64,000 nucleotides of DNA from Bacillota bacterium (GTDB lineage: Bacteria; Bacillota; Clostridia; Christensenellales; Pumilibacteraceae): the NCBI GenBank assembly GCA_009780325.1, contig WRAF01000001.1:61048-125047 (forward strand), read 5' to 3'. Under the pieces are notes generated by a model. That model did not search any database, was not told where the DNA came from, and saw nothing but the letters and a program-made list of their open reading frames with translations. The translations under genes were made by a program, and so were the position numbers. Below are positions 1 through 64,000 of this stretch, piece by piece. Each line of letters starts with the position of its first letter. Within the stretch, counting starts at the first letter, position 1.

Positions 1-2
1 GG

Positions 3-623
3 CTTTGTTACAGCACGGACGGCACAACTCACGCCACACCAAACAACAAACCGTGGTATAAAGAAGTCTTAATAACTGACCTACGCAAAGAAGAGATAGA
101 TAGGCATTACGCAGTATTGCGTGTGCCTATTTCTTTTACGGCATTATCCCGTTGGAAACAAGACATAGAGATAACGCTAGAATTAGCACGAACAGGAACG
201 CCCCTAACTTTCCCTTATGTGTATCCGTATTTTTTCGGTGGCAGTAACAACATGGCTGTCGAGATAGTCAATAACGGCTTGCCGACAAGTGCAAGGATAC
301 GCACGGAGGGCATAACCGACACGCCGTTGTTTCGTCTTATACGAGATGGCAAGATTTTGTCGCAAGCAAAATACCATCTTACAGTTGGGGCTAATCAGCA
401 TCTTGTTATAGACAGCGACCCTGCTAATCAAGAGGCGGCACTCTATACACAAAACGGCAACAACCTAATCCGTGAAGATGTCTATAATGCAGGCGAGGCG
501 GATTATGCGTTTGCAAATTTTATATCAATCCCGAGCGGAACGAGTTGGTTTTTGGCAAGCGCGACAAATGCAAATTTTGGGAGGGTACAAGTCAGCATGA
601 GTTGGCTAAAAGAATTGTTATGA
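3..623 (+). CDS. phage tail/baseplate protein, 5' truncated by window edge
   Basis: Frame is open from the left edge (LCYSTDGTHATPNNKPWYKEVLITD...); ends in an ATGA overlap with the next phage gene; precedes other tail genes. Confidence 0.55.
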   Translation, partial: LCYSTDGTTHATPNNKPWYKEVLITDLRKEEIDRHYAVLRVPISFTALSRWKQDIEITLELARTGTPLTFPYVYPYFFGGSNNMAVEIVNNGLPTSARIRTEGITDTPLFRLIRDGKILSQAKYHLTVGANQHLVIDSDPANQEAALYTQNGNNLIREDVYNAGEADYAFANFISIPSGTSWFLASATNANFGRVQVSMSWLKELL

Positions 624-1693
624 CAAGATACAAAATATACGACCGCTTAACGCTAGAATTAAGAGATAGCGGAGTGGTGCGAGATTATGTTGTGGACTTA
701 GATTATTTGACCAACAATAACTCAACAATGCGCCTAGTGCGAGAGAGTAAAGGTTTTAAGGGCGACATTCTAGCGATTAGCGAGGGAGTAGACCTAATCG
801 CTTTGGGCGTAATAACGGCAATAGACAACACGGAACTGCGTATACAATTTAAGCACATGAAAGAATTGTTTAACGATTCAATCTTAAATGTCTTTAAGTG
901 GACGGGTCTGCTAGACAAAAAGTTTGATGCCGTGCAGGGGTTAAGAGTGCTAATAGAATACGCCTTTATAAACACCACTGACAGCCTCCGCAGGCTACCG
1001 CTAACCATCCGCACCTTTGGGCAAAACCTAAACGCCGTGTGGATAGACGACAGCGATACAATTGATATGCAGTATTTTATTGATTGGTGTTTTGACCATT
1101 ACAATATTTATATCAACTGCGATATTGACTTTGCTAACAAGCGAATAATAGTGGATATTATTAAAAACGACACCGAGGGGCTTATCTTAAAAGACAATAT
1201 AAAGTTATCTAAACCCGAGTTTGACAGCCAAGAGTTGCCCCGAGAGAACAGGGCTTTGCTATTCAATAAGTACACAGGGGTAATCGTTAATAGTTGGTTT
1301 TTGTTACAAAATAACACGCTAACAACAAACGCCAACCACCCACAAAGGCTTTATCCCGTATCCACACGCCATGTCGAGTGGGATGAAGTGGATGCGATAA
1401 GAGAGGGATACACTCAAGAAGATTTAGTCAAAAGCGAGATTCAAGGCAATGTCTACAACCACTGCGTACAGGTGCAACTAGCCAAAAAGCAAACAATGAT
1501 GCCTGCACGGCGATTTAACTACGGCGACCAAGTGCGAATTGTGTACGAGGGCAGGAGTTACGATACAATCTTCACAGGTCTAAAATTTAGAAAAGACAAT
1601 CCATTCTACACCTGCATATTCGGTCACGCTCGCATAGACTTTACCGACCGAATGAAGATATTCAATAAAAGACAATACCAAAGGAGGACTTAA
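620..1693 (+). CDS. phage tail/baseplate protein (siphovirus Gp37-like)
   Basis: ATG at 620 overlaps the upstream TGA; the longer ORF-track start (545) lies inside the upstream gene; position between tail genes. Confidence 0.6.
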   Translation: MTRYKIYDRLTLELRDSGVVRDYVVDLDYLTNNNSTMRLVRESKGFKGDILAISEGVDLIALGVITAIDNTELRIQFKHMKELFNDSILNVFKWTGLLDKKFDAVQGLRVLIEYAFINTTDSLRRLPLTIRTFGQNLNAVWIDDSDTIDMQYFIDWCFDHYNIYINCDIDFANKRIIVDIIKNDTEGLILKDNIKLSKPEFDSQELPRENRALLFNKYTGVIVNSWFLLQNNTLTTNANHPQRLYPVSTRHVEWDEVDAIREGYTQEDLVKSEIQGNVYNHCVQVQLAKKQTMMPARRFNYGDQVRIVYEGRSYDTIFTGLKFRKDNPFYTCIFGHARIDFTDRMKIFNKRQYQRRT

Positions 1694-1694
1694 A

Positions 1695-2630
1695 ATGGGA
1701 TTTTTCTTAAAAGGCTTGGGAGACCCAGCTACAGGGCATAACGAGATTTTGCCCAGCTTTGATGCAGCGATATATGCGTTTCTAGCCCAGAACGCAGGAG
1801 GCGTATGCAACAGCGGAGCAAACTTTGCCGCCACCACAACCGATAGGGGCGTGAGTATCAATAGCGGATTATGTTATGTAAACGGCTACTTTGGTATGAG
1901 CGATAGCCCTACAATACTCAACTTTAATTTCCCGAGTGGCTCGGCACAATTTGCTAGAGTATTCGCAGAAGTTAATTTATCCGTTACACCGCATAGGTTT
2001 AGCGTTAGGGCAACCAATCAATCAACATCTAGCAACATACAACTTACGCAAGATAATCTAAGTATAGCCGCAAGCGGACTGCATCAAATACCGCTGTTTT
2101 TGGTGCAACTCAATAACAATCGCACCATAACAATAACCGACCAACGCAATATGCTACATCGTATCGCAGAGGCTCAAAACGCCGTTCACTTAACAGGCAG
2201 TATAGCCAACGCCGCCACAGCCACAACGCAGACGGCGAATAACAATTCTACCCGAGTAGCGACAACCGCATACGCCGACAGGGCGGCACAAAATGCCTTA
2301 AATATAACCACCGCCTCTATCGTTGGTGGCAATGGCACTGTTAGGAGGCAGGGCAATTTTGTCATTCTTAACGGCACAGGCACAGCAGGTGTCGTGCCAG
2401 AGGGCTTTCGTCCACGGGCGACAGTAGCGATAGGGGCGAACGCAGGGTTGAGTGGGCAAGCGATGGCACAGTGGCCAGAGATGACCAATGTGTCGGGAGC
2501 AGTTATGGGTAGTGTAACAGCGGCAGGCGTTATAAGTATCGCAGGGCAAGTTATGGGCAGTGGTAGCAATATCGCTGTTTTTGCAGGCATAAGCGGAACA
2601 GTAACTTATAACGGAGGATGGGAGGTTTAA
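1695..2630 (+). CDS. phage tail fibre/tail protein
   Basis: RBS AAGGAGGA; tail-fibre-like segment TTQTANNNSTRVATTAYADRAAQNAL; Gly/Ala-rich C-terminus. Confidence 0.6.
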   Translation: MGFFLKGLGDPATGHNEILPSFDAAIYAFLAQNAGGVCNSGANFAATTTDRGVSINSGLCYVNGYFGMSDSPTILNFNFPSGSAQFARVFAEVNLSVTPHRFSVRATNQSTSSNIQLTQDNLSIAASGLHQIPLFLVQLNNNRTITITDQRNMLHRIAEAQNAVHLTGSIANAATATTQTANNNSTRVATTAYADRAAQNALNITTASIVGGNGTVRRQGNFVILNGTGTAGVVPEGFRPRATVAIGANAGLSGQAMAQWPEMTNVSGAVMGSVTAAGVISIAGQVMGSGSNIAVFAGISGTVTYNGGWEV

Positions 2631-2665
2631 GTGAAGAATTTAGACAATAGGAGGATTTGCCGACA

Positions 2666-5600
2666 ATGGCACAAATAAAAATACGGTTATTAAGTAACCG
2701 AAGAAACCAAGTAGAAATGGCAAACCGCCATAAACTTATAGCAGGCGAGAATTTATCCACTGCAATAAGAGTAGAGTATCCACCCGAGTTTGAGAGCCAC
2801 TCAAAGAGGGTGGATTTTCTTAACGAGCGAGGCGAGAAATGGACGATAGGATTATATACGCCCGAGTTTAACGATTACGACATAGACTTTGACCGCTTAA
2901 AATTGAGCTTCAAACTCCCAAACGAGGTAACAGTAGACGGCGAATTGACAGTGCAGTTTTTGGCGTATTTACCTCACGAGCATATTATAACGCCGTTTGA
3001 TGTCGTATCGTTTGTAATAGAGCGAGGCATTATGTTTGGTAAGCGCAGAGCGCAAGACAACCCAGATTTGCTTGTTAGGAGTTTTGAGCATTCAGTTTGG
3101 GCAGTAGATACAGTCCGTCAAGCCGTTAAGGATGTAAGGGAGGCAGAGGGCGTAGCCAACGAGGCTTTGGAGGTTGCGGAGGAGGCGTTGGCACTTAGCA
3201 AAGATGCCAAAGATTTATCCATGCTAGCCGAGAGCCACGCCCTAGAGGCAAGAGGCGATGCCAACGCAAGTGCGTTGTCTGCTCAAATTGCAGAAGAAAA
3301 AGCAATAGAGGCTTTAGAGAGTGCAGAGCAGGCAGAGGCAAATTCTCTCGAGGCAAAAGACCAAGCAACGCAAGCACAAGAGGCAGCAAGCGAGGCACAG
3401 CACCAAGCAACGCTGTCGGCAGGCAGTGCAAGTGAGGCTCGTGAGGATTTGGCGACAAGTAAAGAGTTGGTGGCAGAGGCAATGCAACAAGCCACCAATT
3501 CTGCTAACAGTGCAAGCGAGGCAGTACAACTAGCGGAGGATATAAAGGCAGTGGCAGTAGCCACAACCGAAGAGGCACTCACGCTTATTGCTAGTGCAGA
3601 AGCCCAAGCAACAGCCAGTGCAGATTCAGCAAGTCAAGCCTTAGCAAGGGCAGAGGCGGCAGAGACAAGTGCAGTCAATGCTCAAGCTCAAGCTACCAAC
3701 GCCAACCAACGGGCAACTGATGCAGAGCAGGCGGCAAGCAACTCGGCACAGTCTGCAAGTCAATCCGCCCAATCTGTTTTAGACAGCGAGGCAAAAGTTG
3801 CAAAGGCTCTAGCTTTAGTGCAAGAGGCAAATGCTAGTGCAACAGCCTCTAAAAATTCAGTTAGCCAAGCCGAGCAATCTGCCCTAGATGCAAAAGCAAG
3901 TGCCGTTGTAGCGGAGGCTCAAGCGACACAAGCGGCGACAAATTCTGCTAGTGCCTTGACCCGAGCGGAGGCGGCAGAGGCGAGTGCAAGCAGTGCCAAC
4001 ACTAGGGCAGGCAATGCAGAAACCTCTGCAAGCCTAGCCCGAGAGGCAGCCGATACCGCCGAGGCAATGGCGATACAATCAGCAAGCAATGCTAATCTTT
4101 CAGCTCAATCTGCAAGCGTAGCGGAGGCAACAGCAACCAATGCCGCCAACATGGCTAACACCGCCATGACCCAAGCAACGCTCGCAAGAGAGGCAGGTCA
4201 AGCAAGTGCAGTTAGTGCAGGTATAGCAGAGGAGCGAGCGACAGCCGCCGTGCAGTTAGCTCAAGTTGCCACCGACAAAGCAACGCTTAGTAAGCAAGCA
4301 ACGATAGATTCAGCCAATAGCGCCGAGCAAGCAAAAGTGTCCGCTCAAGCAGTTGAAGACGGTGTAGCACTTGCAAACACTCGTGCCAACAACGCCGAGG
4401 CAAGTGCAACGGCGGCACAGCAGTCAGCGAGTAATGCGGAGGCGAGTGCGACACAAGCCCAAGCAAGTGCAAGCACAGCCCAGACCCAAGCGACCAATTC
4501 TGCTAACTCTGCCGCCCAAGCAAATACAAGAGCAGGCAACGCAGAGGCGAGTGCAAGCAGTGCTAACACTCGGGCTACTAATGCCGAAACCGCAGCCACC
4601 CAAGCACAAGCAAGTGCGACAGCCGCTCAAACATCAGCGAGCAACGCACAAGCTAGTGCCAACACGGCAAGCACGCAGGCAACCAATTCTGCCAACAGCT
4701 CGGCAAGTGCAAACATCCGAGCCACAGCCGCAGAGACAGCGGCGACCAACGCCCAAAACTCGGCACAAGTGGCACAGCAGGCGGCAATAGATGCTGCCAA
4801 CAACGCAGGCACTCGGGTAACAGTAGGCGGAGTGTTTCAACCAAACTTTAACGCCGACACTCGTATCGCCAACTCGGCAGGTGCAGTCACTAACACGCAT
4901 ATCGCCAACAATGCTGTTCGCAATAACCATATTATAGATGCAGGTGTAACAGCGGCAAAGATAGGTGCAGGGGCAGTAACGGCTAGCCATATAGCAGACG
5001 GCAATGTTACTAATACCAAAATTGCAACCAACGCTGTCCGCACAGCACATATTCAAGATGCCCAAGTAACCGCCCAAAAAATGGCGAGTAATGCGTTTAC
5101 AGCAGTGCCGAATATCTCAACTGTTTTTGCAACGCCCGATAATGCCAACACCAACGGACTTAATGCAGGCAGTGCGAGGCGGATATACCAAACATTAAAT
5201 TTGCCAACCACAACTACGGGAGTACCCGACTGGCCTGTAAACTTTAATGATGTAACAATCCCCGGAACTTATCTTTATACCAACACGCAATACTCTATGA
5301 TTACAAGCCTCAACGCTCCCGACTGGTCAAGGTTTGGCTCAAGCAACAGTCGAGCAGTTCTAACAGTAATGAATACGCACCTAAGCGGAATATTTCAAGA
5401 ACTAACAGCATGGAGCGGAACTGCAACGCAGGGCGTGGCAAAATGGATGAGGTCAAGGGCTAACGCAAGCAGTTGGTCTTCGTGGGTGGAGGCAGGCAAT
5501 TCAGCAGGATTGTCGGTTTTGCAAACGCAAGTCAATACTGTTCAAACAACAGCCAACAGTGCAAACGCCACTGCAACATCAGCGGCAAATGTCGTAAACG

Positions 5601-6151
5601 AAATTCAAGCAAGGTTTGGTCAAACCGCAGGAACGGATACGGATGCCAACAGTGTTATTCACTCAAGGATATTCACAGCCAACAACGCTATCAGCCATAA
5701 CTTGCCGACAGGTCTTGCTCAAGGCGTATTACTAAGTATGGCACGCAATACCACAGTAAATGCCCAGCTTTATATGCCTGCTACCAACGCAACCGAGAAT
5801 AATGGTAGAGCGTTTGTTAGAGCAAAGGGAGCAAGCACCACTCACAGCACATGGCGAGAACTATTGACTGCACCGCAGTGGGCTAGCGGACAAACGGGTT
5901 TTATTCGGTTTGTTAATGGCTTTCAGTTAGCATGGGGTCGCATTAGTTTTGCAGCCAATCAACCGCAAAACACTTGGACTTATCCAAGAGCTTTTACAAA
6001 TATATTTCAAGTCCAAATGACAGCGTGCAGTGCAAGCACGCCTGCCGCTTTTTCAAATATAACTATGAGTAATTCAAGTATAACTCTTAGAACAAATTTT
6101 CCAAACGCTCACGCCTGTATGCTTTTTGCAATAGGCAGAGCCGACAGTTAA
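2666..6151 (+). CDS. large phage tail fibre with baseplate-upper-protein-like N-terminus, Ala-rich coiled coil and C-terminal receptor-binding region
   Basis: AGGAGG RBS before ATG 2666; long Ala/Ser/Gln/Glu heptad-like repeats, then xHIxxxxVTxxKI repeats, then a globular C-terminus. Confidence 0.7.
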   Translation: MAQIKIRLLSNRRNQVEMANRHKLIAGENLSTAIRVEYPPEFESHSKRVDFLNERGEKWTIGLYTPEFNDYDIDFDRLKLSFKLPNEVTVDGELTVQFLAYLPHEHIITPFDVVSFVIERGIMFGKRRAQDNPDLLVRSFEHSVWAVDTVRQAVKDVREAEGVANEALEVAEEALALSKDAKDLSMLAESHALEARGDANASALSAQIAEEKAIEALESAEQAEANSLEAKDQATQAQEAASEAQHQATLSAGSASEAREDLATSKELVAEAMQQATNSANSASEAVQLAEDIKAVAVATTEEALTLIASAEAQATASADSASQALARAEAAETSAVNAQAQATNANQRATDAEQAASNSAQSASQSAQSVLDSEAKVAKALALVQEANASATASKNSVSQAEQSALDAKASAVVAEAQATQAATNSASALTRAEAAEASASSANTRAGNAETSASLAREAADTAEAMAIQSASNANLSAQSASVAEATATNAANMANTAMTQATLAREAGQASAVSAGIAEERATAAVQLAQVATDKATLSKQATIDSANSAEQAKVSAQAVEDGVALANTRANNAEASATAAQQSASNAEASATQAQASASTAQTQATNSANSAAQANTRAGNAEASASSANTRATNAETAATQAQASATAAQTSASNAQASANTASTQATNSANSSASANIRATAAETAATNAQNSAQVAQQAAIDAANNAGTRVTVGGVFQPNFNADTRIANSAGAVTNTHIANNAVRNNHIIDAGVTAAKIGAGAVTASHIADGNVTNTKIATNAVRTAHIQDAQVTAQKMASNAFTAVPNISTVFATPDNANTNGLNAGSARRIYQTLNLPTTTTGVPDWPVNFNDVTIPGTYLYTNTQYSMITSLNAPDWSRFGSSNSRAVLTVMNTHLSGIFQELTAWSGTATQGVAKWMRSRANASSWSSWVEAGNSAGLSVLQTQVNTVQTTANSANATATSAANVVNEIQARFGQTAGTDTDANSVIHSRIFTANNAISHNLPTGLAQGVLLSMARNTTVNAQLYMPATNATENNGRAFVRAKGASTTHSTWRELLTAPQWASGQTGFIRFVNGFQLAWGRISFAANQPQNTWTYPRAFTNIFQVQMTACSASTPAAFSNITMSNSSITLRTNFPNAHACMLFAIGRADS

Positions 6152-6181
6152 TCAATAAAAAATTTATAGGAGTAACCAATT

Positions 6182-6691
6182 ATGCCAAAAAAAGAAAAAG
6201 AGCCAACGGCTCACGAAGAACTGCGACTAGCCCCCGAGGCAGTCGCAGAGCAGATAGAACTAGACCCTCCGCAAGTGAGGGTTTTTTCAATCAACGAAGA
6301 CCAATCCATTATTAAAGGCGGACAAGTGTTTGTAAGCGTCACGGAATTTCTAACCATAGAAGACCGAGACCGCCATACAGCAAGACACCCAATCATGCAC
6401 TTAATGGCGGCATCCGTCCACGAGGCAATCGCCCAAGACCACACTTTGCAAAACACGCTATATCCGTTAGTTCAACGCATACTGCTCCAAGAGCAAATGC
6501 TGTCAAGCATAGCAGAGTTTGAGCCACTTATCCCTTTCGGCTTTGACCCCTCGTGGATTCTACAACCAATCCGCATAGTAGGCGACAGCCTAATCCCAAC
6601 GGGCAACTTTGACCCACAACCAATAACAAGACAGTTTTTAATAAACCAGTTGCAATGTGCAGTCGGACACGACATCTGCAACTGTAGATAA
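6182..6691 (+). CDS. phage hypothetical protein downstream of tail fibre
   Basis: ORF with RBS AGGAG, collinear with tail genes. Confidence 0.6.
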   Translation: MPKKEKEPTAHEELRLAPEAVAEQIELDPPQVRVFSINEDQSIIKGGQVFVSVTEFLTIEDRDRHTARHPIMHLMAASVHEAIAQDHTLQNTLYPLVQRILLQEQMLSSIAEFEPLIPFGFDPSWILQPIRIVGDSLIPTGNFDPQPITRQFLINQLQCAVGHDICNCR

Positions 6692-6720
6692 GCGCAACAA
6701 GCGCATGGAGGAATAACAAT

Positions 6721-7038
6721 TTGACTGAAATATTAGTAGCAATAATTTGCACAGTAATAACCGCATTAAGCGGAGCGATACTATATTTTCTGCAACGCCA
6801 CTTTAAGCGAGTAGAAAAATATACCGAAGATGCAGACGAGAGGCGTACAAGAAAAGACCTACTTGTCTTAAAATCTCTCAAGGCTATAGGCGACTTAACA
6901 GTCGCAAACGCCACCGCCATACGAGACGGAAAAACAAATGGATGCACAAAAAAGGCACTAGCCGACTACGAAAGCGTTGAAACCGAACTCAACGCTTTTT
7001 TGCTAGAGAGTGCAGTAAAAAAGGTAAACAAGAAATAA
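6721..7038 (+). CDS. holin-like phage membrane protein
   Basis: TTG start with GGAGG RBS; single N-terminal TM (ILVAIICTVITALSGAILYFL) plus charged tail; follows tail fibre. Confidence 0.5.
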   Translation: MTEILVAIICTVITALSGAILYFLQRHFKRVEKYTEDADERRTRKDLLVLKSLKAIGDLTVANATAIRDGKTNGCTKKALADYESVETELNAFLLESAVKKVNKK

Positions 7039-7051
7039 GGGGAGGAATTGA

Positions 7052-7300
7052 ATGCCACGAAAAAAGTATTACAAGTCTAAGAAAATAATAGAGACCTATG
7101 ACTACCTCCCACCGCCGAGGAGCAGAGTCTATGCCAACTCAACTATTATAAAAGAAGAGCCTGTAAAAGTGGGAGGCAACAAATATCTTATGCGGACACT
7201 TTCCTGTGGAGGCATAGAGTTAGTTCGCTACGACCACACAGCCAACAAGTGGGCAGTGCTTTGCTTTAGCGGAATAGAGACACAGGCGGAGGCGGCATAA
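7052..7300 (+). CDS. small phage hypothetical protein
   Basis: 82-aa ORF with GGGGAGGA RBS, same operon as holin-like gene. Confidence 0.5.
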   Translation: MPRKKYYKSKKIIETYDYLPPPRSRVYANSTIIKEEPVKVGGNKYLMRTLSCGGIELVRYDHTANKWAVLCFSGIETQAEAA

Positions 7301-7435
7301 ATAATTAGAGAAATTAGCGATAATTAGACTAATTTTAGATAATTAGCCATAGTTAGAGATAATGACAACTAATTACTACAATTAGCGACAATTAAAAAAA
7401 TTATGGCTAATTAGAGCAATGTCAAAATAATTAGA
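7301..7435. repeat. AATTAG/CTAATT-rich short repeat block
   Basis: About seven AATTAG and several CTAATT words in ~130 bp between the phage operon and the recombinase gene. Confidence 0.6.
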
Positions 7436-7437
7436 GA

Positions 7438-7474
7438 GGGCGAGGCAACAATAAAAGTTGTTTCGCCCTTTCTT
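7438..7474 (+). terminator. Rho-independent terminator
   Basis: GGGCGAGGCAAC / GTTGTTTCGCCC stem followed by TTTCTT. Confidence 0.7.
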
Positions 7475-7568
7475 CATTTTATCGCAAGTCTTCGCTGGAC
7501 TTGTTTACAAGCTCTGCGGCATGATGTGTCTGCCGCTTGGGTGGCAATAAAATTAGGAGATTGATTAT

Positions 7569-9299
7569 ATGCAATTACAACAACAAACACAAACAAGACC
7601 TAGAGCAGTTTTGCTCTATAGGGCATCTAGCAAGATGCAAACTGACAGCGAAAACGACATACCACTACAAAGAAATATCCTAAAGCCGTGGGCAGATAAG
7701 CAATGGGATTTTGTAAAAGAATTTGTGGAGGGAGGCGTTTCAGGATACAAGGTTTCTGCCGCCAATAGAGATGCCTTGATAGAAATTAAGGCAATGGCAG
7801 AGAGAAAAGAATTTGATGTCTTGGGAATTTATATGAGCGACCGCTTGGGTCGTATAGCGGACGAAACTCCATTAGTTGTTTCATTTTTGAATAGCCATGG
7901 CATTAAAATTGTTTCATACTGCGAGGGCGAAATTTCTGCCGTAAACCATACGGATAAACTTTTAACATATATTCGCTACTGGCAAGCGGAGGGCGAGAGT
8001 TTGAAAACGGCAGCTCGTTGTAGAGATGCCGCCAAGCAAAATGCCCTAAGAGGTGCATGGTATGGAGGGAGCGTGCCTTTTGGTTACCACCTTGTTTCAA
8101 GAGGCACACTAAATTACAAAGGCAGGCCGATTTTTGATATTGAAATAGACCCAGAGCAATCTAAGACAGTAAAAGAGATTTTTAGACTTTATGGCAAAGA
8201 AAACTATGGCTCAAGAATGTTGGCACAAGAGCTTAACGACAGAGAGCTTTTGGGTAACAACGGCAAACTATGGACTTCATCGCATTTGACAAGATTTTTA
8301 AGACACCCGTTATATGCAGGAGTGCTGGTGCTTAACAGGAAGAGAAAAGTTGACGAAAAGGATAGAGTAAAATCGCCTGTAATACCACATTTACAAATTA
8401 TATCCACCGAAGACTGGAATGAGGTGCAAAAGAAAATTGATGCCAACCGAGGCAACCAAAGACCACCGACAAGGTTTGGCAAACTTCTTCTAACTGGCTT
8501 TACTTTTTGCGGACAATGTGGCGAAAAGATAACAAGCATTACTTCAATCCATAATACCAAAGCAGGCAACCCTAATGAAATTGACCATAAAAAGCATAAG
8601 TATAGGTGCAGGCGATATTATACACCCGTTACGGCTCGTCCTCGTTGCGAAACTTCTTCATGGCGTTCTGGCGATATTGACGATTTAGTAATACAGGATG
8701 CAAAAGAATTTTTGCTAAGTACCGACAAAGAGGCACTGGCAACATCGCATGAAACCGAAGTGAGACTAAGGCTTGAAGAGGCAACAGCAAGACACAGCAA
8801 GGCAAGTCAAGAGGTAGATAAAAAAGAGCGTGAGGTTGCTAAGATTAAAGAAGAGGTGGTAAAAGCACTTGTAGGCGATAGTACATTTAGTCAAGACACC
8901 TTATCTCAAATACTGATAACAAAAGAGAGAGAATTGCTAGAGGCAAATAGAATGCTTGATGTCGCCCAAGAAGAAGTTTTCCAAATTGATACTGAACTAA
9001 ATATGTATGCAATAATTAAGGAAGAGGCAGCAGGATGGGCAGAGCGATTTGACGAGGCAAGCACAGCTGATAAAAAATCTATGCTTATAAACATCATAGA
9101 CAGTATAACACTTTACAAAGATGCGATAGAGATTAAATACAAAGTAGAACTAAAATCCGAAAACAAAGTGAGTACGATAGCCCCCGATTGTGTCAGTGTT
9201 AGCGAAGAACTCGCCCAAACACCCCATTTTTTTACCCAAAATATGCAAAAAGCTAGCACAACCCAAAGGGAGAGTCGAAGGAGTGGTAAATTTTTGTAA
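7569..9299 (+). CDS. large serine recombinase (resolvase-recombinase-zinc beta ribbon); C-terminus apparently replaced by out-of-frame istA sequence
   Basis: N-terminal LLYRASSKMQTDSENDIPLQR...YMSDRLGRIADETPLVVSFL; recombinase domain GSVPFGYHLV..., zinc ribbon CGQCGEKI...CRRYY, C-terminal coiled coil; AGGAG RBS. Confidence 0.85.
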   Translation: MQLQQQTQTRPRAVLLYRASSKMQTDSENDIPLQRNILKPWADKQWDFVKEFVEGGVSGYKVSAANRDALIEIKAMAERKEFDVLGIYMSDRLGRIADETPLVVSFLNSHGIKIVSYCEGEISAVNHTDKLLTYIRYWQAEGESLKTAARCRDAAKQNALRGAWYGGSVPFGYHLVSRGTLNYKGRPIFDIEIDPEQSKTVKEIFRLYGKENYGSRMLAQELNDRELLGNNGKLWTSSHLTRFLRHPLYAGVLVLNRKRKVDEKDRVKSPVIPHLQIISTEDWNEVQKKIDANRGNQRPPTRFGKLLLTGFTFCGQCGEKITSITSIHNTKAGNPNEIDHKKHKYRCRRYYTPVTARPRCETSSWRSGDIDDLVIQDAKEFLLSTDKEALATSHETEVRLRLEEATARHSKASQEVDKKEREVAKIKEEVVKALVGDSTFSQDTLSQILITKERELLEANRMLDVAQEEVFQIDTELNMYAIIKEEAAGWAERFDEASTADKKSMLINIIDSITLYKDAIEIKYKVELKSENKVSTIAPDCVSVSEELAQTPHFFTQNMQKASTTQRESRRSGKFL

Positions 9300-10035
9300 G
9301 CGGAGTTTTTTGGATGCCACTACCTATTACGGATGCGATGCCTTGCGGTATTCCGCACTAAAATGGCTTGATGGTGCAGGCAATGAATTTGTTAGTAGTA
9401 GCTCCAGAAAGCAGACTCCCCGTGAAGCGTTTGCGGAGGAGCAAAAACACTTAATACACATCCACGCAAACCTACTCAAACCCAAACAAAAAATCATCGG
9501 CAGCCTAAGCAATAATACGGTGCATTATAACGGAAAGCAATATGAGCTGCCTCTAGGGACTAACCTAATCATGAGCCAAGTCCAAGTAGAAGAGGTTGGC
9601 GATGAATTGTATATTTTCTGCACAGAGACGGGCGACTTAGTTTGCTCTCATAAAATTTGTACAGGGGATAATTGGGTGGTTAAGTTAGAAAAACACCCGG
9701 AACAAATGCTTGTAAAGCCAGAGATTCTAAAAAAGCATTTTCCTAACGATGATACCTTTGAGAAATTTCTTGTAAAGCTAAAAACTCAAAACGCCAGATA
9801 TTTTGCCAAGCAGTGCATCGGAATTTTGCAAGCAGTCCGCCATTATACTAAAGAGCAGTTGGGATTGGCTTTTGAACATTGCTTGAAGCTAAACATTTGT
9901 AATTTTAGTGAGATGATGGCTTTCCTTATCTTAAAGCACGGTAAAAAAATTGCTAAATCGTTTTTGAGCAGGGAAAAGATTTATTACTACACTAAACGAG
10001 CTAAGGAATTGGAGGTGCATTATGGCAATAGATAA
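9250..10035 (+). pseudogene. istA: IS21-family transposase IstA, 3' fragment (DDE region missing)
   Basis: KGRVEGVVNFCKRSFLDATTYYGCDALRYSALKWLDGAGN...TPREAFAEEQKHL is IstA C-terminal sequence; overlaps istB-like ORF at its 3' end as in IS21. Confidence 0.75.
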
Positions 10036-10702
10036 AAATAGAATCAGAGAGCTAGCCAAGCTTCTCAATATTCATACAGTCGGAAACGCAAAATTTGAGC
10101 TAAACAATCTTATGATGAATAACCTTGAATATTTGCAATGGATTTTTGAGCGGGAGCTAGAGGTGCGAAAAGAGCGGACGATTGTAAGAGTCCGAAAAAA
10201 ATCCAACCTACCGCAAATCGCTTTTGATAAAAATTCGCTTCATGACGGAGTGCGTTATCAGGTGGAAAAGCTAGAAAAGTGCGGATGGGCAGAAAAAAGT
10301 GAAAATATCCTTATAACAGGCTCTCCCGGCTCAAGTAAAACTGCATTAGCAACTCACTTGGCAAACGCAGCCATAGACAAAAGCTACAAGGTCTTGTACC
10401 TAAAACTGGACGAGCTGTTTTTAGTTCTAAAAAATAAGGACATTCTACAACAAGCCAGAATCACTTATGGCAGAATAAAGAGTGCCGATGTACTGGTGCT
10501 AGACGAGTTTTTATACCTAGATATACCAAAATTGGACTTAGAGCTACTTTACAAAACCATTATGGGCATAAATAGTACAACCAGCATTGTCTATGTTGCC
10601 AACAGAGAGTTCTATGACTGGATTGCCAGCTCGGAGGACAAATATACCATGCAACTCATGATTCAGCGCTCAGTCGCTTCGTCAGAATTAGTGTCATCCT
10701 AA
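10022..10702 (+). CDS. istB: IS21-family helper ATPase IstB-like
   Basis: Overlaps istA stop; P-loop-like ITGSPGSSKTALATHLANAA; Walker B-like ADVLVLDEFLYLD. Confidence 0.75.
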   Translation: MAIDKNRIRELAKLLNIHTVGNAKFELNNLMMNNLEYLQWIFERELEVRKERTIVRVRKKSNLPQIAFDKNSLHDGVRYQVEKLEKCGWAEKSENILITGSPGSSKTALATHLANAAIDKSYKVLYLKLDELFLVLKNKDILQQARITYGRIKSADVLVLDEFLYLDIPKLDLELLYKTIMGINSTTSIVYVANREFYDWIASSEDKYTMQLMIQRSVASSELVSS

Positions 10703-10817
10703 CTTTTATGCGGAAAATCGGCAAATTGTTGGTTTTCCAGTAATTTTTAGAACTTTTTTTGGGGTCTAGGTGCTGCAGAGGGTAGGGAGGGTCTAATCTC
10801 TAGGACTCAAAAGCCTC

Positions 10818-10873
10818 CGAACGAAGCAGCCCTAGCACGCAATATTTTGATTAAATCAAAAAATCATAGAGCG
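10818..10873 (+). repeat. direct repeat copy 1 (~55 bp)
   Basis: GAACGAAGCAGCCCTAGCACGCAATATTTTgATTAAATCAAAAA..TCATAGAGCG; near-identical to 12029-12083. Confidence 0.85.
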
Positions 10874-11877
10874 TGTATCATATTATGATGGCATTCTATT
10901 CAACTTCTAAGAAAAATTCTAAAGTATTTGACAAGTCATTAAAGTGGCTGCAGGAAAGTGTGAAAAGTTATTCTGGTCATATAAACAACATGCTAATGCT
11001 GATTGAGGTTTATAATAGAGCAAAAATGTATGATACCCTTATAGAATTTGACAAGTTGTTGCCACCTAATAAATTTAGGTTGACCATTGCTGGTATGCTT
11101 TATGGTTCAAAACAGTTCGACAACATAAAACATGCAAAGAGAATTTATCAGGAGGTATCGGCATCTGACTCTGATATCGTTGGAATAAGAAGGGGATTGT
11201 TTGGTTGCTGTTATTCGCTTGGTGAAATACAAGAAGCGAAAAATTATATATGTCAGGAATTAGACTTAAACAATAATAAAGAGGATTACTTCAATTTGTT
11301 GCAACTTAGATTGGAAACGAACGATTTTACATTTGATAAGTATTTTGAAGGAGCTAAGGGTTTTATTGATGATAAATTAGATCATTTAATAGGTGTTTTT
11401 TATTTGGAAAAGAAGATGAAGGTTGAAGCAAGGCAGTTTTTATTGAGGTCACTATTGTCAAATGAAACAAACTTACATTGCCTAAACGCATATATGGGCT
11501 CGATACTTGGTGATAAAGAAAGAATTGAGCCGCAAAAAGTTGATGTTGGTGTCACAGTGTTTTTGAAGGACACAAAAGGTAAAATCATTATGATAGCAAT
11601 TCACAATGACAACATGCTTCCGAAATTCAGACCAAATAGGTTTGCGAAGTGTTTCCATTATAAACAAAGCGACTCTGCCGTAGAAGGATTGCTTTTCGAA
11701 AAAGTGGGTAGTCAAGTTGTGTATAAAGGGAAAGAACTTATTGACAAGATTGAAATCAATGAGGCGACTTTTTGTGCTTTCGCTATGGCGCACTTAGTTA
11801 AAAACAAAAAAGCAACACAGGTAAAAATTAAAAACGATAACCCAGAAAATGCGCTTGACGGATTCAAAAAATCATAG
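10873..11877 (+). CDS. TPR-like repeat protein, probably a captured/5'-truncated fragment
   Basis: 334-aa ORF, helical-repeat-like sequence; starts just after a TAG inside the direct repeat and ends in the same TCAAAAAATCATAG word. Confidence 0.45.
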   Translation: MYHIMMAFYSTSKKNSKVFDKSLKWLQESVKSYSGHINNMLMLIEVYNRAKMYDTLIEFDKLLPPNKFRLTIAGMLYGSKQFDNIKHAKRIYQEVSASDSDIVGIRRGLFGCCYSLGEIQEAKNYICQELDLNNNKEDYFNLLQLRLETNDFTFDKYFEGAKGFIDDKLDHLIGVFYLEKKMKVEARQFLLRSLLSNETNLHCLNAYMGSILGDKERIEPQKVDVGVTVFLKDTKGKIIMIAIHNDNMLPKFRPNRFAKCFHYKQSDSAVEGLLFEKVGSQVVYKGKELIDKIEINEATFCAFAMAHLVKNKKATQVKIKNDNPENALDGFKKS

Positions 11878-11883
11878 ATAGAC

Positions 11884-11959
11884 AAGCCTAGAAAAAGAGC
11901 TGGATGCGTTTATTTTAGAATCAGCAGTCAAGAAAGTAAATACAGGGGGTAAGCGATAA
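11884..11959 (+). pseudogene. C-terminal remnant of a second holin-like gene
   Basis: TSLEKELDAFILESAVKKVNTGGKR* versus ETELNAFLLESAVKKVNKK* of the 6721-7038 gene. Confidence 0.65.
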
Positions 11960-12045
11960 TGCCCCCAAAAGAGCAAAATTTTATAATGCCATTCTCAAAG
12001 GCAATTCTAGCGTGGTTTGTAAATCCGAGAACGAAGCAGCCCTAG
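11959..12045 (+). pseudogene. N-terminal remnant of the next phage gene (possibly endolysin)
   Basis: MPPKEQNFIMPFSKAILAWFVNPRTKQP*; TAATG overlap with holin remnant; frame closes inside direct repeat 2. Confidence 0.3.
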
Positions 12046-12083
12046 CACGCAATATTTTAATTAAATCAAAAAATCATAGAGCG
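12029..12083 (+). repeat. direct repeat copy 2 (~55 bp)
   Basis: Near-identical to 10818-10873. Confidence 0.85.
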
Positions 12084-12165
12084 GCGGTGCGCGGTGCAGA
12101 ATTTGCGGACGCGAAGCGGCTAGAAAAATGCAAGCACATTTTAGCAATATCAAAATTGGATAAAA

Positions 12166-12203
12166 AATCTCTCTAGTCAGGGTTAATTCTGACTAGAGAG
12201 ATT
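12166..12203 (-). terminator. terminator for minus-strand zinc-ribbon gene
   Basis: Perfect 15-bp arms AATCTCTCTAGTCAG / CTGACTAGAGAGATT; T-run present on the minus strand (ATTTTTTATCC). Confidence 0.7.
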
Positions 12204-12294
12204 ACAATAGTTATTAGCTACTAATTACTATCATTAGTGTTTTTTATTGTTCATTTAACAGACTTCACATGATATTATGGTTGGGGTTTTAAAA

Positions 12295-12465
12295 CTAGTT
12301 GTGTCTATTATTAAAATTGTTTTTTTGAGTTTTTCTAGCACGGCGACAATCAGTACATCTAGTAGGCTCATTATCAAAGCCTTTTTGTGCATAAAACTCT
12401 TGTTCACCAGCTGTGAAAACAAATTTTTGTCCACAATCTTTGCAAACCAATTCTTTATCAGTCAT
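12295..12465 (-). CDS. small zinc-ribbon domain protein (56 aa), absent from the ORF track
   Basis: Minus-strand translation MTDKELVCKDCGQKFVFTAGEQEFYAQKGFDNEPTRCTDCRRARKTQKNNFNNRHN*; GGGAGG RBS; CxxC...CxxC; own terminator. Confidence 0.85.
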   Translation of the reverse strand: MTDKELVCKDCGQKFVFTAGEQEFYAQKGFDNEPTRCTDCRRARKTQKNNFNNRHN

Positions 12466-12746
12466 TAGCGCAATTTCCTCCCTTTAGATTTACCAGCAAA
12501 ATTGCATCGAATGACTTTAAATTTTTTAGACGATTAAAATTGAATAGGATATTTAGGACATTAATGAAATTCATAGATATACAATTATATTATCTTTTTT
12601 TTAATCACTTGTCAAACAATTTTACCTTGTTTTTGTCTTAATAATAAACAAATTATAAATTAAACAATATTATTTGACTATATGCATAAAATATTTCTTT
12701 GATTCTAATACTATTATTATCAAAACAACCTTAAAAGGAGAGAAAA

Positions 12747-13442
12747 ATGAAAAAATATGGCAAAATGTTGACTTTTTTATTAATGGCAACGATTATCTTA
12801 GGAGTACTAATTAGTACTACTGCTTGTGCTAGACACCACACGGTGCAATTTGACACAGGTGCAAACAGTCCAAGAGTTGCAAATCAAAGAGTTAGGGCAG
12901 GTACCCATGCAGCTAGACCAAAAATTAATCCAGTTAAAGACGGACACGAATTTGTAAACTGGTATACAGATAAGCACGGAGGGGATGTTTTCAATTTTGA
13001 AAATCCTGTTAACAAAAACAAAACAGCTTATGCTAGATGGAACAATGCTAATTCTAATTACAACCAGCACAATGCTTTTAATAATCACGATTCTAAAAAC
13101 TATTTGCAAAACTATCGTCACAACTTTCATAATAGATTTAATAACAAAAATTGTTTTGACAATAACTGTTTTGATATAGATGCAAACAATATTAATAGAT
13201 TTGATGATTGCTATACTAATGATTGTTTATTGGCAAGAAGGCAAGATAGAATGACAAGAAGAAACAATCAAGTCATTGGTCAAGATTCAAGAACAATTGA
13301 TAATTTTGGTGTAAATTCAAATAGAGGATATGATCAAGTTAGTCAGCCTGACAGTGCTCAAGGAAATCTAAATCCTAATATCAGAACTCCTAATCCATAC
13401 CCAGCTCCACTTCCAACAAGAGCACCAGCGGTAGTTAGATAA
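12747..13442 (+). CDS. lipoprotein with InlB B-repeat/Listeria-Bacteroides-repeat-like domain and Asn-rich tail
   Basis: Signal/lipobox ISTTAC; TVQFDTGANSPRVANQRVRAGTHAARPKINPVKDGHEFVNWYTDKHGG..FNFENPVNKNKTAYARW. Confidence 0.7.
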   Translation: MKKYGKMLTFLLMATIILGVLISTTACARHHTVQFDTGANSPRVANQRVRAGTHAARPKINPVKDGHEFVNWYTDKHGGDVFNFENPVNKNKTAYARWNNANSNYNQHNAFNNHDSKNYLQNYRHNFHNRFNNKNCFDNNCFDIDANNINRFDDCYTNDCLLARRQDRMTRRNNQVIGQDSRTIDNFGVNSNRGYDQVSQPDSAQGNLNPNIRTPNPYPAPLPTRAPAVVR

Positions 13443-13451
13443 TAATTAAAT

Positions 13452-13493
13452 AATGGAAAAAACCTATGACAAAAATCATAGGTTTTTTCCATT
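13452..13493. terminator. bidirectional-looking terminator
   Basis: 18-bp arms AATGGAAAAAACCTATGA / TCATAGGTTTTTTCCATT. Confidence 0.8.
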
Positions 13494-13580
13494 ATTTTGC
13501 TTGCAAAATATATTTTGATGTAGTATAATCACTTTATCTATATATGATTTCCTAATTTAAAACAAAGGAGACTATTGTTT

Positions 13581-14435
13581 ATGAGAATTTTTACTGATAC
13601 TAATTGTGAGATAGATTTTGAAGAATTTAATGATTTAGGTGTTGAGTTAATCAAAATGCCATACACATTAGACGGACAAATGAGTTATTATGATTTAGGT
13701 GAAAACACCAATCTATCAGACTTTTATGCTGCAATGGAAAAAGGTGCAGTTGCTAAAACTCAAGCGCTTAATGAGCATGATTATATTGAATATTTTGAGC
13801 CTGTTTTAAAAAATGGTGAGGATATTTTATATATTAGTTTTTCTCATACTATGAGCGGCACATTTAATTCTATGAACATGGCGATTGCTAGTTTAAAAGA
13901 AAAATATCCTGATAGGACAATCACCTGCATAGACAGTGGGCAAATTAGCATTGGTGGCGGTATCTTAGTTAAAGAGGTTATTAAAAATTATAGACAAGGC
14001 ATGTCTTTAAGTGAGATTCCTAGGCTAGTAGAAAGGCTTAGAGGCAAAATCATGATTTATGTGACAGTGGGTGATTTAGAATATTTAAGAAGAGGCGGAA
14101 GGATTTCAAGGATGAAGTCTATGGTAGGTTCTATTTTAGGATTTAAGCCTATTATTTATATGGATGGCGTAAGGGGTATGCTTGATAGCGCTGGCAAGGT
14201 TAAAGGAAGAAAAGCTGCGATAAAACATATTATAGGGATTGTAGAGGCTAGTGAATTAGAAGAGGGAAGTGAGTTGGTTATATTATATGCAGGGTGTTTA
14301 GAAGATGCTGAAATTATTAAAGAAAATTTGCTAGAAAAATATAATAATAACCCTATTAAAATGCATGAAGTAGGTCCTGTAGTAGGTGCGCATTGCGGTC
14401 CTGGTACGGTGGGCATAGTATTCATTAAAAAATAG
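13581..14435 (+). CDS. DegV family (fatty-acid-binding) protein
   Basis: MRIFTDTNCEIDFEEFNDLGVELIKMPYTLDG...YISFSHTMSGTFNS...GDLEYLRRGGRIS. Confidence 0.9.
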   Translation: MRIFTDTNCEIDFEEFNDLGVELIKMPYTLDGQMSYYDLGENTNLSDFYAAMEKGAVAKTQALNEHDYIEYFEPVLKNGEDILYISFSHTMSGTFNSMNMAIASLKEKYPDRTITCIDSGQISIGGGILVKEVIKNYRQGMSLSEIPRLVERLRGKIMIYVTVGDLEYLRRGGRISRMKSMVGSILGFKPIIYMDGVRGMLDSAGKVKGRKAAIKHIIGIVEASELEEGSELVILYAGCLEDAEIIKENLLEKYNNNPIKMHEVGPVVGAHCGPGTVGIVFIKK

Positions 14436-14451
14436 AGGGAGCTAATAATTT

Positions 14452-15645
14452 ATGCAATATCAATTTAGTGATAAGGTTAAGAATATCACAGGGTCGGCGA
14501 CTAGGGAGATTTTTAAACTATTAGTGCGTCCTGAAATAATTTCTTTTGCAGGGGGGTTGCCTGCGACAGAATGCTTGCCTAAAGAAGATATTGCAGCAAT
14601 CACTGCTGAAATTCTTTCTTCTAATGAGGCAATTGGTGCGCTGCAATATGGTTCTACTGAAGGGTTTAAAATTTATTTAGAACAAGTTATTAATTTTGTT
14701 TTAGGCACAGGAGTCAAAGTAGACTCATTTGATAATATTTTAACTTTAAGCGGCGGACAGCAAGGCATTGATTTAATGAGTAAAGCCTTTTTAAATAAAG
14801 GTGATACTGTTTTGGTTGAAGATCCTACTTATTTAGCAGCTCTTCAAATTTTTGCGACTTATGAAGCAAATATAGTGGGAATCAAATCAAATAAAGATGG
14901 TCTTGATTTAGATGATTTGACTCAAAAGATTAAAAAACATAAGCCAAAGTTTTTATATGTTGTGCCTACTTTTTCAAATCCTACTGGAAAAACTTATAGT
15001 GAAGAAATTAGGCGTGGCATAGCAAAAATTACTTTAGAGAATAATGTAATGGTTTTAGAAGATGACCCTTATTCAAAACTTAGATTTAGTGGTAAAGAAA
15101 TTAATGCATTAAAAACTTTTGAAGTGGCTGATAATATAGTGTATATTACTAGTTTTTCAAAAATTTTAGCACCAGGATTAAGAATAGGGGCGGCGATTGG
15201 AAACAAAGATGTGATAAGAAAAATGGCGATAGGCAAACAAGGGGCGGATGTTTCAAGCGCTCATTTATCACAACTAATCACAGCCAAATATTTGTCAAAA
15301 GGTTTGTTGGTTCCCAATATAGAAAAAAGTATCCCTATTTATAAGCAGCGCAAAGATGCAATGATAGCCGCTATAGAAAAACATATGCCGTCAGAATATA
15401 AGTATGAAAATCCTGATGGCGGGTTATTTGTTTGGGGTAAACTTGATGCTAAGATAGATGTAGCAACCTTGCTTCCTAAAGCTGTAGAAAAAAATGTAGC
15501 CTTTATTCAAGGTACAGTTTTTTATGCAGGTGGAAAAAATGAAAATACACTAAGATTAAACTATTCAAATGCGTCTATAGATAAAATTGAAACAGGTATT
15601 AAAGCATTGTCAGAAGTGTTTAAGCAAGAATTAACGAGGAAATAA
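14452..15645 (+). CDS. PLP-dependent aminotransferase, class I/MocR-like fold
   Basis: ISFAGGLPATECLP, YGSTEGF, LTLSGGQQGIDL, EDDPYSKLRFSG, YITSFSKILAPGLRIG. Confidence 0.9.
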   Translation: MQYQFSDKVKNITGSATREIFKLLVRPEIISFAGGLPATECLPKEDIAAITAEILSSNEAIGALQYGSTEGFKIYLEQVINFVLGTGVKVDSFDNILTLSGGQQGIDLMSKAFLNKGDTVLVEDPTYLAALQIFATYEANIVGIKSNKDGLDLDDLTQKIKKHKPKFLYVVPTFSNPTGKTYSEEIRRGIAKITLENNVMVLEDDPYSKLRFSGKEINALKTFEVADNIVYITSFSKILAPGLRIGAAIGNKDVIRKMAIGKQGADVSSAHLSQLITAKYLSKGLLVPNIEKSIPIYKQRKDAMIAAIEKHMPSEYKYENPDGGLFVWGKLDAKIDVATLLPKAVEKNVAFIQGTVFYAGGKNENTLRLNYSNASIDKIETGIKALSEVFKQELTRK

Positions 15646-16847
15646 TGAGTATATATAAGATTTTACAAGAACGTGGTTTTATAAAACAAGTAGTTTTTGA
15701 AGATGATTTAAAAAAACTTCTTGAAAATAAAAAGATTTCATTTTATGTCGGCTTTGATCCAACAGCGGATAGTCTGCATATTGGTCACTATATTCCTATT
15801 ATGGCTATGATGCATATGCAAAGGGCAGGGCATACTCCAATCATTTTATTGGGCGGAGGTACTGGGCTTATTGGTGATCCATCAGGCAAAACAGACTTAA
15901 GAAATTTTTTAGATGACAATACTACTCAAAATTATGTGGACAATTTTAAAATTCAAATGAAACGTTTTTTTGAGTTTCAAGGCAAAAATGCTGCTATTGT
16001 TTTGGATAATGCTGAGTGGTTAAAAAATTTAAATTATATCAATTTCTTAAGAGAGATTGGCATGCATTTTTCAGTTAATAAAATGCTAGCGGCAGATTGT
16101 TATAAGCAGCGTATAGAAAAAGGTCTCACCTTTTTAGAGTTTAACTATATGCTTATGCAAGGATATGATTTTTTAGAGTTGTATCGTAGACACAAGTGTT
16201 TATTGCAAATTGGCGGCAATGATCAATGGAGCAATATTTTAGCAGGAGCAGATTTAATTAGAAGAAAAGAGCAAGTAGATGCATATGCTTTAACTTTGCC
16301 GCTATTATTAAAATCAGACGGCACTAAAATGGGAAAATCATCAAAAGGAGCGTTATGGCTAGATAAAAATAAGACTTCTCCCTATGAATTTTTTCAATAT
16401 TTTAGAAATGTAGAAGATGAAAAGGTGGAAGAATGTTTAAGATTATTGACCTTTATCGGACTTGATGAAATTGCTAAATTGACAGAGCATAAAGACCAAA
16501 GGATGAATGCAGCAAAAGAGATACTAGCATATGAAGTTACTAAATTAATTCATGGTGAGGATGAGGCAATTTTAGCTTTAAGTCAAGCTAAAGGCGCATT
16601 TTCTGACGGTGAAAACATGCCGACTATCAAACTAGATATTAAGCAGGATGCGTTTATTATTGATGTAATGGTATTATCAAAAATAGCTGCGTCAAAATCT
16701 GAAGCCAGACGCTTAATAGATGGCGGCGGCGTTAAAATTGATGAAATGAAGGTGACAGACTCTGGTCACACAATACAAAATTATACTAATCAATCCCAAT
16801 TTATTTTGCACAAGGGAAAAAAAGTTCACTTAAAAATAGTACTTTAA
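15645..16847 (+). CDS. tyrS: tyrosyl-tRNA synthetase
   Basis: YVGFDPTADSLHIGHY...QIGGNDQWSNI...KMGKSSKGALWL, C-terminal S4 domain. Confidence 0.95.
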   Translation: MSIYKILQERGFIKQVVFEDDLKKLLENKKISFYVGFDPTADSLHIGHYIPIMAMMHMQRAGHTPIILLGGGTGLIGDPSGKTDLRNFLDDNTTQNYVDNFKIQMKRFFEFQGKNAAIVLDNAEWLKNLNYINFLREIGMHFSVNKMLAADCYKQRIEKGLTFLEFNYMLMQGYDFLELYRRHKCLLQIGGNDQWSNILAGADLIRRKEQVDAYALTLPLLLKSDGTKMGKSSKGALWLDKNKTSPYEFFQYFRNVEDEKVEECLRLLTFIGLDEIAKLTEHKDQRMNAAKEILAYEVTKLIHGEDEAILALSQAKGAFSDGENMPTIKLDIKQDAFIIDVMVLSKIAASKSEARRLIDGGGVKIDEMKVTDSGHTIQNYTNQSQFILHKGKKVHLKIVL

Positions 16848-16933
16848 CGACAAAATATGCTTTTTATAGTAGACATATAATTTTTTAAATGCTATACTAT
16901 AATTATTAAGAATATAATTTCGGAGAAATTAAA

Positions 16934-18007
16934 ATGCAAATCAAAGTCACTAAAACTCAAAATCCTAAGACTCATCCAACGGGAAGCCTAGGTTTTGGCA
17001 AATATTTTACTGATCACATGCTTGTTATGGAATATAAAGATGGTGCTTGGGGTGAGCCAGAAATCAAAGCTTATGAGCCGTTTTCTTTAGACCCAGCTTG
17101 TTCTGTTTTACACTATGCACAAGGTGTTTTTGAGGGTGCTAAAGCATATAAAAATGAAGCAGGTCAGATTAGAACTTTTAGATTAAATGATAATGTAGAC
17201 AGACTGCATGACTCTTGTGAGAGGGTGTGTATTCCGTCGTTTGACAAAAAATTAGTACAAGAAGGTATTGAAGAGCTAATTAGAGTGGACGGTGACTGGA
17301 TTCCTACAGGAGAGCAAGAGGCACTTTATGTTAGACCAAGTGTTGTCGGAGTTGAAAATGCATTGGGGGTTAGGGCGGCAAACAACTATTTATTGTTTGT
17401 TATTTTATCACCTGTTGGGGCGTATTATGAAAATGGATTAAAGCCAGTTAGATTGCTTGTTGAAGAAACTTATGTTAGAGCAGTAAGAGGCGGCACGGGC
17501 GGACATAAAGTAATCGGAAACTATGCTGCAAGTTTAAAAGCGGGTGAAATTGCAAAATCAAAAGGATATGACCAAGCTATGTGGCTTGATGCTTTTGAGC
17601 ATAAATATGTAGAAGAAGTTGGAGCAATGAATATCTTTTTTGTGACAAAACATAAAAAAGTATTAAAGGTGCTGACCCCATCATTAGGTGGAAGTATTTT
17701 GCCAGGGATTACTAGGCGCAGCATTATTCAAATGATTAAAGAAAAGGGTATAGAGGTTATTGAAACTGCTGTTCCAATCAAATTAATGGCTAAGATGGCA
17801 GAGAATGGACAACTTTTAGAGGTGTTTGGCACAGGCACGGCGGCTGTTATTACTCCAGTTGGCTGCTTTAATTATCAAGGTAAGGATAGATTGGTTAATG
17901 GCGGCAAGATGGGAGAGTTAACAACTTATTTATATGATACCTTGACTGGTATTCAGTACGGAAAAATTGAGGATAACAGAGGCTGGGTTAAAGTTATTAA
18001 TGAATAA
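16934..18007 (+). CDS. ilvE: branched-chain amino acid aminotransferase
   Basis: LHYAQGVFEGAKAY, GTGGHKVIGNYAASL, LPGITRRSII, GTGTAAVITPV. Confidence 0.95.
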   Translation: MQIKVTKTQNPKTHPTGSLGFGKYFTDHMLVMEYKDGAWGEPEIKAYEPFSLDPACSVLHYAQGVFEGAKAYKNEAGQIRTFRLNDNVDRLHDSCERVCIPSFDKKLVQEGIEELIRVDGDWIPTGEQEALYVRPSVVGVENALGVRAANNYLLFVILSPVGAYYENGLKPVRLLVEETYVRAVRGGTGGHKVIGNYAASLKAGEIAKSKGYDQAMWLDAFEHKYVEEVGAMNIFFVTKHKKVLKVLTPSLGGSILPGITRRSIIQMIKEKGIEVIETAVPIKLMAKMAENGQLLEVFGTGTAAVITPVGCFNYQGKDRLVNGGKMGELTTYLYDTLTGIQYGKIEDNRGWVKVINE

Positions 18008-18027
18008 TTAACATATAAAAATTTAGA

Positions 18028-18055
18028 GCATCAAAATATTTTGATGCCTTTTTTT
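18028..18055 (+). terminator. ilvE terminator
   Basis: GCATCAAAATATTTTGATGC then CTTTTTTT. Confidence 0.85.
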
Positions 18056-18413
18056 ATAGTATAGGAAAAATTGTCTGCGTGAAAAGTAGATAGCAAGGTA
18101 AACTAGCTGACCAGCAGTATAAAAGAGAGTTCTAAAAAGACCAAAGTGCTTGTCTACACAAAATTGGGCAAGCAAACGCAAAAAGTGTTGACACCTAGCA
18201 TCAACACAAGACGGAGGAGAACAGGGAGCTACAGAAGGGCAACATAATGGGCGGAGTTTGTCAAGATTTAGGTGAGTTGGCAGGAGAGGTATTGCTTAAA
18301 AATGAAAAAAGAAAAGAAACTTTTAAAAGATTAATTGAAAAACTGTGTTAATAATTTTTTTTAAAAAAACACATAAAAATCATATAAAATAAAAATTTCC
18401 CCTGTTCAAACAC

Positions 18414-18445
18414 TTGACAGACGACGACGACGACGACGATATACT
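18414..18445 (+). promoter_or_regulatory. candidate promoter with (GAC)n spacer
   Basis: TTGACA (18414-18419), 20-nt spacer GACGACGACGACGACGACGA, TATACT (18440-18445). Confidence 0.6.
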
Positions 18446-18506
18446 TAATATTAATATAATTTACATAAAAAATGTGGATAACTTTATATTAAGGGAGAAA
18501 TTAAAA

Positions 18507-19058
18507 ATGAAAATATTACCACCTACCAATCCAAACGCAAAAACTTCTAAATGGGCAACGTTTTTTATACTAGCTGTCATTGGAAATGTTTTGGCTATAG
18601 TCGGACTAATTCTTTGGCAAACTGTGGAGGCGGCAAACGATGCAGGCATTTTGATGCTTGCAGGCGGGTTAATTATAATTCTTATCTTTAGCACTTTAGC
18701 CTGGAAGCCTAGCAATACTACACTTAAAAAGGTGCTTACTATAATTACGGCGCTTTGGATGTTTGTTGCTGCAATTATTTTTTATGCTATTATGGGACTT
18801 GTCGGCGGAGCGTCAGCAGCATTGCCTGATGTTAAAAATGAAAATAATAATAAGCTAAAGCAAGGAAATGAAGAGTCGAAAAAATATAATACTACATATC
18901 AAAATGGGGCGGCAATAGTTAAAGATGGAAGCAATAAGGTTGTGGGAAGCTATAAAGAAGGTAGAGCGTACGATAAAGATGGTAAAGAGTTGGGGGGATA
19001 TTATGGGTCAGATACTGCCGAAAAGCTGATTCAAGACAATGACAAAAAACATAATTAA
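18507..19058 (+). CDS. multi-TM membrane protein with C-terminal DKDG-type repeats
   Basis: ATG 18507 with AAGGGAG RBS; hydrophobic segments; NGAAIVKDGSNKVVGSYKEGRAYDKDGKELGGYYG tail; ORF-track start at 18414 is only translated repeat. Confidence 0.65.
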   Translation: MKILPPTNPNAKTSKWATFFILAVIGNVLAIVGLILWQTVEAANDAGILMLAGGLIIILIFSTLAWKPSNTTLKKVLTIITALWMFVAAIIFYAIMGLVGGASAALPDVKNENNNKLKQGNEESKKYNTTYQNGAAIVKDGSNKVVGSYKEGRAYDKDGKELGGYYGSDTAEKLIQDNDKKHN

Positions 19059-19329
19059 AGCTGTTTTTGAGTATTTGTTAATAAAATATTGCAAAAGATA
19101 TGCGCCTGGCAAGTCCGCAAAGCATATCTTTTATGCTTAGTATCCAATTGCTAAAGTACAAAACAAAATTTATAAAAAGGCATGACTGTTTGTTATGCCT
19201 TTTTATAAGTTATTCAAAATAACTATGAAAAAATATAAAATGTATCGCAATGTGAGGAATAATATTACTTTCTTTTAATAAAGTTACTTAATCTCATTTT
19301 GAAAGAATCTTATAATTTGCATAAAAAAA

Positions 19330-19356
19330 CTGTTTCATTCAATTAAGTGAAACAGT
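19330..19356 (-). terminator. tRNA-Gly terminator
   Basis: CTGTTTCATTCAATTAAGTGAAACAG hairpin; T-run on minus strand. Confidence 0.75.
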
Positions 19357-19364
19357 AATAAAAT

Positions 19365-19438
19365 TGGAGCGGGCGGCGGGAATCGAACCCGCGCGGCTAG
19401 CTTGGAAGGCTAGAATTCTACCCCTGAACTACGCCCGC
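19365..19438 (-). tRNA. tRNA-Gly (TCC)
   Basis: Reverse complement GCGGGCGTAGTTCAGGGGTAGAATTCTAGCCTTCCAAGCTAGCCGCGCGGGTTCGATTCCCGCCGCCCGCTCCA folds as a cloverleaf with anticodon TCC and encoded CCA. Confidence 0.95.
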
Positions 19439-19514
19439 ATTTTAAATCTAACCTAGGCAGTATATACTATTTTTTTTTAACTGTCAAGCGGATTAAGCTT
19501 ATTTTTTAAATAAT

Positions 19515-19787
19515 TTAGTATTTGCCATAATATTTGACTAGTGTACCTAAAATTTGAGTAGAAATAAAAGGGTAAACAGGTGCTAATCCTTGGGGAGCAC
19601 TAGATTTATTTTTTTTTGCTTGATTCATTAAATTAAACATAGTCATAATATTTTTATTTTTTTCATCTTTGCCTAAAACTTCTTCAAATAATTTTGAAGA
19701 ATCTCCGCCGCCCATGGCATTAAAAACTCCTGCCATTTTGGGGTCGGAGTTTTTCATTAATAGCGGCAATATATCTTTTAAATCCAT
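19515..19787 (-). CDS. small hypothetical protein (90 aa)
   Basis: ORF with purine-rich upstream region; divergent to 19860-20132. Confidence 0.55.
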   Translation of the reverse strand: MDLKDILPLLMKNSDPKMAGVFNAMGGGDSSKLFEEVLGKDEKNKNIMTMFNLMNQAKKNKSSAPQGLAPVYPFISTQILGTLVKYYGKY

Positions 19788-19859
19788 AGTTTAAACCTCA
19801 CATAATAATATATTCTTGCATATAGATAATAGTGTGTAATATAAGGAGAGCAAAACAAT

Positions 19860-20132
19860 ATGAAAGAATTAAAAAATTTTAAGAAAAAAGAACATACTAT
19901 TGAAGAAAGTGATAAGAATATTGTCAAAGATTACATAGGAAAATATGATGGCTTTTCAGAAGATCAATTGATTAATGCATTAGCAATGTCAGTAAAAAAT
20001 GCAAAAGAAGATGGGAGTTATTCTGATGAACAAATGAAAAGTTTTATAGAACTTGTTTCACCGCAATTAAATGATGAGCAAAGAAAAAAATTAGGTAATC
20101 TAGTTAAATTAATTGAAGAAGATGAAATTTAA
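19860..20132 (+). CDS. small acidic hypothetical protein (90 aa)
   Basis: ORF with AAGGAGAG RBS. Confidence 0.6.
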   Translation: MKELKNFKKKEHTIEESDKNIVKDYIGKYDGFSEDQLINALAMSVKNAKEDGSYSDEQMKSFIELVSPQLNDEQRKKLGNLVKLIEEDEI

Positions 20133-21232
20133 ACAGAGGCAATCTCTTTTGTTGCCTCTAAAAATGCATCAATTTCATAGTCAGTAGTGTCTACTCCAAT
20201 ACTTGCCCTAATCATTCCGCTTTTAGTCCCATAATGTTCATGAACTAGCGGTGCACAATGAAATCCGGCTCTAACTGCTATATCATATTGCTGATTATAA
20301 ATTTCCCCAGCTTGGGTGCTAGATAAATTTGTTAAATTAAATGCTGTTATTCCAAAATTATTTGGGTGAGAATATATACTTACGCCATTAATTTTTTCTA
20401 GTCCATTAATTATTTTTGTTGTCATTTTATATAAAAGTTCACTATTTATTTGTATGTTTTTCATGCTATAAATTAGTCCTGCATTGAGTGCAGCTATCGC
20501 AGGTGTAGCGGGTGTCCCAGCCTCAAATCCATCAGGCATATCATCAGGCTGTACAGGAGATGAACCATTTGACCCTGTTCCTCCATATTTAAACGGAACC
20601 AATTTCATTCTTTCACTTAGCAAAAGTGCTCCAGCCCCTTGAATTCCATGCAGTCCCTTATGACCTGCAATAGCCAAGCAATCAATGCCTGTTTTTTGCA
20701 TGTCAATCGCTTTATATCCAGCACTTTGAGCAGCGTCTACTAAAAAAATAAGATCTTTATCTTTTGCTAATCTTGAATATGCATCTAAATCATTTTCTGC
20801 TCCAGTCACATTAGATACATGATTTATAGCTAGCATATATGTGTTGTCTTTAATTGCATCTTTTGCGGCTGATAAACTAGAAACAAAGCTTAAAGAAATA
20901 ATTCCTGCTTTATTAAGTCTATATAATGGTCTTAATACAGCATTATGTTCAAAAACGCTAGTGACTACATGCCCGCCTTCTATAGCTGAACCAAAAATAG
21001 CAAGGTTTAAACTTTCAGTGCATCCGCTAGTAAAAATTACTCGCTCTAGTATACCATTAAAAGCATTTGCAATATTTTTTCTGGCATTTAATATCAATCG
21101 TTCTGTTTTAACTGCTCCGCTATGAGAGCCTCTTGATGGGTTAAAAGGCAAGTACTCAATAGTATTTTTTACTGCATTGATTACACTTTTAGGTTTGAAA
21201 TAAGATGACGATGAGTTATCTAAAAAAATCAT
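20129..21232 (-). CDS. cysteine desulfurase family protein (class V aminotransferase)
   Basis: MIFLDNSSSSYFKPKSVINAV..., DAAQSAGYKAIDMQKTGIDCLAIAGHKGLHGIQGAG, AGFHCAPLVHEHYGT. Confidence 0.9.
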   Translation of the reverse strand: MIFLDNSSSSYFKPKSVINAVKNTIEYLPFNPSRGSHSGAVKTERLILNARKNIANAFNGILERVIFTSGCTESLNLAIFGSAIEGGHVVTSVFEHNAVLRPLYRLNKAGIISLSFVSSLSAAKDAIKDNTYMLAINHVSNVTGAENDLDAYSRLAKDKDLIFLVDAAQSAGYKAIDMQKTGIDCLAIAGHKGLHGIQGAGALLLSERMKLVPFKYGGTGSNGSSPVQPDDMPDGFEAGTPATPAIAALNAGLIYSMKNIQINSELLYKMTTKIINGLEKINGVSIYSHPNNFGITAFNLTNLSSTQAGEIYNQQYDIAVRAGFHCAPLVHEHYGTKSGMIRASIGVDTTDYEIDAFLEATKEIASV

Positions 21233-21276
21233 AAACACCACTTTGTCTAGTGCGCAATATAATGGTATATGCACTA

Positions 21277-21367
21277 GTACTCTTTTTAGTCCGCAAAGGA
21301 CATGAGGGGGGCAACATAACTTTATACGCCCTTATTATATATACGCAGAAAAAGGCTTTAAGAGTAC
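21277..21367 (+). ncRNA. candidate structured 5' leader of the DUF3343 gene
   Basis: Closing stem GTACTCTT (21277-21284)/AAGAGTAC (21360-21367) enclosing GTCC-GCAAA-GGAC and a G-rich/GCCC hairpin. Confidence 0.3.
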
Positions 21368-21399
21368 AAAAAATTTTACAAAGGATGGTGTTTAAAGAC

Positions 21400-21627
21400 A
21401 TGAGATATTTAGTAGCATTTAGATCAAGAATCAATGCAGTTAGATTTTATGATGAGATGATAAAGCGAGAAGAAGAAGCAAGCCTTACTTCCAATAGGCG
21501 AAACTGTGGTCTAGCAGTTAAAGTAAACAATTTTGAAACAGCAAAATATATTTTAAATAGTCAGCATTTTTCTAACTTTTGCTCTATTTATGAAATAGTG
21601 GATAAAGTAGAGTATAAAATATATTGA
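21400..21627 (+). CDS. DUF3343 family protein (putative Se/S carrier-like)
   Basis: MRYLVAFRSRINAVRFYDEM... small protein divergent from a cysteine desulfurase. Confidence 0.65.
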   Translation: MRYLVAFRSRINAVRFYDEMIKREEEASLTSNRRNCGLAVKVNNFETAKYILNSQHFSNFCSIYEIVDKVEYKIY

Positions 21628-21727
21628 TAATTTATTATTGAAATGATTAAAATGTGTATATTTTAAAAAATTCTAAATAAACAACAAAATGATAGACTTA
21701 TAGAATTTAATATGCTATAATTTAACA

Positions 21728-22345
21728 GTGATAAAAAAAGGACAAGCTATTTTTACTATTTTAGATAAAATGTATCCTGATGCTAGGTGTGAATTAAATT
21801 ATAATACGCCGTTTCAATTATTAATTGCAGTGATTTTATCTGCCCAGTGTACTGATAAAAGAGTGAATTTAGTGACAAAAGAGTTATTTAAAGTGGCATC
21901 AACTCCTTATAACATGGCAAGAATTGATATTGACCAACTTGAGAGACTAATTTATTCATGTGGGTTTTATAAAGCAAAGGCAAAGAGTATTAAAATGACG
22001 GCGATAGATATCGCAGAAAAATTTAACGGGGAGCTGCCGTCTAGTTTAGAGCAGCTAACAAGTTTAAGAGGAGTAGGCAGAAAAACTGCAAATGTTGTAT
22101 TGGCAGAAATTTTTAATCAAAATACGATTGCAGTAGATACTCATGTTTTTAGAGTATCTAGGCGATTAGGTTTATCAGATAAAGATACGCCATTATTGGT
22201 TGAAAAAGATTTGATTAAAATATTTCCTAATGAACCAAAAATTCATCATCTTTTAATTTTTCATGGCAGATATTGTTGTCACTCGCAAAAACCTAATTGT
22301 AATAATTGTGATTTAAAGGAGCATTGTGTTTATGTTTATAGATAA
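21728..22345 (+). CDS. nth: endonuclease III
   Basis: PFQLLIAVILSAQCTDKRVN, LRGVGRKTANVVL, VDTHVFRVSRRLGL, C-terminal Cys cluster. Confidence 0.95.
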   Translation: MIKKGQAIFTILDKMYPDARCELNYNTPFQLLIAVILSAQCTDKRVNLVTKELFKVASTPYNMARIDIDQLERLIYSCGFYKAKAKSIKMTAIDIAEKFNGELPSSLEQLTSLRGVGRKTANVVLAEIFNQNTIAVDTHVFRVSRRLGLSDKDTPLLVEKDLIKIFPNEPKIHHLLIFHGRYCCHSQKPNCNNCDLKEHCVYVYR

Positions 22346-23603
22346 GGTCAAAATTTTCATTAAAGCAGGGGATGGCGGCAATGGCTGCACCTCTTTTTAT
22401 ACTGAAAAGTATGTGCCTGACGGCGGGCCTGACGGCGGGGATGGGGGCGATGGCGGCAGTTTATCTTTTGTAGTAGATAAATCTAAAACAAGTTTGTTAG
22501 ACTTTAGATTAAATCAGCGCTTTAAAGCAGAAGATGGTGTTAGGGGAGAACCTAAGTATTGTCATGGTAAAAGCGGCAAAGATTTAGTGATAAAAGTGCC
22601 AAGAGGCACGATTATTAAGGATACCGAAACTGATAATATCATTGCAGATATGTTTGAAGAGGACTTTTTTATTACTGTATTAGAGGGCGGAAAAGGCGGA
22701 AAAGGCAACGCTAGATTTAGGACATCAAGGCGTCAAGCTCCGCATTTTTCTCAAAGCGGTGAGAGAGTAGAAGAAAAACAGGTTACATTAGAGTTTAAAA
22801 CTATTGCAGATGTAGGTTTAATAGGGTATCCAAATGTAGGCAAGTCTACCCTTTTGTCAATGCTTTCATCTGCTAGACCAAAGATAGGAGACTATCACTT
22901 TACTACTTTGCATCCAAATTTAGGGGTAGTTTTTTATCACGATAAAAATTTTGTACTTGCGGATATTCCTGGACTTATTGAAGGTGCGGCAGATGGTATT
23001 GGATTAGGGCATGAGTTTTTGCGGCATATTGATAGAACAAGATTGTTGGTTCATGTGGTGGATATATCTGGGATAGAGGCAAGAAACCCGATTGATGATT
23101 ATAAAACAATAAATAAAGAAATCACTTTATACAATCCTAATTTAAAAAAGCTTCCACAAATTATTGCATTAAATAAAAGCGATATTTTATTTGATGATGA
23201 ACAAAAAAAGGCAGTTAAGGATTTTAAAAAGAGTGTCAAAGGCAAGACAATAATTGAAATAAGCGGTGCAACGGCTAAGGGGCTTGATGAATTAAAGCAG
23301 GCAATTGTCCAGAAATTAGAGGAACTGCCAGAGCTAACAGCACTAGAATATGAACCATTTATATATCAACCTAAATCTAAAGATGATTATGAAATTATAC
23401 GACATGATAATGGTGCATTTGAAGTGTTTGGGGGGCTAATTGATGAAATGGCAAGAAATGTAGTATTGGATGATTATGATAGCTTTAATTATTTTCAAAA
23501 GCGGCTTAAAGATACAGGAATTATGAAATCCTTAAAAAAAGCTGGGTTAAAAGAGGGAGATACAGTCAAAATTTTGGATTTTGAGTTTGATTATGTTGAG
23601 TAA
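22332..23603 (+). CDS. obg: Obg family GTPase
   Basis: Gly-rich Obg fold, GYPNVGKSTLLS, ADIPGLIEGAADGIGLGHEFLRHI. Confidence 0.95.
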   Translation: MFIDKVKIFIKAGDGGNGCTSFYTEKYVPDGGPDGGDGGDGGSLSFVVDKSKTSLLDFRLNQRFKAEDGVRGEPKYCHGKSGKDLVIKVPRGTIIKDTETDNIIADMFEEDFFITVLEGGKGGKGNARFRTSRRQAPHFSQSGERVEEKQVTLEFKTIADVGLIGYPNVGKSTLLSMLSSARPKIGDYHFTTLHPNLGVVFYHDKNFVLADIPGLIEGAADGIGLGHEFLRHIDRTRLLVHVVDISGIEARNPIDDYKTINKEITLYNPNLKKLPQIIALNKSDILFDDEQKKAVKDFKKSVKGKTIIEISGATAKGLDELKQAIVQKLEELPELTALEYEPFIYQPKSKDDYEIIRHDNGAFEVFGGLIDEMARNVVLDDYDSFNYFQKRLKDTGIMKSLKKAGLKEGDTVKILDFEFDYVE

Positions 23604-24744
23604 AATTGTTGTTTTTGGAGGTAGTTTTGACCCTATTCATAAAGGTCATACTAGTATAATAAAAAGCCTGTCAATGCATTTTGATAAGGTGATAATTGTG
23701 CCTGCTTTTATATCGCCGTTTAAAAAAAATCATAACTATGCTGAATCTAATCATCGCTTAAAAATGATAGAGCTTGCCCTAAAAGATGAAGGCTTAATAA
23801 ACCAAAACATAGAGTTAAATACGCATGAAATAGACAAGGGAACAATTAGTTATACTATAGAAACAATAGAGTTTTTGAAAAATAAATATCCAAATTCACA
23901 AATTTATTTTTGTATAGGAACAGAAAATTTACCCACCTTAAATCAATGGAAAGACTTTGAACAATTGAATACATTAGTTAAGTTTTTCGTTATTTCAAGA
24001 CCTAATTTAGTTCATGATATTCCTAAAAACATAAATGCTATACTTTCTCCATTTAAAGGGTTAGACACATCTTCAAGCCTAATAAAGGCATTAATTGCGA
24101 TTAATGAACATGCTTCGTTATCAAATGACTCAAAATTACCATATATTTTCAATCACTTAACTCCATCTGTCTTAGACTATATTCAAAATCAAAATGTCTA
24201 TCCATTGCATAAAAAAATAGGCAAATTGATGACAAAATTTGATTTTAATAAAAAACGAATTCCTCATATTATAGGCACGATAAAACTTGCAATTAATTTA
24301 GCGGTAGTTTATAATATAGATGCAAACAAGGCGTCACTATCAGCTTTGCTTCATGATATTGCAAAATATGCTTCATTCGTGCATGTTAAAAATGAAAAAT
24401 TAAACATTGATTTATCTAACTTGCACCCTGTTGTTTATCACGCTAAGATAGGCGAGGCGATAGCAAAACAGTTATTAAAAATTGATGATATTGATATATT
24501 GAATTCTATAAAATATCATACAACAAAACGAGCCAATATGTCTGCTTTAGAAAAAATTACAGCCTTAGCAGACTACCTAGAAGAAACTAGAGATTTTGAA
24601 AATATAGACAATATGCGTCAAATGCTTTTTATAGATTTAGATAAAACTATGCATTTGGTATTAGATGACATGATAGAAAAACTGAACAATAAAAATCGCC
24701 AGATATATTATTTAACTAGGGAAGCATATGATTTTTATAAATAA
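23593..24744 (+). CDS. nadD: NadD nicotinate-nucleotide adenylyltransferase fused to YqeK-like HD hydrolase
   Basis: VVFGGSFDPIHKGH...; C-terminal ALLHDIAKY...YHTTKRANMSALEKITALADYLEETRDF. Confidence 0.9.
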   Translation: MLSKIVVFGGSFDPIHKGHTSIIKSLSMHFDKVIIVPAFISPFKKNHNYAESNHRLKMIELALKDEGLINQNIELNTHEIDKGTISYTIETIEFLKNKYPNSQIYFCIGTENLPTLNQWKDFEQLNTLVKFFVISRPNLVHDIPKNINAILSPFKGLDTSSSLIKALIAINEHASLSNDSKLPYIFNHLTPSVLDYIQNQNVYPLHKKIGKLMTKFDFNKKRIPHIIGTIKLAINLAVVYNIDANKASLSALLHDIAKYASFVHVKNEKLNIDLSNLHPVVYHAKIGEAIAKQLLKIDDIDILNSIKYHTTKRANMSALEKITALADYLEETRDFENIDNMRQMLFIDLDKTMHLVLDDMIEKLNNKNRQIYYLTREAYDFYK

Positions 24745-24755
24745 GGATAATTAAT

Positions 24756-25139
24756 ATGGATATTAAAAAAGCATCACTAAAACAAAAAAATAAAGTTAAT
24801 AACGATATTTTAGCAAAAGAAATTGCCAGCCTATTATCAAGCAAAAAGGCGCATAGGATTAACTTAATAGAAGTAACTGACCAAACGGTTATTTGTGACT
24901 ATTTTGTGATATGCTCGGCAAAATCTACTACTGCAGTTAAGGCGCTTGTAGATTATCTAGATGAGGTCTTATCAAAAAAAGGTATAGAGCCTAAAGGTCG
25001 AGATTTCGATGTTAAATGGGCGGCAGTAGATTATGGAAGCGTCATAGTACATGTTTTCCATGAAGAATTAAGGGATATCTATAAAATAGAAAAATTATGG
25101 GTTAAAGAAGATAATTCTAATCTTATCATAATGGAGTAA
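24756..25139 (+). CDS. rsfS: ribosome silencing factor
   Basis: INLIEVTDQTVICDYFVICSAKSTTAVKAL...WAAVDYGSVIVHVFHEELRDIYKIEKLW. Confidence 0.92.
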   Translation: MDIKKASLKQKNKVNNDILAKEIASLLSSKKAHRINLIEVTDQTVICDYFVICSAKSTTAVKALVDYLDEVLSKKGIEPKGRDFDVKWAAVDYGSVIVHVFHEELRDIYKIEKLWVKEDNSNLIIME

Positions 25140-25145
25140 ATTTAA

Positions 25146-26129
25146 ATGAATGTACAAATTTTTATTTTATTGCATATATTAGCTGTTTTTTTAATAGCAT
25201 GCATTGTGCTGGGTCAATATATTATTTTTCAAAAAAAAGAGTTTTCAAAAAAGAAAAAGTGGTTAATTATCGGTATAACTTGTGGAGTATCAATCATAAC
25301 TTTAGTTACACTTTCTATAGTTTTTTGGAGTGATGTCATGCAAAATGCTACTCCTCCAGATCGTGGTGCTCCTAATCATAGCATTATAGTGGCAATAATT
25401 GTTGCTGTTGTGTTGATAGTATTTGGCGTGTTGTTGACGGTCGTAGTTAAAGCAAGAAGAAAAAAGACAGATGATAATAATGTTGAGAATAAAGGGCAAA
25501 TTGGGAAAGATGGTTTTTTTACTTCAAAAAATATTACAAGAATGGCTATTTTTACTGCGCTTGCTCTCATTTTATATCTTATAGCTCCTTTTAATTTTCC
25601 GCTATTATTTCCTGATTTTTTAAGTTTTAATTTTTCTGATATTCCTGTGTTATTAGCAGGGTTTATGATGGGACCTATTGCAGGCATCATAGTATTAGTT
25701 GCAAAGATTACATTAAAATTGCCGTTTACATCAACTGCGGGAGTGGGAGAATTAGCCGATCTTATGTTTGGTTTAGCTTTTATGCTGCCTGCAACAATCA
25801 TTTATATGTTTTATAAAAATAAAAAAGGGGCGGTTATAGGGCTATCAATAGGGATAGTTTCTTGTCTAGCGGTTGCACTTTTAGCTAATAGATTCATTTT
25901 GGTTCCGTTTTATTTGCAGCTAGGTTTTTTTGGCGGTGATTTAAACAATTTAGCAAGAGCTTTATCTACATTGCCTTGGCATACAAACATAACATATGAT
26001 TCTTTTTTCACTTATTATTTATTATTGGTAGTGCTGCCGTTTAATTTGATTAGGCTATTGATTTCAGCAACTGTTAGTTTCTTTTTATATAAGCATCTGT
26101 CAAGAGCATCAAAACATTTGTTTGGGTAG
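25146..26129 (+). CDS. ECF transporter S component (RibU-like) with N-terminal TM extension
   Basis: FTSKNITRMAIFTALALILYLI...FNFSDIPVLLAGFMMGPIAGIIVLVAKITLKL. Confidence 0.8.
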   Translation: MNVQIFILLHILAVFLIACIVLGQYIIFQKKEFSKKKKWLIIGITCGVSIITLVTLSIVFWSDVMQNATPPDRGAPNHSIIVAIIVAVVLIVFGVLLTVVVKARRKKTDDNNVENKGQIGKDGFFTSKNITRMAIFTALALILYLIAPFNFPLLFPDFLSFNFSDIPVLLAGFMMGPIAGIIVLVAKITLKLPFTSTAGVGELADLMFGLAFMLPATIIYMFYKNKKGAVIGLSIGIVSCLAVALLANRFILVPFYLQLGFFGGDLNNLARALSTLPWHTNITYDSFFTYYLLLVVLPFNLIRLLISATVSFFLYKHLSRASKHLFG

Positions 26130-26138
26130 GTCGATTTT

Positions 26139-26555
26139 ATGATAAGTAAAAGCATAAAAGAAACGTTTTTAATGGGTAAAAATTTGGCAAAAGATTTAAA
26201 AGGCGGTGATATTGTATGCTTAAGCGGGGATTTAGGAGCAGGAAAAACTGTGTTTGTTAAGGGTGTTGCAAATGGTTTAGAGATTAAAGGGGAGATTAAT
26301 AGCCCTACATTTTCTATAATGAATATATATAATGCAAAGGGTTTTGACTTAATTCATTATGATATGTATAGGATTGAGAATGAATTAGAGGCGGAACATA
26401 TGGGATTAGATGAAAATTTTGGTGCAAAAAAAAATATTTGCATAATAGAATGGGCTGAAAATATAAAAGGATTATTAGAAAATTATAAAATTATAGAAGT
26501 CAAAATAATTAAAATAGATGAGGTGACAAGGAGCATTGAATTATCTAGCAGTTAA
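26139..26555 (+). CDS. tsaE: tRNA threonylcarbamoyladenosine biosynthesis ATPase
   Basis: LSGDLGAGKTVFVKGVANGL...INSPTFSIMNIY...HYDMYRIENELEAEHMGLDE. Confidence 0.92.
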   Translation: MISKSIKETFLMGKNLAKDLKGGDIVCLSGDLGAGKTVFVKGVANGLEIKGEINSPTFSIMNIYNAKGFDLIHYDMYRIENELEAEHMGLDENFGAKKNICIIEWAENIKGLLENYKIIEVKIIKIDEVTRSIELSSS

Positions 26556-27108
26556 TACAGCAGGGAAGATTGAAATATTATTAAAAGTAAAAGGCAAGAT
26601 TTTTTCTTCTGCTCATGATGATATATCTACCATGGTATTGCCATATATTAATGAATTATTAGATGAAGCACAAATAAAAATAGATGAAATTGATATTTTT
26701 GGCGTATGTATTGGACCAGGGTCATTTACTGGGATTAGAGTAGGATTATCTTGTATAAAGGCATTAGGCTTTGCTTTAAATAAACCTATCATTCCTGTAA
26801 CTTATTTTGATATTCTGGCATATGATTATGTTGGCGGACTAGATGAATTATCTATTGTTATTGATGGAAAAAATCAAGTATCTTATTTGAAAAATTATCC
26901 CGATAATAGTGGCGGGATTTGCATTAAAAATGATGATTTAAATGTATATGCATTAAAAAATATGTTTTATGATTATGAATATAGCGGAAAGGGATTTGAA
27001 AAAATAATGGATAAAAAGATAGCTGATAAAGAATACAAAACTCATGCTGAAATTGTTCCATTATATTTAAGAAAATCACAGCCAGAGAGAGAATATGGAG
27101 AAATATAA
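26536..27108 (+). CDS. tsaB: tRNA threonylcarbamoyladenosine biosynthesis protein
   Basis: TTG start; GVCIGPGSFTGIRVGLSCIKALGFAL; overlaps tsaE. Confidence 0.9.
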   Translation: MNYLAVNTAGKIEILLKVKGKIFSSAHDDISTMVLPYINELLDEAQIKIDEIDIFGVCIGPGSFTGIRVGLSCIKALGFALNKPIIPVTYFDILAYDYVGGLDELSIVIDGKNQVSYLKNYPDNSGGICIKNDDLNVYALKNMFYDYEYSGKGFEKIMDKKIADKEYKTHAEIVPLYLRKSQPEREYGEI

Positions 27109-27520
27109 CATAAAGGATTGTGTGCCTAGCGATGTGATTCAGTTATACAATATACAAGAGGGTACAAATTATACAAAAAAAATTATTGAGGATATGATAG
27201 TTAATGATAGAATGATTTTTTTAAAGGCAGTCATTAATAAAAAAATCATAGGTTATGTTTCTTTAGAAATATTGATTGATGAAGGTGAGATTCATAGTGT
27301 CATGGTGATTGATGAATATAAAAATCAAGGTATAGCAAAAGAATTAATTAAGACTGCTATGAATAGGGTGAATTTAAAAAAAATATTTTTAGAAGTTAAT
27401 GAAAATAATACAAAAGCAATCAATTTATACAAAGGATTAGGGTTTATGCCGATTTCAAAAAGGCAAAAATACTATGGTGATCAAGACGCAATAATTATGG
27501 AGATAACTTTATTACTTTGA
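27095..27520 (+). CDS. rimI: ribosomal-protein-alanine N-acetyltransferase (GNAT)
   Basis: Operon with tsaEB; VMVIDEYKNQGIAKELIKTAM...LEVNENNTKAINLYKGLGFMPISKRQKYY. Confidence 0.88.
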   Translation: MEKYNIKDCVPSDVIQLYNIQEGTNYTKKIIEDMIVNDRMIFLKAVINKKIIGYVSLEILIDEGEIHSVMVIDEYKNQGIAKELIKTAMNRVNLKKIFLEVNENNTKAINLYKGLGFMPISKRQKYYGDQDAIIMEITLLL

Positions 27521-28233
27521 TAAAATTTGAGGCAAAAAATACTACAATATATTATCATCGCCACCTAGGGTCTAACCCTGTTATATTATTGCATGGGTGG
27601 GGCGGCAGTCATATTTCTATGCTTGCTACATTTAATTATTTATCAAAATTTGGCCTTGATATAATTAATATAGATTTGCCTGGGTTTGGAAACAGCCCTA
27701 ATCCTCCTGAATTTTTTACACTAGAAGACTATGCAGAGACAATTAAAGAATTAATTGAAAAATTATCTTTGAGTCAGGTTACTCTAATTGGTCATAGCTT
27801 TGGTGCAAGAATAGCAATATTGCTAGCAAAAGAGAAGTTTGTTAAAAATCTTATATTAACAGGTGCTGCTGGTATAAAGCCAAAATTTAGTTTTAAAAAA
27901 TATATCCGTATCAAGCAATATAAGAGAGCGGTAAAAAAAGGGAAAGATATCTCGCAATATGGTTCTAGTGATTATAAACAGCTGCCTGATAATATGAGAA
28001 AAGTTTTTAATCGCATAATAAATCGTCATTTAGAAAATGATTTAAAAGATATTTTTAAACCTGTACTTTTGATTTGGGGAAAAAAAGATCTTGATACACC
28101 TTTATATATGGCAAAAAAAATGAACAAATTAATAAATGATTCCGCATTAATCGTTTTTGATGGCGGTCACTATGTTTATATAGATAAGAATAAAGAATTT
28201 AATCTTATTGCAAAAAAATTTATCATTCCTTAA
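27517..28233 (+). CDS. alpha/beta hydrolase
   Basis: VILLHGWGGSHISM, LIGHSFGARIAILLA nucleophile elbow, C-terminal FDGGHYVYID. Confidence 0.88.
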   Translation: MIKFEAKNTTIYYHRHLGSNPVILLHGWGGSHISMLATFNYLSKFGLDIINIDLPGFGNSPNPPEFFTLEDYAETIKELIEKLSLSQVTLIGHSFGARIAILLAKEKFVKNLILTGAAGIKPKFSFKKYIRIKQYKRAVKKGKDISQYGSSDYKQLPDNMRKVFNRIINRHLENDLKDIFKPVLLIWGKKDLDTPLYMAKKMNKLINDSALIVFDGGHYVYIDKNKEFNLIAKKFIIP

Positions 28234-28249
28234 AAGGAGTAATCAAGCA

Positions 28250-29815
28250 ATGTTTCAACTGACACTATCATTAATATTCTCCGCTATATCTGCAGTACTT
28301 TTGACACTGTCAAGTTTAAAAATACTGCAAATTTTGCAGTTATCCGCATATAGACCCAAGGGTATCTTTGTGTGGCTAAAACGCAGTAGATATGACTATT
28401 TAAAAAGATTTTTGTGTTTGGCTTTCTTTTCTTTCATTACAGCATTTTTACTTATAATGAGTTTTCCTGAATTTTATTTTAGATATGCAGGGTTTGCGTT
28501 TTTTATTGTGTTTTCATGTTTTTTTATAATGCTGCAGTTTAAAGAAAAACAAAAAACAAGATTAGTTTTCACTAATCGAATATTAAGAATAATATCAGTG
28601 CTAGCCATTTTATATTTTCTAATCAGTTTTTCCTTAATTTATTTTTTGTTTGATGTGTCTAGAATAGAGTTTACAATTGTATCAATCACTCCTTTACTTA
28701 TTCCGTTTGTGACTATATTAGCTTTTTTGATAATGTTTCCTATTGATATGTTGATTGGAAAAATACATTTTAATAGAGCAAGAAACAAACTAAAAATGGC
28801 TGAAGATTTAATTAAAATTGGTATAAGCGGAAGCTATGGAAAAACGACTACAAAAAATATTTTGGCTGTATTATTAAGTGAAAAATATAAAGTATTATCT
28901 AGTCCAAAAAGTTTTAATACTCCTATGGGACTAGCAAAAATCATTAATGAAAATAATTTGCATGATTTTGATGTATTCTTAGCAGAGATGGGTGCAAAAA
29001 GAGTGGGGGAGACACAACAGTTGTGCGAGTTTATTAAACCTAAGTTTGGGGTGGTGACTAAATTAGGATCACAACATTTAGAAACATTTTTGACGCTTGA
29101 TAATGCAGCAGATACAGAGTTTAGTTTGGCAAAGTATATAAAAGAACTAGTAGTATTAAATATTAATGATGAATTAGTTAGACAAAGAATAGATAGTATT
29201 GATAAAACAAAGGCAGTTTTTTTAGGGGAACATGCAAATTATTCTAACATAGAGATTAGTGAAGATGGGTTGAAATTTGATTTAAATATTTGTGGTGAGA
29301 GTGTCAAGATAAGTACAAAATTATTAGGCAGACATGTGGCAGAAATTTTTTCACAAGCAGCGCTGTTAGCATATAAAATGGGTGTTGGTTTAGAAGATAT
29401 AAAAAGACTTGCTGAAAAAATAGAGCCTGTTAAGCATAGATTAGAGTTAATTAAAACTTCTAATGGTGTTGTTTTAGATGATGCATATAATTCAAATCCA
29501 GAGGGTGCTTTAAATGCATTAGAGGTACTATCTTGCTTTGACGGGATAAAAGTGGTTGTTACTCCTGGATTTATTGAACTTGGTGATATTGAAAATAAAG
29601 AAAATTTTAAACTAGGTCAACATGCGGCAAAAATAGCAGATTATTTAATTGTGATTAAAAATTTTCAAATATCTAAAGGTGCTATAGACGCTGGATTAGA
29701 AGAAAATAAAGTGATAAATGTGGATTCTCTTGATAAAGCCATGGAAGAATTGAAAAAACTAGCACTAGACAAACAGGCAGTATTGTTTATAAATGACTTG
29801 CCTGATAACTATTGA
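28250..29815 (+). CDS. membrane-anchored Mur ligase family protein (MurF-like)
   Basis: Several N-terminal TM segments then GISGSYGKTTTKNILAVLLSEK, LAEMGAKRVGE, LDDAYNSNPEGALNAL. Confidence 0.85.
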   Translation: MFQLTLSLIFSAISAVLLTLSSLKILQILQLSAYRPKGIFVWLKRSRYDYLKRFLCLAFFSFITAFLLIMSFPEFYFRYAGFAFFIVFSCFFIMLQFKEKQKTRLVFTNRILRIISVLAILYFLISFSLIYFLFDVSRIEFTIVSITPLLIPFVTILAFLIMFPIDMLIGKIHFNRARNKLKMAEDLIKIGISGSYGKTTTKNILAVLLSEKYKVLSSPKSFNTPMGLAKIINENNLHDFDVFLAEMGAKRVGETQQLCEFIKPKFGVVTKLGSQHLETFLTLDNAADTEFSLAKYIKELVVLNINDELVRQRIDSIDKTKAVFLGEHANYSNIEISEDGLKFDLNICGESVKISTKLLGRHVAEIFSQAALLAYKMGVGLEDIKRLAEKIEPVKHRLELIKTSNGVVLDDAYNSNPEGALNALEVLSCFDGIKVVVTPGFIELGDIENKENFKLGQHAAKIADYLIVIKNFQISKGAIDAGLEENKVINVDSLDKAMEELKKLALDKQAVLFINDLPDNY

Positions 29816-29838
29816 AAAATAATTAAAGTAGTATTATT

Positions 29839-30564
29839 ATGGCAAGGACAGTATTAATTACGGGTTCATCAAGAGGGATAGGCAGGCAAATTGCTTTGGA
29901 GTTTGCTAAAAGTGGCGGCTATAACTTGGTGATAAACTATAAAGAAAATGAACAGGCTGCAAAAGAGGTTTTGAATGAAGCGTCTAAATTTTGCAGTTGT
30001 ATTATGATTAGAGCGGATGTATCTAAAAAAGAACAAGTAGACGAATTGTATAATGATGCATTTAAAAAATTTGGTTTTATAGATACTATTATTAATAATG
30101 CAGGTGTGGCAATGAGCGGACTTATGATGGATATGAGTGAAAATGATTATAGTTATATAATGGATACAAATTTAAAAGGGAGTTTTTTTGTTGCAAGAGC
30201 ATTTTTACCTAGTATGATAAAACATAGATTTGGTCGAGTGATAAATATTTCTTCTATTTTAGGTAATGTAGGAGCAAGTTGTGAGGTGATTTATTCTGCT
30301 TCAAAGGCTGGGATTATTGGTCTGACTAAGGCATTAGCTAAAGAAGTTGGGGGGTATGGGATTAGAGTGAATGCAATTGCCCCAGGGCTAATATATACAG
30401 ATATGACAAAACATTTAGACATAAAAAATTTAGAAGATAATATCGTAGTGGGTAAAATTGGGGAATGTACAGATATAGCTATGGCAGCACTTTTTTTAGC
30501 AAGCGATAAGGCGCAATATATAAATGGTCAGGTATTAAGTGTTGATGGGGGATTATTAATTTAA
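29839..30564 (+). CDS. SDR family oxidoreductase (FabG-like)
   Basis: VLITGSSRGIGRQIALEFA, INNAGVA, YSASKAGIIGLTKALAKE, INGQVLSVDGG. Confidence 0.9.
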   Translation: MARTVLITGSSRGIGRQIALEFAKSGGYNLVINYKENEQAAKEVLNEASKFCSCIMIRADVSKKEQVDELYNDAFKKFGFIDTIINNAGVAMSGLMMDMSENDYSYIMDTNLKGSFFVARAFLPSMIKHRFGRVINISSILGNVGASCEVIYSASKAGIIGLTKALAKEVGGYGIRVNAIAPGLIYTDMTKHLDIKNLEDNIVVGKIGECTDIAMAALFLASDKAQYINGQVLSVDGGLLI

Positions 30565-30580
30565 AGATTATAAAGTAAAC

Positions 30581-30617
30581 AAAAAAGCCGTATGTAATTG
30601 GTTGCATACGGCTTTTT
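30581..30617. terminator. bidirectional terminator
   Basis: AAAAAGCCGTATG...CATACGGCTTTTT between convergent genes. Confidence 0.85.
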
Positions 30618-30629
30618 CCATCATTTTAA

Positions 30630-33600
30630 CTAATCATCAAATTCTGAGTCCAACTCTTTTCTCTCTTTTTTAGGCACTTCTTGACTGATTTCTACATCAT
30701 CATCAAATTCATCAGATTCAACAATAATTGTTTCGATCATAGTTTCTTCTTCGATATTCGCCTCATCATCAAAGCTATCAATACTATCATCTACATTTGC
30801 TATATCTTCAGTTTCAAGTGCATGTCTTCTATCATAAGAAACAACTTTCGGAGTCTTTTTAGCAGGGCGTCTAGAGTTTCTGATAGCCAATATTTTTTTG
30901 CCTGCTACAGCAATTAATACAATAAAAATTGCCACTGCAAACAATATACCTGCTATTAAAAATCCTAAATTTTCAAATCCTGCACCTTGGTTATTATCAT
31001 CATTATCATCGCCGTCATCATCATAATAATCGTCATCACTAGTATTATCTACTACAAATATAAAATCACTTGCGGTTTCTTCATACTCTTGAAGATTAGC
31101 TATAGTATTAAACTCAACTTGACCAATGTTGCTTAATCTAACAGCATTTACTACAACCATGCCTGCAATTTGTTCTGTTCCTACACCGCCCATAGATATT
31201 TGCCAAGAGAAATTTTCTAATTCTTCACCAGTCGCAAAATAGAAACTAAATGTCCTAAATTCATGAATACGTCGCTTAACGATTTCAAATTCTCCGGTGC
31301 CTTGTCCATTCGCATTTAAAATCTCTTCATAAACATAATGCGGAAAATCTGATACGGTGTCTCTTATATTAGCAAAATGATGTTGTCCTAAATGGATGCC
31401 TGCTCCTCTAGTTGCTCTTGCTCTTGCTCTTTCATGAATAAGTCTAGTTCTTTCAGTTTCATTAGAAATTGTATCCAAATCAATATCTAATACATTATCA
31501 ATACCATGCAGATAAACAAACATATCAAATTCAATTTTATACCATTCGTTTGATGTTAAATTAAATGAGTGGTTTGATGTCAGTCTATTATATCCTTCAC
31601 TCACATTTCTTAATATCACGGAAGTAGGGGAGCGGTTTTCTAATCTATTTAAAGCACTAATGACAGTATTATGAACTTGCGTTTGTCCTTCTCTTAAATT
31701 TGCGATGATTCCATATTGAGTGATAGAGTCAGGAGTTTGTTCAGTTAAGTTAAAATCAAATGCTTGTCTAATGCTGCTATTAGAATGTCTATCAAAAGAA
31801 TTAAATGTAAATGCATCAGCACTATAAACAGCAAAATTAGCAGGAGTAGGCAGTCTAATATCATTAAATTCATTATATCTATGCTCAAAAGTCATAGGTT
31901 CATTTTCTAGAGAGATAGAATTAACAACAATAGTACCTGCAGCCAGTCTTGACATATTATTTTGATTATCAGTTAGCCCAAGCCAAATTTCAACTGTCAG
32001 ATTAGCTGTGTGTATGTCACCTTCAATATAGAATGCAAAATCCATAAACCCATTATTAGGCGTTCTGTTAATATTTTGAATACTAGCGAATATTCTGTTT
32101 CCACCTCTTAATACCAAGCTTGCTCCAGCGCCTAAAGCATTCACACTCATATTGACAGCTACTCTAACAGTTTCACCTTCAGACACATTAAAAGAAGGAG
32201 AGCGATAACCAAATGCAGTGAAATCTTGATTAGTAGGGGAGTGCATCAATAAAACATTGTTATTTATATAGCGTTCATGATCAAAATTAGGTGTAGGTCT
32301 ATTAATCATAGGATATAGTCTATAAACATCACGCATACGATAAAAATGGCTAGGATGAGTAGGGATTACTCCATGAATTGCATGTTCATGATTAATTAAT
32401 CTATCAGATTGACCTTGCCAGCCTCCAGTATTTGTATTGATAAAATCCCAGCTTGCAGGTCTAGCAGGAAAACTAAGAGGAAGAATGTTTCCATTATTGT
32501 CGACATCTCTTTGAACAAGACCAAATGCCGAATTTGTGATTAAGCCGCCGTGTGCAACTGCGTCAATTAATACTCTAGTTCCATGAGCACTTTGTTCATT
32601 AAAGTCAGAATAATTTAACCTTGTTAGCATGATTTCATCAAACATGACTACACCGCTTGATTTTTCTCCTCTGCCTAACCAAAGCTGTAAATTCAATTCT
32701 ATATCAGTTATTAATGACCCTTGAATAAAAAATTCACGTCTTTGCCAGCCATATCTAGCATAATTATCATCAGTAACCAAATTGCCTATTGGTACAGGTG
32801 TTAATTCAAAATTATCTATACTAAGTGTACTTTGTCCACTAATAACTGCAGTTGCAGTACCATCCAAATGCTGTGTGTTAAACCAAAAACTAAGAGAATA
32901 TAGGCTTCCTGCTTCTATAAGAAACGGGTCTGATATTATTCCTGCTGATACTGTATTAAAATTAGTGCCGCCAGCATGTGATGAAAGTACTAAGATACTA
33001 TTGTTTCTATTATGAGTAGATATTCCTGTAGACGTCATAGGGTGCTCAGTTAAACCGAATGCACCTGCACCAACAAACGGAGCTCCTGCATTAAAAATCC
33101 CCCATACCAATGCATCTGTACCAATATAGGGATCATTAGAGCGATATTCACTCCAGCCAGGTGCAGTCCTTCTAGTCTCACCACTAAATTCACCAAGATT
33201 AACATCATTAACTGACATTAAATGGCTATTAGGATTCATATCTAAAAGTGCAAGCCTATTTAGCGCTTGACTGCTAATTCCGCCATTAATAGTGCTGGCA
33301 CGGTGGAAAAGTTGATGAGTTTGATTAGTTTGATTTGCTGTGTGTTGTGCACTAGTATAAAAGAAGTTTGAATCAATACCTCTAGTCACATCAAAGAAAG
33401 TAGTAGGAGATAGCCTGTCCACACGAACTGCATCAAAAAAAGCAAAGCCGTTTGATGGAAAGAATTTATTGCCGTTGCTGTCACCAACAGAAAAATTAAG
33501 TGCTACGCTTTCACTAGTTGCGCCAGTTGCTAAATATATAATGAAATTTTCAAATCCAAACCTGTTTGCCAAAGTTAATTCTGGCAAGTTTGTGCCAGGT

Positions 33601-34205
33601 ATTCTTCTAAGATGAGATACAGTGTCTATATTCCAAATTCCCACAGGTTCAGGCAAACCTGTTAGAGTCATGGCTGCCCCTTGATTATCAGCAAATTGTC
33701 CAGTCCTAATAAATGCACTAAATCTATAAAATGAATGAGGGGCTAATTCAAATTCATGAGTAGAAAAACCATAGGCTGTCCTTTGGTTATTTGTATTTAT
33801 CATTAATACATTTGAATTATTGCTAGGGAAAGCAATGCCGCGTCCATGTGGATGAGGTGGTATATCAGTTGGATTATTAAAACCAGGATGCACACCCAGA
33901 CCGATTTCATCAAAATAGTCTATATAAGTGTGGTTTAGTGGTATAACACCTGCAACTATTCCGGCGTCAGCACCCAAAACTCCTTGGTGATTTCCTAAAA
34001 AATCCCCGGTGAATTGGGCAGGTGTTGCAGGAAAGCCGCCGCTTGTATTAAAGTCATCTGAGAAAATATTCTCAATATGCCATCTAAAAGCAGGAGGAAT
34101 CTCTTGTGCTCTAGCTGGTGTTAATGCCATAAGCGGCAATGATAAAACAAGCATGGCTAGCACAATAAAAATTGCTAATTTAGTTGTAAATTTTTTAACT
34201 CTCAT
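30630..34205 (-). CDS. very large secreted, membrane-anchored multi-domain surface protein with acidic cytoplasmic tail
   Basis: Signal peptide MRVKKFTTKLAIFIVLAMLVLSLPLMALTPARAQE; repeated jelly-roll/CBM-like modules; C-terminal TM LGFLIAGILFAVAIFIVLIAVAGKK; Asp/Glu-rich tail. Confidence 0.7.
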   Translation of the reverse strand: MRVKKFTTKLAIFIVLAMLVLSLPLMALTPARAQEIPPAFRWHIENIFSDDFNTSGGFPATPAQFTGDFLGNHQGVLGADAGIVAGVIPLNHTYIDYFDEIGLGVHPGFNNPTDIPPHPHGRGIAFPSNNSNVLMINTNNQRTAYGFSTHEFELAPHSFYRFSAFIRTGQFADNQGAAMTLTGLPEPVGIWNIDTVSHLRRIPGTNLPELTLANRFGFENFIIYLATGATSESVALNFSVGDSNGNKFFPSNGFAFFDAVRVDRLSPTTFFDVTRGIDSNFFYTSAQHTANQTNQTHQLFHRASTINGGISSQALNRLALLDMNPNSHLMSVNDVNLGEFSGETRRTAPGWSEYRSNDPYIGTDALVWGIFNAGAPFVGAGAFGLTEHPMTSTGISTHNRNNSILVLSSHAGGTNFNTVSAGIISDPFLIEAGSLYSLSFWFNTQHLDGTATAVISGQSTLSIDNFELTPVPIGNLVTDDNYARYGWQRREFFIQGSLITDIELNLQLWLGRGEKSSGVVMFDEIMLTRLNYSDFNEQSAHGTRVLIDAVAHGGLITNSAFGLVQRDVDNNGNILPLSFPARPASWDFINTNTGGWQGQSDRLINHEHAIHGVIPTHPSHFYRMRDVYRLYPMINRPTPNFDHERYINNNVLLMHSPTNQDFTAFGYRSPSFNVSEGETVRVAVNMSVNALGAGASLVLRGGNRIFASIQNINRTPNNGFMDFAFYIEGDIHTANLTVEIWLGLTDNQNNMSRLAAGTIVVNSISLENEPMTFEHRYNEFNDIRLPTPANFAVYSADAFTFNSFDRHSNSSIRQAFDFNLTEQTPDSITQYGIIANLREGQTQVHNTVISALNRLENRSPTSVILRNVSEGYNRLTSNHSFNLTSNEWYKIEFDMFVYLHGIDNVLDIDLDTISNETERTRLIHERARARATRGAGIHLGQHHFANIRDTVSDFPHYVYEEILNANGQGTGEFEIVKRRIHEFRTFSFYFATGEELENFSWQISMGGVGTEQIAGMVVVNAVRLSNIGQVEFNTIANLQEYEETASDFIFVVDNTSDDDYYDDDGDDNDDNNQGAGFENLGFLIAGILFAVAIFIVLIAVAGKKILAIRNSRRPAKKTPKVVSYDRRHALETEDIANVDDSIDSFDDEANIEEETMIETIIVESDEFDDDVEISQEVPKKERKELDSEFDD

Positions 34206-34395
34206 CTTTTTGTACCTTTATGGATAATTGTTTAATATACTTCTAGTGCAAAATTATACAAATTACATTATATATGAGGTTGGTAAATTTTGCAAATGTT
34301 TTTAAGGGGGAAATCAAATATTTTTTTGTTTGTATAGACATTAAAATTTATTGCTTTATAAAAGTATTTTTCCTAATTATTGGTAAAAATATTTA

Positions 34396-34801
34396 TGTGA
34401 AAGAAAAATTTAACAAAAATTGTAAAAATGAAAATAAAATTAGTAAAAAGAAAAAGGGTATTTTAATAGGCGGGGGCGGGCTTGTAGGTTTTGTAGGTGG
34501 ATTTTTTGGCGGGGGAGGAGGTATGCTTGCTGTTCCGTTATTAAATAAAATAGTCAAATTAGAGACAAAAAAATCTCATGCAAGTGCTATGATGATTATT
34601 TTACCTATGAGTATTGCTGCAGCTATCATATATATCATTAAAGGGTATATTGAATTTAGTCCTACGCTATATTCTAGCATTGGAGTATTAATAGGCGGAA
34701 TAATAGGGGCTCTTTTATTAAAAAAATTAAAATCGTTTGTGGTGGCAATAATATTTGCATTATGTATGATAGGTATTGGTATTAAGTTAATATTTTTTTA
34801 A
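34396..34801 (+). CDS. TauE/SafE-type half transporter (first half); start uncertain (ORF track 34274)
   Basis: GGGGLVGFVGGFFGGGGGMLAVPLLNKIVKLETKKSHASAMMIILPMSIAAA. Confidence 0.75.
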
Positions 34802-34820
34802 AAAAAGGAGATGTATTATT

Positions 34821-35201
34821 TTGCAAATAGTTATATTTATCATTATAGGTATCGTTGGTGGTATAATAGGCGGCATGGGTATGGGCGGCGGCACTTTGCT
34901 TATACCATTGATTTTGATGTTTACGCCGCTAAATCAGCATGCCGCTCAAGGTGTAAACTTAATTGCTTTTGTGCCCATGTCTATAATTGCATTAATCATT
35001 CATTTTAAAAATAAGTTATTAAACATAAAAATTGCTATTTTTGCTGCTATTCCAGCTGCATTTTTAGGTATAGTCGGTTCTATCATTGCATCAAAAATAA
35101 AGGCAGAAAATCTAAAGTTATATTTTGGAATTTTTTTATTAGCACTAGGTGTTTATCAGTTAGGTGATGCTATTTATAAAAAGATTAAATGTAAGCAATA
35201 A
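34821..35201 (+). CDS. TauE/SafE-type half transporter (second half)
   Basis: GIVGGIIGGMGMGGGTLLIPLILMFTPLNQHAAQGVNLIAFVPMSIIAL. Confidence 0.8.
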   Translation: MQIVIFIIIGIVGGIIGGMGMGGGTLLIPLILMFTPLNQHAAQGVNLIAFVPMSIIALIIHFKNKLLNIKIAIFAAIPAAFLGIVGSIIASKIKAENLKLYFGIFLLALGVYQLGDAIYKKIKCKQ

Positions 35202-35337
35202 GTTCTTTTTGTAAAAGTTTTAGCATAATTTAAAATACTGGTATTGATTATTTAAATCCTAAAAAAACAAAAAATTCGACAAACTTAGGTTTAATAAGGC
35301 TAAAAAACTATAATATACTAGACTAGAGGGAGGATAA

Positions 35338-36063
35338 ATGAAGTTTATTACTTTAAAAAAACGCAATATTTTTATGAGTTTGACAGTTGGTATTGCTTTG
35401 ATTTTGGCGATTGTAATAACTGCTTTAACAGGTAGTGCTGCAGTATGGAATGGTAGAAATCCTAATATAGCATTAGTAGAATACATACAAACTGATAAAA
35501 ATGCATTGGTACTTAGTTTTAATATTTGCGGGTTAGGAGAAAGCGACACTAGGCAGATTATGGATGTCTTAAAAACTCATGATGCAAAAGCTGTTTTTTT
35601 TGTGACGGGCAAATGGGCCGAACAAAACAGTGATTTATTAAAAGAGATGGTGTTACAAGGTATTGAAATAGGTTCGCATGGCTCAATTCATCAAGATATG
35701 AGAGCACTTGATGGAGATACGATGCGATTAAATTTAATGACATCGATGAATATAATTGAAAATATCACAGGGCAAAAAGTTACTTTATTTAGACCGCCTC
35801 ATAATCTATATAATGATAGGCTGTTAAATATAGCCTCATCACTAGGCTTAAGAGTGATTCATTATACAACTGATTCACTAGATAACAATGCACAGCAAAG
35901 TCAAGAAAATATAATCATGACCGTATTAAATAATGCAAATAAAGGCGCAATAATTTTAATGCGAAATGACGGAATACATACAGTTTTAGCGCTGCCTCCA
36001 ATTTTGGAAGCTTTAAGAATAAGAGGAATGAGTACAGCGACTATAAGTGAATTAATAGCATAA
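35338..36063 (+). CDS. polysaccharide deacetylase family protein (PdaB-like)
   Basis: N-terminal TM; VLSFNICGLGESDTRQIMDVLKTHDAKAVFFVTGKWAEQN...EIGSHGSIHQDM...LFRPPHNLYN. Confidence 0.85.
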   Translation: MKFITLKKRNIFMSLTVGIALILAIVITALTGSAAVWNGRNPNIALVEYIQTDKNALVLSFNICGLGESDTRQIMDVLKTHDAKAVFFVTGKWAEQNSDLLKEMVLQGIEIGSHGSIHQDMRALDGDTMRLNLMTSMNIIENITGQKVTLFRPPHNLYNDRLLNIASSLGLRVIHYTTDSLDNNAQQSQENIIMTVLNNANKGAIILMRNDGIHTVLALPPILEALRIRGMSTATISELIA

Positions 36064-36094
36064 TTACAATAATTTAATCACAGGAGAGATACAA

Positions 36095-36748
36095 ATGGAA
36101 AACAATGTAGAAGTCCAAACAGAAGACAGCAAAGACAGCTCTTTAATCACAAACAACAAGGTTTTTTTGTGCGGCAAAGTGGACAGTGAATTAAAATATT
36201 CACATGAATTATATGGTGAAGCATTTTATGAGTTTTATATGAAAGTCAAAAGACTTTCGTCTCATTTTGACAGACTTCCCATCACTGTTTCAGAGCGGCT
36301 GATTCAAGGTATAGATTTATCTTTAGGTGCTAAAATTGCTTTAAATGGACAGTTTAGAAGTTATAATAAGCTTGAAGGCGACAAGTCAAAATTAATGCTG
36401 ACTGTGTTTGTTAGGGATTTTATGATTGGAGTTGAAGATGAATTAAATCCTAATTTAGCTGTTTTAAGTGGGCATATTTGTAAAATTCCAATTTATAGAA
36501 CTACGCCATTTAATAGAGAGATTTGTGATATTTTGCTTGCAGTTAACCGTGCATATAATAAAAGTGATTATATTCCATGTATTGCATGGGGAAGGAATGC
36601 AAGGTTTGTTAAAGAGATTGAGACAGGGCAAAAAATAAGTATTGCAGGGCGTATACAATCAAGAGAATACTATAAAAGAATAAATGATGAAAATGTTGAA
36701 ACTAGAATAGCTTATGAATTGTCTATTAATAAAATTAGCATAGAATAA
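36095..36748 (+). CDS. SSB/OB-fold protein with two tandem OB-like domains
   Basis: FLCGKVDSELKYSHELYGEAFYEFYMKVKRLS..., second half AVLSGHICKIPIYRTTPFNREICDILLAVNRAYNKSDYIPCIAWGRNARFV. Confidence 0.7.
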   Translation: MENNVEVQTEDSKDSSLITNNKVFLCGKVDSELKYSHELYGEAFYEFYMKVKRLSSHFDRLPITVSERLIQGIDLSLGAKIALNGQFRSYNKLEGDKSKLMLTVFVRDFMIGVEDELNPNLAVLSGHICKIPIYRTTPFNREICDILLAVNRAYNKSDYIPCIAWGRNARFVKEIETGQKISIAGRIQSREYYKRINDENVETRIAYELSINKISIE

Positions 36749-36753
36749 AAAAG

Positions 36754-36830
36754 GGGTGTCAAAGCAAGACACCCGAACCGCCTTTAGGCGGCTTTTTTAT
36801 GCGCTAGAAAAAATACTTTGTAGAGATACG
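36754..36830 (+). repeat. two-hairpin intergenic repeat, ssb-downstream copy
   Basis: GGGTGTC-AAAGCAA-GACACCC, CCGCC-TTTA-GGCGG, T-run, ATGCGCTAGAAAAAAT. Confidence 0.55.
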
Positions 36831-36890
36831 ATAGACAATGAAAGCAACTTGTATAGGCAAAAAAAGGAGAAAGCAAACCACCCAAACATG

Positions 36891-36989
36891 TCATAGACTG
36901 TCTGGGTGGTAATGATATAATTCTTGATAGCATGACAAAAATAAATATAGAACAAATAATATAGAAACTATAATAAATAGCATAACCAT
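36891..36989 (-). CDS. putative small hydrophobic peptide (32 aa), absent from the ORF track
   Basis: MVMLFIIVSILFVLYLFLSCYQELYHYHPDSL*; stop lies in a CCACCCA...TGGGTGG hairpin followed by a T-rich tract on the minus strand. Confidence 0.35.
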   Translation of the reverse strand: MVMLFIIVSILFVLYLFLSCYQELYHYHPDSL

Positions 36990-37103
36990 TAAATTTATAT
37001 CATCCTGTTAATAAGCATCTTTTCTTTATTTTTTGTGTTGCAATATAATATTATGTGTGACACAATTTGTTAAATTTAATATTATATGTGATAGAATATA
37101 GGA

Positions 37104-39542
37104 TTATTGTTTATTTGTTCTATCGTCTTCAATATATTGACCATATGGCATAATTTTATGCTTTCTTTTTTTCATTAAAATTGCTAATAGAATCAGCATA
37201 ATAACCACAAACACAATACCTACGATTAATACAATCATCCATACATCCACCCCGTCAAAATCAATATATCTAGTCTCTATAAAAACTTCGATGCTTTCGG
37301 CTAATTCTCCATCAATATATACAATTACTCTTGTGTATCTGCTTGCGCTATCAAATGGTGTGGCAATTAATATCCTAGTTCCTGCTTCTAATAATTCTAG
37401 TGGTACTCTTCCTACACCATGCAGATACACTAATAGCATTGCATCTTGTCTTAAAGTAGCATTTGTGCTTGTCATTTCTAATACGCTTATCATAAAGCCC
37501 GTATTAATATATCTTGCAGGCACAAAACCTTCTGTATTATCGCTTGTGGCAACTCTAAACCAAACCCTATCATTAAATTCATATTCTACAAAATCTAATA
37601 CTCTAATCAAATCGCCTCGTCTTAAGGTTGTATAAGAGTGACTATTGATTGAAGGAAACACAAGTATGTGTGTATTATCAAAAACTATTTGACCACTTGC
37701 ATTTATGGGTGGAGTATAGGGAATTGGTGAGTAAAGGGCGGCACGATAAATAAAGCCGCATACTATTAATGGTTGATTAAGTATATCGGTAGTAAAAGCT
37801 ACTACATAATACATATTTGGTGGAGATGGGATTTCTCGTCTTATCATAATTTGAGTATCTTTCGGCAAATGTATTATTGCATTGTTTTCTGATGGAGTAG
37901 AAAAGAGGGGAGTATTTATTTTAGTGGTAGTTATAGCGTTTGAGGATTGGGGTCTTGCAATTCTAAGTGTAGATGAAGATGGTGGAGTGGTATAAAAGTT
38001 TGATATGTCATTGATTAAATTAGAACTTAATCTAAACAAAGAATGGCTGTTTTTATCTAAAAGAAGTATATCATTATAATATGCTAGACCGCTTGCGTTT
38101 GAAGTTGTAAATGTGATGTTTGAAAATGTACCCAAATCTAAATGAGCTTGATTGTTAAACACAAAATGACCATCTGCATTGATTCCAAAAATGTTGCCCG
38201 CATAATCAACAAAAAAGTCAATTAAGTGTTCATTTAAAGATATGCCACCGCCAATTTTTTGTCCTAAACTTATAGGACCAATTAAGCCTTGCATGATAAA
38301 TTCAAATTCATTTAATAAGGGTGTAGTTTTTGCTATATGACGTTGTCTATGCATTAAGTCTTCAAATATTATATAAATATATTCTCCGTCTGCAATAATT
38401 TTTTCTATAACTACCATATATTCATTATAAGTTATATCTAAAGCTGCTTGTGTCTCTCTATTTAATAAACGATTGCCATTATATGCAACAATTAATTCAT
38501 TTGTATAAGTCATAACTGCTGATATGGGTCTAGTTATATTAAAATGCTGTATAGAGTGTCTATTAAATAAACTAACTCTATTATTGTAGGTGTCCGCAAT
38601 AATAATGTTTCCGAATCTATACGATACGCCGCTAGGTCTATTAAAGAAAAAATCTGCATTTGATCCAGAGGCTAGCGCTAAATCAATAGCATTATTAGTT
38701 AAATTTATTTTATAAACATTATCTAAATAACTAGAAAAATAAACATTATTATTAAGCATTGCTAAAACAGGAGTCTCTTGGTATATATCAAAAGGAACAT
38801 TAATTGTTAAATTAGATACCATCACTCCGCCTGTAAATACGAATCTATCAATAGAGTTGGGAGTCAAGACTAATAATGAGTCATTTAAAGCATAAATTGC
38901 ATAGGGAATAGAGGTTAGGTTTTGTAGATTTAAACTTTGTGGTGTAGTAGTATTGTCCAATCTATAAATTGCAAACCTGCGTTGAGGCAAGCTGACAAGT
39001 GCAAATACTCCAAAATTTGATACGCTAACTTGCCTAATATTTCCGCTTGAGATATTTTTTGCTTCTGCTCTAGATGTTCCGTCAAATCCAAAAATAAAAA
39101 CGGTTTGTCTTGTTGCTAGATAAATATTTTCTTGATTAATAGCAAACGAAATAAAATTTCCTGGCACAAGTCTATCGCTTTCAAAATAAAGACCGCCTTC
39201 TCTTAAGATAAAAAGCTGGTTATTATATACTTCTATAGATATGGCGCTTTGATTAGATATTAGATTAGTTTCATTAGTTTCAAAATTAATACTATGAATG
39301 CCGTTTGAGTCTAAAATATACATATAATAATCAGATAAAGCAATATTTTTAATGGATAATAGATGCAAAAAAGGAGTATCAGAGTTGTTTATTCTGACAA
39401 GTTCTAATTCATCATCATAAGGATAAACGGCGGATATATTATAATAATTGAAATACTCTGTATTAGGCGGATAAAAAGTATATTCACTCGTGAAGATAGT
39501 GGCAGCCAGTGTCACTATTAAAATGCTTAAAAATCTCTTCAT
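37104..39542 (-). CDS. secreted beta-propeller-like protein with SH3-like domains and C-terminal TM
   Basis: Start refined to MKRFLSILIVTLAATIF; repeated blade-like segments; SH3-like (LRRGDLIRVLDFVEYEFNDRVWFRVATSDNTEGFVPARYI); TM VWMIVLIVGIVFVVIMLILLAILMKKRK. Confidence 0.65.
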   Translation of the reverse strand: MKRFLSILIVTLAATIFTSEYTFYPPNTEYFNYYNISAVYPYDDELELVRINNSDTPFLHLLSIKNIALSDYYMYILDSNGIHSINFETNETNLISNQSAISIEVYNNQLFILREGGLYFESDRLVPGNFISFAINQENIYLATRQTVFIFGFDGTSRAEAKNISSGNIRQVSVSNFGVFALVSLPQRRFAIYRLDNTTTPQSLNLQNLTSIPYAIYALNDSLLVLTPNSIDRFVFTGGVMVSNLTINVPFDIYQETPVLAMLNNNVYFSSYLDNVYKINLTNNAIDLALASGSNADFFFNRPSGVSYRFGNIIIADTYNNRVSLFNRHSIQHFNITRPISAVMTYTNELIVAYNGNRLLNRETQAALDITYNEYMVVIEKIIADGEYIYIIFEDLMHRQRHIAKTTPLLNEFEFIMQGLIGPISLGQKIGGGISLNEHLIDFFVDYAGNIFGINADGHFVFNNQAHLDLGTFSNITFTTSNASGLAYYNDILLLDKNSHSLFRLSSNLINDISNFYTTPPSSSTLRIARPQSSNAITTTKINTPLFSTPSENNAIIHLPKDTQIMIRREIPSPPNMYYVVAFTTDILNQPLIVCGFIYRAALYSPIPYTPPINASGQIVFDNTHILVFPSINSHSYTTLRRGDLIRVLDFVEYEFNDRVWFRVATSDNTEGFVPARYINTGFMISVLEMTSTNATLRQDAMLLVYLHGVGRVPLELLEAGTRILIATPFDSASRYTRVIVYIDGELAESIEVFIETRYIDFDGVDVWMIVLIVGIVFVVIMLILLAILMKKRKHKIMPYGQYIEDDRTNKQ

Positions 39543-39652
39543 ACATATTAATGATATCATAATAAAATATAAATGTAAACAATTCACCATAAATCAAATA
39601 GAAAAATTTATAAATAATGTTACAAAAAACTACAAAACTATACAGTAAAGAG

Positions 39653-39681
39653 TTTACATTGATTGTATATTATGATACAAT
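39653..39681 (+). promoter_or_regulatory. sigma-A-type promoter for ppx/gppA gene
   Basis: TTTACA - 17 nt - TACAAT, 29 nt upstream of TTG start. Confidence 0.55.
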
Positions 39682-39710
39682 AAGGTCAAAATGTACTAAA
39701 AGGGGAAGTT

Positions 39711-41240
39711 TTGGAAAAAATCGCCATTGTAGACTTAGGGTCTAATTCTGTACGCTTAGTATTAGCAAATATCATGCCGCCTGGAAGCGCTGCTGTACAA
39801 GGCGGTCATTTTGTCATATTTGATGAACAAAAAGAAAACATAAGGCTAGGGCTGGATTTAGAAAAAGACGGCTATATCAAGCCTGCAAGAATTACGCAAA
39901 CCATAAAGACTTTGAAAATGTTTAAAAAACTATGTGAAAGCTATGGTGTAGAAAAAATTTTTTGTGTGGCTGCCACATTTTTAAGGCGTGCTAAAAATCA
40001 AAAAAGTTTTATTGAAGAGATAAATGCTTCAACTGGTTTAAAGTTTAAAGTTTCAACTGAAGATGAAGAGGCTACTCATACTTATCAAGGGATAATTAAC
40101 TCATTGGATATCCCTAAAGGTGTTATTTTGGATATTAGTGGTTCAAACATGATGATTATTCAATATAACAGAAGAAATCTTATTAATAAAGAGATAATAA
40201 ATATAGGCACATTGGCTTTGTCCAGCATTTTTACTGACGGAACTTCTGAAGAGCAGGCGGTGCTTATAGAGGCTTATATTTTGGACCAATTGAGGCGTAT
40301 ACCTTGGCTATCTCAAATTGAGCCCGATTATCAATTTATCGGGGTAGGCGGTGCGTTTAGAAACTTAGCTAAAATAGGCAGAAAAATCAGAAAATATCCT
40401 CTTGATATGGTGCATAATTATAGCATATCTCAAAAGGAATTTGATGCTATCTATAAGATGGTTAAATCATTGCCGCCAGGAGACAGGACAAAAATCAAGG
40501 GTCTAAATTCTGAAAGGGCGGATATTTTTTCTGTATCATTGTCTACTATTAATGCATTTATGAAAAGATGCGGATTTTCAAATATAGTTGTGTCTGGTGC
40601 AGGTTTAAGAGAGAGTGTAATGTTTAATTATGCTGTACCAAGCACTTTAGAAAAGCCTATTTCTGATGTTTTGCTTCATTCTGTTTATACGATGATGAGT
40701 TATTTTGATATTAATATTCCTCATGCCGAGCATGTTTGTGCTTTATGTATTCAGTTGTACAAGCATTTAAGAGTATTGCATAAATTGCCAAGAATGTATG
40801 TTAAGCCGCTAAGAATAGCAGCACTTATGCATGATGCTGGTACTAGAATAAAATTTTACGATAGAAACCGTCATACTTTTTATTTTATAATGAATTCAAA
40901 TTTGTATGGGGTAACTCATAGAGACATTATTTTGGCATCATTTATAGCACAAGGGACACAAGGTGATGATTTTCAAATGTCAGAGTGGAATAAATATAAA
41001 GATATTTTGCTAGAACAAGATTTAGTGGCTGTATTAAAATTGAGTGTGATTTTATCTATTGCAAAGAGTTTGGACAGGTCTTTATCGGGTGGAATAAAAG
41101 GGCTTGATTGTGATGTTTTAGGAGATTCTGTAATAATGAAAACAATTACAGAAGGGGATTGCTCATTAGAAATTAAGGATGCAATGAAATTAGCACCAGA
41201 TTTTGCAAGGGCATTTAGAAAGAATCTAGATATATTGTAG
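39711..41240 (+). CDS. Ppx/GppA phosphatase family protein
   Basis: IAIVDLGSNSVRLVLANI..., FCVAATFLRRAKN, GVILDISGSNMMI, C-terminal HD-like ALMHDAG. Confidence 0.88.
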   Translation: MEKIAIVDLGSNSVRLVLANIMPPGSAAVQGGHFVIFDEQKENIRLGLDLEKDGYIKPARITQTIKTLKMFKKLCESYGVEKIFCVAATFLRRAKNQKSFIEEINASTGLKFKVSTEDEEATHTYQGIINSLDIPKGVILDISGSNMMIIQYNRRNLINKEIINIGTLALSSIFTDGTSEEQAVLIEAYILDQLRRIPWLSQIEPDYQFIGVGGAFRNLAKIGRKIRKYPLDMVHNYSISQKEFDAIYKMVKSLPPGDRTKIKGLNSERADIFSVSLSTINAFMKRCGFSNIVVSGAGLRESVMFNYAVPSTLEKPISDVLLHSVYTMMSYFDINIPHAEHVCALCIQLYKHLRVLHKLPRMYVKPLRIAALMHDAGTRIKFYDRNRHTFYFIMNSNLYGVTHRDIILASFIAQGTQGDDFQMSEWNKYKDILLEQDLVAVLKLSVILSIAKSLDRSLSGGIKGLDCDVLGDSVIMKTITEGDCSLEIKDAMKLAPDFARAFRKNLDIL

Positions 41241-41270
41241 TTTGATTAGATATTTAAGGAGTAAACGAAA

Positions 41271-41774
41271 ATGATTCAGCATTTATTCTTAAAGCAAAAA
41301 GTGTTTTCATTAACAGAGGATTTTACTTTTTTTGATGAGTTTCAGCGTCCGATTTTTAGGGCAAGAGGCAATTTTTTTGCTTTTCCTAAGCAGTATAAGA
41401 TGTTTGATGCTGTCAATCAAGTTAATCCCATGATACTTATTAGAAGAAAATTCTTTGCATTTATGCCAACTTTTACTATTATTGATACATCAAATAATCA
41501 AACGCTTTTTACTGTGAGACAAAGATTTAGGCTTGGTCGTCCTATTTTTGATATTGCTACGCCGCATGGCAACTATATGATTGATGGCAATTTAATTGGA
41601 CATGATTTTGCTATTATGAATCCTAACGGACGGCAGGTTATCCAGCTTAATAAGCGTTTTTTAACATGGGGGGATGCTTATGACGTAGCTATTGATACTA
41701 GTCAAATCCCTTTGCATGTAGCTGCTGCAATTATTTTGACTATTGATTGTGCATTACATAGCAGCAATAGATAA
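41271..41774 (+). CDS. LURP-one-related/tubby-like family protein
   Basis: LKQKVFSLTEDFTFFDEFQRPIFRARGNFFAFPKQYKMFD...RRKFFAFMPTFTI. Confidence 0.75.
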   Translation: MIQHLFLKQKVFSLTEDFTFFDEFQRPIFRARGNFFAFPKQYKMFDAVNQVNPMILIRRKFFAFMPTFTIIDTSNNQTLFTVRQRFRLGRPIFDIATPHGNYMIDGNLIGHDFAIMNPNGRQVIQLNKRFLTWGDAYDVAIDTSQIPLHVAAAIILTIDCALHSSNR

Positions 41775-41784
41775 TTTTGTGAGT

Positions 41785-42390
41785 ATGGATAAGGATGTTA
41801 AATTAATTTTAGCCTCAAATTCACCAAGAAGGAAAGAATTATTAAAACAGATTACTCTTGAATTTTTGGTTGTGCCAAGTAATTATGATGAAGAATTCAA
41901 AAGGGGAATGACTCCTTATGGATATGTGTTGAGTTGTGCTAAAGGAAAAGCTTTAGATGTGCTCAATTATCTTAATTATCATTCTGAGTATAATAAAGAA
42001 TCTCATCCATTTATAATTATAGCTGCTGATACAATAGTGGTTACTAAAGATAGTAAAATTCTATTAAAGCCACAAAATGAAAAAGAAGCATTTAATATGC
42101 TTAAAGAATTATCAAATAATTGGCATAGGGTTTCTACAGCAGTTTGTGTTAAATTTAATGAAAAGACATTATTAAAATACAAATCAAGCTATGTTAGGTT
42201 TAATGAGTTTGAAGAATGTGATATTATGAATTATATAAAAAGCGGCTCACCATTTGATAAAGCGGGTGGGTATGGTGTACAGGATGAATGGATAAAGGCA
42301 AGAGTTGCTAGAATTGACGGCAGCATAGATAATATAATGGGGTTGCCATTAAAGCAAACGAAAAAAATGCTTAAGGAGGTGTTAGAATGA
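41785..42390 (+). CDS. maf: Maf family nucleotide pyrophosphatase
   Basis: LILASNSPRRKELLKQI, IIAADTIVV, SGSPFDKAGGYGVQ. Confidence 0.92.
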   Translation: MDKDVKLILASNSPRRKELLKQITLEFLVVPSNYDEEFKRGMTPYGYVLSCAKGKALDVLNYLNYHSEYNKESHPFIIIAADTIVVTKDSKILLKPQNEKEAFNMLKELSNNWHRVSTAVCVKFNEKTLLKYKSSYVRFNEFEECDIMNYIKSGSPFDKAGGYGVQDEWIKARVARIDGSIDNIMGLPLKQTKKMLKEVLE

Positions 42391-42911
42391 ATATTTGGCA
42401 TGATATTGATGAGAAAAGGATTGCTCCTAATGACTTTATTGCTTGTATAGAAGTATCTAAGGGTTCTAGAAAAAAATATGAATTAGATAAAGAAACAGGC
42501 ATGTTATTCTTTGATAGATTATTGCAAACAGCGACACGATATCCAGCTAATTATGGGTTTATTCCAAGGACTCTATCTGAAGATGGTGATGCACTTGATG
42601 TGCTTGTGATTTGCAGCGAAATTGTACCATTTGTACTTGTTAGATGTTGTCCGATTGGGGTGATTAAAATGCTTGATAATGGAAAATTTGATGAGAAGAT
42701 TATTGCTGTGCCGTGCGGAGACTCTAGGTATAGTTATCAAGATATAGAGGATTTACCGCCGTTTATATCAGAAGAAATAGAGCATTTTTTAAGTATATAT
42801 AAAGCACTTGATAAAACACCTACAGAAGTTATGCCAATTCAAAGCAAAGAGGATGCTCAAAAAATTATTAAAGAATCCATAGATAGATACAAAAAGCATT
42901 TTAAAAGATAG
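42387..42911 (+). CDS. ppa: inorganic pyrophosphatase, family I
   Basis: IEVSKGSRKKYELDKETGMLFFDRLLQTATRYPANYGFIPRTLSEDGDALDVLVI. Confidence 0.93.
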   Translation: MNIWHDIDEKRIAPNDFIACIEVSKGSRKKYELDKETGMLFFDRLLQTATRYPANYGFIPRTLSEDGDALDVLVICSEIVPFVLVRCCPIGVIKMLDNGKFDEKIIAVPCGDSRYSYQDIEDLPPFISEEIEHFLSIYKALDKTPTEVMPIQSKEDAQKIIKESIDRYKKHFKR

Positions 42912-42986
42912 AAAATTAATTTAAAATCATAGGAAACTTTAGATACATTTTAATATATTGATGTGCTTTAAAGTTTAAATATACTC

Positions 42987-43985
42987 ATGAAAACAATTGA
43001 CATAGCAATATCATTAGGTTCTAGCTTTACAACCATATTTCAATCAGGGTATGGCGTAGTTTTGCATGAACCCACAATAGTTGGTGTATCGGATACAAAA
43101 AAACAGCGTATTATAGGTTCTGAGGCATTTGCAATGCAGGGGAAAACTCCTAAAAATATCACGCTAATTACTCCTATTAAAAATGGAATAATCATTGAAC
43201 CTAAAATTGCAGCATCGTTTTTAAAGGATTTGATTATAAAACTTTATCCAAAGAGCTTTATTTTTAAACCAAGGATAAAGGCGATTTTGGCTATTCCGAC
43301 GGGGCTAAAAAAAGAGGAAGTTGATGTTTATTATAATGTGGCATATGCTGCGGGAATTAGTTTGGTGAGAGTTGTCCCTAAAATTGTAATGGCAGCGGTG
43401 GGTATGGATTTGCCTGTTGCAAGCAGTGTTGCTAGTATGGTGGCACACTTGGGGGGTGGAACAACAGAAATTGCTACGATTGCATTGTCTGGGATTTTAT
43501 CAAGTGGGGCGTATGGAGTTAGTATGGGTGGAGATATGATGGATAGGGCTGTTGTTGATTTCATTTTAGGTAAACATGATTTGAAGATTGGAATAAGTGA
43601 TGCTAGAAGGCTTAAAGAGGAGATTGGGAGTTTGCATAAAGGGGAGACGGCTTTTAGGGAGGTGATGGGATTATGTTTAAAAGAGAAGCGTCCGTCAAAG
43701 GAGGCGATTCATGCGGCAGATATAGGCGGAGTATTAATGCCTTATTATTTAAGGATTGCTGATTTAATTGAGACAGCGATTAATGGAATTGGTCCTGAGA
43801 TATCTTCTGATATCTTAAAGAGCGGAATTTATTTGTCAGGCGGTAGTGCTAAGATTGCTGGAATAGATAGGTTATTGTCACAAAAATTAGGATTAAAAGT
43901 TAATATTTTAGAGAATCCTGAATTTGCAATTATCAATGGTGGTGGAAAATTATTGAAAAATAAAGAGTTGTTAGATAGTTTTTAA
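42987..43985 (+). CDS. divergent MreB/actin-like protein
   Basis: Alignable by eye to MreB throughout (GVVLHEPTIV, GKTPKNITLITPIKNGII, HLGGGTTEIATIALSGIL, LSGGSAKIAGIDRLL) but with active-site substitutions. Confidence 0.85.
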   Translation: MKTIDIAISLGSSFTTIFQSGYGVVLHEPTIVGVSDTKKQRIIGSEAFAMQGKTPKNITLITPIKNGIIIEPKIAASFLKDLIIKLYPKSFIFKPRIKAILAIPTGLKKEEVDVYYNVAYAAGISLVRVVPKIVMAAVGMDLPVASSVASMVAHLGGGTTEIATIALSGILSSGAYGVSMGGDMMDRAVVDFILGKHDLKIGISDARRLKEEIGSLHKGETAFREVMGLCLKEKRPSKEAIHAADIGGVLMPYYLRIADLIETAINGIGPEISSDILKSGIYLSGGSAKIAGIDRLLSQKLGLKVNILENPEFAIINGGGKLLKNKELLDSF

Positions 43986-44016
43986 TAGAAATATAATTTA
44001 TCTATTGATTTAAATG

Positions 44017-44050
44017 AAAATCTCATCTTTTTAAAGGATGAGATTTTTTA
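44017..44050 (+). terminator. terminator after MreB-like gene
   Basis: AAAATCTCATC...GATGAGATTTTTT. Confidence 0.8.
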
Positions 44051-44074
44051 AATGAATTCATATGAGGTGAAATA

Positions 44075-44120
44075 CTATGTTATATCACATATATATCATG
44101 TTATATGTGATATAACATAG
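44075..44120. repeat. 19-bp-arm perfect inverted repeat, candidate operator
   Basis: CTATGTTATATCACATATA - 8 nt - TATATGTGATATAACATAG. Confidence 0.75.
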
Positions 44121-44180
44121 TAAATAATGAAAATAATTGGTTTTTGGTCTAAAACTTATTAAATTGTAAATAATTTTATT

Positions 44181-46862
44181 ATGTTATATTTAGTTATTCC
44201 TTTACTCTCGATTATTTTTATAATAGGGATTTTTACTTTACGTTCAAGTTCATATGGATTAGATTTTGAATTTCAAAATTTTTTAGGTGATGATTGTATT
44301 ATTTCTATGATAAGAGAAACAGCTAAAAAAGAAAGTAATGAAAAAACTACAGAAAAAATAAATATATATCAAATTGCAAAATATGTTAGACTAACAAAAA
44401 AAATGCAATTTGAAGAATCGATTTTTGAATTAACGTTAAAAAGTAATCTTGAGATATTTTTTGGAGAATATAAAGTGCTGAAAAAAAATTTTAGACTAAC
44501 AAGAAATGAATGGCAAAAATCAAGGATATATAAAATTTGCAAAATAATAACTGGAGGTAATCAAGGTTTTCTTAGCAGGGAAAATATCCAAAAGGCAATT
44601 GAAGAATTTAATTCAATTACACCTTTAAATTTTAATGAAATTATTTCATTGCCATTTATTTTTTCATTTGTTTTATTAGAATTTTTTTGTATGCACATAT
44701 GCAGTGTAAAAAAAATTATTGACATTAAAAAATTGGCTAGGCTGGATATAGCAAAAAAGAGAATAAATATTTCATATTTAAAAAATAAAATTTATTTATA
44801 TTATTTTTTAAAACTAGCGGATTTTGAATTAAAAAGTGTCATAGAAAAAATTTGTGAGACAAATGATATTTCGATTGTAGATGAAATTAAAAATTTTGAA
44901 AAAATGATTGCATTTAATTTTGCTGCTATTAATGGTGTGATAGCAACTATAATTAAAAAAAGAAGTTGGTTTGATATTGATTTTTTATTAGAGCTATCTG
45001 AATTAAATAAATTATTTCAGTTTAGCGATATATCATCTATTGGGTCTATGGAAAAAATTTATTATTATAAGAGATTAGCTAGAGCAGCAAAAAAATCAAA
45101 CATAGCTGAGCTTGTTTTCGCAAGGCATGAAATTGAGTTTCCTAGAATTGAGAAATTTGAAAATTTTAAAAACAAAAATAGAATTTTATTTGAGGCTGGG
45201 TATGATAATAATTTTGAAACAAATGAGAGGAATATTATTGATGGAGTTAGAGTTAAAACTACAAAAAATATTAAATACAGTACAATGATAAATAATAAAT
45301 ATGAGACAATAAATGGAAGTGATGGTTCTGGATATGCGACTTTTGAGAAAAAAAAAGTTTATGATAATTTCAAGATTTTTTTTGGAGGAGAAGAAAAAAC
45401 GGTGGAAAGTACAGAGTTTTTTAAAAATAAAATAGTTTATAAGCAGAGCTTTAATATAATACAAACAGTCATATTGTTTCCAAATTTTATCGACAGTGTT
45501 TTTGGTGAAATTAGACATGTGAAAATCGATGATGGTAATTTTGATAAAATTATTTCACATACGCAAATAAATTTAAATAAAAAAATCCATTCACTATCAC
45601 GCATCATAAAAATTAATTATAACGAGTATTTAATATTTCTTTTATTTTCAAAAAATGAGAATGATTTATTTAGTGCAGAGAAAATTATTTACAATAAAAA
45701 TCTTTTTCAATTTTCCGAGCAATATAGTTTTGTATTTTCAAAGAAATTGGAATTAACAGATATGATAAGTGTAGGTAGGATTAAAACAAATGAAATAAAA
45801 AATAAAAATAATACTCAAAAAAAATTAAAGATTATTTCCAATCAAAAAATTTATGAATCCGGAATATTGGATATTGATTTTTTTGATCATCAGAAAAACA
45901 TAATTGTTGGATTAAATGATCTAATAAAAAATATTTTAATAGAAAAAAATGATAATATTTCTTTGATTGATAGCTCATATCTATTGTATGTGAATAAAAA
46001 CTTGTTTAAGGATAAAATTTGTGAAAATTTTAACTCAGTTGAAGCTGTTTTTGCTCTTTGTGAGTATGTTGAACATACAAATGACGAAAATATTTTCCAA
46101 ATTAATAATATTTTCCAAAAAGCTGCGATTATTTTGCTCAATGAGACAGAAAACAATGTCAATATTAACGTCTCAGACAGAATAATGCTTCAGTCAAAAC
46201 GAGATTCATTGAAGAAAATTAATAAACTAAATAATATTTTCTGTTTGAGAGTGTATAAAATATTTCTATTTTATACAATTACAAAATTTTTGCAGCTAAT
46301 AAAAAATAATTCTGTTTTAAGAAAACTTTTTTTCAAGTTGAAAGAAAAACTAAGGAGCGAGATAAAGAATTTTTCAAATCTATTGATTGATGAAATTTCA
46401 TTGGCAGTTATTTCTGAGGCAATAGATGATAGTATGGCAAGGCTATATTTAAGAAAGGCTGGGGAAAGAATTTTTGATGAAAAAAATATTGAATCAAGCA
46501 ATATATTGCTTTATATAATTGCACTTTTAAAAAAAGATTACGTAGAGTTTGCATATTCATTGCTTAAAATATTTTTAAAAGGGAATCAAAATTTTTTAGC
46601 GTATAGATGTGTTGTGGAAAATTTTTTGGGAATAAAATTTAAGGGCGATATTGTTTATTTTTTTCCAAAATTGCCTAAAGAGATTGGATTAGTAGAAATA
46701 AAATTAAAAACTCATATTGGAGATTTTTTTATAGAGATTGATAATGGTGACTTTGAGAAAAAAAAGTGGACTATGTTTTTAGGTGGTGTAGAATATAGTT
46801 GCAATTCTCTTTTTTTATCTAAAACCATAATATCAAAAAAAATTCTTCTTAAAAAAATCTAA
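44181..46862 (+). CDS. compact diverged cyclic-beta-glucan-synthase (NdvB)/GH94-like membrane protein
   Basis: N-terminal RIYKICKIITGG...LSRENIQKAIEEFNSITPLNFNEIISLPFIFSFVLLEF resembles NdvB N-terminus; NIKYSTMINNKYETINGSDGSGYATF and C-terminal VVENFLGIKFKGDIVYFFPKLPKEIG...IEIDNG resemble GH94 sandwich/C-terminal strands. Confidence 0.5.
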   Translation: MLYLVIPLLSIIFIIGIFTLRSSSYGLDFEFQNFLGDDCIISMIRETAKKESNEKTTEKINIYQIAKYVRLTKKMQFEESIFELTLKSNLEIFFGEYKVLKKNFRLTRNEWQKSRIYKICKIITGGNQGFLSRENIQKAIEEFNSITPLNFNEIISLPFIFSFVLLEFFCMHICSVKKIIDIKKLARLDIAKKRINISYLKNKIYLYYFLKLADFELKSVIEKICETNDISIVDEIKNFEKMIAFNFAAINGVIATIIKKRSWFDIDFLLELSELNKLFQFSDISSIGSMEKIYYYKRLARAAKKSNIAELVFARHEIEFPRIEKFENFKNKNRILFEAGYDNNFETNERNIIDGVRVKTTKNIKYSTMINNKYETINGSDGSGYATFEKKKVYDNFKIFFGGEEKTVESTEFFKNKIVYKQSFNIIQTVILFPNFIDSVFGEIRHVKIDDGNFDKIISHTQINLNKKIHSLSRIIKINYNEYLIFLLFSKNENDLFSAEKIIYNKNLFQFSEQYSFVFSKKLELTDMISVGRIKTNEIKNKNNTQKKLKIISNQKIYESGILDIDFFDHQKNIIVGLNDLIKNILIEKNDNISLIDSSYLLYVNKNLFKDKICENFNSVEAVFALCEYVEHTNDENIFQINNIFQKAAIILLNETENNVNINVSDRIMLQSKRDSLKKINKLNNIFCLRVYKIFLFYTITKFLQLIKNNSVLRKLFFKLKEKLRSEIKNFSNLLIDEISLAVISEAIDDSMARLYLRKAGERIFDEKNIESSNILLYIIALLKKDYVEFAYSLLKIFLKGNQNFLAYRCVVENFLGIKFKGDIVYFFPKLPKEIGLVEIKLKTHIGDFFIEIDNGDFEKKKWTMFLGGVEYSCNSLFLSKTIISKKILLKKI

Positions 46863-46921
46863 AATCTTAGGCGTATAAATTATAGTTGCATTTTAATTTA
46901 AAAGATGATATAATAAATGCA

Positions 46922-48217
46922 ATGGATTTATTTGATTTAAATATCAATAAAAATGCTCCGTTGGCGGATCGAATGCGTCCGGCAAATCTTAGCGATTTTA
47001 TTGGGCAAGACCATATTGTGAAAAATGAGTCAGTTGTTAAGCGAGCAATAAAAGCAGATCGATTGGGGAGTTGTATTTTTTATGGTCCGCCAGGAGTTGG
47101 AAAAACTACACTTGCTATGGTGGTGGTTGCTTCAACTAAAGCAGAGCATGTTAGATTGAATGCTGTATCGAGTGGGGTGGCAGAGGCGAAAAAAATTATT
47201 GATGATGCTAGGCAAAGATTGAAAATGTATGGAAAGCGGACATATCTTTTGCTAGATGAATGTCATAGGTGGAATAAAGCTCAGTCGGATTCGGTGCTAG
47301 CAGCGATAGAAGATGGCACGATAATTTTTATTGGAACTACTACTGAAAATCCAAATTTATCAATGACGAGAGCGATTGTTTCAAGATGCAGAATTTTTGA
47401 ATTGAAATCTTTATCAAATGAAGATATTAAAATTGGGTTGAGGCGGGCGTCGGTTGATAAAGAAAAAGGATTAGGAAATTATAAATTGGAATTAAGTGAT
47501 GAGGCGGTTGATTTTTTTGCTTTTGCAGCTAGCGGTGATTTAAGAAATGCTTTAAATGGTTTAGAACTTGCTGTTCTTTCTACTGCTCCAACAAAAGATG
47601 GGATGATTATTATTGATTTAGATGTTGCGATAAGTTGTATGCAAAAAAAATCCTTTTCAGTTTCAGAAAGCACTTTTTTTGATATGCTTAGTGCATTTTG
47701 TAAATCTTTAAGAGGTAGTGATGTTGATGCTGCGTTATATTGGGGGTTTGCGTTGTTGGAGGCGGGATGTGATCCGTTGATTTTATTTAGAAGAATGATT
47801 GCTCATGCGAGTGAAGATATTGGAATGGCTGATAGTGGAGTATTAAAATTTGTAGTTTGTTGTATGGATGCTTATAAAAATATTGGAATGCCTGAGGGGG
47901 AATTAACATTGGCACATGCAATTATTTATGTTGCCAGTGCAAAAAAATCTTGTGCAGTCATTGAGGCAAGAGTTAGGGTAAAGAATGCGTTAAGCAGGAA
48001 TGGTGAAATTTTTGTTCCGTTACATTTGAGAAATAATAATCATTCAACATTTGAAAAATCAAAAATTCCTTATTTATATCCGCATGATTTTGGGGGATAT
48101 ATAAAGCAGCAATATTTGCCTGAAGGAGTGGTTGGAAATTTTTATAATCCAAGTGAAAATGGTGATGAAAAAATAATTAAAGAGTTTTTAGAAGATATTA
48201 AGAAAAATACAAAATAA
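46922..48217 (+). CDS. rarA: replication-associated recombination protein RarA/MgsA
   Basis: PLADRMRPANLSDFIGQDHIV, FYGPPGVGKTTLAMV, LLDECHRWNKAQSD, IGTTTENPN. Confidence 0.95.
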   Translation: MDLFDLNINKNAPLADRMRPANLSDFIGQDHIVKNESVVKRAIKADRLGSCIFYGPPGVGKTTLAMVVVASTKAEHVRLNAVSSGVAEAKKIIDDARQRLKMYGKRTYLLLDECHRWNKAQSDSVLAAIEDGTIIFIGTTTENPNLSMTRAIVSRCRIFELKSLSNEDIKIGLRRASVDKEKGLGNYKLELSDEAVDFFAFAASGDLRNALNGLELAVLSTAPTKDGMIIIDLDVAISCMQKKSFSVSESTFFDMLSAFCKSLRGSDVDAALYWGFALLEAGCDPLILFRRMIAHASEDIGMADSGVLKFVVCCMDAYKNIGMPEGELTLAHAIIYVASAKKSCAVIEARVRVKNALSRNGEIFVPLHLRNNNHSTFEKSKIPYLYPHDFGGYIKQQYLPEGVVGNFYNPSENGDEKIIKEFLEDIKKNTK

Positions 48218-48331
48218 TTTTAGATATTTCATCTATTTTGAAATACAAAATTCTGTGCAAACATATGATTTGCACTAATTAATATGAGATTCAATTAATT
48301 TAAAAATTCAAATTAATTCAAGGGGGAAAGA

Positions 48332-49057
48332 ATGTTAAAAATTAAAAATGCATCAAAGACTTATTCTAAACAAAGTATAAAAGCTGTTGATGGATTGAAT
48401 TTGGAATTAAAACCAGGGGAGATTTTTGGTTTTTTAGGACCTAATGGAGCTGGGAAAACCACCACTATTAAAATGGTGACTGGAATTTTAGAATTTGAAG
48501 AGGGACAAATAGAGGTTTGTGGAATTGATATAAAAAGGGATTCGATTGCTGCGAAATTGAATATCGGATATGTGTCTGACAATCATGTGCTTTATGACAA
48601 ACTAAGCGGAAGAGAGTATATCAATTTTATGGCGGATGTATATGGGGTTGATAATAAAACTAGAGAGCAAAGAGCGGGAGAACTGCTTAGAATTTTTGAT
48701 TTAGAGAGGGCTTTTGATTCGCCGATCAGTTCTTATTCGCATGGGATGAAGCAGAAAATTAGTATAATAGGCGCAATTATACATAATCCAAAACTATGGA
48801 TTTTAGATGAGCCGCTTTTGGGGCTTGATCCGCAGTCGGCTTTTGAATTGAAAAAACTGATGAGATCGCATTGTGATAAGGGAAATACTGTTTTCTTTTC
48901 TACACATATTCTTGAAGTTGCAGAAAAATTATGTGATAGAGTGGGAATGATAGTTAAAAGCAAATTATCGTTATTAGGTGATATGGAGCAAATTAAACGA
49001 ATCCAAGGTGATACAACTTTAGAAGAGTTGTTTCTAAAAATTGCAGGCGGCCATTAG
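48332..49057 (+). CDS. ABC transporter ATP-binding protein
   Basis: GFLGPNGAGKTTTIKMVTG, SSYSHGMKQKISIIGAIIHNPKLWILDEPLLGLDP. Confidence 0.95.
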   Translation: MLKIKNASKTYSKQSIKAVDGLNLELKPGEIFGFLGPNGAGKTTTIKMVTGILEFEEGQIEVCGIDIKRDSIAAKLNIGYVSDNHVLYDKLSGREYINFMADVYGVDNKTREQRAGELLRIFDLERAFDSPISSYSHGMKQKISIIGAIIHNPKLWILDEPLLGLDPQSAFELKKLMRSHCDKGNTVFFSTHILEVAEKLCDRVGMIVKSKLSLLGDMEQIKRIQGDTTLEELFLKIAGGH

Positions 49058-49093
49058 AAAACTATGCCCAAACATATGTTTGGGCATAGTTTT
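49058..49093. terminator. perfect 36-bp palindrome/terminator
   Basis: AAAACTATGCCCAAACATATGTTTGGGCATAGTTTT. Confidence 0.8.
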
Positions 49094-49161
49094 TGAAAGC
49101 ATTAATTTATTAAAACTCGCACAAAACATATAATTTAGAAAATCTGAAGAGAGGTATAATT

Positions 49162-50799
49162 TTGAAAGCATTTAAAACATTAATTAGGCTTTATTTAAAA
49201 GATATGATAAGACGGAGAGACAGAAAGCAGGCTGCAACATTTATAGTTTTAGGCTCATTATATTTAATAATAATGATTCTAGCAATTATTAGTATAATTT
49301 CCATGGGTGAAATAATTAAAGAATCAGGTTCAGTTGTGCAAGTATTGACTGCAATTTTGTTTTTTGATTTTACACTCACGGTAATTACGGGCACAGTTTC
49401 GGCAATAAGTTTTTTATTTTTATCAAAAGATAATGAATTTTTTGCGTCATTACCTATAAAACCTGGTACAATATTTATGGCAAAGTTTACAATATTGTTA
49501 ATGACTGAATTGCTTATCTCTTTAGCTATAATTCTTCCGACATTTTTAGTTTTGGGAATAGTTGTAGGTTTAAATCCGTTATTTTATTTTATGATTCCTG
49601 TTGCTATAATTTCGGTGCCAGTATTTGCTACTGTCGTGATAGCGCTGATTTCAATGCCTATTGTTTGGCTGTCTACAAAATTCAAAAATCGTGGACTTCT
49701 TAAAACAATTATAGCGCTAATTGTTTTTGTTGGTTTTTTTGCTCTTTATTTTATAATAATTAATATGGTTACAGCTGAAGCGGGAGATATAGATTTTTCT
49801 GCGCTTTCAATAACAAGTTATATCATTTATCCATTGTTTATGCTAATGAATTTTGCAACCAGAACTCCTGTATTTAGTCTTAGTCTAACATACTCAATGT
49901 TGGTTTCATTCATGACATTTATTGTGCCAATCATAGTGTTTTTAATGTTTTCTTATCTTTTATCACGTTCTGTCTATCAGAAAATAATTAGAAACTCACT
50001 AGAATCTAAAGGTAATGTCGTTAATAAATCAGGGCGTTTTGTTTCAGGTTCTATAAAGGGTGCGATTATGAGAAAAGAATGGCGAATGATAATTAGAGAT
50101 ACAGCAGTTGCTGTGAATACAATTGCTATGATTTTGCTAGCTCCGATAATAGTTATTTTTTCAGTTGTTGGTGCAGGAGCTGGGTTTAGTGATTTTGGTG
50201 CAGAGACGGCTAAGCTGATAGAATGGTCAATGGGAATAATTATAATGATGATGATGACTATAGGGTTGAACGGAGCAGGGAGTTGTATATCTAGAGAAGG
50301 ACCACAATTTTATTATATGAAAATGCTGCCTGTTTCTTATAAAGATCAAATTAAAGCAAAGCAAAATTTTTATAATATCATTTCTATAGTTGCCATCATA
50401 TTAAGTTTATTGTCATTAGTAATCTTTACTTTAATCAGAGGTACTTTTATTTGGTGGGTACCAATACTTATTATGATTGGCGCTATTGTGTGGTCAATTG
50501 CTGTCACTAATTTATCAATTTATTTTGATCTAAGAAATCCTAAACTGGATTGGAGGAATATTAAAGAAGTGGTAAAGAGGCTTAAAAATCAGGTTGTGTA
50601 TTTAGTTTGGATGATATTTGCTTTATTTGTATTTGGCGGAATGTTGGGCGGCGTGGCGGTATCTGAAGCTTTGGGGATAAATGCAGAGATTTTTATGATG
50701 GTTTATTTGGCAGTATTTGCTTTGATAGGATTTATTGCAGCATTTTTATTTAACATGCTTTTACATAAGAGCATAAAAAATCTATTTAGTGCTCAATAG
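49162..50799 (+). CDS. ABC-2-type exporter permease
   Basis: Many TM segments, adjacent to the ABC ATPase gene. Confidence 0.85.
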   Translation: MKAFKTLIRLYLKDMIRRRDRKQAATFIVLGSLYLIIMILAIISIISMGEIIKESGSVVQVLTAILFFDFTLTVITGTVSAISFLFLSKDNEFFASLPIKPGTIFMAKFTILLMTELLISLAIILPTFLVLGIVVGLNPLFYFMIPVAIISVPVFATVVIALISMPIVWLSTKFKNRGLLKTIIALIVFVGFFALYFIIINMVTAEAGDIDFSALSITSYIIYPLFMLMNFATRTPVFSLSLTYSMLVSFMTFIVPIIVFLMFSYLLSRSVYQKIIRNSLESKGNVVNKSGRFVSGSIKGAIMRKEWRMIIRDTAVAVNTIAMILLAPIIVIFSVVGAGAGFSDFGAETAKLIEWSMGIIIMMMMTIGLNGAGSCISREGPQFYYMKMLPVSYKDQIKAKQNFYNIISIVAIILSLLSLVIFTLIRGTFIWWVPILIMIGAIVWSIAVTNLSIYFDLRNPKLDWRNIKEVVKRLKNQVVYLVWMIFALFVFGGMLGGVAVSEALGINAEIFMMVYLAVFALIGFIAAFLFNMLLHKSIKNLFSAQ

Positions 50800-50887
50800 T
50801 GAAAAATAGTCTCAAACTAATGTTTGTGCGGCATTAAATATTTATTTTTTAAGCTTTCAGACAGAATCAAAAAGGAGAAATATAATT

Positions 50888-52690
50888 ATGAGTAAGAAAA
50901 ACATAAGAAATTTTTGTATAATTGCACACATTGACCATGGAAAATCAACTTTGGCCGATAGACTTATTGAGTTTACCGGTACTGTTTCAAAGCGTGAGTT
51001 TCAAGATCAGCTTTTGGATAGCATGGATTTAGAGCGTGAGCGTGGCATAACAATAAAATTGACTCCTGTGAGAATGAATTTTTTTCACGAGGGACAAGAT
51101 TATATTTTGAATTTGATTGATACGCCAGGTCATGTGGATTTTACTTATGAAGTATCAAGGTCGCTTGCTGCATGCGAAGGGGCGATTTTGGTTGTGGATG
51201 CATCGCAAGGTGTTGAGGCGCAAACTTTAGCAAATGTATATCTAGCAATTGATAATAATTTAGAAATTTTGCCTGTCATTAACAAGGTGGATTTGCCATC
51301 TGCACGTCCTGATGAAATTAAAAAAGAGATTGAGGACATAATTGGGCTGGACGCAAGCAATGCTCCGTTGATTAGTGCAAAAGAGGGGCTTAATATTGAG
51401 GAGGTTTTGCGGCAGGCGGTTTCGGTTTTTCCTGCACCAAAGGGTGATGAAAATACATCTTTAAAAGCACTCATTTTTGATTCTTATTATGATAATTATA
51501 GAGGAGCGGTTTGTTTAGTTAGAATTATAGATGGTATAGTCAAGGCTGGTATGAAAATAAAAATGATGGCGACAGGTAAAATCTTTGAGGTAACAGAAGT
51601 TGGATTTTTCTCGCCTAAAAATGTGCCTGCATCTAGTTTGGCGGCTGGGCAGGTTGGGTATGTGTGTGCAAGTATAAAAAATGTAGCAGATACCGCTCCT
51701 GGTGATACTATTACTGATGCTGAACATCCTACAAGTGAGCCTTGTGCGGGATATAAAAAAGTTACTCCCGTAGTTTATTGCGGAATTTTTCCTATTGATG
51801 GGTCAAAGTATGGGGACTTAAAAGATGCTTTAGAAAAATTAAGATTAAATGATGCATCTTTATTTTATGAGCAAGAATCCTCTGCAGCATTAGGATTTGG
51901 TTTTAGGTGTGGGTTTTTAGGATTATTGCATATGGAGATAATTGCTGAGCGGCTGGAAAGGGAGTTTAATTTGGATTTGATTACGACGGCGCCAGGTGTT
52001 AATTATAACATGATAAAGACAAATGGAGAGGTTGTGACGGTGACTAATCCTAGCAATATGCCGCCGCTTGTTGAAATTGATTATATTGAAGAACCTATAG
52101 CATTGGTGCATGTGTTTACTCCGCCAGAATATATAGGACCCATTATGGATTTATGTAATGAAAAGCGAGGGATTTATAAAGACATGATTTATTTGGATAA
52201 AACTCGTGTCAAACTAGTGTATGACATACCTTTAAATGAGATTGTTTATGATTTTTTTGATGGGTTAAAATCTAGAACTAGGGGATATGCCAGTCTAGAC
52301 TATGAAATTACTGGATATATTGAAAGTGATTTAGTTAGGATGGATGTGCTATTAAATAATGAAATTTGTGATGCTTTGAGTATAATTGTTCATAGAGAAA
52401 AAGCGTATGCAAGAGGAAGAATGCTGGTGGAGAAATTGAAGGAAGTTATTCCAAGACAAATGTTTGAAGTGCCTATACAGGCTGCAATAGGCAGCAAGGT
52501 AATTGCAAGAGAGACAGTTAAAGCGATGCGAAAAGATGTTTTGGCTAAATGTTATGGTGGGGATATTTCAAGAAAAAGAAAGCTATTAGAAAAACAAAAG
52601 GAAGGAAAAAAGAAGATGCGGCAGGTTGGGAGTGTAGAGGTTCCGAGTGAGGCATTTATGACGGTATTGAAGCTGGATACAAAAAAATAA
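50888..52690 (+). CDS. lepA: elongation factor 4
   Basis: [52 protein letters not shown]. Confidence 0.97.
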
Positions 52691-52712
52691 ATTAGTGGGT
52701 TTTATCAAGGTA

Positions 52713-52748
52713 AAAACTCTGCACAAACTAGAGTTGATGCAGAGTTTT
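52713..52748 (+). terminator. lepA terminator
   Basis: AAAACTCTGCA...TGCAGAGTTTT. Confidence 0.75.
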
Positions 52749-52760
52749 AATTAATTTATT

Positions 52761-53825
52761 ATGCAAAATAATTTAGGTCTTTATATTCATATTCCTTTTT
52801 GCAACTCAAAATGTACTTATTGTGATTTTGTTTCTTTTGATGATGCAAAAGATATGCAAAGAAATTATGTGACAAATCTAATAAAAGAAATTGAGTTTGA
52901 ATCGTACAAAACTAACAAAAAGATAGATACAATATTTATTGGAGGCGGAACACCTTCATCATTATATCAGGGTGCGTTAAGTCAAATATTCAAAACTATT
53001 AATGACAGATTTAAAATAGATGAAAATATAGAATTTAGTATAGAGGCAAATCCTGAATCATGCAATCAAGGGTTTATTAAGGAGTGTGTAGACATTGGAG
53101 TCAATAGATTGAGCTTAGGCTTGCAGTCAGCTTGCGACAAAATACTAAAAAACATAAGAAAACATACATTTTTTGATTTTATTAATGCTGTTTCTCTTGC
53201 CAAAAAATATAAAATTAATAATATAAATTCAGACATTATGCTAGGTTTACCTTCTCAGTCTATAGCTGATGTTATAAATACAATTGATGAAATAATTAAA
53301 TTAGAGGTTAGTCATATTTCTGTGTATGGGTTAAAAATAGAAGATGGGACAGTTTTGCAAAAGCAAGGTTATCAAGTGGATGAGGATTTATCTGTGCAAA
53401 TGTATAATACTGCATATCAGAAACTCAAAGCATTTGGTTTTATTAGATATGAAGTTAGTAATTTTGCTAAAAAAGGTTTTGAGTGCAGACATAATAAAAA
53501 ATACTGGAATTTAAGTGAATATTTAGGGGTTGGATTAAATGCAAGTTCACTATATGATGGAATTAGAAAAACTAATACTTGTGACATGAATCAATATTTT
53601 AAAGGTATATTTTTGGGCAGTCAAGAAAAATCAGATTTTCTAATAGAAAAAATTATGCTAGGGTTAAGGACAAGTGACGGTGTGGACATAAAATATATAG
53701 ACCAAACAAATAAAAAACTCTGTACATTCATAGAGAATGGTATAGTATTCATAGAAAATGGCAGATTAAAAATTAAAGAGGAACATTTTTATATAATGAA
53801 TTCAATTATTTCAGCATTGATTTAA
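52761..53825 (+). CDS. hemW: radical SAM heme chaperone HemW-like
   Basis: LGLYIHIPFCNSKCTYCDF, DTIFIGGGTPSSL, NRLSLGLQS. Confidence 0.93.
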   Translation: MQNNLGLYIHIPFCNSKCTYCDFVSFDDAKDMQRNYVTNLIKEIEFESYKTNKKIDTIFIGGGTPSSLYQGALSQIFKTINDRFKIDENIEFSIEANPESCNQGFIKECVDIGVNRLSLGLQSACDKILKNIRKHTFFDFINAVSLAKKYKINNINSDIMLGLPSQSIADVINTIDEIIKLEVSHISVYGLKIEDGTVLQKQGYQVDEDLSVQMYNTAYQKLKAFGFIRYEVSNFAKKGFECRHNKKYWNLSEYLGVGLNASSLYDGIRKTNTCDMNQYFKGIFLGSQEKSDFLIEKIMLGLRTSDGVDIKYIDQTNKKLCTFIENGIVFIENGRLKIKEEHFYIMNSIISALI

Positions 53826-53840
53826 GGAATTTAAAAAACA

Positions 53841-53878
53841 CCACGATAGAGTATTTTATTACTTTATCGTGGCTTTTT
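53841..53878 (+). terminator. hemW terminator
   Basis: CCACGATAGAGTATTTTATTACTTTATCGTGG then CTTTTT. Confidence 0.75.
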
Positions 53879-54064
53879 AACAAGGAGATGTAATGCAATA
53901 TGCGATGTATTTTTCAACATTGCTGCATTACATTCCCTTGATATTAATAGTATGGGAAAATAATGTGATTTATATGTAATAAAAAAAATGTTATTATTTG
54001 GAAAATTTTAATATCAAATTTGCTAGACATTTAAGATATTTGGTGTTATAATAATAGCATTAAA

Positions 54065-54874
54065 ATGGATGTTTTTATTGGAATGAAAAATATTTTTTTA
54101 TTGAGTAGTGCGTTGACATATATTGTTTATGCTGCAATTGGATTAGCTGCATTCATTTTAGCGTGCTCAATAGTTAGATTGGTGCATTGGTTGCTGACAA
54201 AAAATAAACATCTAGCTGAAGAATATGCCCCGCAGGAAATATCACTATCAGCTACTTCTAAGTATGCAGCGCTGCTTCCTTCTTCAGAAATTTTAGGATT
54301 AGATAATTTTAATAAGGATATCAAACAGAGAGAAATAGTGATTAAAATCACTAGCGATAATAATAAAACAGAAGACAATAGAAACTTAGCAGAAAATCTT
54401 GAAAAAATATTAACTAGACAAGATATTTTTGACAGAATAGAGTTTATGCGTAGAGATCCAGAACAATATCCAACTTTACCTTATTATAAAGATAAAGATG
54501 AAATAAAAAATATATCTTATGATTATATGATGTGTGGTGAGCGGGTATTTTGTTTTATTGAAAGTGAAGATAGCGGAATTACTGATACAGAAGAAAGAAA
54601 ATTATTAACTTTAAAAAATATTGGTTTTAGACTGCCTGATGGTAAGCTTAGTATTTATAAAGATTTAGAGCTTATAAAGATAAAAAATGATTTTTATTTA
54701 TTGGATACAGAAAGCAGGCTTAAAATAAATAAGAAGCAGATTTATGAGTTGGTGGATACAAGTTATAATTTTACTAATAAAAGTTTTTATGTTAATAGAG
54801 ATTTTGATGATGAGACAGAATTGAAAAAAGGTGAAAAAGAGATTGAAATATTTAATGCTGGATTTAATGTTTAA
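54065..54874 (+). CDS. hypothetical membrane-anchored protein
   Basis: Single N-terminal TM, charged cytoplasmic-type domain. Confidence 0.6.
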   Translation: MDVFIGMKNIFLLSSALTYIVYAAIGLAAFILACSIVRLVHWLLTKNKHLAEEYAPQEISLSATSKYAALLPSSEILGLDNFNKDIKQREIVIKITSDNNKTEDNRNLAENLEKILTRQDIFDRIEFMRRDPEQYPTLPYYKDKDEIKNISYDYMMCGERVFCFIESEDSGITDTEERKLLTLKNIGFRLPDGKLSIYKDLELIKIKNDFYLLDTESRLKINKKQIYELVDTSYNFTNKSFYVNRDFDDETELKKGEKEIEIFNAGFNV

Positions 54875-54943
54875 TGCTTTAATTTGCGAATTAAATTAAA
54901 GTCAAACATATGTTTTTAATAAATTTAAGGAGAAATATAAAAT

Positions 54944-55483
54944 ATGATTATTGAAATCGTGTCAAAAAATTATAACATTTCAGACAGGCTTAAAAACCTG
55001 ATTGAAAAAAAACTTGAAAAACTTGATAGGTATTTTGAAGAAGATACTAAAGTTAAAATTATGTTAAAAGCAATTCAAGTTTACCAGAATACTGAGCTGT
55101 TTTCATTAGAGCTAAGTATAGCAGCAGGTAAAGATATAATGAGGGTAGAAGTATCTGACAAAGATATGTTTGCTACAATTGATCTTGCTATTCCTAAGTT
55201 AGAAAAACAAATTATTAAGCATCGCAAAAAAGTAGCATCTAAATTTAAAAAGTTTAGAGAAAAAGTTATATCAGAGCAAGAGGTCAGTGAGGCAGAAGAA
55301 ATTAGAGCTGTTGTTAGGTCAAAAACATATGGACTTGTGCCTATGACTGTTGAAGATGCGATTGAAGAGCAAGAGTTAATTGGTCACAGTTTTTATGTGT
55401 TCTTAAATAAAACTACAAATGCTGTCAATGTTTTGTATAAAAGAAATGATGGTGATTATGGTTTGATTGAGACAATAGTTTAA
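54944..55483 (+). CDS. hpf: ribosome hibernation promoting factor, long form
   Basis: NYNISDRLKNLIEKKLEKLDRYFEEDTKVKIML...; C-terminal SKTYGLVPMTVEDAIEEQELIGHSFYVFLNKTTNAVNVLYKRNDGDYGLIE. Confidence 0.95.
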   Translation: MIIEIVSKNYNISDRLKNLIEKKLEKLDRYFEEDTKVKIMLKAIQVYQNTELFSLELSIAAGKDIMRVEVSDKDMFATIDLAIPKLEKQIIKHRKKVASKFKKFREKVISEQEVSEAEEIRAVVRSKTYGLVPMTVEDAIEEQELIGHSFYVFLNKTTNAVNVLYKRNDGDYGLIETIV

Positions 55484-55511
55484 TCATTTTAAATTAGGAA
55501 CAATATAATTC

Positions 55512-56282
55512 ATGAAGAAAATCGTATTTATTGATATTGATGGGACTCTTGTTTGTGACAAGGGTCAGGTTTCAAAACGTAATGTCGATGCTATTAAAAG
55601 AATAAAAGATTTAGGCTATATTCCAGTTATTTGTACGGGAAGGGCAGTAAATTTAGCAAAAAACATAATAGAACTGACAAAAGTTGATTACATGATTTTT
55701 GCAAACGGTGGCGGAGCATATGATTGCGGACAAAAGAAAGTAATTTATCAAAATGCAATTGATCATAATTTGGTTAATTGCGTGTGTAATGCAGTTAAAA
55801 ATGATGATATCAAAATAGAATATATTGCAAACGGCAATCTGGTTTCTCTATATATGCCGCAAGATACAGTAGTGCAGATAAATCTTGTTAGTTATCAGGC
55901 TGATATATTGCCTAGTGTAAAACAAATAATAGAAAGTTATGAATCTATAAAAATTGTACATAAGTCAAAGTTTTATTTAGATGATACATTTGCACCTGAT
56001 GGTGATCCAAGAACTCCTGATAAAAAAAGATTCTTTTATGATGTAGCATTAAAAAATACTTCTAAGGGTAGTGGTATTATTGGGCTCTGTAATATATTGA
56101 ACATAAAAAAGCAAGATAGAATTGCTATTGGTGATGAGTTTAATGATTTTAAGATGTTTTCTGAGTGTGGATTTAATGTGGCAATGGGCAATGCGCTGCC
56201 AAATTTAAAAAAAATAGCTGATTTTATAACTGACACAAACACTAACGATGGTGTTGCGCAATTTCTAGATACTCTTAATTAA
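55512..56282 (+). CDS. HAD superfamily hydrolase, Cof type
   Basis: IVFIDIDGTLVCDKGQVS, VICTGRAVNLAKN, IAIGDEFNDFKMF. Confidence 0.92.
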   Translation: MKKIVFIDIDGTLVCDKGQVSKRNVDAIKRIKDLGYIPVICTGRAVNLAKNIIELTKVDYMIFANGGGAYDCGQKKVIYQNAIDHNLVNCVCNAVKNDDIKIEYIANGNLVSLYMPQDTVVQINLVSYQADILPSVKQIIESYESIKIVHKSKFYLDDTFAPDGDPRTPDKKRFFYDVALKNTSKGSGIIGLCNILNIKKQDRIAIGDEFNDFKMFSECGFNVAMGNALPNLKKIADFITDTNTNDGVAQFLDTLN

Positions 56283-56401
56283 AATCAAAATTATAGTTAA
56301 TTAAATTTTTTTAATAAGTTATATTTTAGTTAACTTATACAAACTATAGTTTTTCACTATTTTTATATGCACAATATAGAAAAAAATGAGAGGAACAAAC
56401 G

Positions 56402-58780
56402 ATGTATAAAATTGCTTTAGTCCAAAATTTGTCTGAGATGATAAATTATAGCTATGCAGATTTAAGAGATTATTTTGAAAGCCTCAACCAAAAATGGGCA
56501 GAAAATAGTGAAAAAGATGCACCGCAAAGATATCAAGTCAAGCTTTTTACAGGTTCTAATATAGAATATCTTGCCACAGAGCTTAAATATGATATGGCTT
56601 GTGTTGTTTTTGCAACCAATTGTTTTAATGATAAGCAGATATATCAAGAGGTTCAGACTCCAAAATTTATTGAGGCATTTTCTTATTTTATGAACTCAGG
56701 CGGAGGATGTTTTGTTTTAAATCAGGATAAATTAGCAAAAGCAAATAGTCCTATCGCATTTTTAAATTTTCATGCGTTAGATGATGAACTTAATTTAAAA
56801 CAGGTTGTTAGACAAGAATTAATAAAAGAGGGAAACAAACCTTGTGCTGAAAATGCAATGGGAATTGCATCATTGCACCCTAGCAAGCACAGAAATGATA
56901 AACATACACATTTTCTATTGAGCTATCCTAATGAGATTAATATAGAAAATGTCAAAAAACAGTGTTTAGAAAATAAAAGTCGCTGTGGTGTATTTTGGAA
57001 TTATTGGAAAAACGCAAGCATAGATAATTGGGATGTTGTCATAGAAGACAGAGGACATAAAGAGGGTACACGACCTATAGTGATAAGCTCTAAGCAGTAT
57101 CACCAATTTAGGATTGTTGGATCTACAATAAAATTAGATTGGCAGCAAAATTATGAATTGCTTGATAATATTTTTATATGGCTTATTGAAAAAGAGCACT
57201 CTGTTGCCGTTTTACTTCCAGAAAATAATGATATTAAAGATAATCAATTTGAATATTTATTGCAGTCTCTAAGTGCAGATAGATTTCCGCATAGACAATA
57301 TATTATCGGAGATAAAAAAGATGTTAGGGATGGAGAGTCGCAGCTGGCAATAAGAATACAAAAAAACTTGCATTCTGGATTAATGCTGCATCCTAGAATA
57401 AATTTAGAGAATTTATCTAAAGAATTGAATGAGATTATAATTAAAAAACTTGCTTGTGAAGAGTTAAAGCTGATTCAGTTTAATAGACAGAAAGAAAATT
57501 TTTATAGTTTTAGTGTTGCTGGTTCAAGCTCTAATGCGCATAAAATTTTTAGTGGACATGAACCGTCGGTGGTGACTGCTCTTTTGAAAAAAGATGAGGC
57601 GGGCAATTCTGCTTATATAGATGATAGCTTTTTAAGTACAGTAGATACATTGCAAGTGATGACTGATTCTGACAACAAAATCACTACGGCTAACATTAAA
57701 AATCTTGTGCAAAATGTGTTGGAAAAAACTAAAAATCATGATGTCAATGGCAGTTATGACCAAACAGGGTCAGGTGCAACAGTTGCATTTTTGTGGCTTA
57801 GGGCTAAGTTTGATACTGCAGAAAAAGCAAAAAAGACCAAAGAATTTTTACTTAAAAAAGTAGACGGCTTTGATGAAATTAATAAAATAATTACGTATAC
57901 TACTATGCTTGAGTGTGGTTTTGGGGCGGATACAGATGCTAAAAAAGAGATAGGTTCACTTGTTTTAAAATTATGTAATTGGTTGAAAGATAGACCTCAA
58001 GAAAAATTTGTGGAGCTTCAGTTTATTTGGTTAGTTAGAGCGCTTTTGCACATAAATGATGAGACATTAGTTCAAAATGTTATGCAAAATATAATAGAAA
58101 GAATTCAGTCAGACAAAAAGCGCAACAAAGAGTATTTTAAAGATGTAGATACCGCTGCAATGATGCTAATTTATTTGATTAAGTTGCAAAATAAAAATAA
58201 TTTTGATTCTTTAAATGTGTTTAATTTTTTATATGAATTGGTTATTTTTATCCAAAGTGAAAAAAAGATAGTTTGCAAAGATAAGGGGATATTATATCCA
58301 TGGAATAATAAAATAAGCAGTACTGCTAAGTGTGCCTATGCTTGGTGGATGTTTGATGAATATATTTTGAATATGCCTATGGATGATGTTAGGTTGGCGC
58401 TTATGGCTACACAAATTGGCGGGGGAGTTTATAATACTTCAAAGGCGGCGGTTGCGGCGGCAGAGAATTTAAAGTTAGAAAATGAAAAAATAATTAAAAA
58501 AAATATTGAATTAGAAAATACTAATAAGCGTTTAAGTCGCAATAGATTATTATATGAAGTTTTCATGTCGATGGCTATAATCTTAGCATATCTAACTATT
58601 ATAGTAATGATATTTTTGTCAAGTGATGTATTATCAGTGCTAAGAGAGTTTTGGTTTTTACATTCGATTATATTAACAGCGTTGGTAATTCCTTTTATTC
58701 GCTTTAGTATTCGCTCTAGAAGAAAAACAAAATCTATGAAAGATAGTGATATAGACAAAAGCACAGAATCAAAGAAATAA
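56402..58780 (+). CDS. large membrane-anchored protein of unknown function
   Basis: 792-aa ORF starting 6 nt after a GAGGAA(C)-type RBS; N-terminal GATase1/ThuA-like pattern, helical middle region, coiled coil and two C-terminal TMs. Confidence 0.75.
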   Translation: MYKIALVQNLSEMINYSYADLRDYFESLNQKWAENSEKDAPQRYQVKLFTGSNIEYLATELKYDMACVVFATNCFNDKQIYQEVQTPKFIEAFSYFMNSGGGCFVLNQDKLAKANSPIAFLNFHALDDELNLKQVVRQELIKEGNKPCAENAMGIASLHPSKHRNDKHTHFLLSYPNEINIENVKKQCLENKSRCGVFWNYWKNASIDNWDVVIEDRGHKEGTRPIVISSKQYHQFRIVGSTIKLDWQQNYELLDNIFIWLIEKEHSVAVLLPENNDIKDNQFEYLLQSLSADRFPHRQYIIGDKKDVRDGESQLAIRIQKNLHSGLMLHPRINLENLSKELNEIIIKKLACEELKLIQFNRQKENFYSFSVAGSSSNAHKIFSGHEPSVVTALLKKDEAGNSAYIDDSFLSTVDTLQVMTDSDNKITTANIKNLVQNVLEKTKNHDVNGSYDQTGSGATVAFLWLRAKFDTAEKAKKTKEFLLKKVDGFDEINKIITYTTMLECGFGADTDAKKEIGSLVLKLCNWLKDRPQEKFVELQFIWLVRALLHINDETLVQNVMQNIIERIQSDKKRNKEYFKDVDTAAMMLIYLIKLQNKNNFDSLNVFNFLYELVIFIQSEKKIVCKDKGILYPWNNKISSTAKCAYAWWMFDEYILNMPMDDVRLALMATQIGGGVYNTSKAAVAAAENLKLENEKIIKKNIELENTNKRLSRNRLLYEVFMSMAIILAYLTIIVMIFLSSDVLSVLREFWFLHSIILTALVIPFIRFSIRSRRKTKSMKDSDIDKSTESKK

Positions 58781-58802
58781 AAACAAAGGAAAAGATATTG
58801 TA

Positions 58803-60011
58803 ATGAATAAAAAGACTATTGAAGACATTGATTTTTTAGGAAAACGTGTGCTTGCACGTTTTGATTTTAATGCACCGCTTATAGATGGCGTGATAGCTGA
58901 CAGGACTAGAATTGTCACAGCGCTGCCAACCATCAAATATCTTTTAGAAAAAGGTGCAAAACTTATTATTTGTTCGCATTTTGGTCGTCCTAAGGGTAAA
59001 ATTATGCAAGAGTACTCGCTAAAACCCATACATAAAATGCTGTGTGATTATATAGGAGATATGCCATTTTTTAATGAAGCTATTGCTAAAGATACGGTTG
59101 AGGCAAGCCATAAATTAAAAAATGGTGAGGCAATGTTTTTAGAAAACTTGCGTTTTTATAAAGGTGAGGAGAGTAGTTGTGATGATTTTAGTCAAAAATT
59201 AGCCGATTTATGTGATATTTATATAAATGATGCTTTTGGGGCTTGTCATCGCAATCATGCATCAATAGCAAAAACTCCTAAATATGCAAAGGAATCAGGG
59301 GCAGGCTTTGTACTTAAAAAAGAACTAGAAGTATTGGGTGATAGTCTTTTTGGTGATGTGGCACGACCGTTTGTGGCAATTATTGGCGGGTCAAAAGTAT
59401 CTGATAAGATTGGTGTATTAAAAAACTTGATTAAGAAAACGGACGCTGTTATTGTTGGCGGTGGTATGGCGTTTACTTTTTTAAAAGCGCTTGGGCATTC
59501 TGTAGGCAAGTCATTGATTGAAGAAGACAAGCTAGATATTGCCGTAGAAGTTATAAAAACAGCAAAACAGAAAGGAGTGAAGCTATTATTGCCTGTTGAT
59601 GTGAAAGTGGCAAAAGAATTCCCTAATCCTATTGACAAGTTGGTGGAGTTTGATAATGTGCTGATAGATCAAATACCAAAAGATATGATGGGATTAGATA
59701 TTGGAGTGGGAACAGAGGCAATTTTTGCTTATGAGATAAAGAAGGCAAAAACAGTTTTATGGAATGGGCCTATGGGGGTTTTTGAAAACCCTGTATTTGA
59801 TAAAGGGACATATGCTGTAGCTATGGCTGTTGCTGAAACGACAGAAAACAATGGGGCGATAAGTGTAGTAGGCGGAGGAGATAGTGCATCAGCCGCAGTG
59901 CAGTGCGGTGTCGCAAGCAGGGTTTCTCATATATCAACAGGCGGTGGAGCAAGTTTAGCATTTTTAGAGGGTAAAGTGCTGCCTGGTGTAGCGTGTTTAG
60001 ATGATAAATAG
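58803..60011 (+). CDS. pgk: phosphoglycerate kinase
   Basis: VLARFDFNAPLIDGVIADRTRI, ICSHFGRPKG, FGACHRNHASI, VGGGDSASA, STGGGASLAFLEGKVLPGV. Confidence 0.97.
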   Translation: MNKKTIEDIDFLGKRVLARFDFNAPLIDGVIADRTRIVTALPTIKYLLEKGAKLIICSHFGRPKGKIMQEYSLKPIHKMLCDYIGDMPFFNEAIAKDTVEASHKLKNGEAMFLENLRFYKGEESSCDDFSQKLADLCDIYINDAFGACHRNHASIAKTPKYAKESGAGFVLKKELEVLGDSLFGDVARPFVAIIGGSKVSDKIGVLKNLIKKTDAVIVGGGMAFTFLKALGHSVGKSLIEEDKLDIAVEVIKTAKQKGVKLLLPVDVKVAKEFPNPIDKLVEFDNVLIDQIPKDMMGLDIGVGTEAIFAYEIKKAKTVLWNGPMGVFENPVFDKGTYAVAMAVAETTENNGAISVVGGGDSASAAVQCGVASRVSHISTGGGASLAFLEGKVLPGVACLDDK

Positions 60012-60052
60012 ATAGATGTTTTGTTTATATATTATGATTTAAGGAAGTAAAA

Positions 60053-60553
60053 ATGCAAAAGAGAAGAATATTTTTGGCGCTTGAAAAAAAGTTATTAAAT
60101 AAGAATAAAGAAAATAAAGAGAATGAGGTTGTCTTAGAAGAGGCGGATTTTAAGGATGAAAAATTATCATGGGCAGGATATAATCGTCTTAAAAATGAAT
60201 GTGAATATATTGATTATTCTGATCAAATAGAGATAAAAATTCCACAAAGGTATGATGCAGATTTTAAAAATTGTTTAGAGAACATGGCGGCTAATGAGTT
60301 ATCTAAAATTAAAAAAGATAAGATAGAAGCAAGAATTAAGGCGTCAATTTTATTTTTTATTGGGATAATAATATTAACTATAGGTTTGGTGTGGATTAAT
60401 GAGGCAAATGTAGTAAGGCAAGAATTTACTTTAATTATAAGTTGGGTCTTTATTTGGGCTGCTGCAGAAAAATTATTTTTTGATAGACGTGATTTACAAA
60501 ATAACAGATACAATTTACTTCATATTTTAACTGCAAAAATTAATACATATTAA
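60053..60553 (+). CDS. small hypothetical membrane protein (two TMs)
   Basis: SILFFIGIIILTIGLVWI...FTLIISWVFIWAAAEKLFF. Confidence 0.65.
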   Translation: MQKRRIFLALEKKLLNKNKENKENEVVLEEADFKDEKLSWAGYNRLKNECEYIDYSDQIEIKIPQRYDADFKNCLENMAANELSKIKKDKIEARIKASILFFIGIIILTIGLVWINEANVVRQEFTLIISWVFIWAAAEKLFFDRRDLQNNRYNLLHILTAKINTY

Positions 60554-60583
60554 TATTGATTCAAAAACAAGGATATTATTATT

Positions 60584-60681
60584 CTTGTTTTTTTATGCTA
60601 TAGGAATTATTGTTTTGTTGAGATTGTTTGCACGCCAAAAAAACCCGCCCTATGCAGGGGCGGGTCGGGACTTAAAGCCCC
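60584..60681 (+). repeat. two-hairpin intergenic repeat unit 1
   Basis: TTTTTTTATGCTATAGGAATTATTGTTT ... CCCGCCC-TATGCAG-GGGCGGG, GGGACTTAAAGCCCC. Confidence 0.65.
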
Positions 60682-60785
60682 TTTTTTTATGCACTAGGAA
60701 TTATCGTTTGAAAGGAAAGATACTGGCATCAACAAAAAGGGCGCCTATGCAGGGCGCCCGATGTGCCCGAAGGGCACTTTTGTTC
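60682..60785 (+). repeat. two-hairpin intergenic repeat unit 2
   Basis: TTTTTTTATGCACTAGGAATTATCGTTT ... GGGCGCC-TATGCAG-GGCGCCC, GTGCCC-GAA-GGGCAC. Confidence 0.65.
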
Positions 60786-60994
60786 TATACAGGAAACAAG
60801 CAGAAAATTTCTTATAGAATGACATAAATTTAGGTTTTAATAAGCGGAGTAGTTTCTAGTATGTTGAACAATTTTAAATTTTAGCATCCTTTACTTTGTT
60901 CTTTGAAAAATTGTAGAACAAATTTAAGTTGTTTTTCATATTATGCTATAGGGTGCTTTTATGTATCTTTAGAAAAAACAAAGGAAGGAGAAAA

Positions 60995-61988
60995 AATGAG
61001 ACAATTTAATTTAAGAGGAGGCTGTATGTGCAATCGTCATTCTGATAGTGATGGAGGCAGGAGAAATCTATTTGGTGATGAACTAGATGAGGAAATAGAT
61101 GATGACATGACTCAATTTTTAAATGAGAGAAATGATTTTTCGGGTGGGCGAAGAGGTGTTGAGAGAGGTGAAGATTTAAATGAGCATGATAGAGGAGAGG
61201 GAAGATTTGATGGAGATTGTCGTAGAGAGAGAGATGGAAAGAGAGTTTGCTTTACTGTGCCAAGGGGTGAAAGAGGTGAGCGTGGTGAGAGAGGATTGAG
61301 AGGTGAGCGAGGAGAAAATGGTGCAAGGGGTGAAAGAGGTGAGCGTGGATTAAGGGGCGAGCGTGGTGAGAGAGGTGAAAGTATTAGAGGCGAGCGTGGA
61401 CCTAGGGGTGAGCGTGGTGAGAGGGGCGAAAGAGGCGAGAGAGGACCTAGGGGCGAGAGGGGTGAAAATGGGTCTGGTGCAAGTGCTATAATTCCATTTT
61501 CATCAGGCTTGCCAGTTGATCTTACTACAGATTGTGGTGACCGTCGTGGACATGGAGCTTTCTTAGGTTTTGGGCATTCTACAACAAGCCCTATGCGCTT
61601 AGATAATACTATCGATATTAGCGGAGCACCAGGCATAAATATTGATTTTGCATTTTGTGTGCCAAGAGATTGTCATGTAACTGCAATGAGCGGATATTTT
61701 AGCACTGCATTGCCAGTGGATGCTAGGTGCGGCGTACAGATTGTGGCTCAATTATATCATTCTGAACATGATAATAATATTTTTAGCCCGATTGAAGGAG
61801 CACGCTTATTACTTGAGCCTAAGTTATGTGATAGAAATTGCAATAGCGGGATAAGGGTACATGCGACAAGGGATGATATAAATGTGAGATTGAGAGCCGG
61901 AACAAGAGTTATGATGGTATTTTATGCAAGGGCTAGAGAATTGCATACGGTAGTAGGATATGCAAGTGCGGGTATTGTGATTGAGTAG
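60995..61988 (+). CDS. collagen-like repeat protein with BclB-like C-terminal domain
   Basis: GGAAGGAG RBS; 23 Gly-X-Y triplets dominated by GER; C-terminal AIIPFSSGLPVDLTT...GFGHSTT resembles exosporium BclB C-terminal domain. Confidence 0.8.
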
Positions 61989-62001
61989 GTAAATATATAA
62001 G

Positions 62002-62042
62002 TAAAAAAAGTAGCCTTAATATTGTAAAGGCTACTTTTTTTG
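62002..62042. terminator. bidirectional terminator
   Basis: AAAAAAAGTAGCC...GGCTACTTTTTTT. Confidence 0.85.
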
Positions 62043-62068
62043 TTTATAAAGAAATTAAAAACTAAAAT

Positions 62069-62578
62069 TTAACCGCCGCCAGCACTAATAAATGCATCAA
62101 TTATTCTCCATGCAGTAAAAGCAATGGCTGCGATAGAAGAAATTATTGCCAAAGTTTTAGCGATTTTTTCTCTGCGCTTAGATAGTTTAAACTGAGTATT
62201 TAATTCTTCATTATGCTTAGTTAGGTGATTAACTTGCGATAAAAGTGTTTCATTATTTTCTTTAACTGTAGTTAAATAGAACAACAACATTTTATTTTGT
62301 TCATCAACTTTATCTAGTTGATTTTCAATTGCATCAAGATAATCATTTAATTTGCGTTGATATTTTTTTGTTTTTTCACAATTTTCAGGCAATGTAGTAT
62401 TCTTAGATTTATTGGCATCATTTTTAAGTTCTTTATTGTATTTTTTTTCAGCATTCCTATTAAATAAAAATTGCTTAAATTTTGCAATTTTACCTTGTTT
62501 GGGTTGTGAATCATCAAGATTATTATTAGGTTCAATATCTTGATTAAGTATTTCATTTTCATTTAAAGTATTATCCAT
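62069..62578 (-). CDS. coiled-coil protein with C-terminal membrane anchor
   Basis: Heptad-rich centre, hydrophobic C-terminus IAKTLAIISSIAAIAFTAWRIIDAFISAGGG. Confidence 0.65.
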   Translation of the reverse strand: MDNTLNENEILNQDIEPNNNLDDSQPKQGKIAKFKQFLFNRNAEKKYNKELKNDANKSKNTTLPENCEKTKKYQRKLNDYLDAIENQLDKVDEQNKMLLFYLTTVKENNETLLSQVNHLTKHNEELNTQFKLSKRREKIAKTLAIISSIAAIAFTAWRIIDAFISAGGG

Positions 62579-62660
62579 ACAATAATTATTACCATATTTT
62601 GTTATTAAATGTCAAGGATTTATTTGCCTAATTAATATTATTTTGTTATTATATATTTAT

Positions 62661-63479
62661 ATGGAATTAGCAAAAATTATTAATAATAATACCATAATAG
62701 TTTATGACTTATCACAATTTGACATGCATGCAATCATGCACAGCGGTCAAGTTTTTAGATATTTTGAAATTAATAATGGTTATGAATTAGTGGTCGGCAG
62801 TCACTTTGTGCACTTATATAAAGACAATGATAATATAATAATTAAATGTGACGATGCGGATTATTTTTTTAATTATTTTGATTTATCTCAAGATTATAAT
62901 GAAATAAAGAAAAGAATAGGTGAAAACATATGTTTTGCACCAATTATTGAAACAAGCGGAGGGATTAGAATTCTAAAAGGTGAGTTTATTGAAATGGTAA
63001 TCTCTTTTATTATCTCAGCTAACAATAATATTAAGCGTTTCACTAAAACTCTTAACTTATTATCAGAAAAATTTGGAGAGAAATTAAAAAATGGAAGATA
63101 TTCTTTTCCTGCTTTAAGTGATCTTCAAAATATTGATGAATCAAGCTTTAAAGAATTTGGCTGCGGATATAGAAGTTCTTATTTAGTTAAAGCTATTCAG
63201 CAATTAAAAGATCTTGATTTAGAGTTTTTAAAAACTTTATCAAACGACCAGTTAATGCATGTTCTTTTAAAAATCCAGGGAGTAGGAAAAAAAGTAGCCT
63301 CATGTATCATGCTTTTTTGTTTTCATAGGTTGGATATTGCTCCTATAGATACTTGGATTCATAAAGCAATTGATAAATTAGGTGATGATAAAAATCTATT
63401 ATTAAATCATCAATATGCAGGTGTATATCAGCAATATGTATTTCATCACTTGCAATATTTAAAAAAAGATATAAGTTAA
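62661..63479 (+). CDS. 8-oxoguanine DNA glycosylase (OGG1-like, HhH-GPD)
   Basis: MHSGQVFRYFEI...MVISFIISANNNIKRFTKTLNLLSEKFGE...LLKIQGVGKKVASCIMLFCFHRLDIAPIDTWIHKAI. Confidence 0.9.
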   Translation: MELAKIINNNTIIVYDLSQFDMHAIMHSGQVFRYFEINNGYELVVGSHFVHLYKDNDNIIIKCDDADYFFNYFDLSQDYNEIKKRIGENICFAPIIETSGGIRILKGEFIEMVISFIISANNNIKRFTKTLNLLSEKFGEKLKNGRYSFPALSDLQNIDESSFKEFGCGYRSSYLVKAIQQLKDLDLEFLKTLSNDQLMHVLLKIQGVGKKVASCIMLFCFHRLDIAPIDTWIHKAIDKLGDDKNLLLNHQYAGVYQQYVFHHLQYLKKDIS

Positions 63480-63513
63480 GTCAAAAAATTGTAATAATAA
63501 TTAAACAAAAAAA

Positions 63514-63546
63514 TAGAGCAGCATAATCATTTATTATGCTGCTCTA
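63514..63546 (-). terminator. terminator of DtxR-family gene
   Basis: TAGAGCAGCATAATCATTTATTATGCTGCTCTA; T-run on minus strand. Confidence 0.75.
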
Positions 63547-63904
63547 CATATTTTTTAATACATTCAAGTGTTTGTTCGCTTATATCATGTTCCATCCTGC
63601 AGGCATCTTTTGCCGCTATATCATGTGCTACGCCATGCAGCTCCCAAAATTTTGTGATTAACTGATGCCTATCATAAATCTCTTTTGCTTTTTTATATCC
63701 AGATTCAGTTAAGACAATATGATTATTGCTATCTATATATATATATCCTTTTGTTTTTAATATTCCAAGAGCCCTAGTGATAGAAGGTTTTGAAAAACCA
63801 AGAGCATTAGCAACATCAATTGCATGCACTCCATCACTATTTTGTGTCAATATAAATATTGTTTCAAGATAATTCTCGCCAGATTCTCTGATATTTTCTA
63901 TCAT
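63527..63904 (-). CDS. DtxR/MntR-family metal-dependent regulator
   Basis: SGENYLETIFILTQNSDGVHAIDVANALGFSKPSITRALGILKTKGYIYID...LTESGYKKAKEIYDRHQLITKFW...AAKDACRMEHDIS. Confidence 0.92.
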   Translation of the reverse strand: MIENIRESGENYLETIFILTQNSDGVHAIDVANALGFSKPSITRALGILKTKGYIYIDSNNHIVLTESGYKKAKEIYDRHQLITKFWELHGVAHDIAAKDACRMEHDISEQTLECIKKYVEQHNK

Positions 63905-64000
63905 GCTTTCATTATATTAAAAAATCTTTATATAAGTCAAGTAATTAATATAGAAAAACTCTGTGCATTTATAGTGAATAGTCAGTTTTTATCTGGAATT

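Follow-up and report, generated by a model that had tools for sequence, protein, structure and literature searches.

Recurrence of a promoter with a GAC-repeat spacer

The question raised by this locus is what a pure trinucleotide repeat is doing between two good promoter hexamers, and whether its length tunes transcription. The initial annotation of the window (the whole 64 kb stretch of DNA that was analysed) described a TTGACA and a TATACT hexamer around a 20-nucleotide spacer consisting only of GAC repeat, and direct inspection of the sequence finds this description exact (Table 1). Tandem Repeats Finder returns the spacer as a perfect period-3 array; it is the single site in the 64 kb that matches (GAC)5 with up to two mismatches, and none of 100 dinucleotide shuffles of the window contains any (GAC)5 match. 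Sites resembling DnaA boxes lie on both sides of the promoter. The only copy of TGTGGATAA in the window is at 18473, downstream of the promoter; the upstream site is weak when taken alone, and the equivalent position is occupied in most of the other cassettes described below.

Table 1. Features of the repeat-spacer promoter and the gene behind it, in window positions.
Feature	Position	Strand	Remark
Upstream DnaA-box-like site TGTTAATAAT	18346..18355	+	7/10 matches to TGTGGATAAC; 68 bp 5' of -35
Pre -35 motif CAAACAC	18407..18413	+	Family consensus AAAWCRC adjoining TTGACA, 29 cassettes
-35 hexamer TTGACA	18414..18419	+	Sequence
20-bp spacer GACGACGACGACGACGACGA	18420..18439	+	(GAC)6 at 18420-18437, then GA
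-10 hexamer TATACT	18440..18445	+	Sequence
Downstream DnaA-box-like site TGTGGATAAC	18473..18482	+	33 bp past -10 start
Ribosome-binding site AAGGGAG	about 18491..18497	+	Read from sequence
Gene for 183-aa small membrane protein	18507..19058	+	ATG at 18507; lineage-specific

The gene behind the promoter was thought to encode a membrane protein with a repetitive tail. The product is indeed a small membrane protein, with some three hydrophobic stretches, but the repetitive tail amounts to at most two weak imperfect repeats, AAIVKDGSNKVVGSYKEG and RAYDKDGKELGGYYG. No Pfam family scored above the cut-off for the downstream proteins of the window's genome, and we dismissed weak scores to Tetraspanin, BIRC6 and Pox_I5 as chance. 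An orthologue of the gene, sought as a possible cassette-free version, was absent from 80 relatives except for one weak match of 30%.

Some other features of the window were noted. The region upstream of the cassette (18060-18350) is intergenic and has a short ORF-like remnant, MGGVCQDLGELAGEVLLKNEKRKETFKRLIEKLC, without a clear gene. On the minus strand at 19459-19487 there is a TTGACA-17-TATACT promoter, directly 5' of an apparent minus-strand tRNA gene (approximately 19368-19440), which is an ordinary strong promoter with optimal spacing and contrasts with the repeat-spacer promoter. The composition of positions 1-8000 (GC 0.467 and AT skew 0.217, with GC elsewhere about 0.30-0.36) suggests an rRNA operon, and dense degenerate tandem repeats at 61261-61467, made of GGTGAGAGA-like 9-mers with periods of 9-63, could code for a Gly-Glu-Arg collagen-like stretch.

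A search of the window's own genome yielded six such promoters, five with (GAC)6 and one with (GAC)3, each in front of a different sequence; genome-wide, the pattern TTGACN{1,3}(GAC)4 has five sites versus one for the reversed pattern. The five (GAC)6 copies have TTGACA as -35 (TTGACTA in one), TATACT or TATAAT as -10, and spacers of 20 or 21 bp, and the small ORFs behind them encode the 183-aa protein, a coiled-coil membrane protein, a 112-aa protein, a lipoprotein and a zinc-ribbon membrane protein. Apart from the boxes, their flanks are unrelated, and the presence of six units in all five full copies amid unrelated flanks points to selection for length rather than free slippage. The (GAC)3 copy (L012:5403-5426) has phased box-like sites on both sides and no intact ORF close downstream; it is possibly a decayed locus.

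Distribution of the cassette

Altogether we identified 29 distinct GAC cassettes in eight genomes, from at least three families of one order, with forward matches far above the reversed-pattern control; to judge by its many families and its genome sizes, the order is probably GTDB Christensenellales. Among 100 relatives the motif is present in three, one from the same family (G020) and two from another family of the same order (G073 and G100), with four or five matches each. A wider scan, with a single genome per species and 85,462 species in all, used a pattern restricted to TTGAC, four or more units of GAC and TATA; convincing cassettes were found in only seven MAGs (Th196P3bin37, Lab288P1bin95, Co191P1bin89, Iy174_bin51, Im510_bin91, Po218_bin63 and PG1894_211). 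The Th196, Lab288 and Co191 prefixes denote the higher termites Termes hospes, Labiotermes labralis and Cornitermes sp. (PMC7024585), and a higher-termite gut source is confirmed for these three MAGs. As Co191P1bin89 belongs to family f29, the GAC cassette spans families f1, f14 and f29; an identical core, CGCTTGACATA(GAC)6G, occurs in all three and almost nowhere else. Matches from other phyla in the global scan (L063, L070, L072, L074 and L076) lack the motif context and were rejected as coding or chance. The promoter pattern had no match in viral contigs, and there is thus no sign of a phage element.

At most cassette sites a ribosome-binding site and an ORF follow the hexamers. Those downstream genes that can be classified encode DUF4190, TM2, zinc-ribbon, Listeria-Bacteroides repeat and GNAT proteins; many others encode small membrane proteins that fall into no class, and a few cassettes are not directly followed by a clear ORF. 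In 23 of 24 cassettes (L231-L250 and the window, judged from neighbourhoods of 16-64 kb) the GAC (or G) strand is on the positive-GC-skew, leading-strand-like side, although genes in such genomes share the positive-skew bias and the cassette strand bias may be a mere matter of gene orientation.

Consensus anatomy and spacer lengths

The 29 GAC cassettes share the core AAAWCRC-TTGACA-(TA)-(GAC)n-G-TATAMT. Positions immediately before the -35 are strongly conserved, with A at -6 and -5 in all 29, A at -7 in 27, C at -3 in 26 and C at -1 in 27. Two types can be distinguished, TTGACA(GAC)nGA in the window's genome and G103, with a spacer of 3n+2, and TTGACATA(GAC)nG in the remaining genomes, with a spacer of 3n+3.

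Unit number is six in 18 cassettes, three in six, four in three and seven in two, giving spacers of 21 bp (14 cassettes), 20 bp (four), 12 bp (six), 15 bp (three) and 24 bp (two). The modal length, n=6, therefore gives a non-optimal spacing. In a search that admitted any n of at least two, n=5, which would give the optimum of 17-18 bp and is the predicted ON state, was seen in none of the 29 GAC cassettes. Repeat spacers of 17-18 bp are found only in poly-G or poly-C promoters of relatives, and cassettes with tetranucleotide units have spacers of 13 or 21 bp, never 17.

Flanking DnaA-box-like sites

Of 28 cassettes, 23 have an upstream site and 25 a downstream site that agrees with TGTGGATAAC at eight or more of its ten positions, compared with about 1.2 and 1.1 in shuffles, but the box consensus was picked after the cassettes had been seen, and the enrichment is therefore partly circular for those sites that suggested it. 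Upstream sites mostly start 56, 66-68, 76-79 or 88 bp before the -35, and downstream sites mostly 13, 22-24, 32-36 or 54 bp past the start of the -10; the steps between these distances are one helical turn. With recent duplicates removed, the distances cluster at a period of 10.5 bp (Rayleigh R of 0.83 for 20 upstream sites and 0.79 for 22 downstream sites, p<0.0001); at neighbouring periods of 9.5-12.5 bp R is lower, though still significant. Phasing played no part in choosing the box consensus. In n=6 cassettes the distance from box to box is also near whole turns; we rejected box-to-box looping as a requirement, since each box keeps its phase with the hexamer closest to it whatever the value of n.

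The DnaA box is the 9-mer TTATCCACA (PMC8203912), of which TGTGGATAA is the reverse complement. One of the cassette-bearing genomes (G104) has two copies of TGTGGATAAC between divergent dnaA and dnaN genes, whose products were recognised by eye from the protein sequence. Most boxes in the window's genome read TGTTAATAAC or TGTTGATAAC, and for this reason the assignment of the sites to DnaA is one that we infer. Pairs of TGTGGATAA were also noticed just upstream of an apparent mraZ, identified by eye, at L095 (G100) and L105 (G073). Across the 396 genomes searched within the order, only 17 consensus promoters have an exact downstream TGTGGATAA; in six or seven of the 17 the spacer is a tandem repeat.

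Changes of repeat number and unit

Unit-number comparisons, for which each species is represented by one consensus assembly, show differences between closely related copies. Two cassettes of G100, C47 and C88, are alike throughout apart from some substitutions and a single GAC unit (n=6 versus n=7), and the orthologous promoters of a TM2 protein (72% identical between the two genomes) have four units in G073 but three in G100. C47 and C88 are duplicates that carry their genes with them, as are two cassettes of G020 (d and e).

The unit itself also varies. G020 has one (GGC)n cassette, with a spacer of 21 bp and the same flanks and boxes, alongside its five GAC cassettes. Further versions have a GGCT unit (G366, 21 bp), GAGC and AAGC units (G382, 13 bp) or a poly-G spacer (G614, 17 bp), with downstream boxes. 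Four near-identical dispersed cassettes in G240 have tracts of G9, G9, G7 and G8, corresponding to spacers of 16, 16, 14 and 15 bp, with boxes present. Taken with the recurrence as six cassettes in the window's genome, these varied repeats in relatives look like a family of adjustable switches and not a curiosity of one gene.

G382 belongs to the same order and its genome measures 1.2 Mb. It contains, in addition, eight or more TTGACA/TATAAT promoters whose spacers, 17-22 bp long, are poly-G or poly-C and which lack DnaA-like boxes (L131-L135 and L138-L140). These are apparently classical homopolymer phase-variable promoters.

Interpretation of the cassette

Changes of unit number and of unit type between copies are what a promoter tuned by spacer length predicts, and this idea, put forward in the initial annotation, is the most likely reading of the sequence comparisons, at what we judge to be roughly even chances. 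The description as a repeat-length-tuned promoter agrees with the consensus hexamers, with the ribosome-binding site and ORF at most sites and with the recurrence in 29 copies, as well as with the pairs of close copies and orthologues that differ in unit number and the replacement of GAC by other units. What does not fit is a freely switching locus, given that the five full copies of the window's genome all have n=6 and that the predicted ON length was not seen.

We propose, with confidence about evenly balanced, a promoter family in which the tandem repeat would set spacer length and thereby strength, and in which a box-binding factor would provide a second control. The cassette comprises a DnaA-like box, an A-rich stretch of about 55-90 bp that runs up to AAAWCRC, then TTGACA, the repeat and TATAMT, followed after 13-54 bp by a second DnaA-like box and then the ribosome-binding site and gene. 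The hexamers are at or near consensus, and the repeat keeps them mis-spaced, at 20-21 bp with n=6 and at 12, 15 and 24 bp with n=3, 4 and 7; slipped-strand replication would add or remove whole units and move the spacing toward or away from 17-18 bp, with a corresponding change in promoter strength, and a six-unit cassette that lost one unit would have a spacer of 17 or 18 bp. The helically phased boxes would confer the second, protein-mediated control, for which DnaA is the simplest candidate. This model presumes that the promoter is used, that with n=6 it would be weak or OFF without help, and that unit changes are frequent enough to matter within a population; the (GAC)6 tract is short and probably only moderately mutable. 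The absence of n=5 may have either of two explanations: the ON state could be rare or costly and hence missing from consensus assemblies, or n=6 could be the working state of a promoter that needs the box-binding protein.

The latter possibility leads to a serious rival, namely a regulated promoter of fixed length, in which the over-long spacer of 20-21 bp is inactive alone and a protein on the two phased boxes is required or, in a variant, a protein acts like MerR on the stretched spacer. Selection would then keep n=6, there would be no switch, and the n=3 and n=4 copies would be decayed or differently regulated. We regard this as possible, if less probable than spacer tuning. The predominance of n=6 (18 of 29 cassettes, and every full copy in the window's genome), the missing optimum, the helical phase of boxes on both sides and the n=3 copy that lacks an intact ORF close downstream all argue for it, but it leaves unexplained why the spacer should be a pure tandem repeat, why GGC, GGCT, GAGC, AAGC and poly-G can stand in its place, and why n differs between near-identical copies; the MerR-like variant would also have to operate on a spacer without a dyad-symmetric operator.

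An alternative explanation for the conserved repeat is that a DNA-binding protein or alternative sigma factor recognises the GAC tract directly, with the length of the tract corresponding to the number of contacts. The same triplet is present on the same strand at 29 sites in eight genomes, adjoining the conserved AAAWCRC, which speaks for such a reading; we nonetheless consider it improbable and set it aside because GGC and other units replace GAC, in G020 with the same flanks and boxes beside five GAC cassettes, and elsewhere as tetranucleotide and poly-G versions, and n ranges from three to seven. Recent spread of a copied cassette, by horizontal transfer or gene conversion and with a repeat that has no function, is a little more improbable again. 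It could account for the core that is identical in three families and for the pairs clearly duplicated with their genes in G020 and G100, but the window's genome keeps the core and the phased boxes amid unrelated flanks, and spread alone would neither keep helical phase at several distances nor yield the same design with other units. Coincidence or a coding repeat can be given hardly any credence. At the window copy an in-frame TTG start reads MTDDDDDDDIL, open into the gene, as though the tract encoded a poly-Asp N-terminus, but at L009 and L011 tract and gene are in different frames, the chance expectation is zero and the 29 copies are in promoter context; the frame at the window copy is a coincidence.

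Spacer-length tuning by the repeat thus remains our preferred interpretation and, if correct, a set of small envelope proteins and lipoproteins of termite-gut clostridia would be switched stochastically, with a possible tie to replication, and ON and OFF loci could be predicted from sequence. Should the length prove to be fixed, the cassettes would represent a new kind of promoter architecture, where flanking boxes rescue a spacer of 20-21 bp. A more elaborate possibility, which we think rather unlikely, is a genome-wide regulon of contingency promoters in gut clostridia, whose consensus hexamers are mis-spaced by a slippage-prone repeat and which are gated by DnaA on the helically phased boxes at either side; rare mutations of repeat length and the replication state of the cell would then together determine how lineage-specific envelope proteins are expressed.

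Comparison with known systems

The DnaA-trio of bacterial oriC, whose 3'-(G/A)A(T/A)-5' triplets lie close to a DnaA box and at a constant spacing from it, resembles the cassette in having a trinucleotide repeat beside such a box. We rejected it as a model, as the cassette triplet is 3'-CAG-5', the box lies at a variable 13-54 bp from the -10, and the whole is a promoter with a gene behind it. MerR-family promoters have spacers of 19-20 bp, a dyad-symmetric operator within the spacer and a need for the factor. Of the 29 cassettes, 18 have an over-long spacer of 20-21 bp between good hexamers, which would need a factor to work, and the others have 12, 15 or 24 bp. The spacer at the window copy is a direct (GAC)6 repeat without an inverted-repeat operator, and the boxes are outside the hexamers.

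Promoters regulated by DnaA include those of dnaA and nrdAB (review PMC8203912). The cassettes resemble these in that boxes matching TTATCCACA flank the promoter beyond chance, and differ in the tandem-repeat spacer and in the frequent use of TGTTAATAAC or TGTTGATAAC in the window's genome. We know of no tandem-repeat spacer among known DnaA targets.

Promoter-spacing phase variation is known, as far as we are aware, from single loci in a few pathogens. Variable -10/-35 spacing is described for porA of Neisseria meningitidis (van der Ende 1995, cited in PMC5084427) and a phase-variable promoter of changing spacer length for hif of Haemophilus influenzae (van Ham 1993, cited in PMC5084427 and PMC7098570). 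The likeness is that a simple sequence repeat lies between the -35 and the -10, and gain or loss of units alters spacer length; the cassettes correspondingly have a pure tandem repeat between recognisable hexamers and differ in repeat number among near-identical copies or orthologues. The porA and hif repeats are homopolymeric or TA, whereas the cassettes have triplet and tetranucleotide units, are multi-copy and conserved, and have DnaA-like boxes in helical phase on both sides. Their commonest spacer length is not the optimal one, no GAC cassette has the optimum, and the lineage is one of gut clostridia. Searches of the literature on Christensenellales and phase variation, and on promoters with simple-sequence-repeat spacers of variable length, found nothing. 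As far as these searches show, what is new is that the cassette is multi-copy, has triplet and tetranucleotide units, carries phased boxes and belongs to this lineage. The initial annotation had noted neither the family of cassettes nor the DnaA-box-like sites beside them with their helical phasing. The spacing device known from porA and hif may thus occur in several gut bacteria as a reusable cassette.
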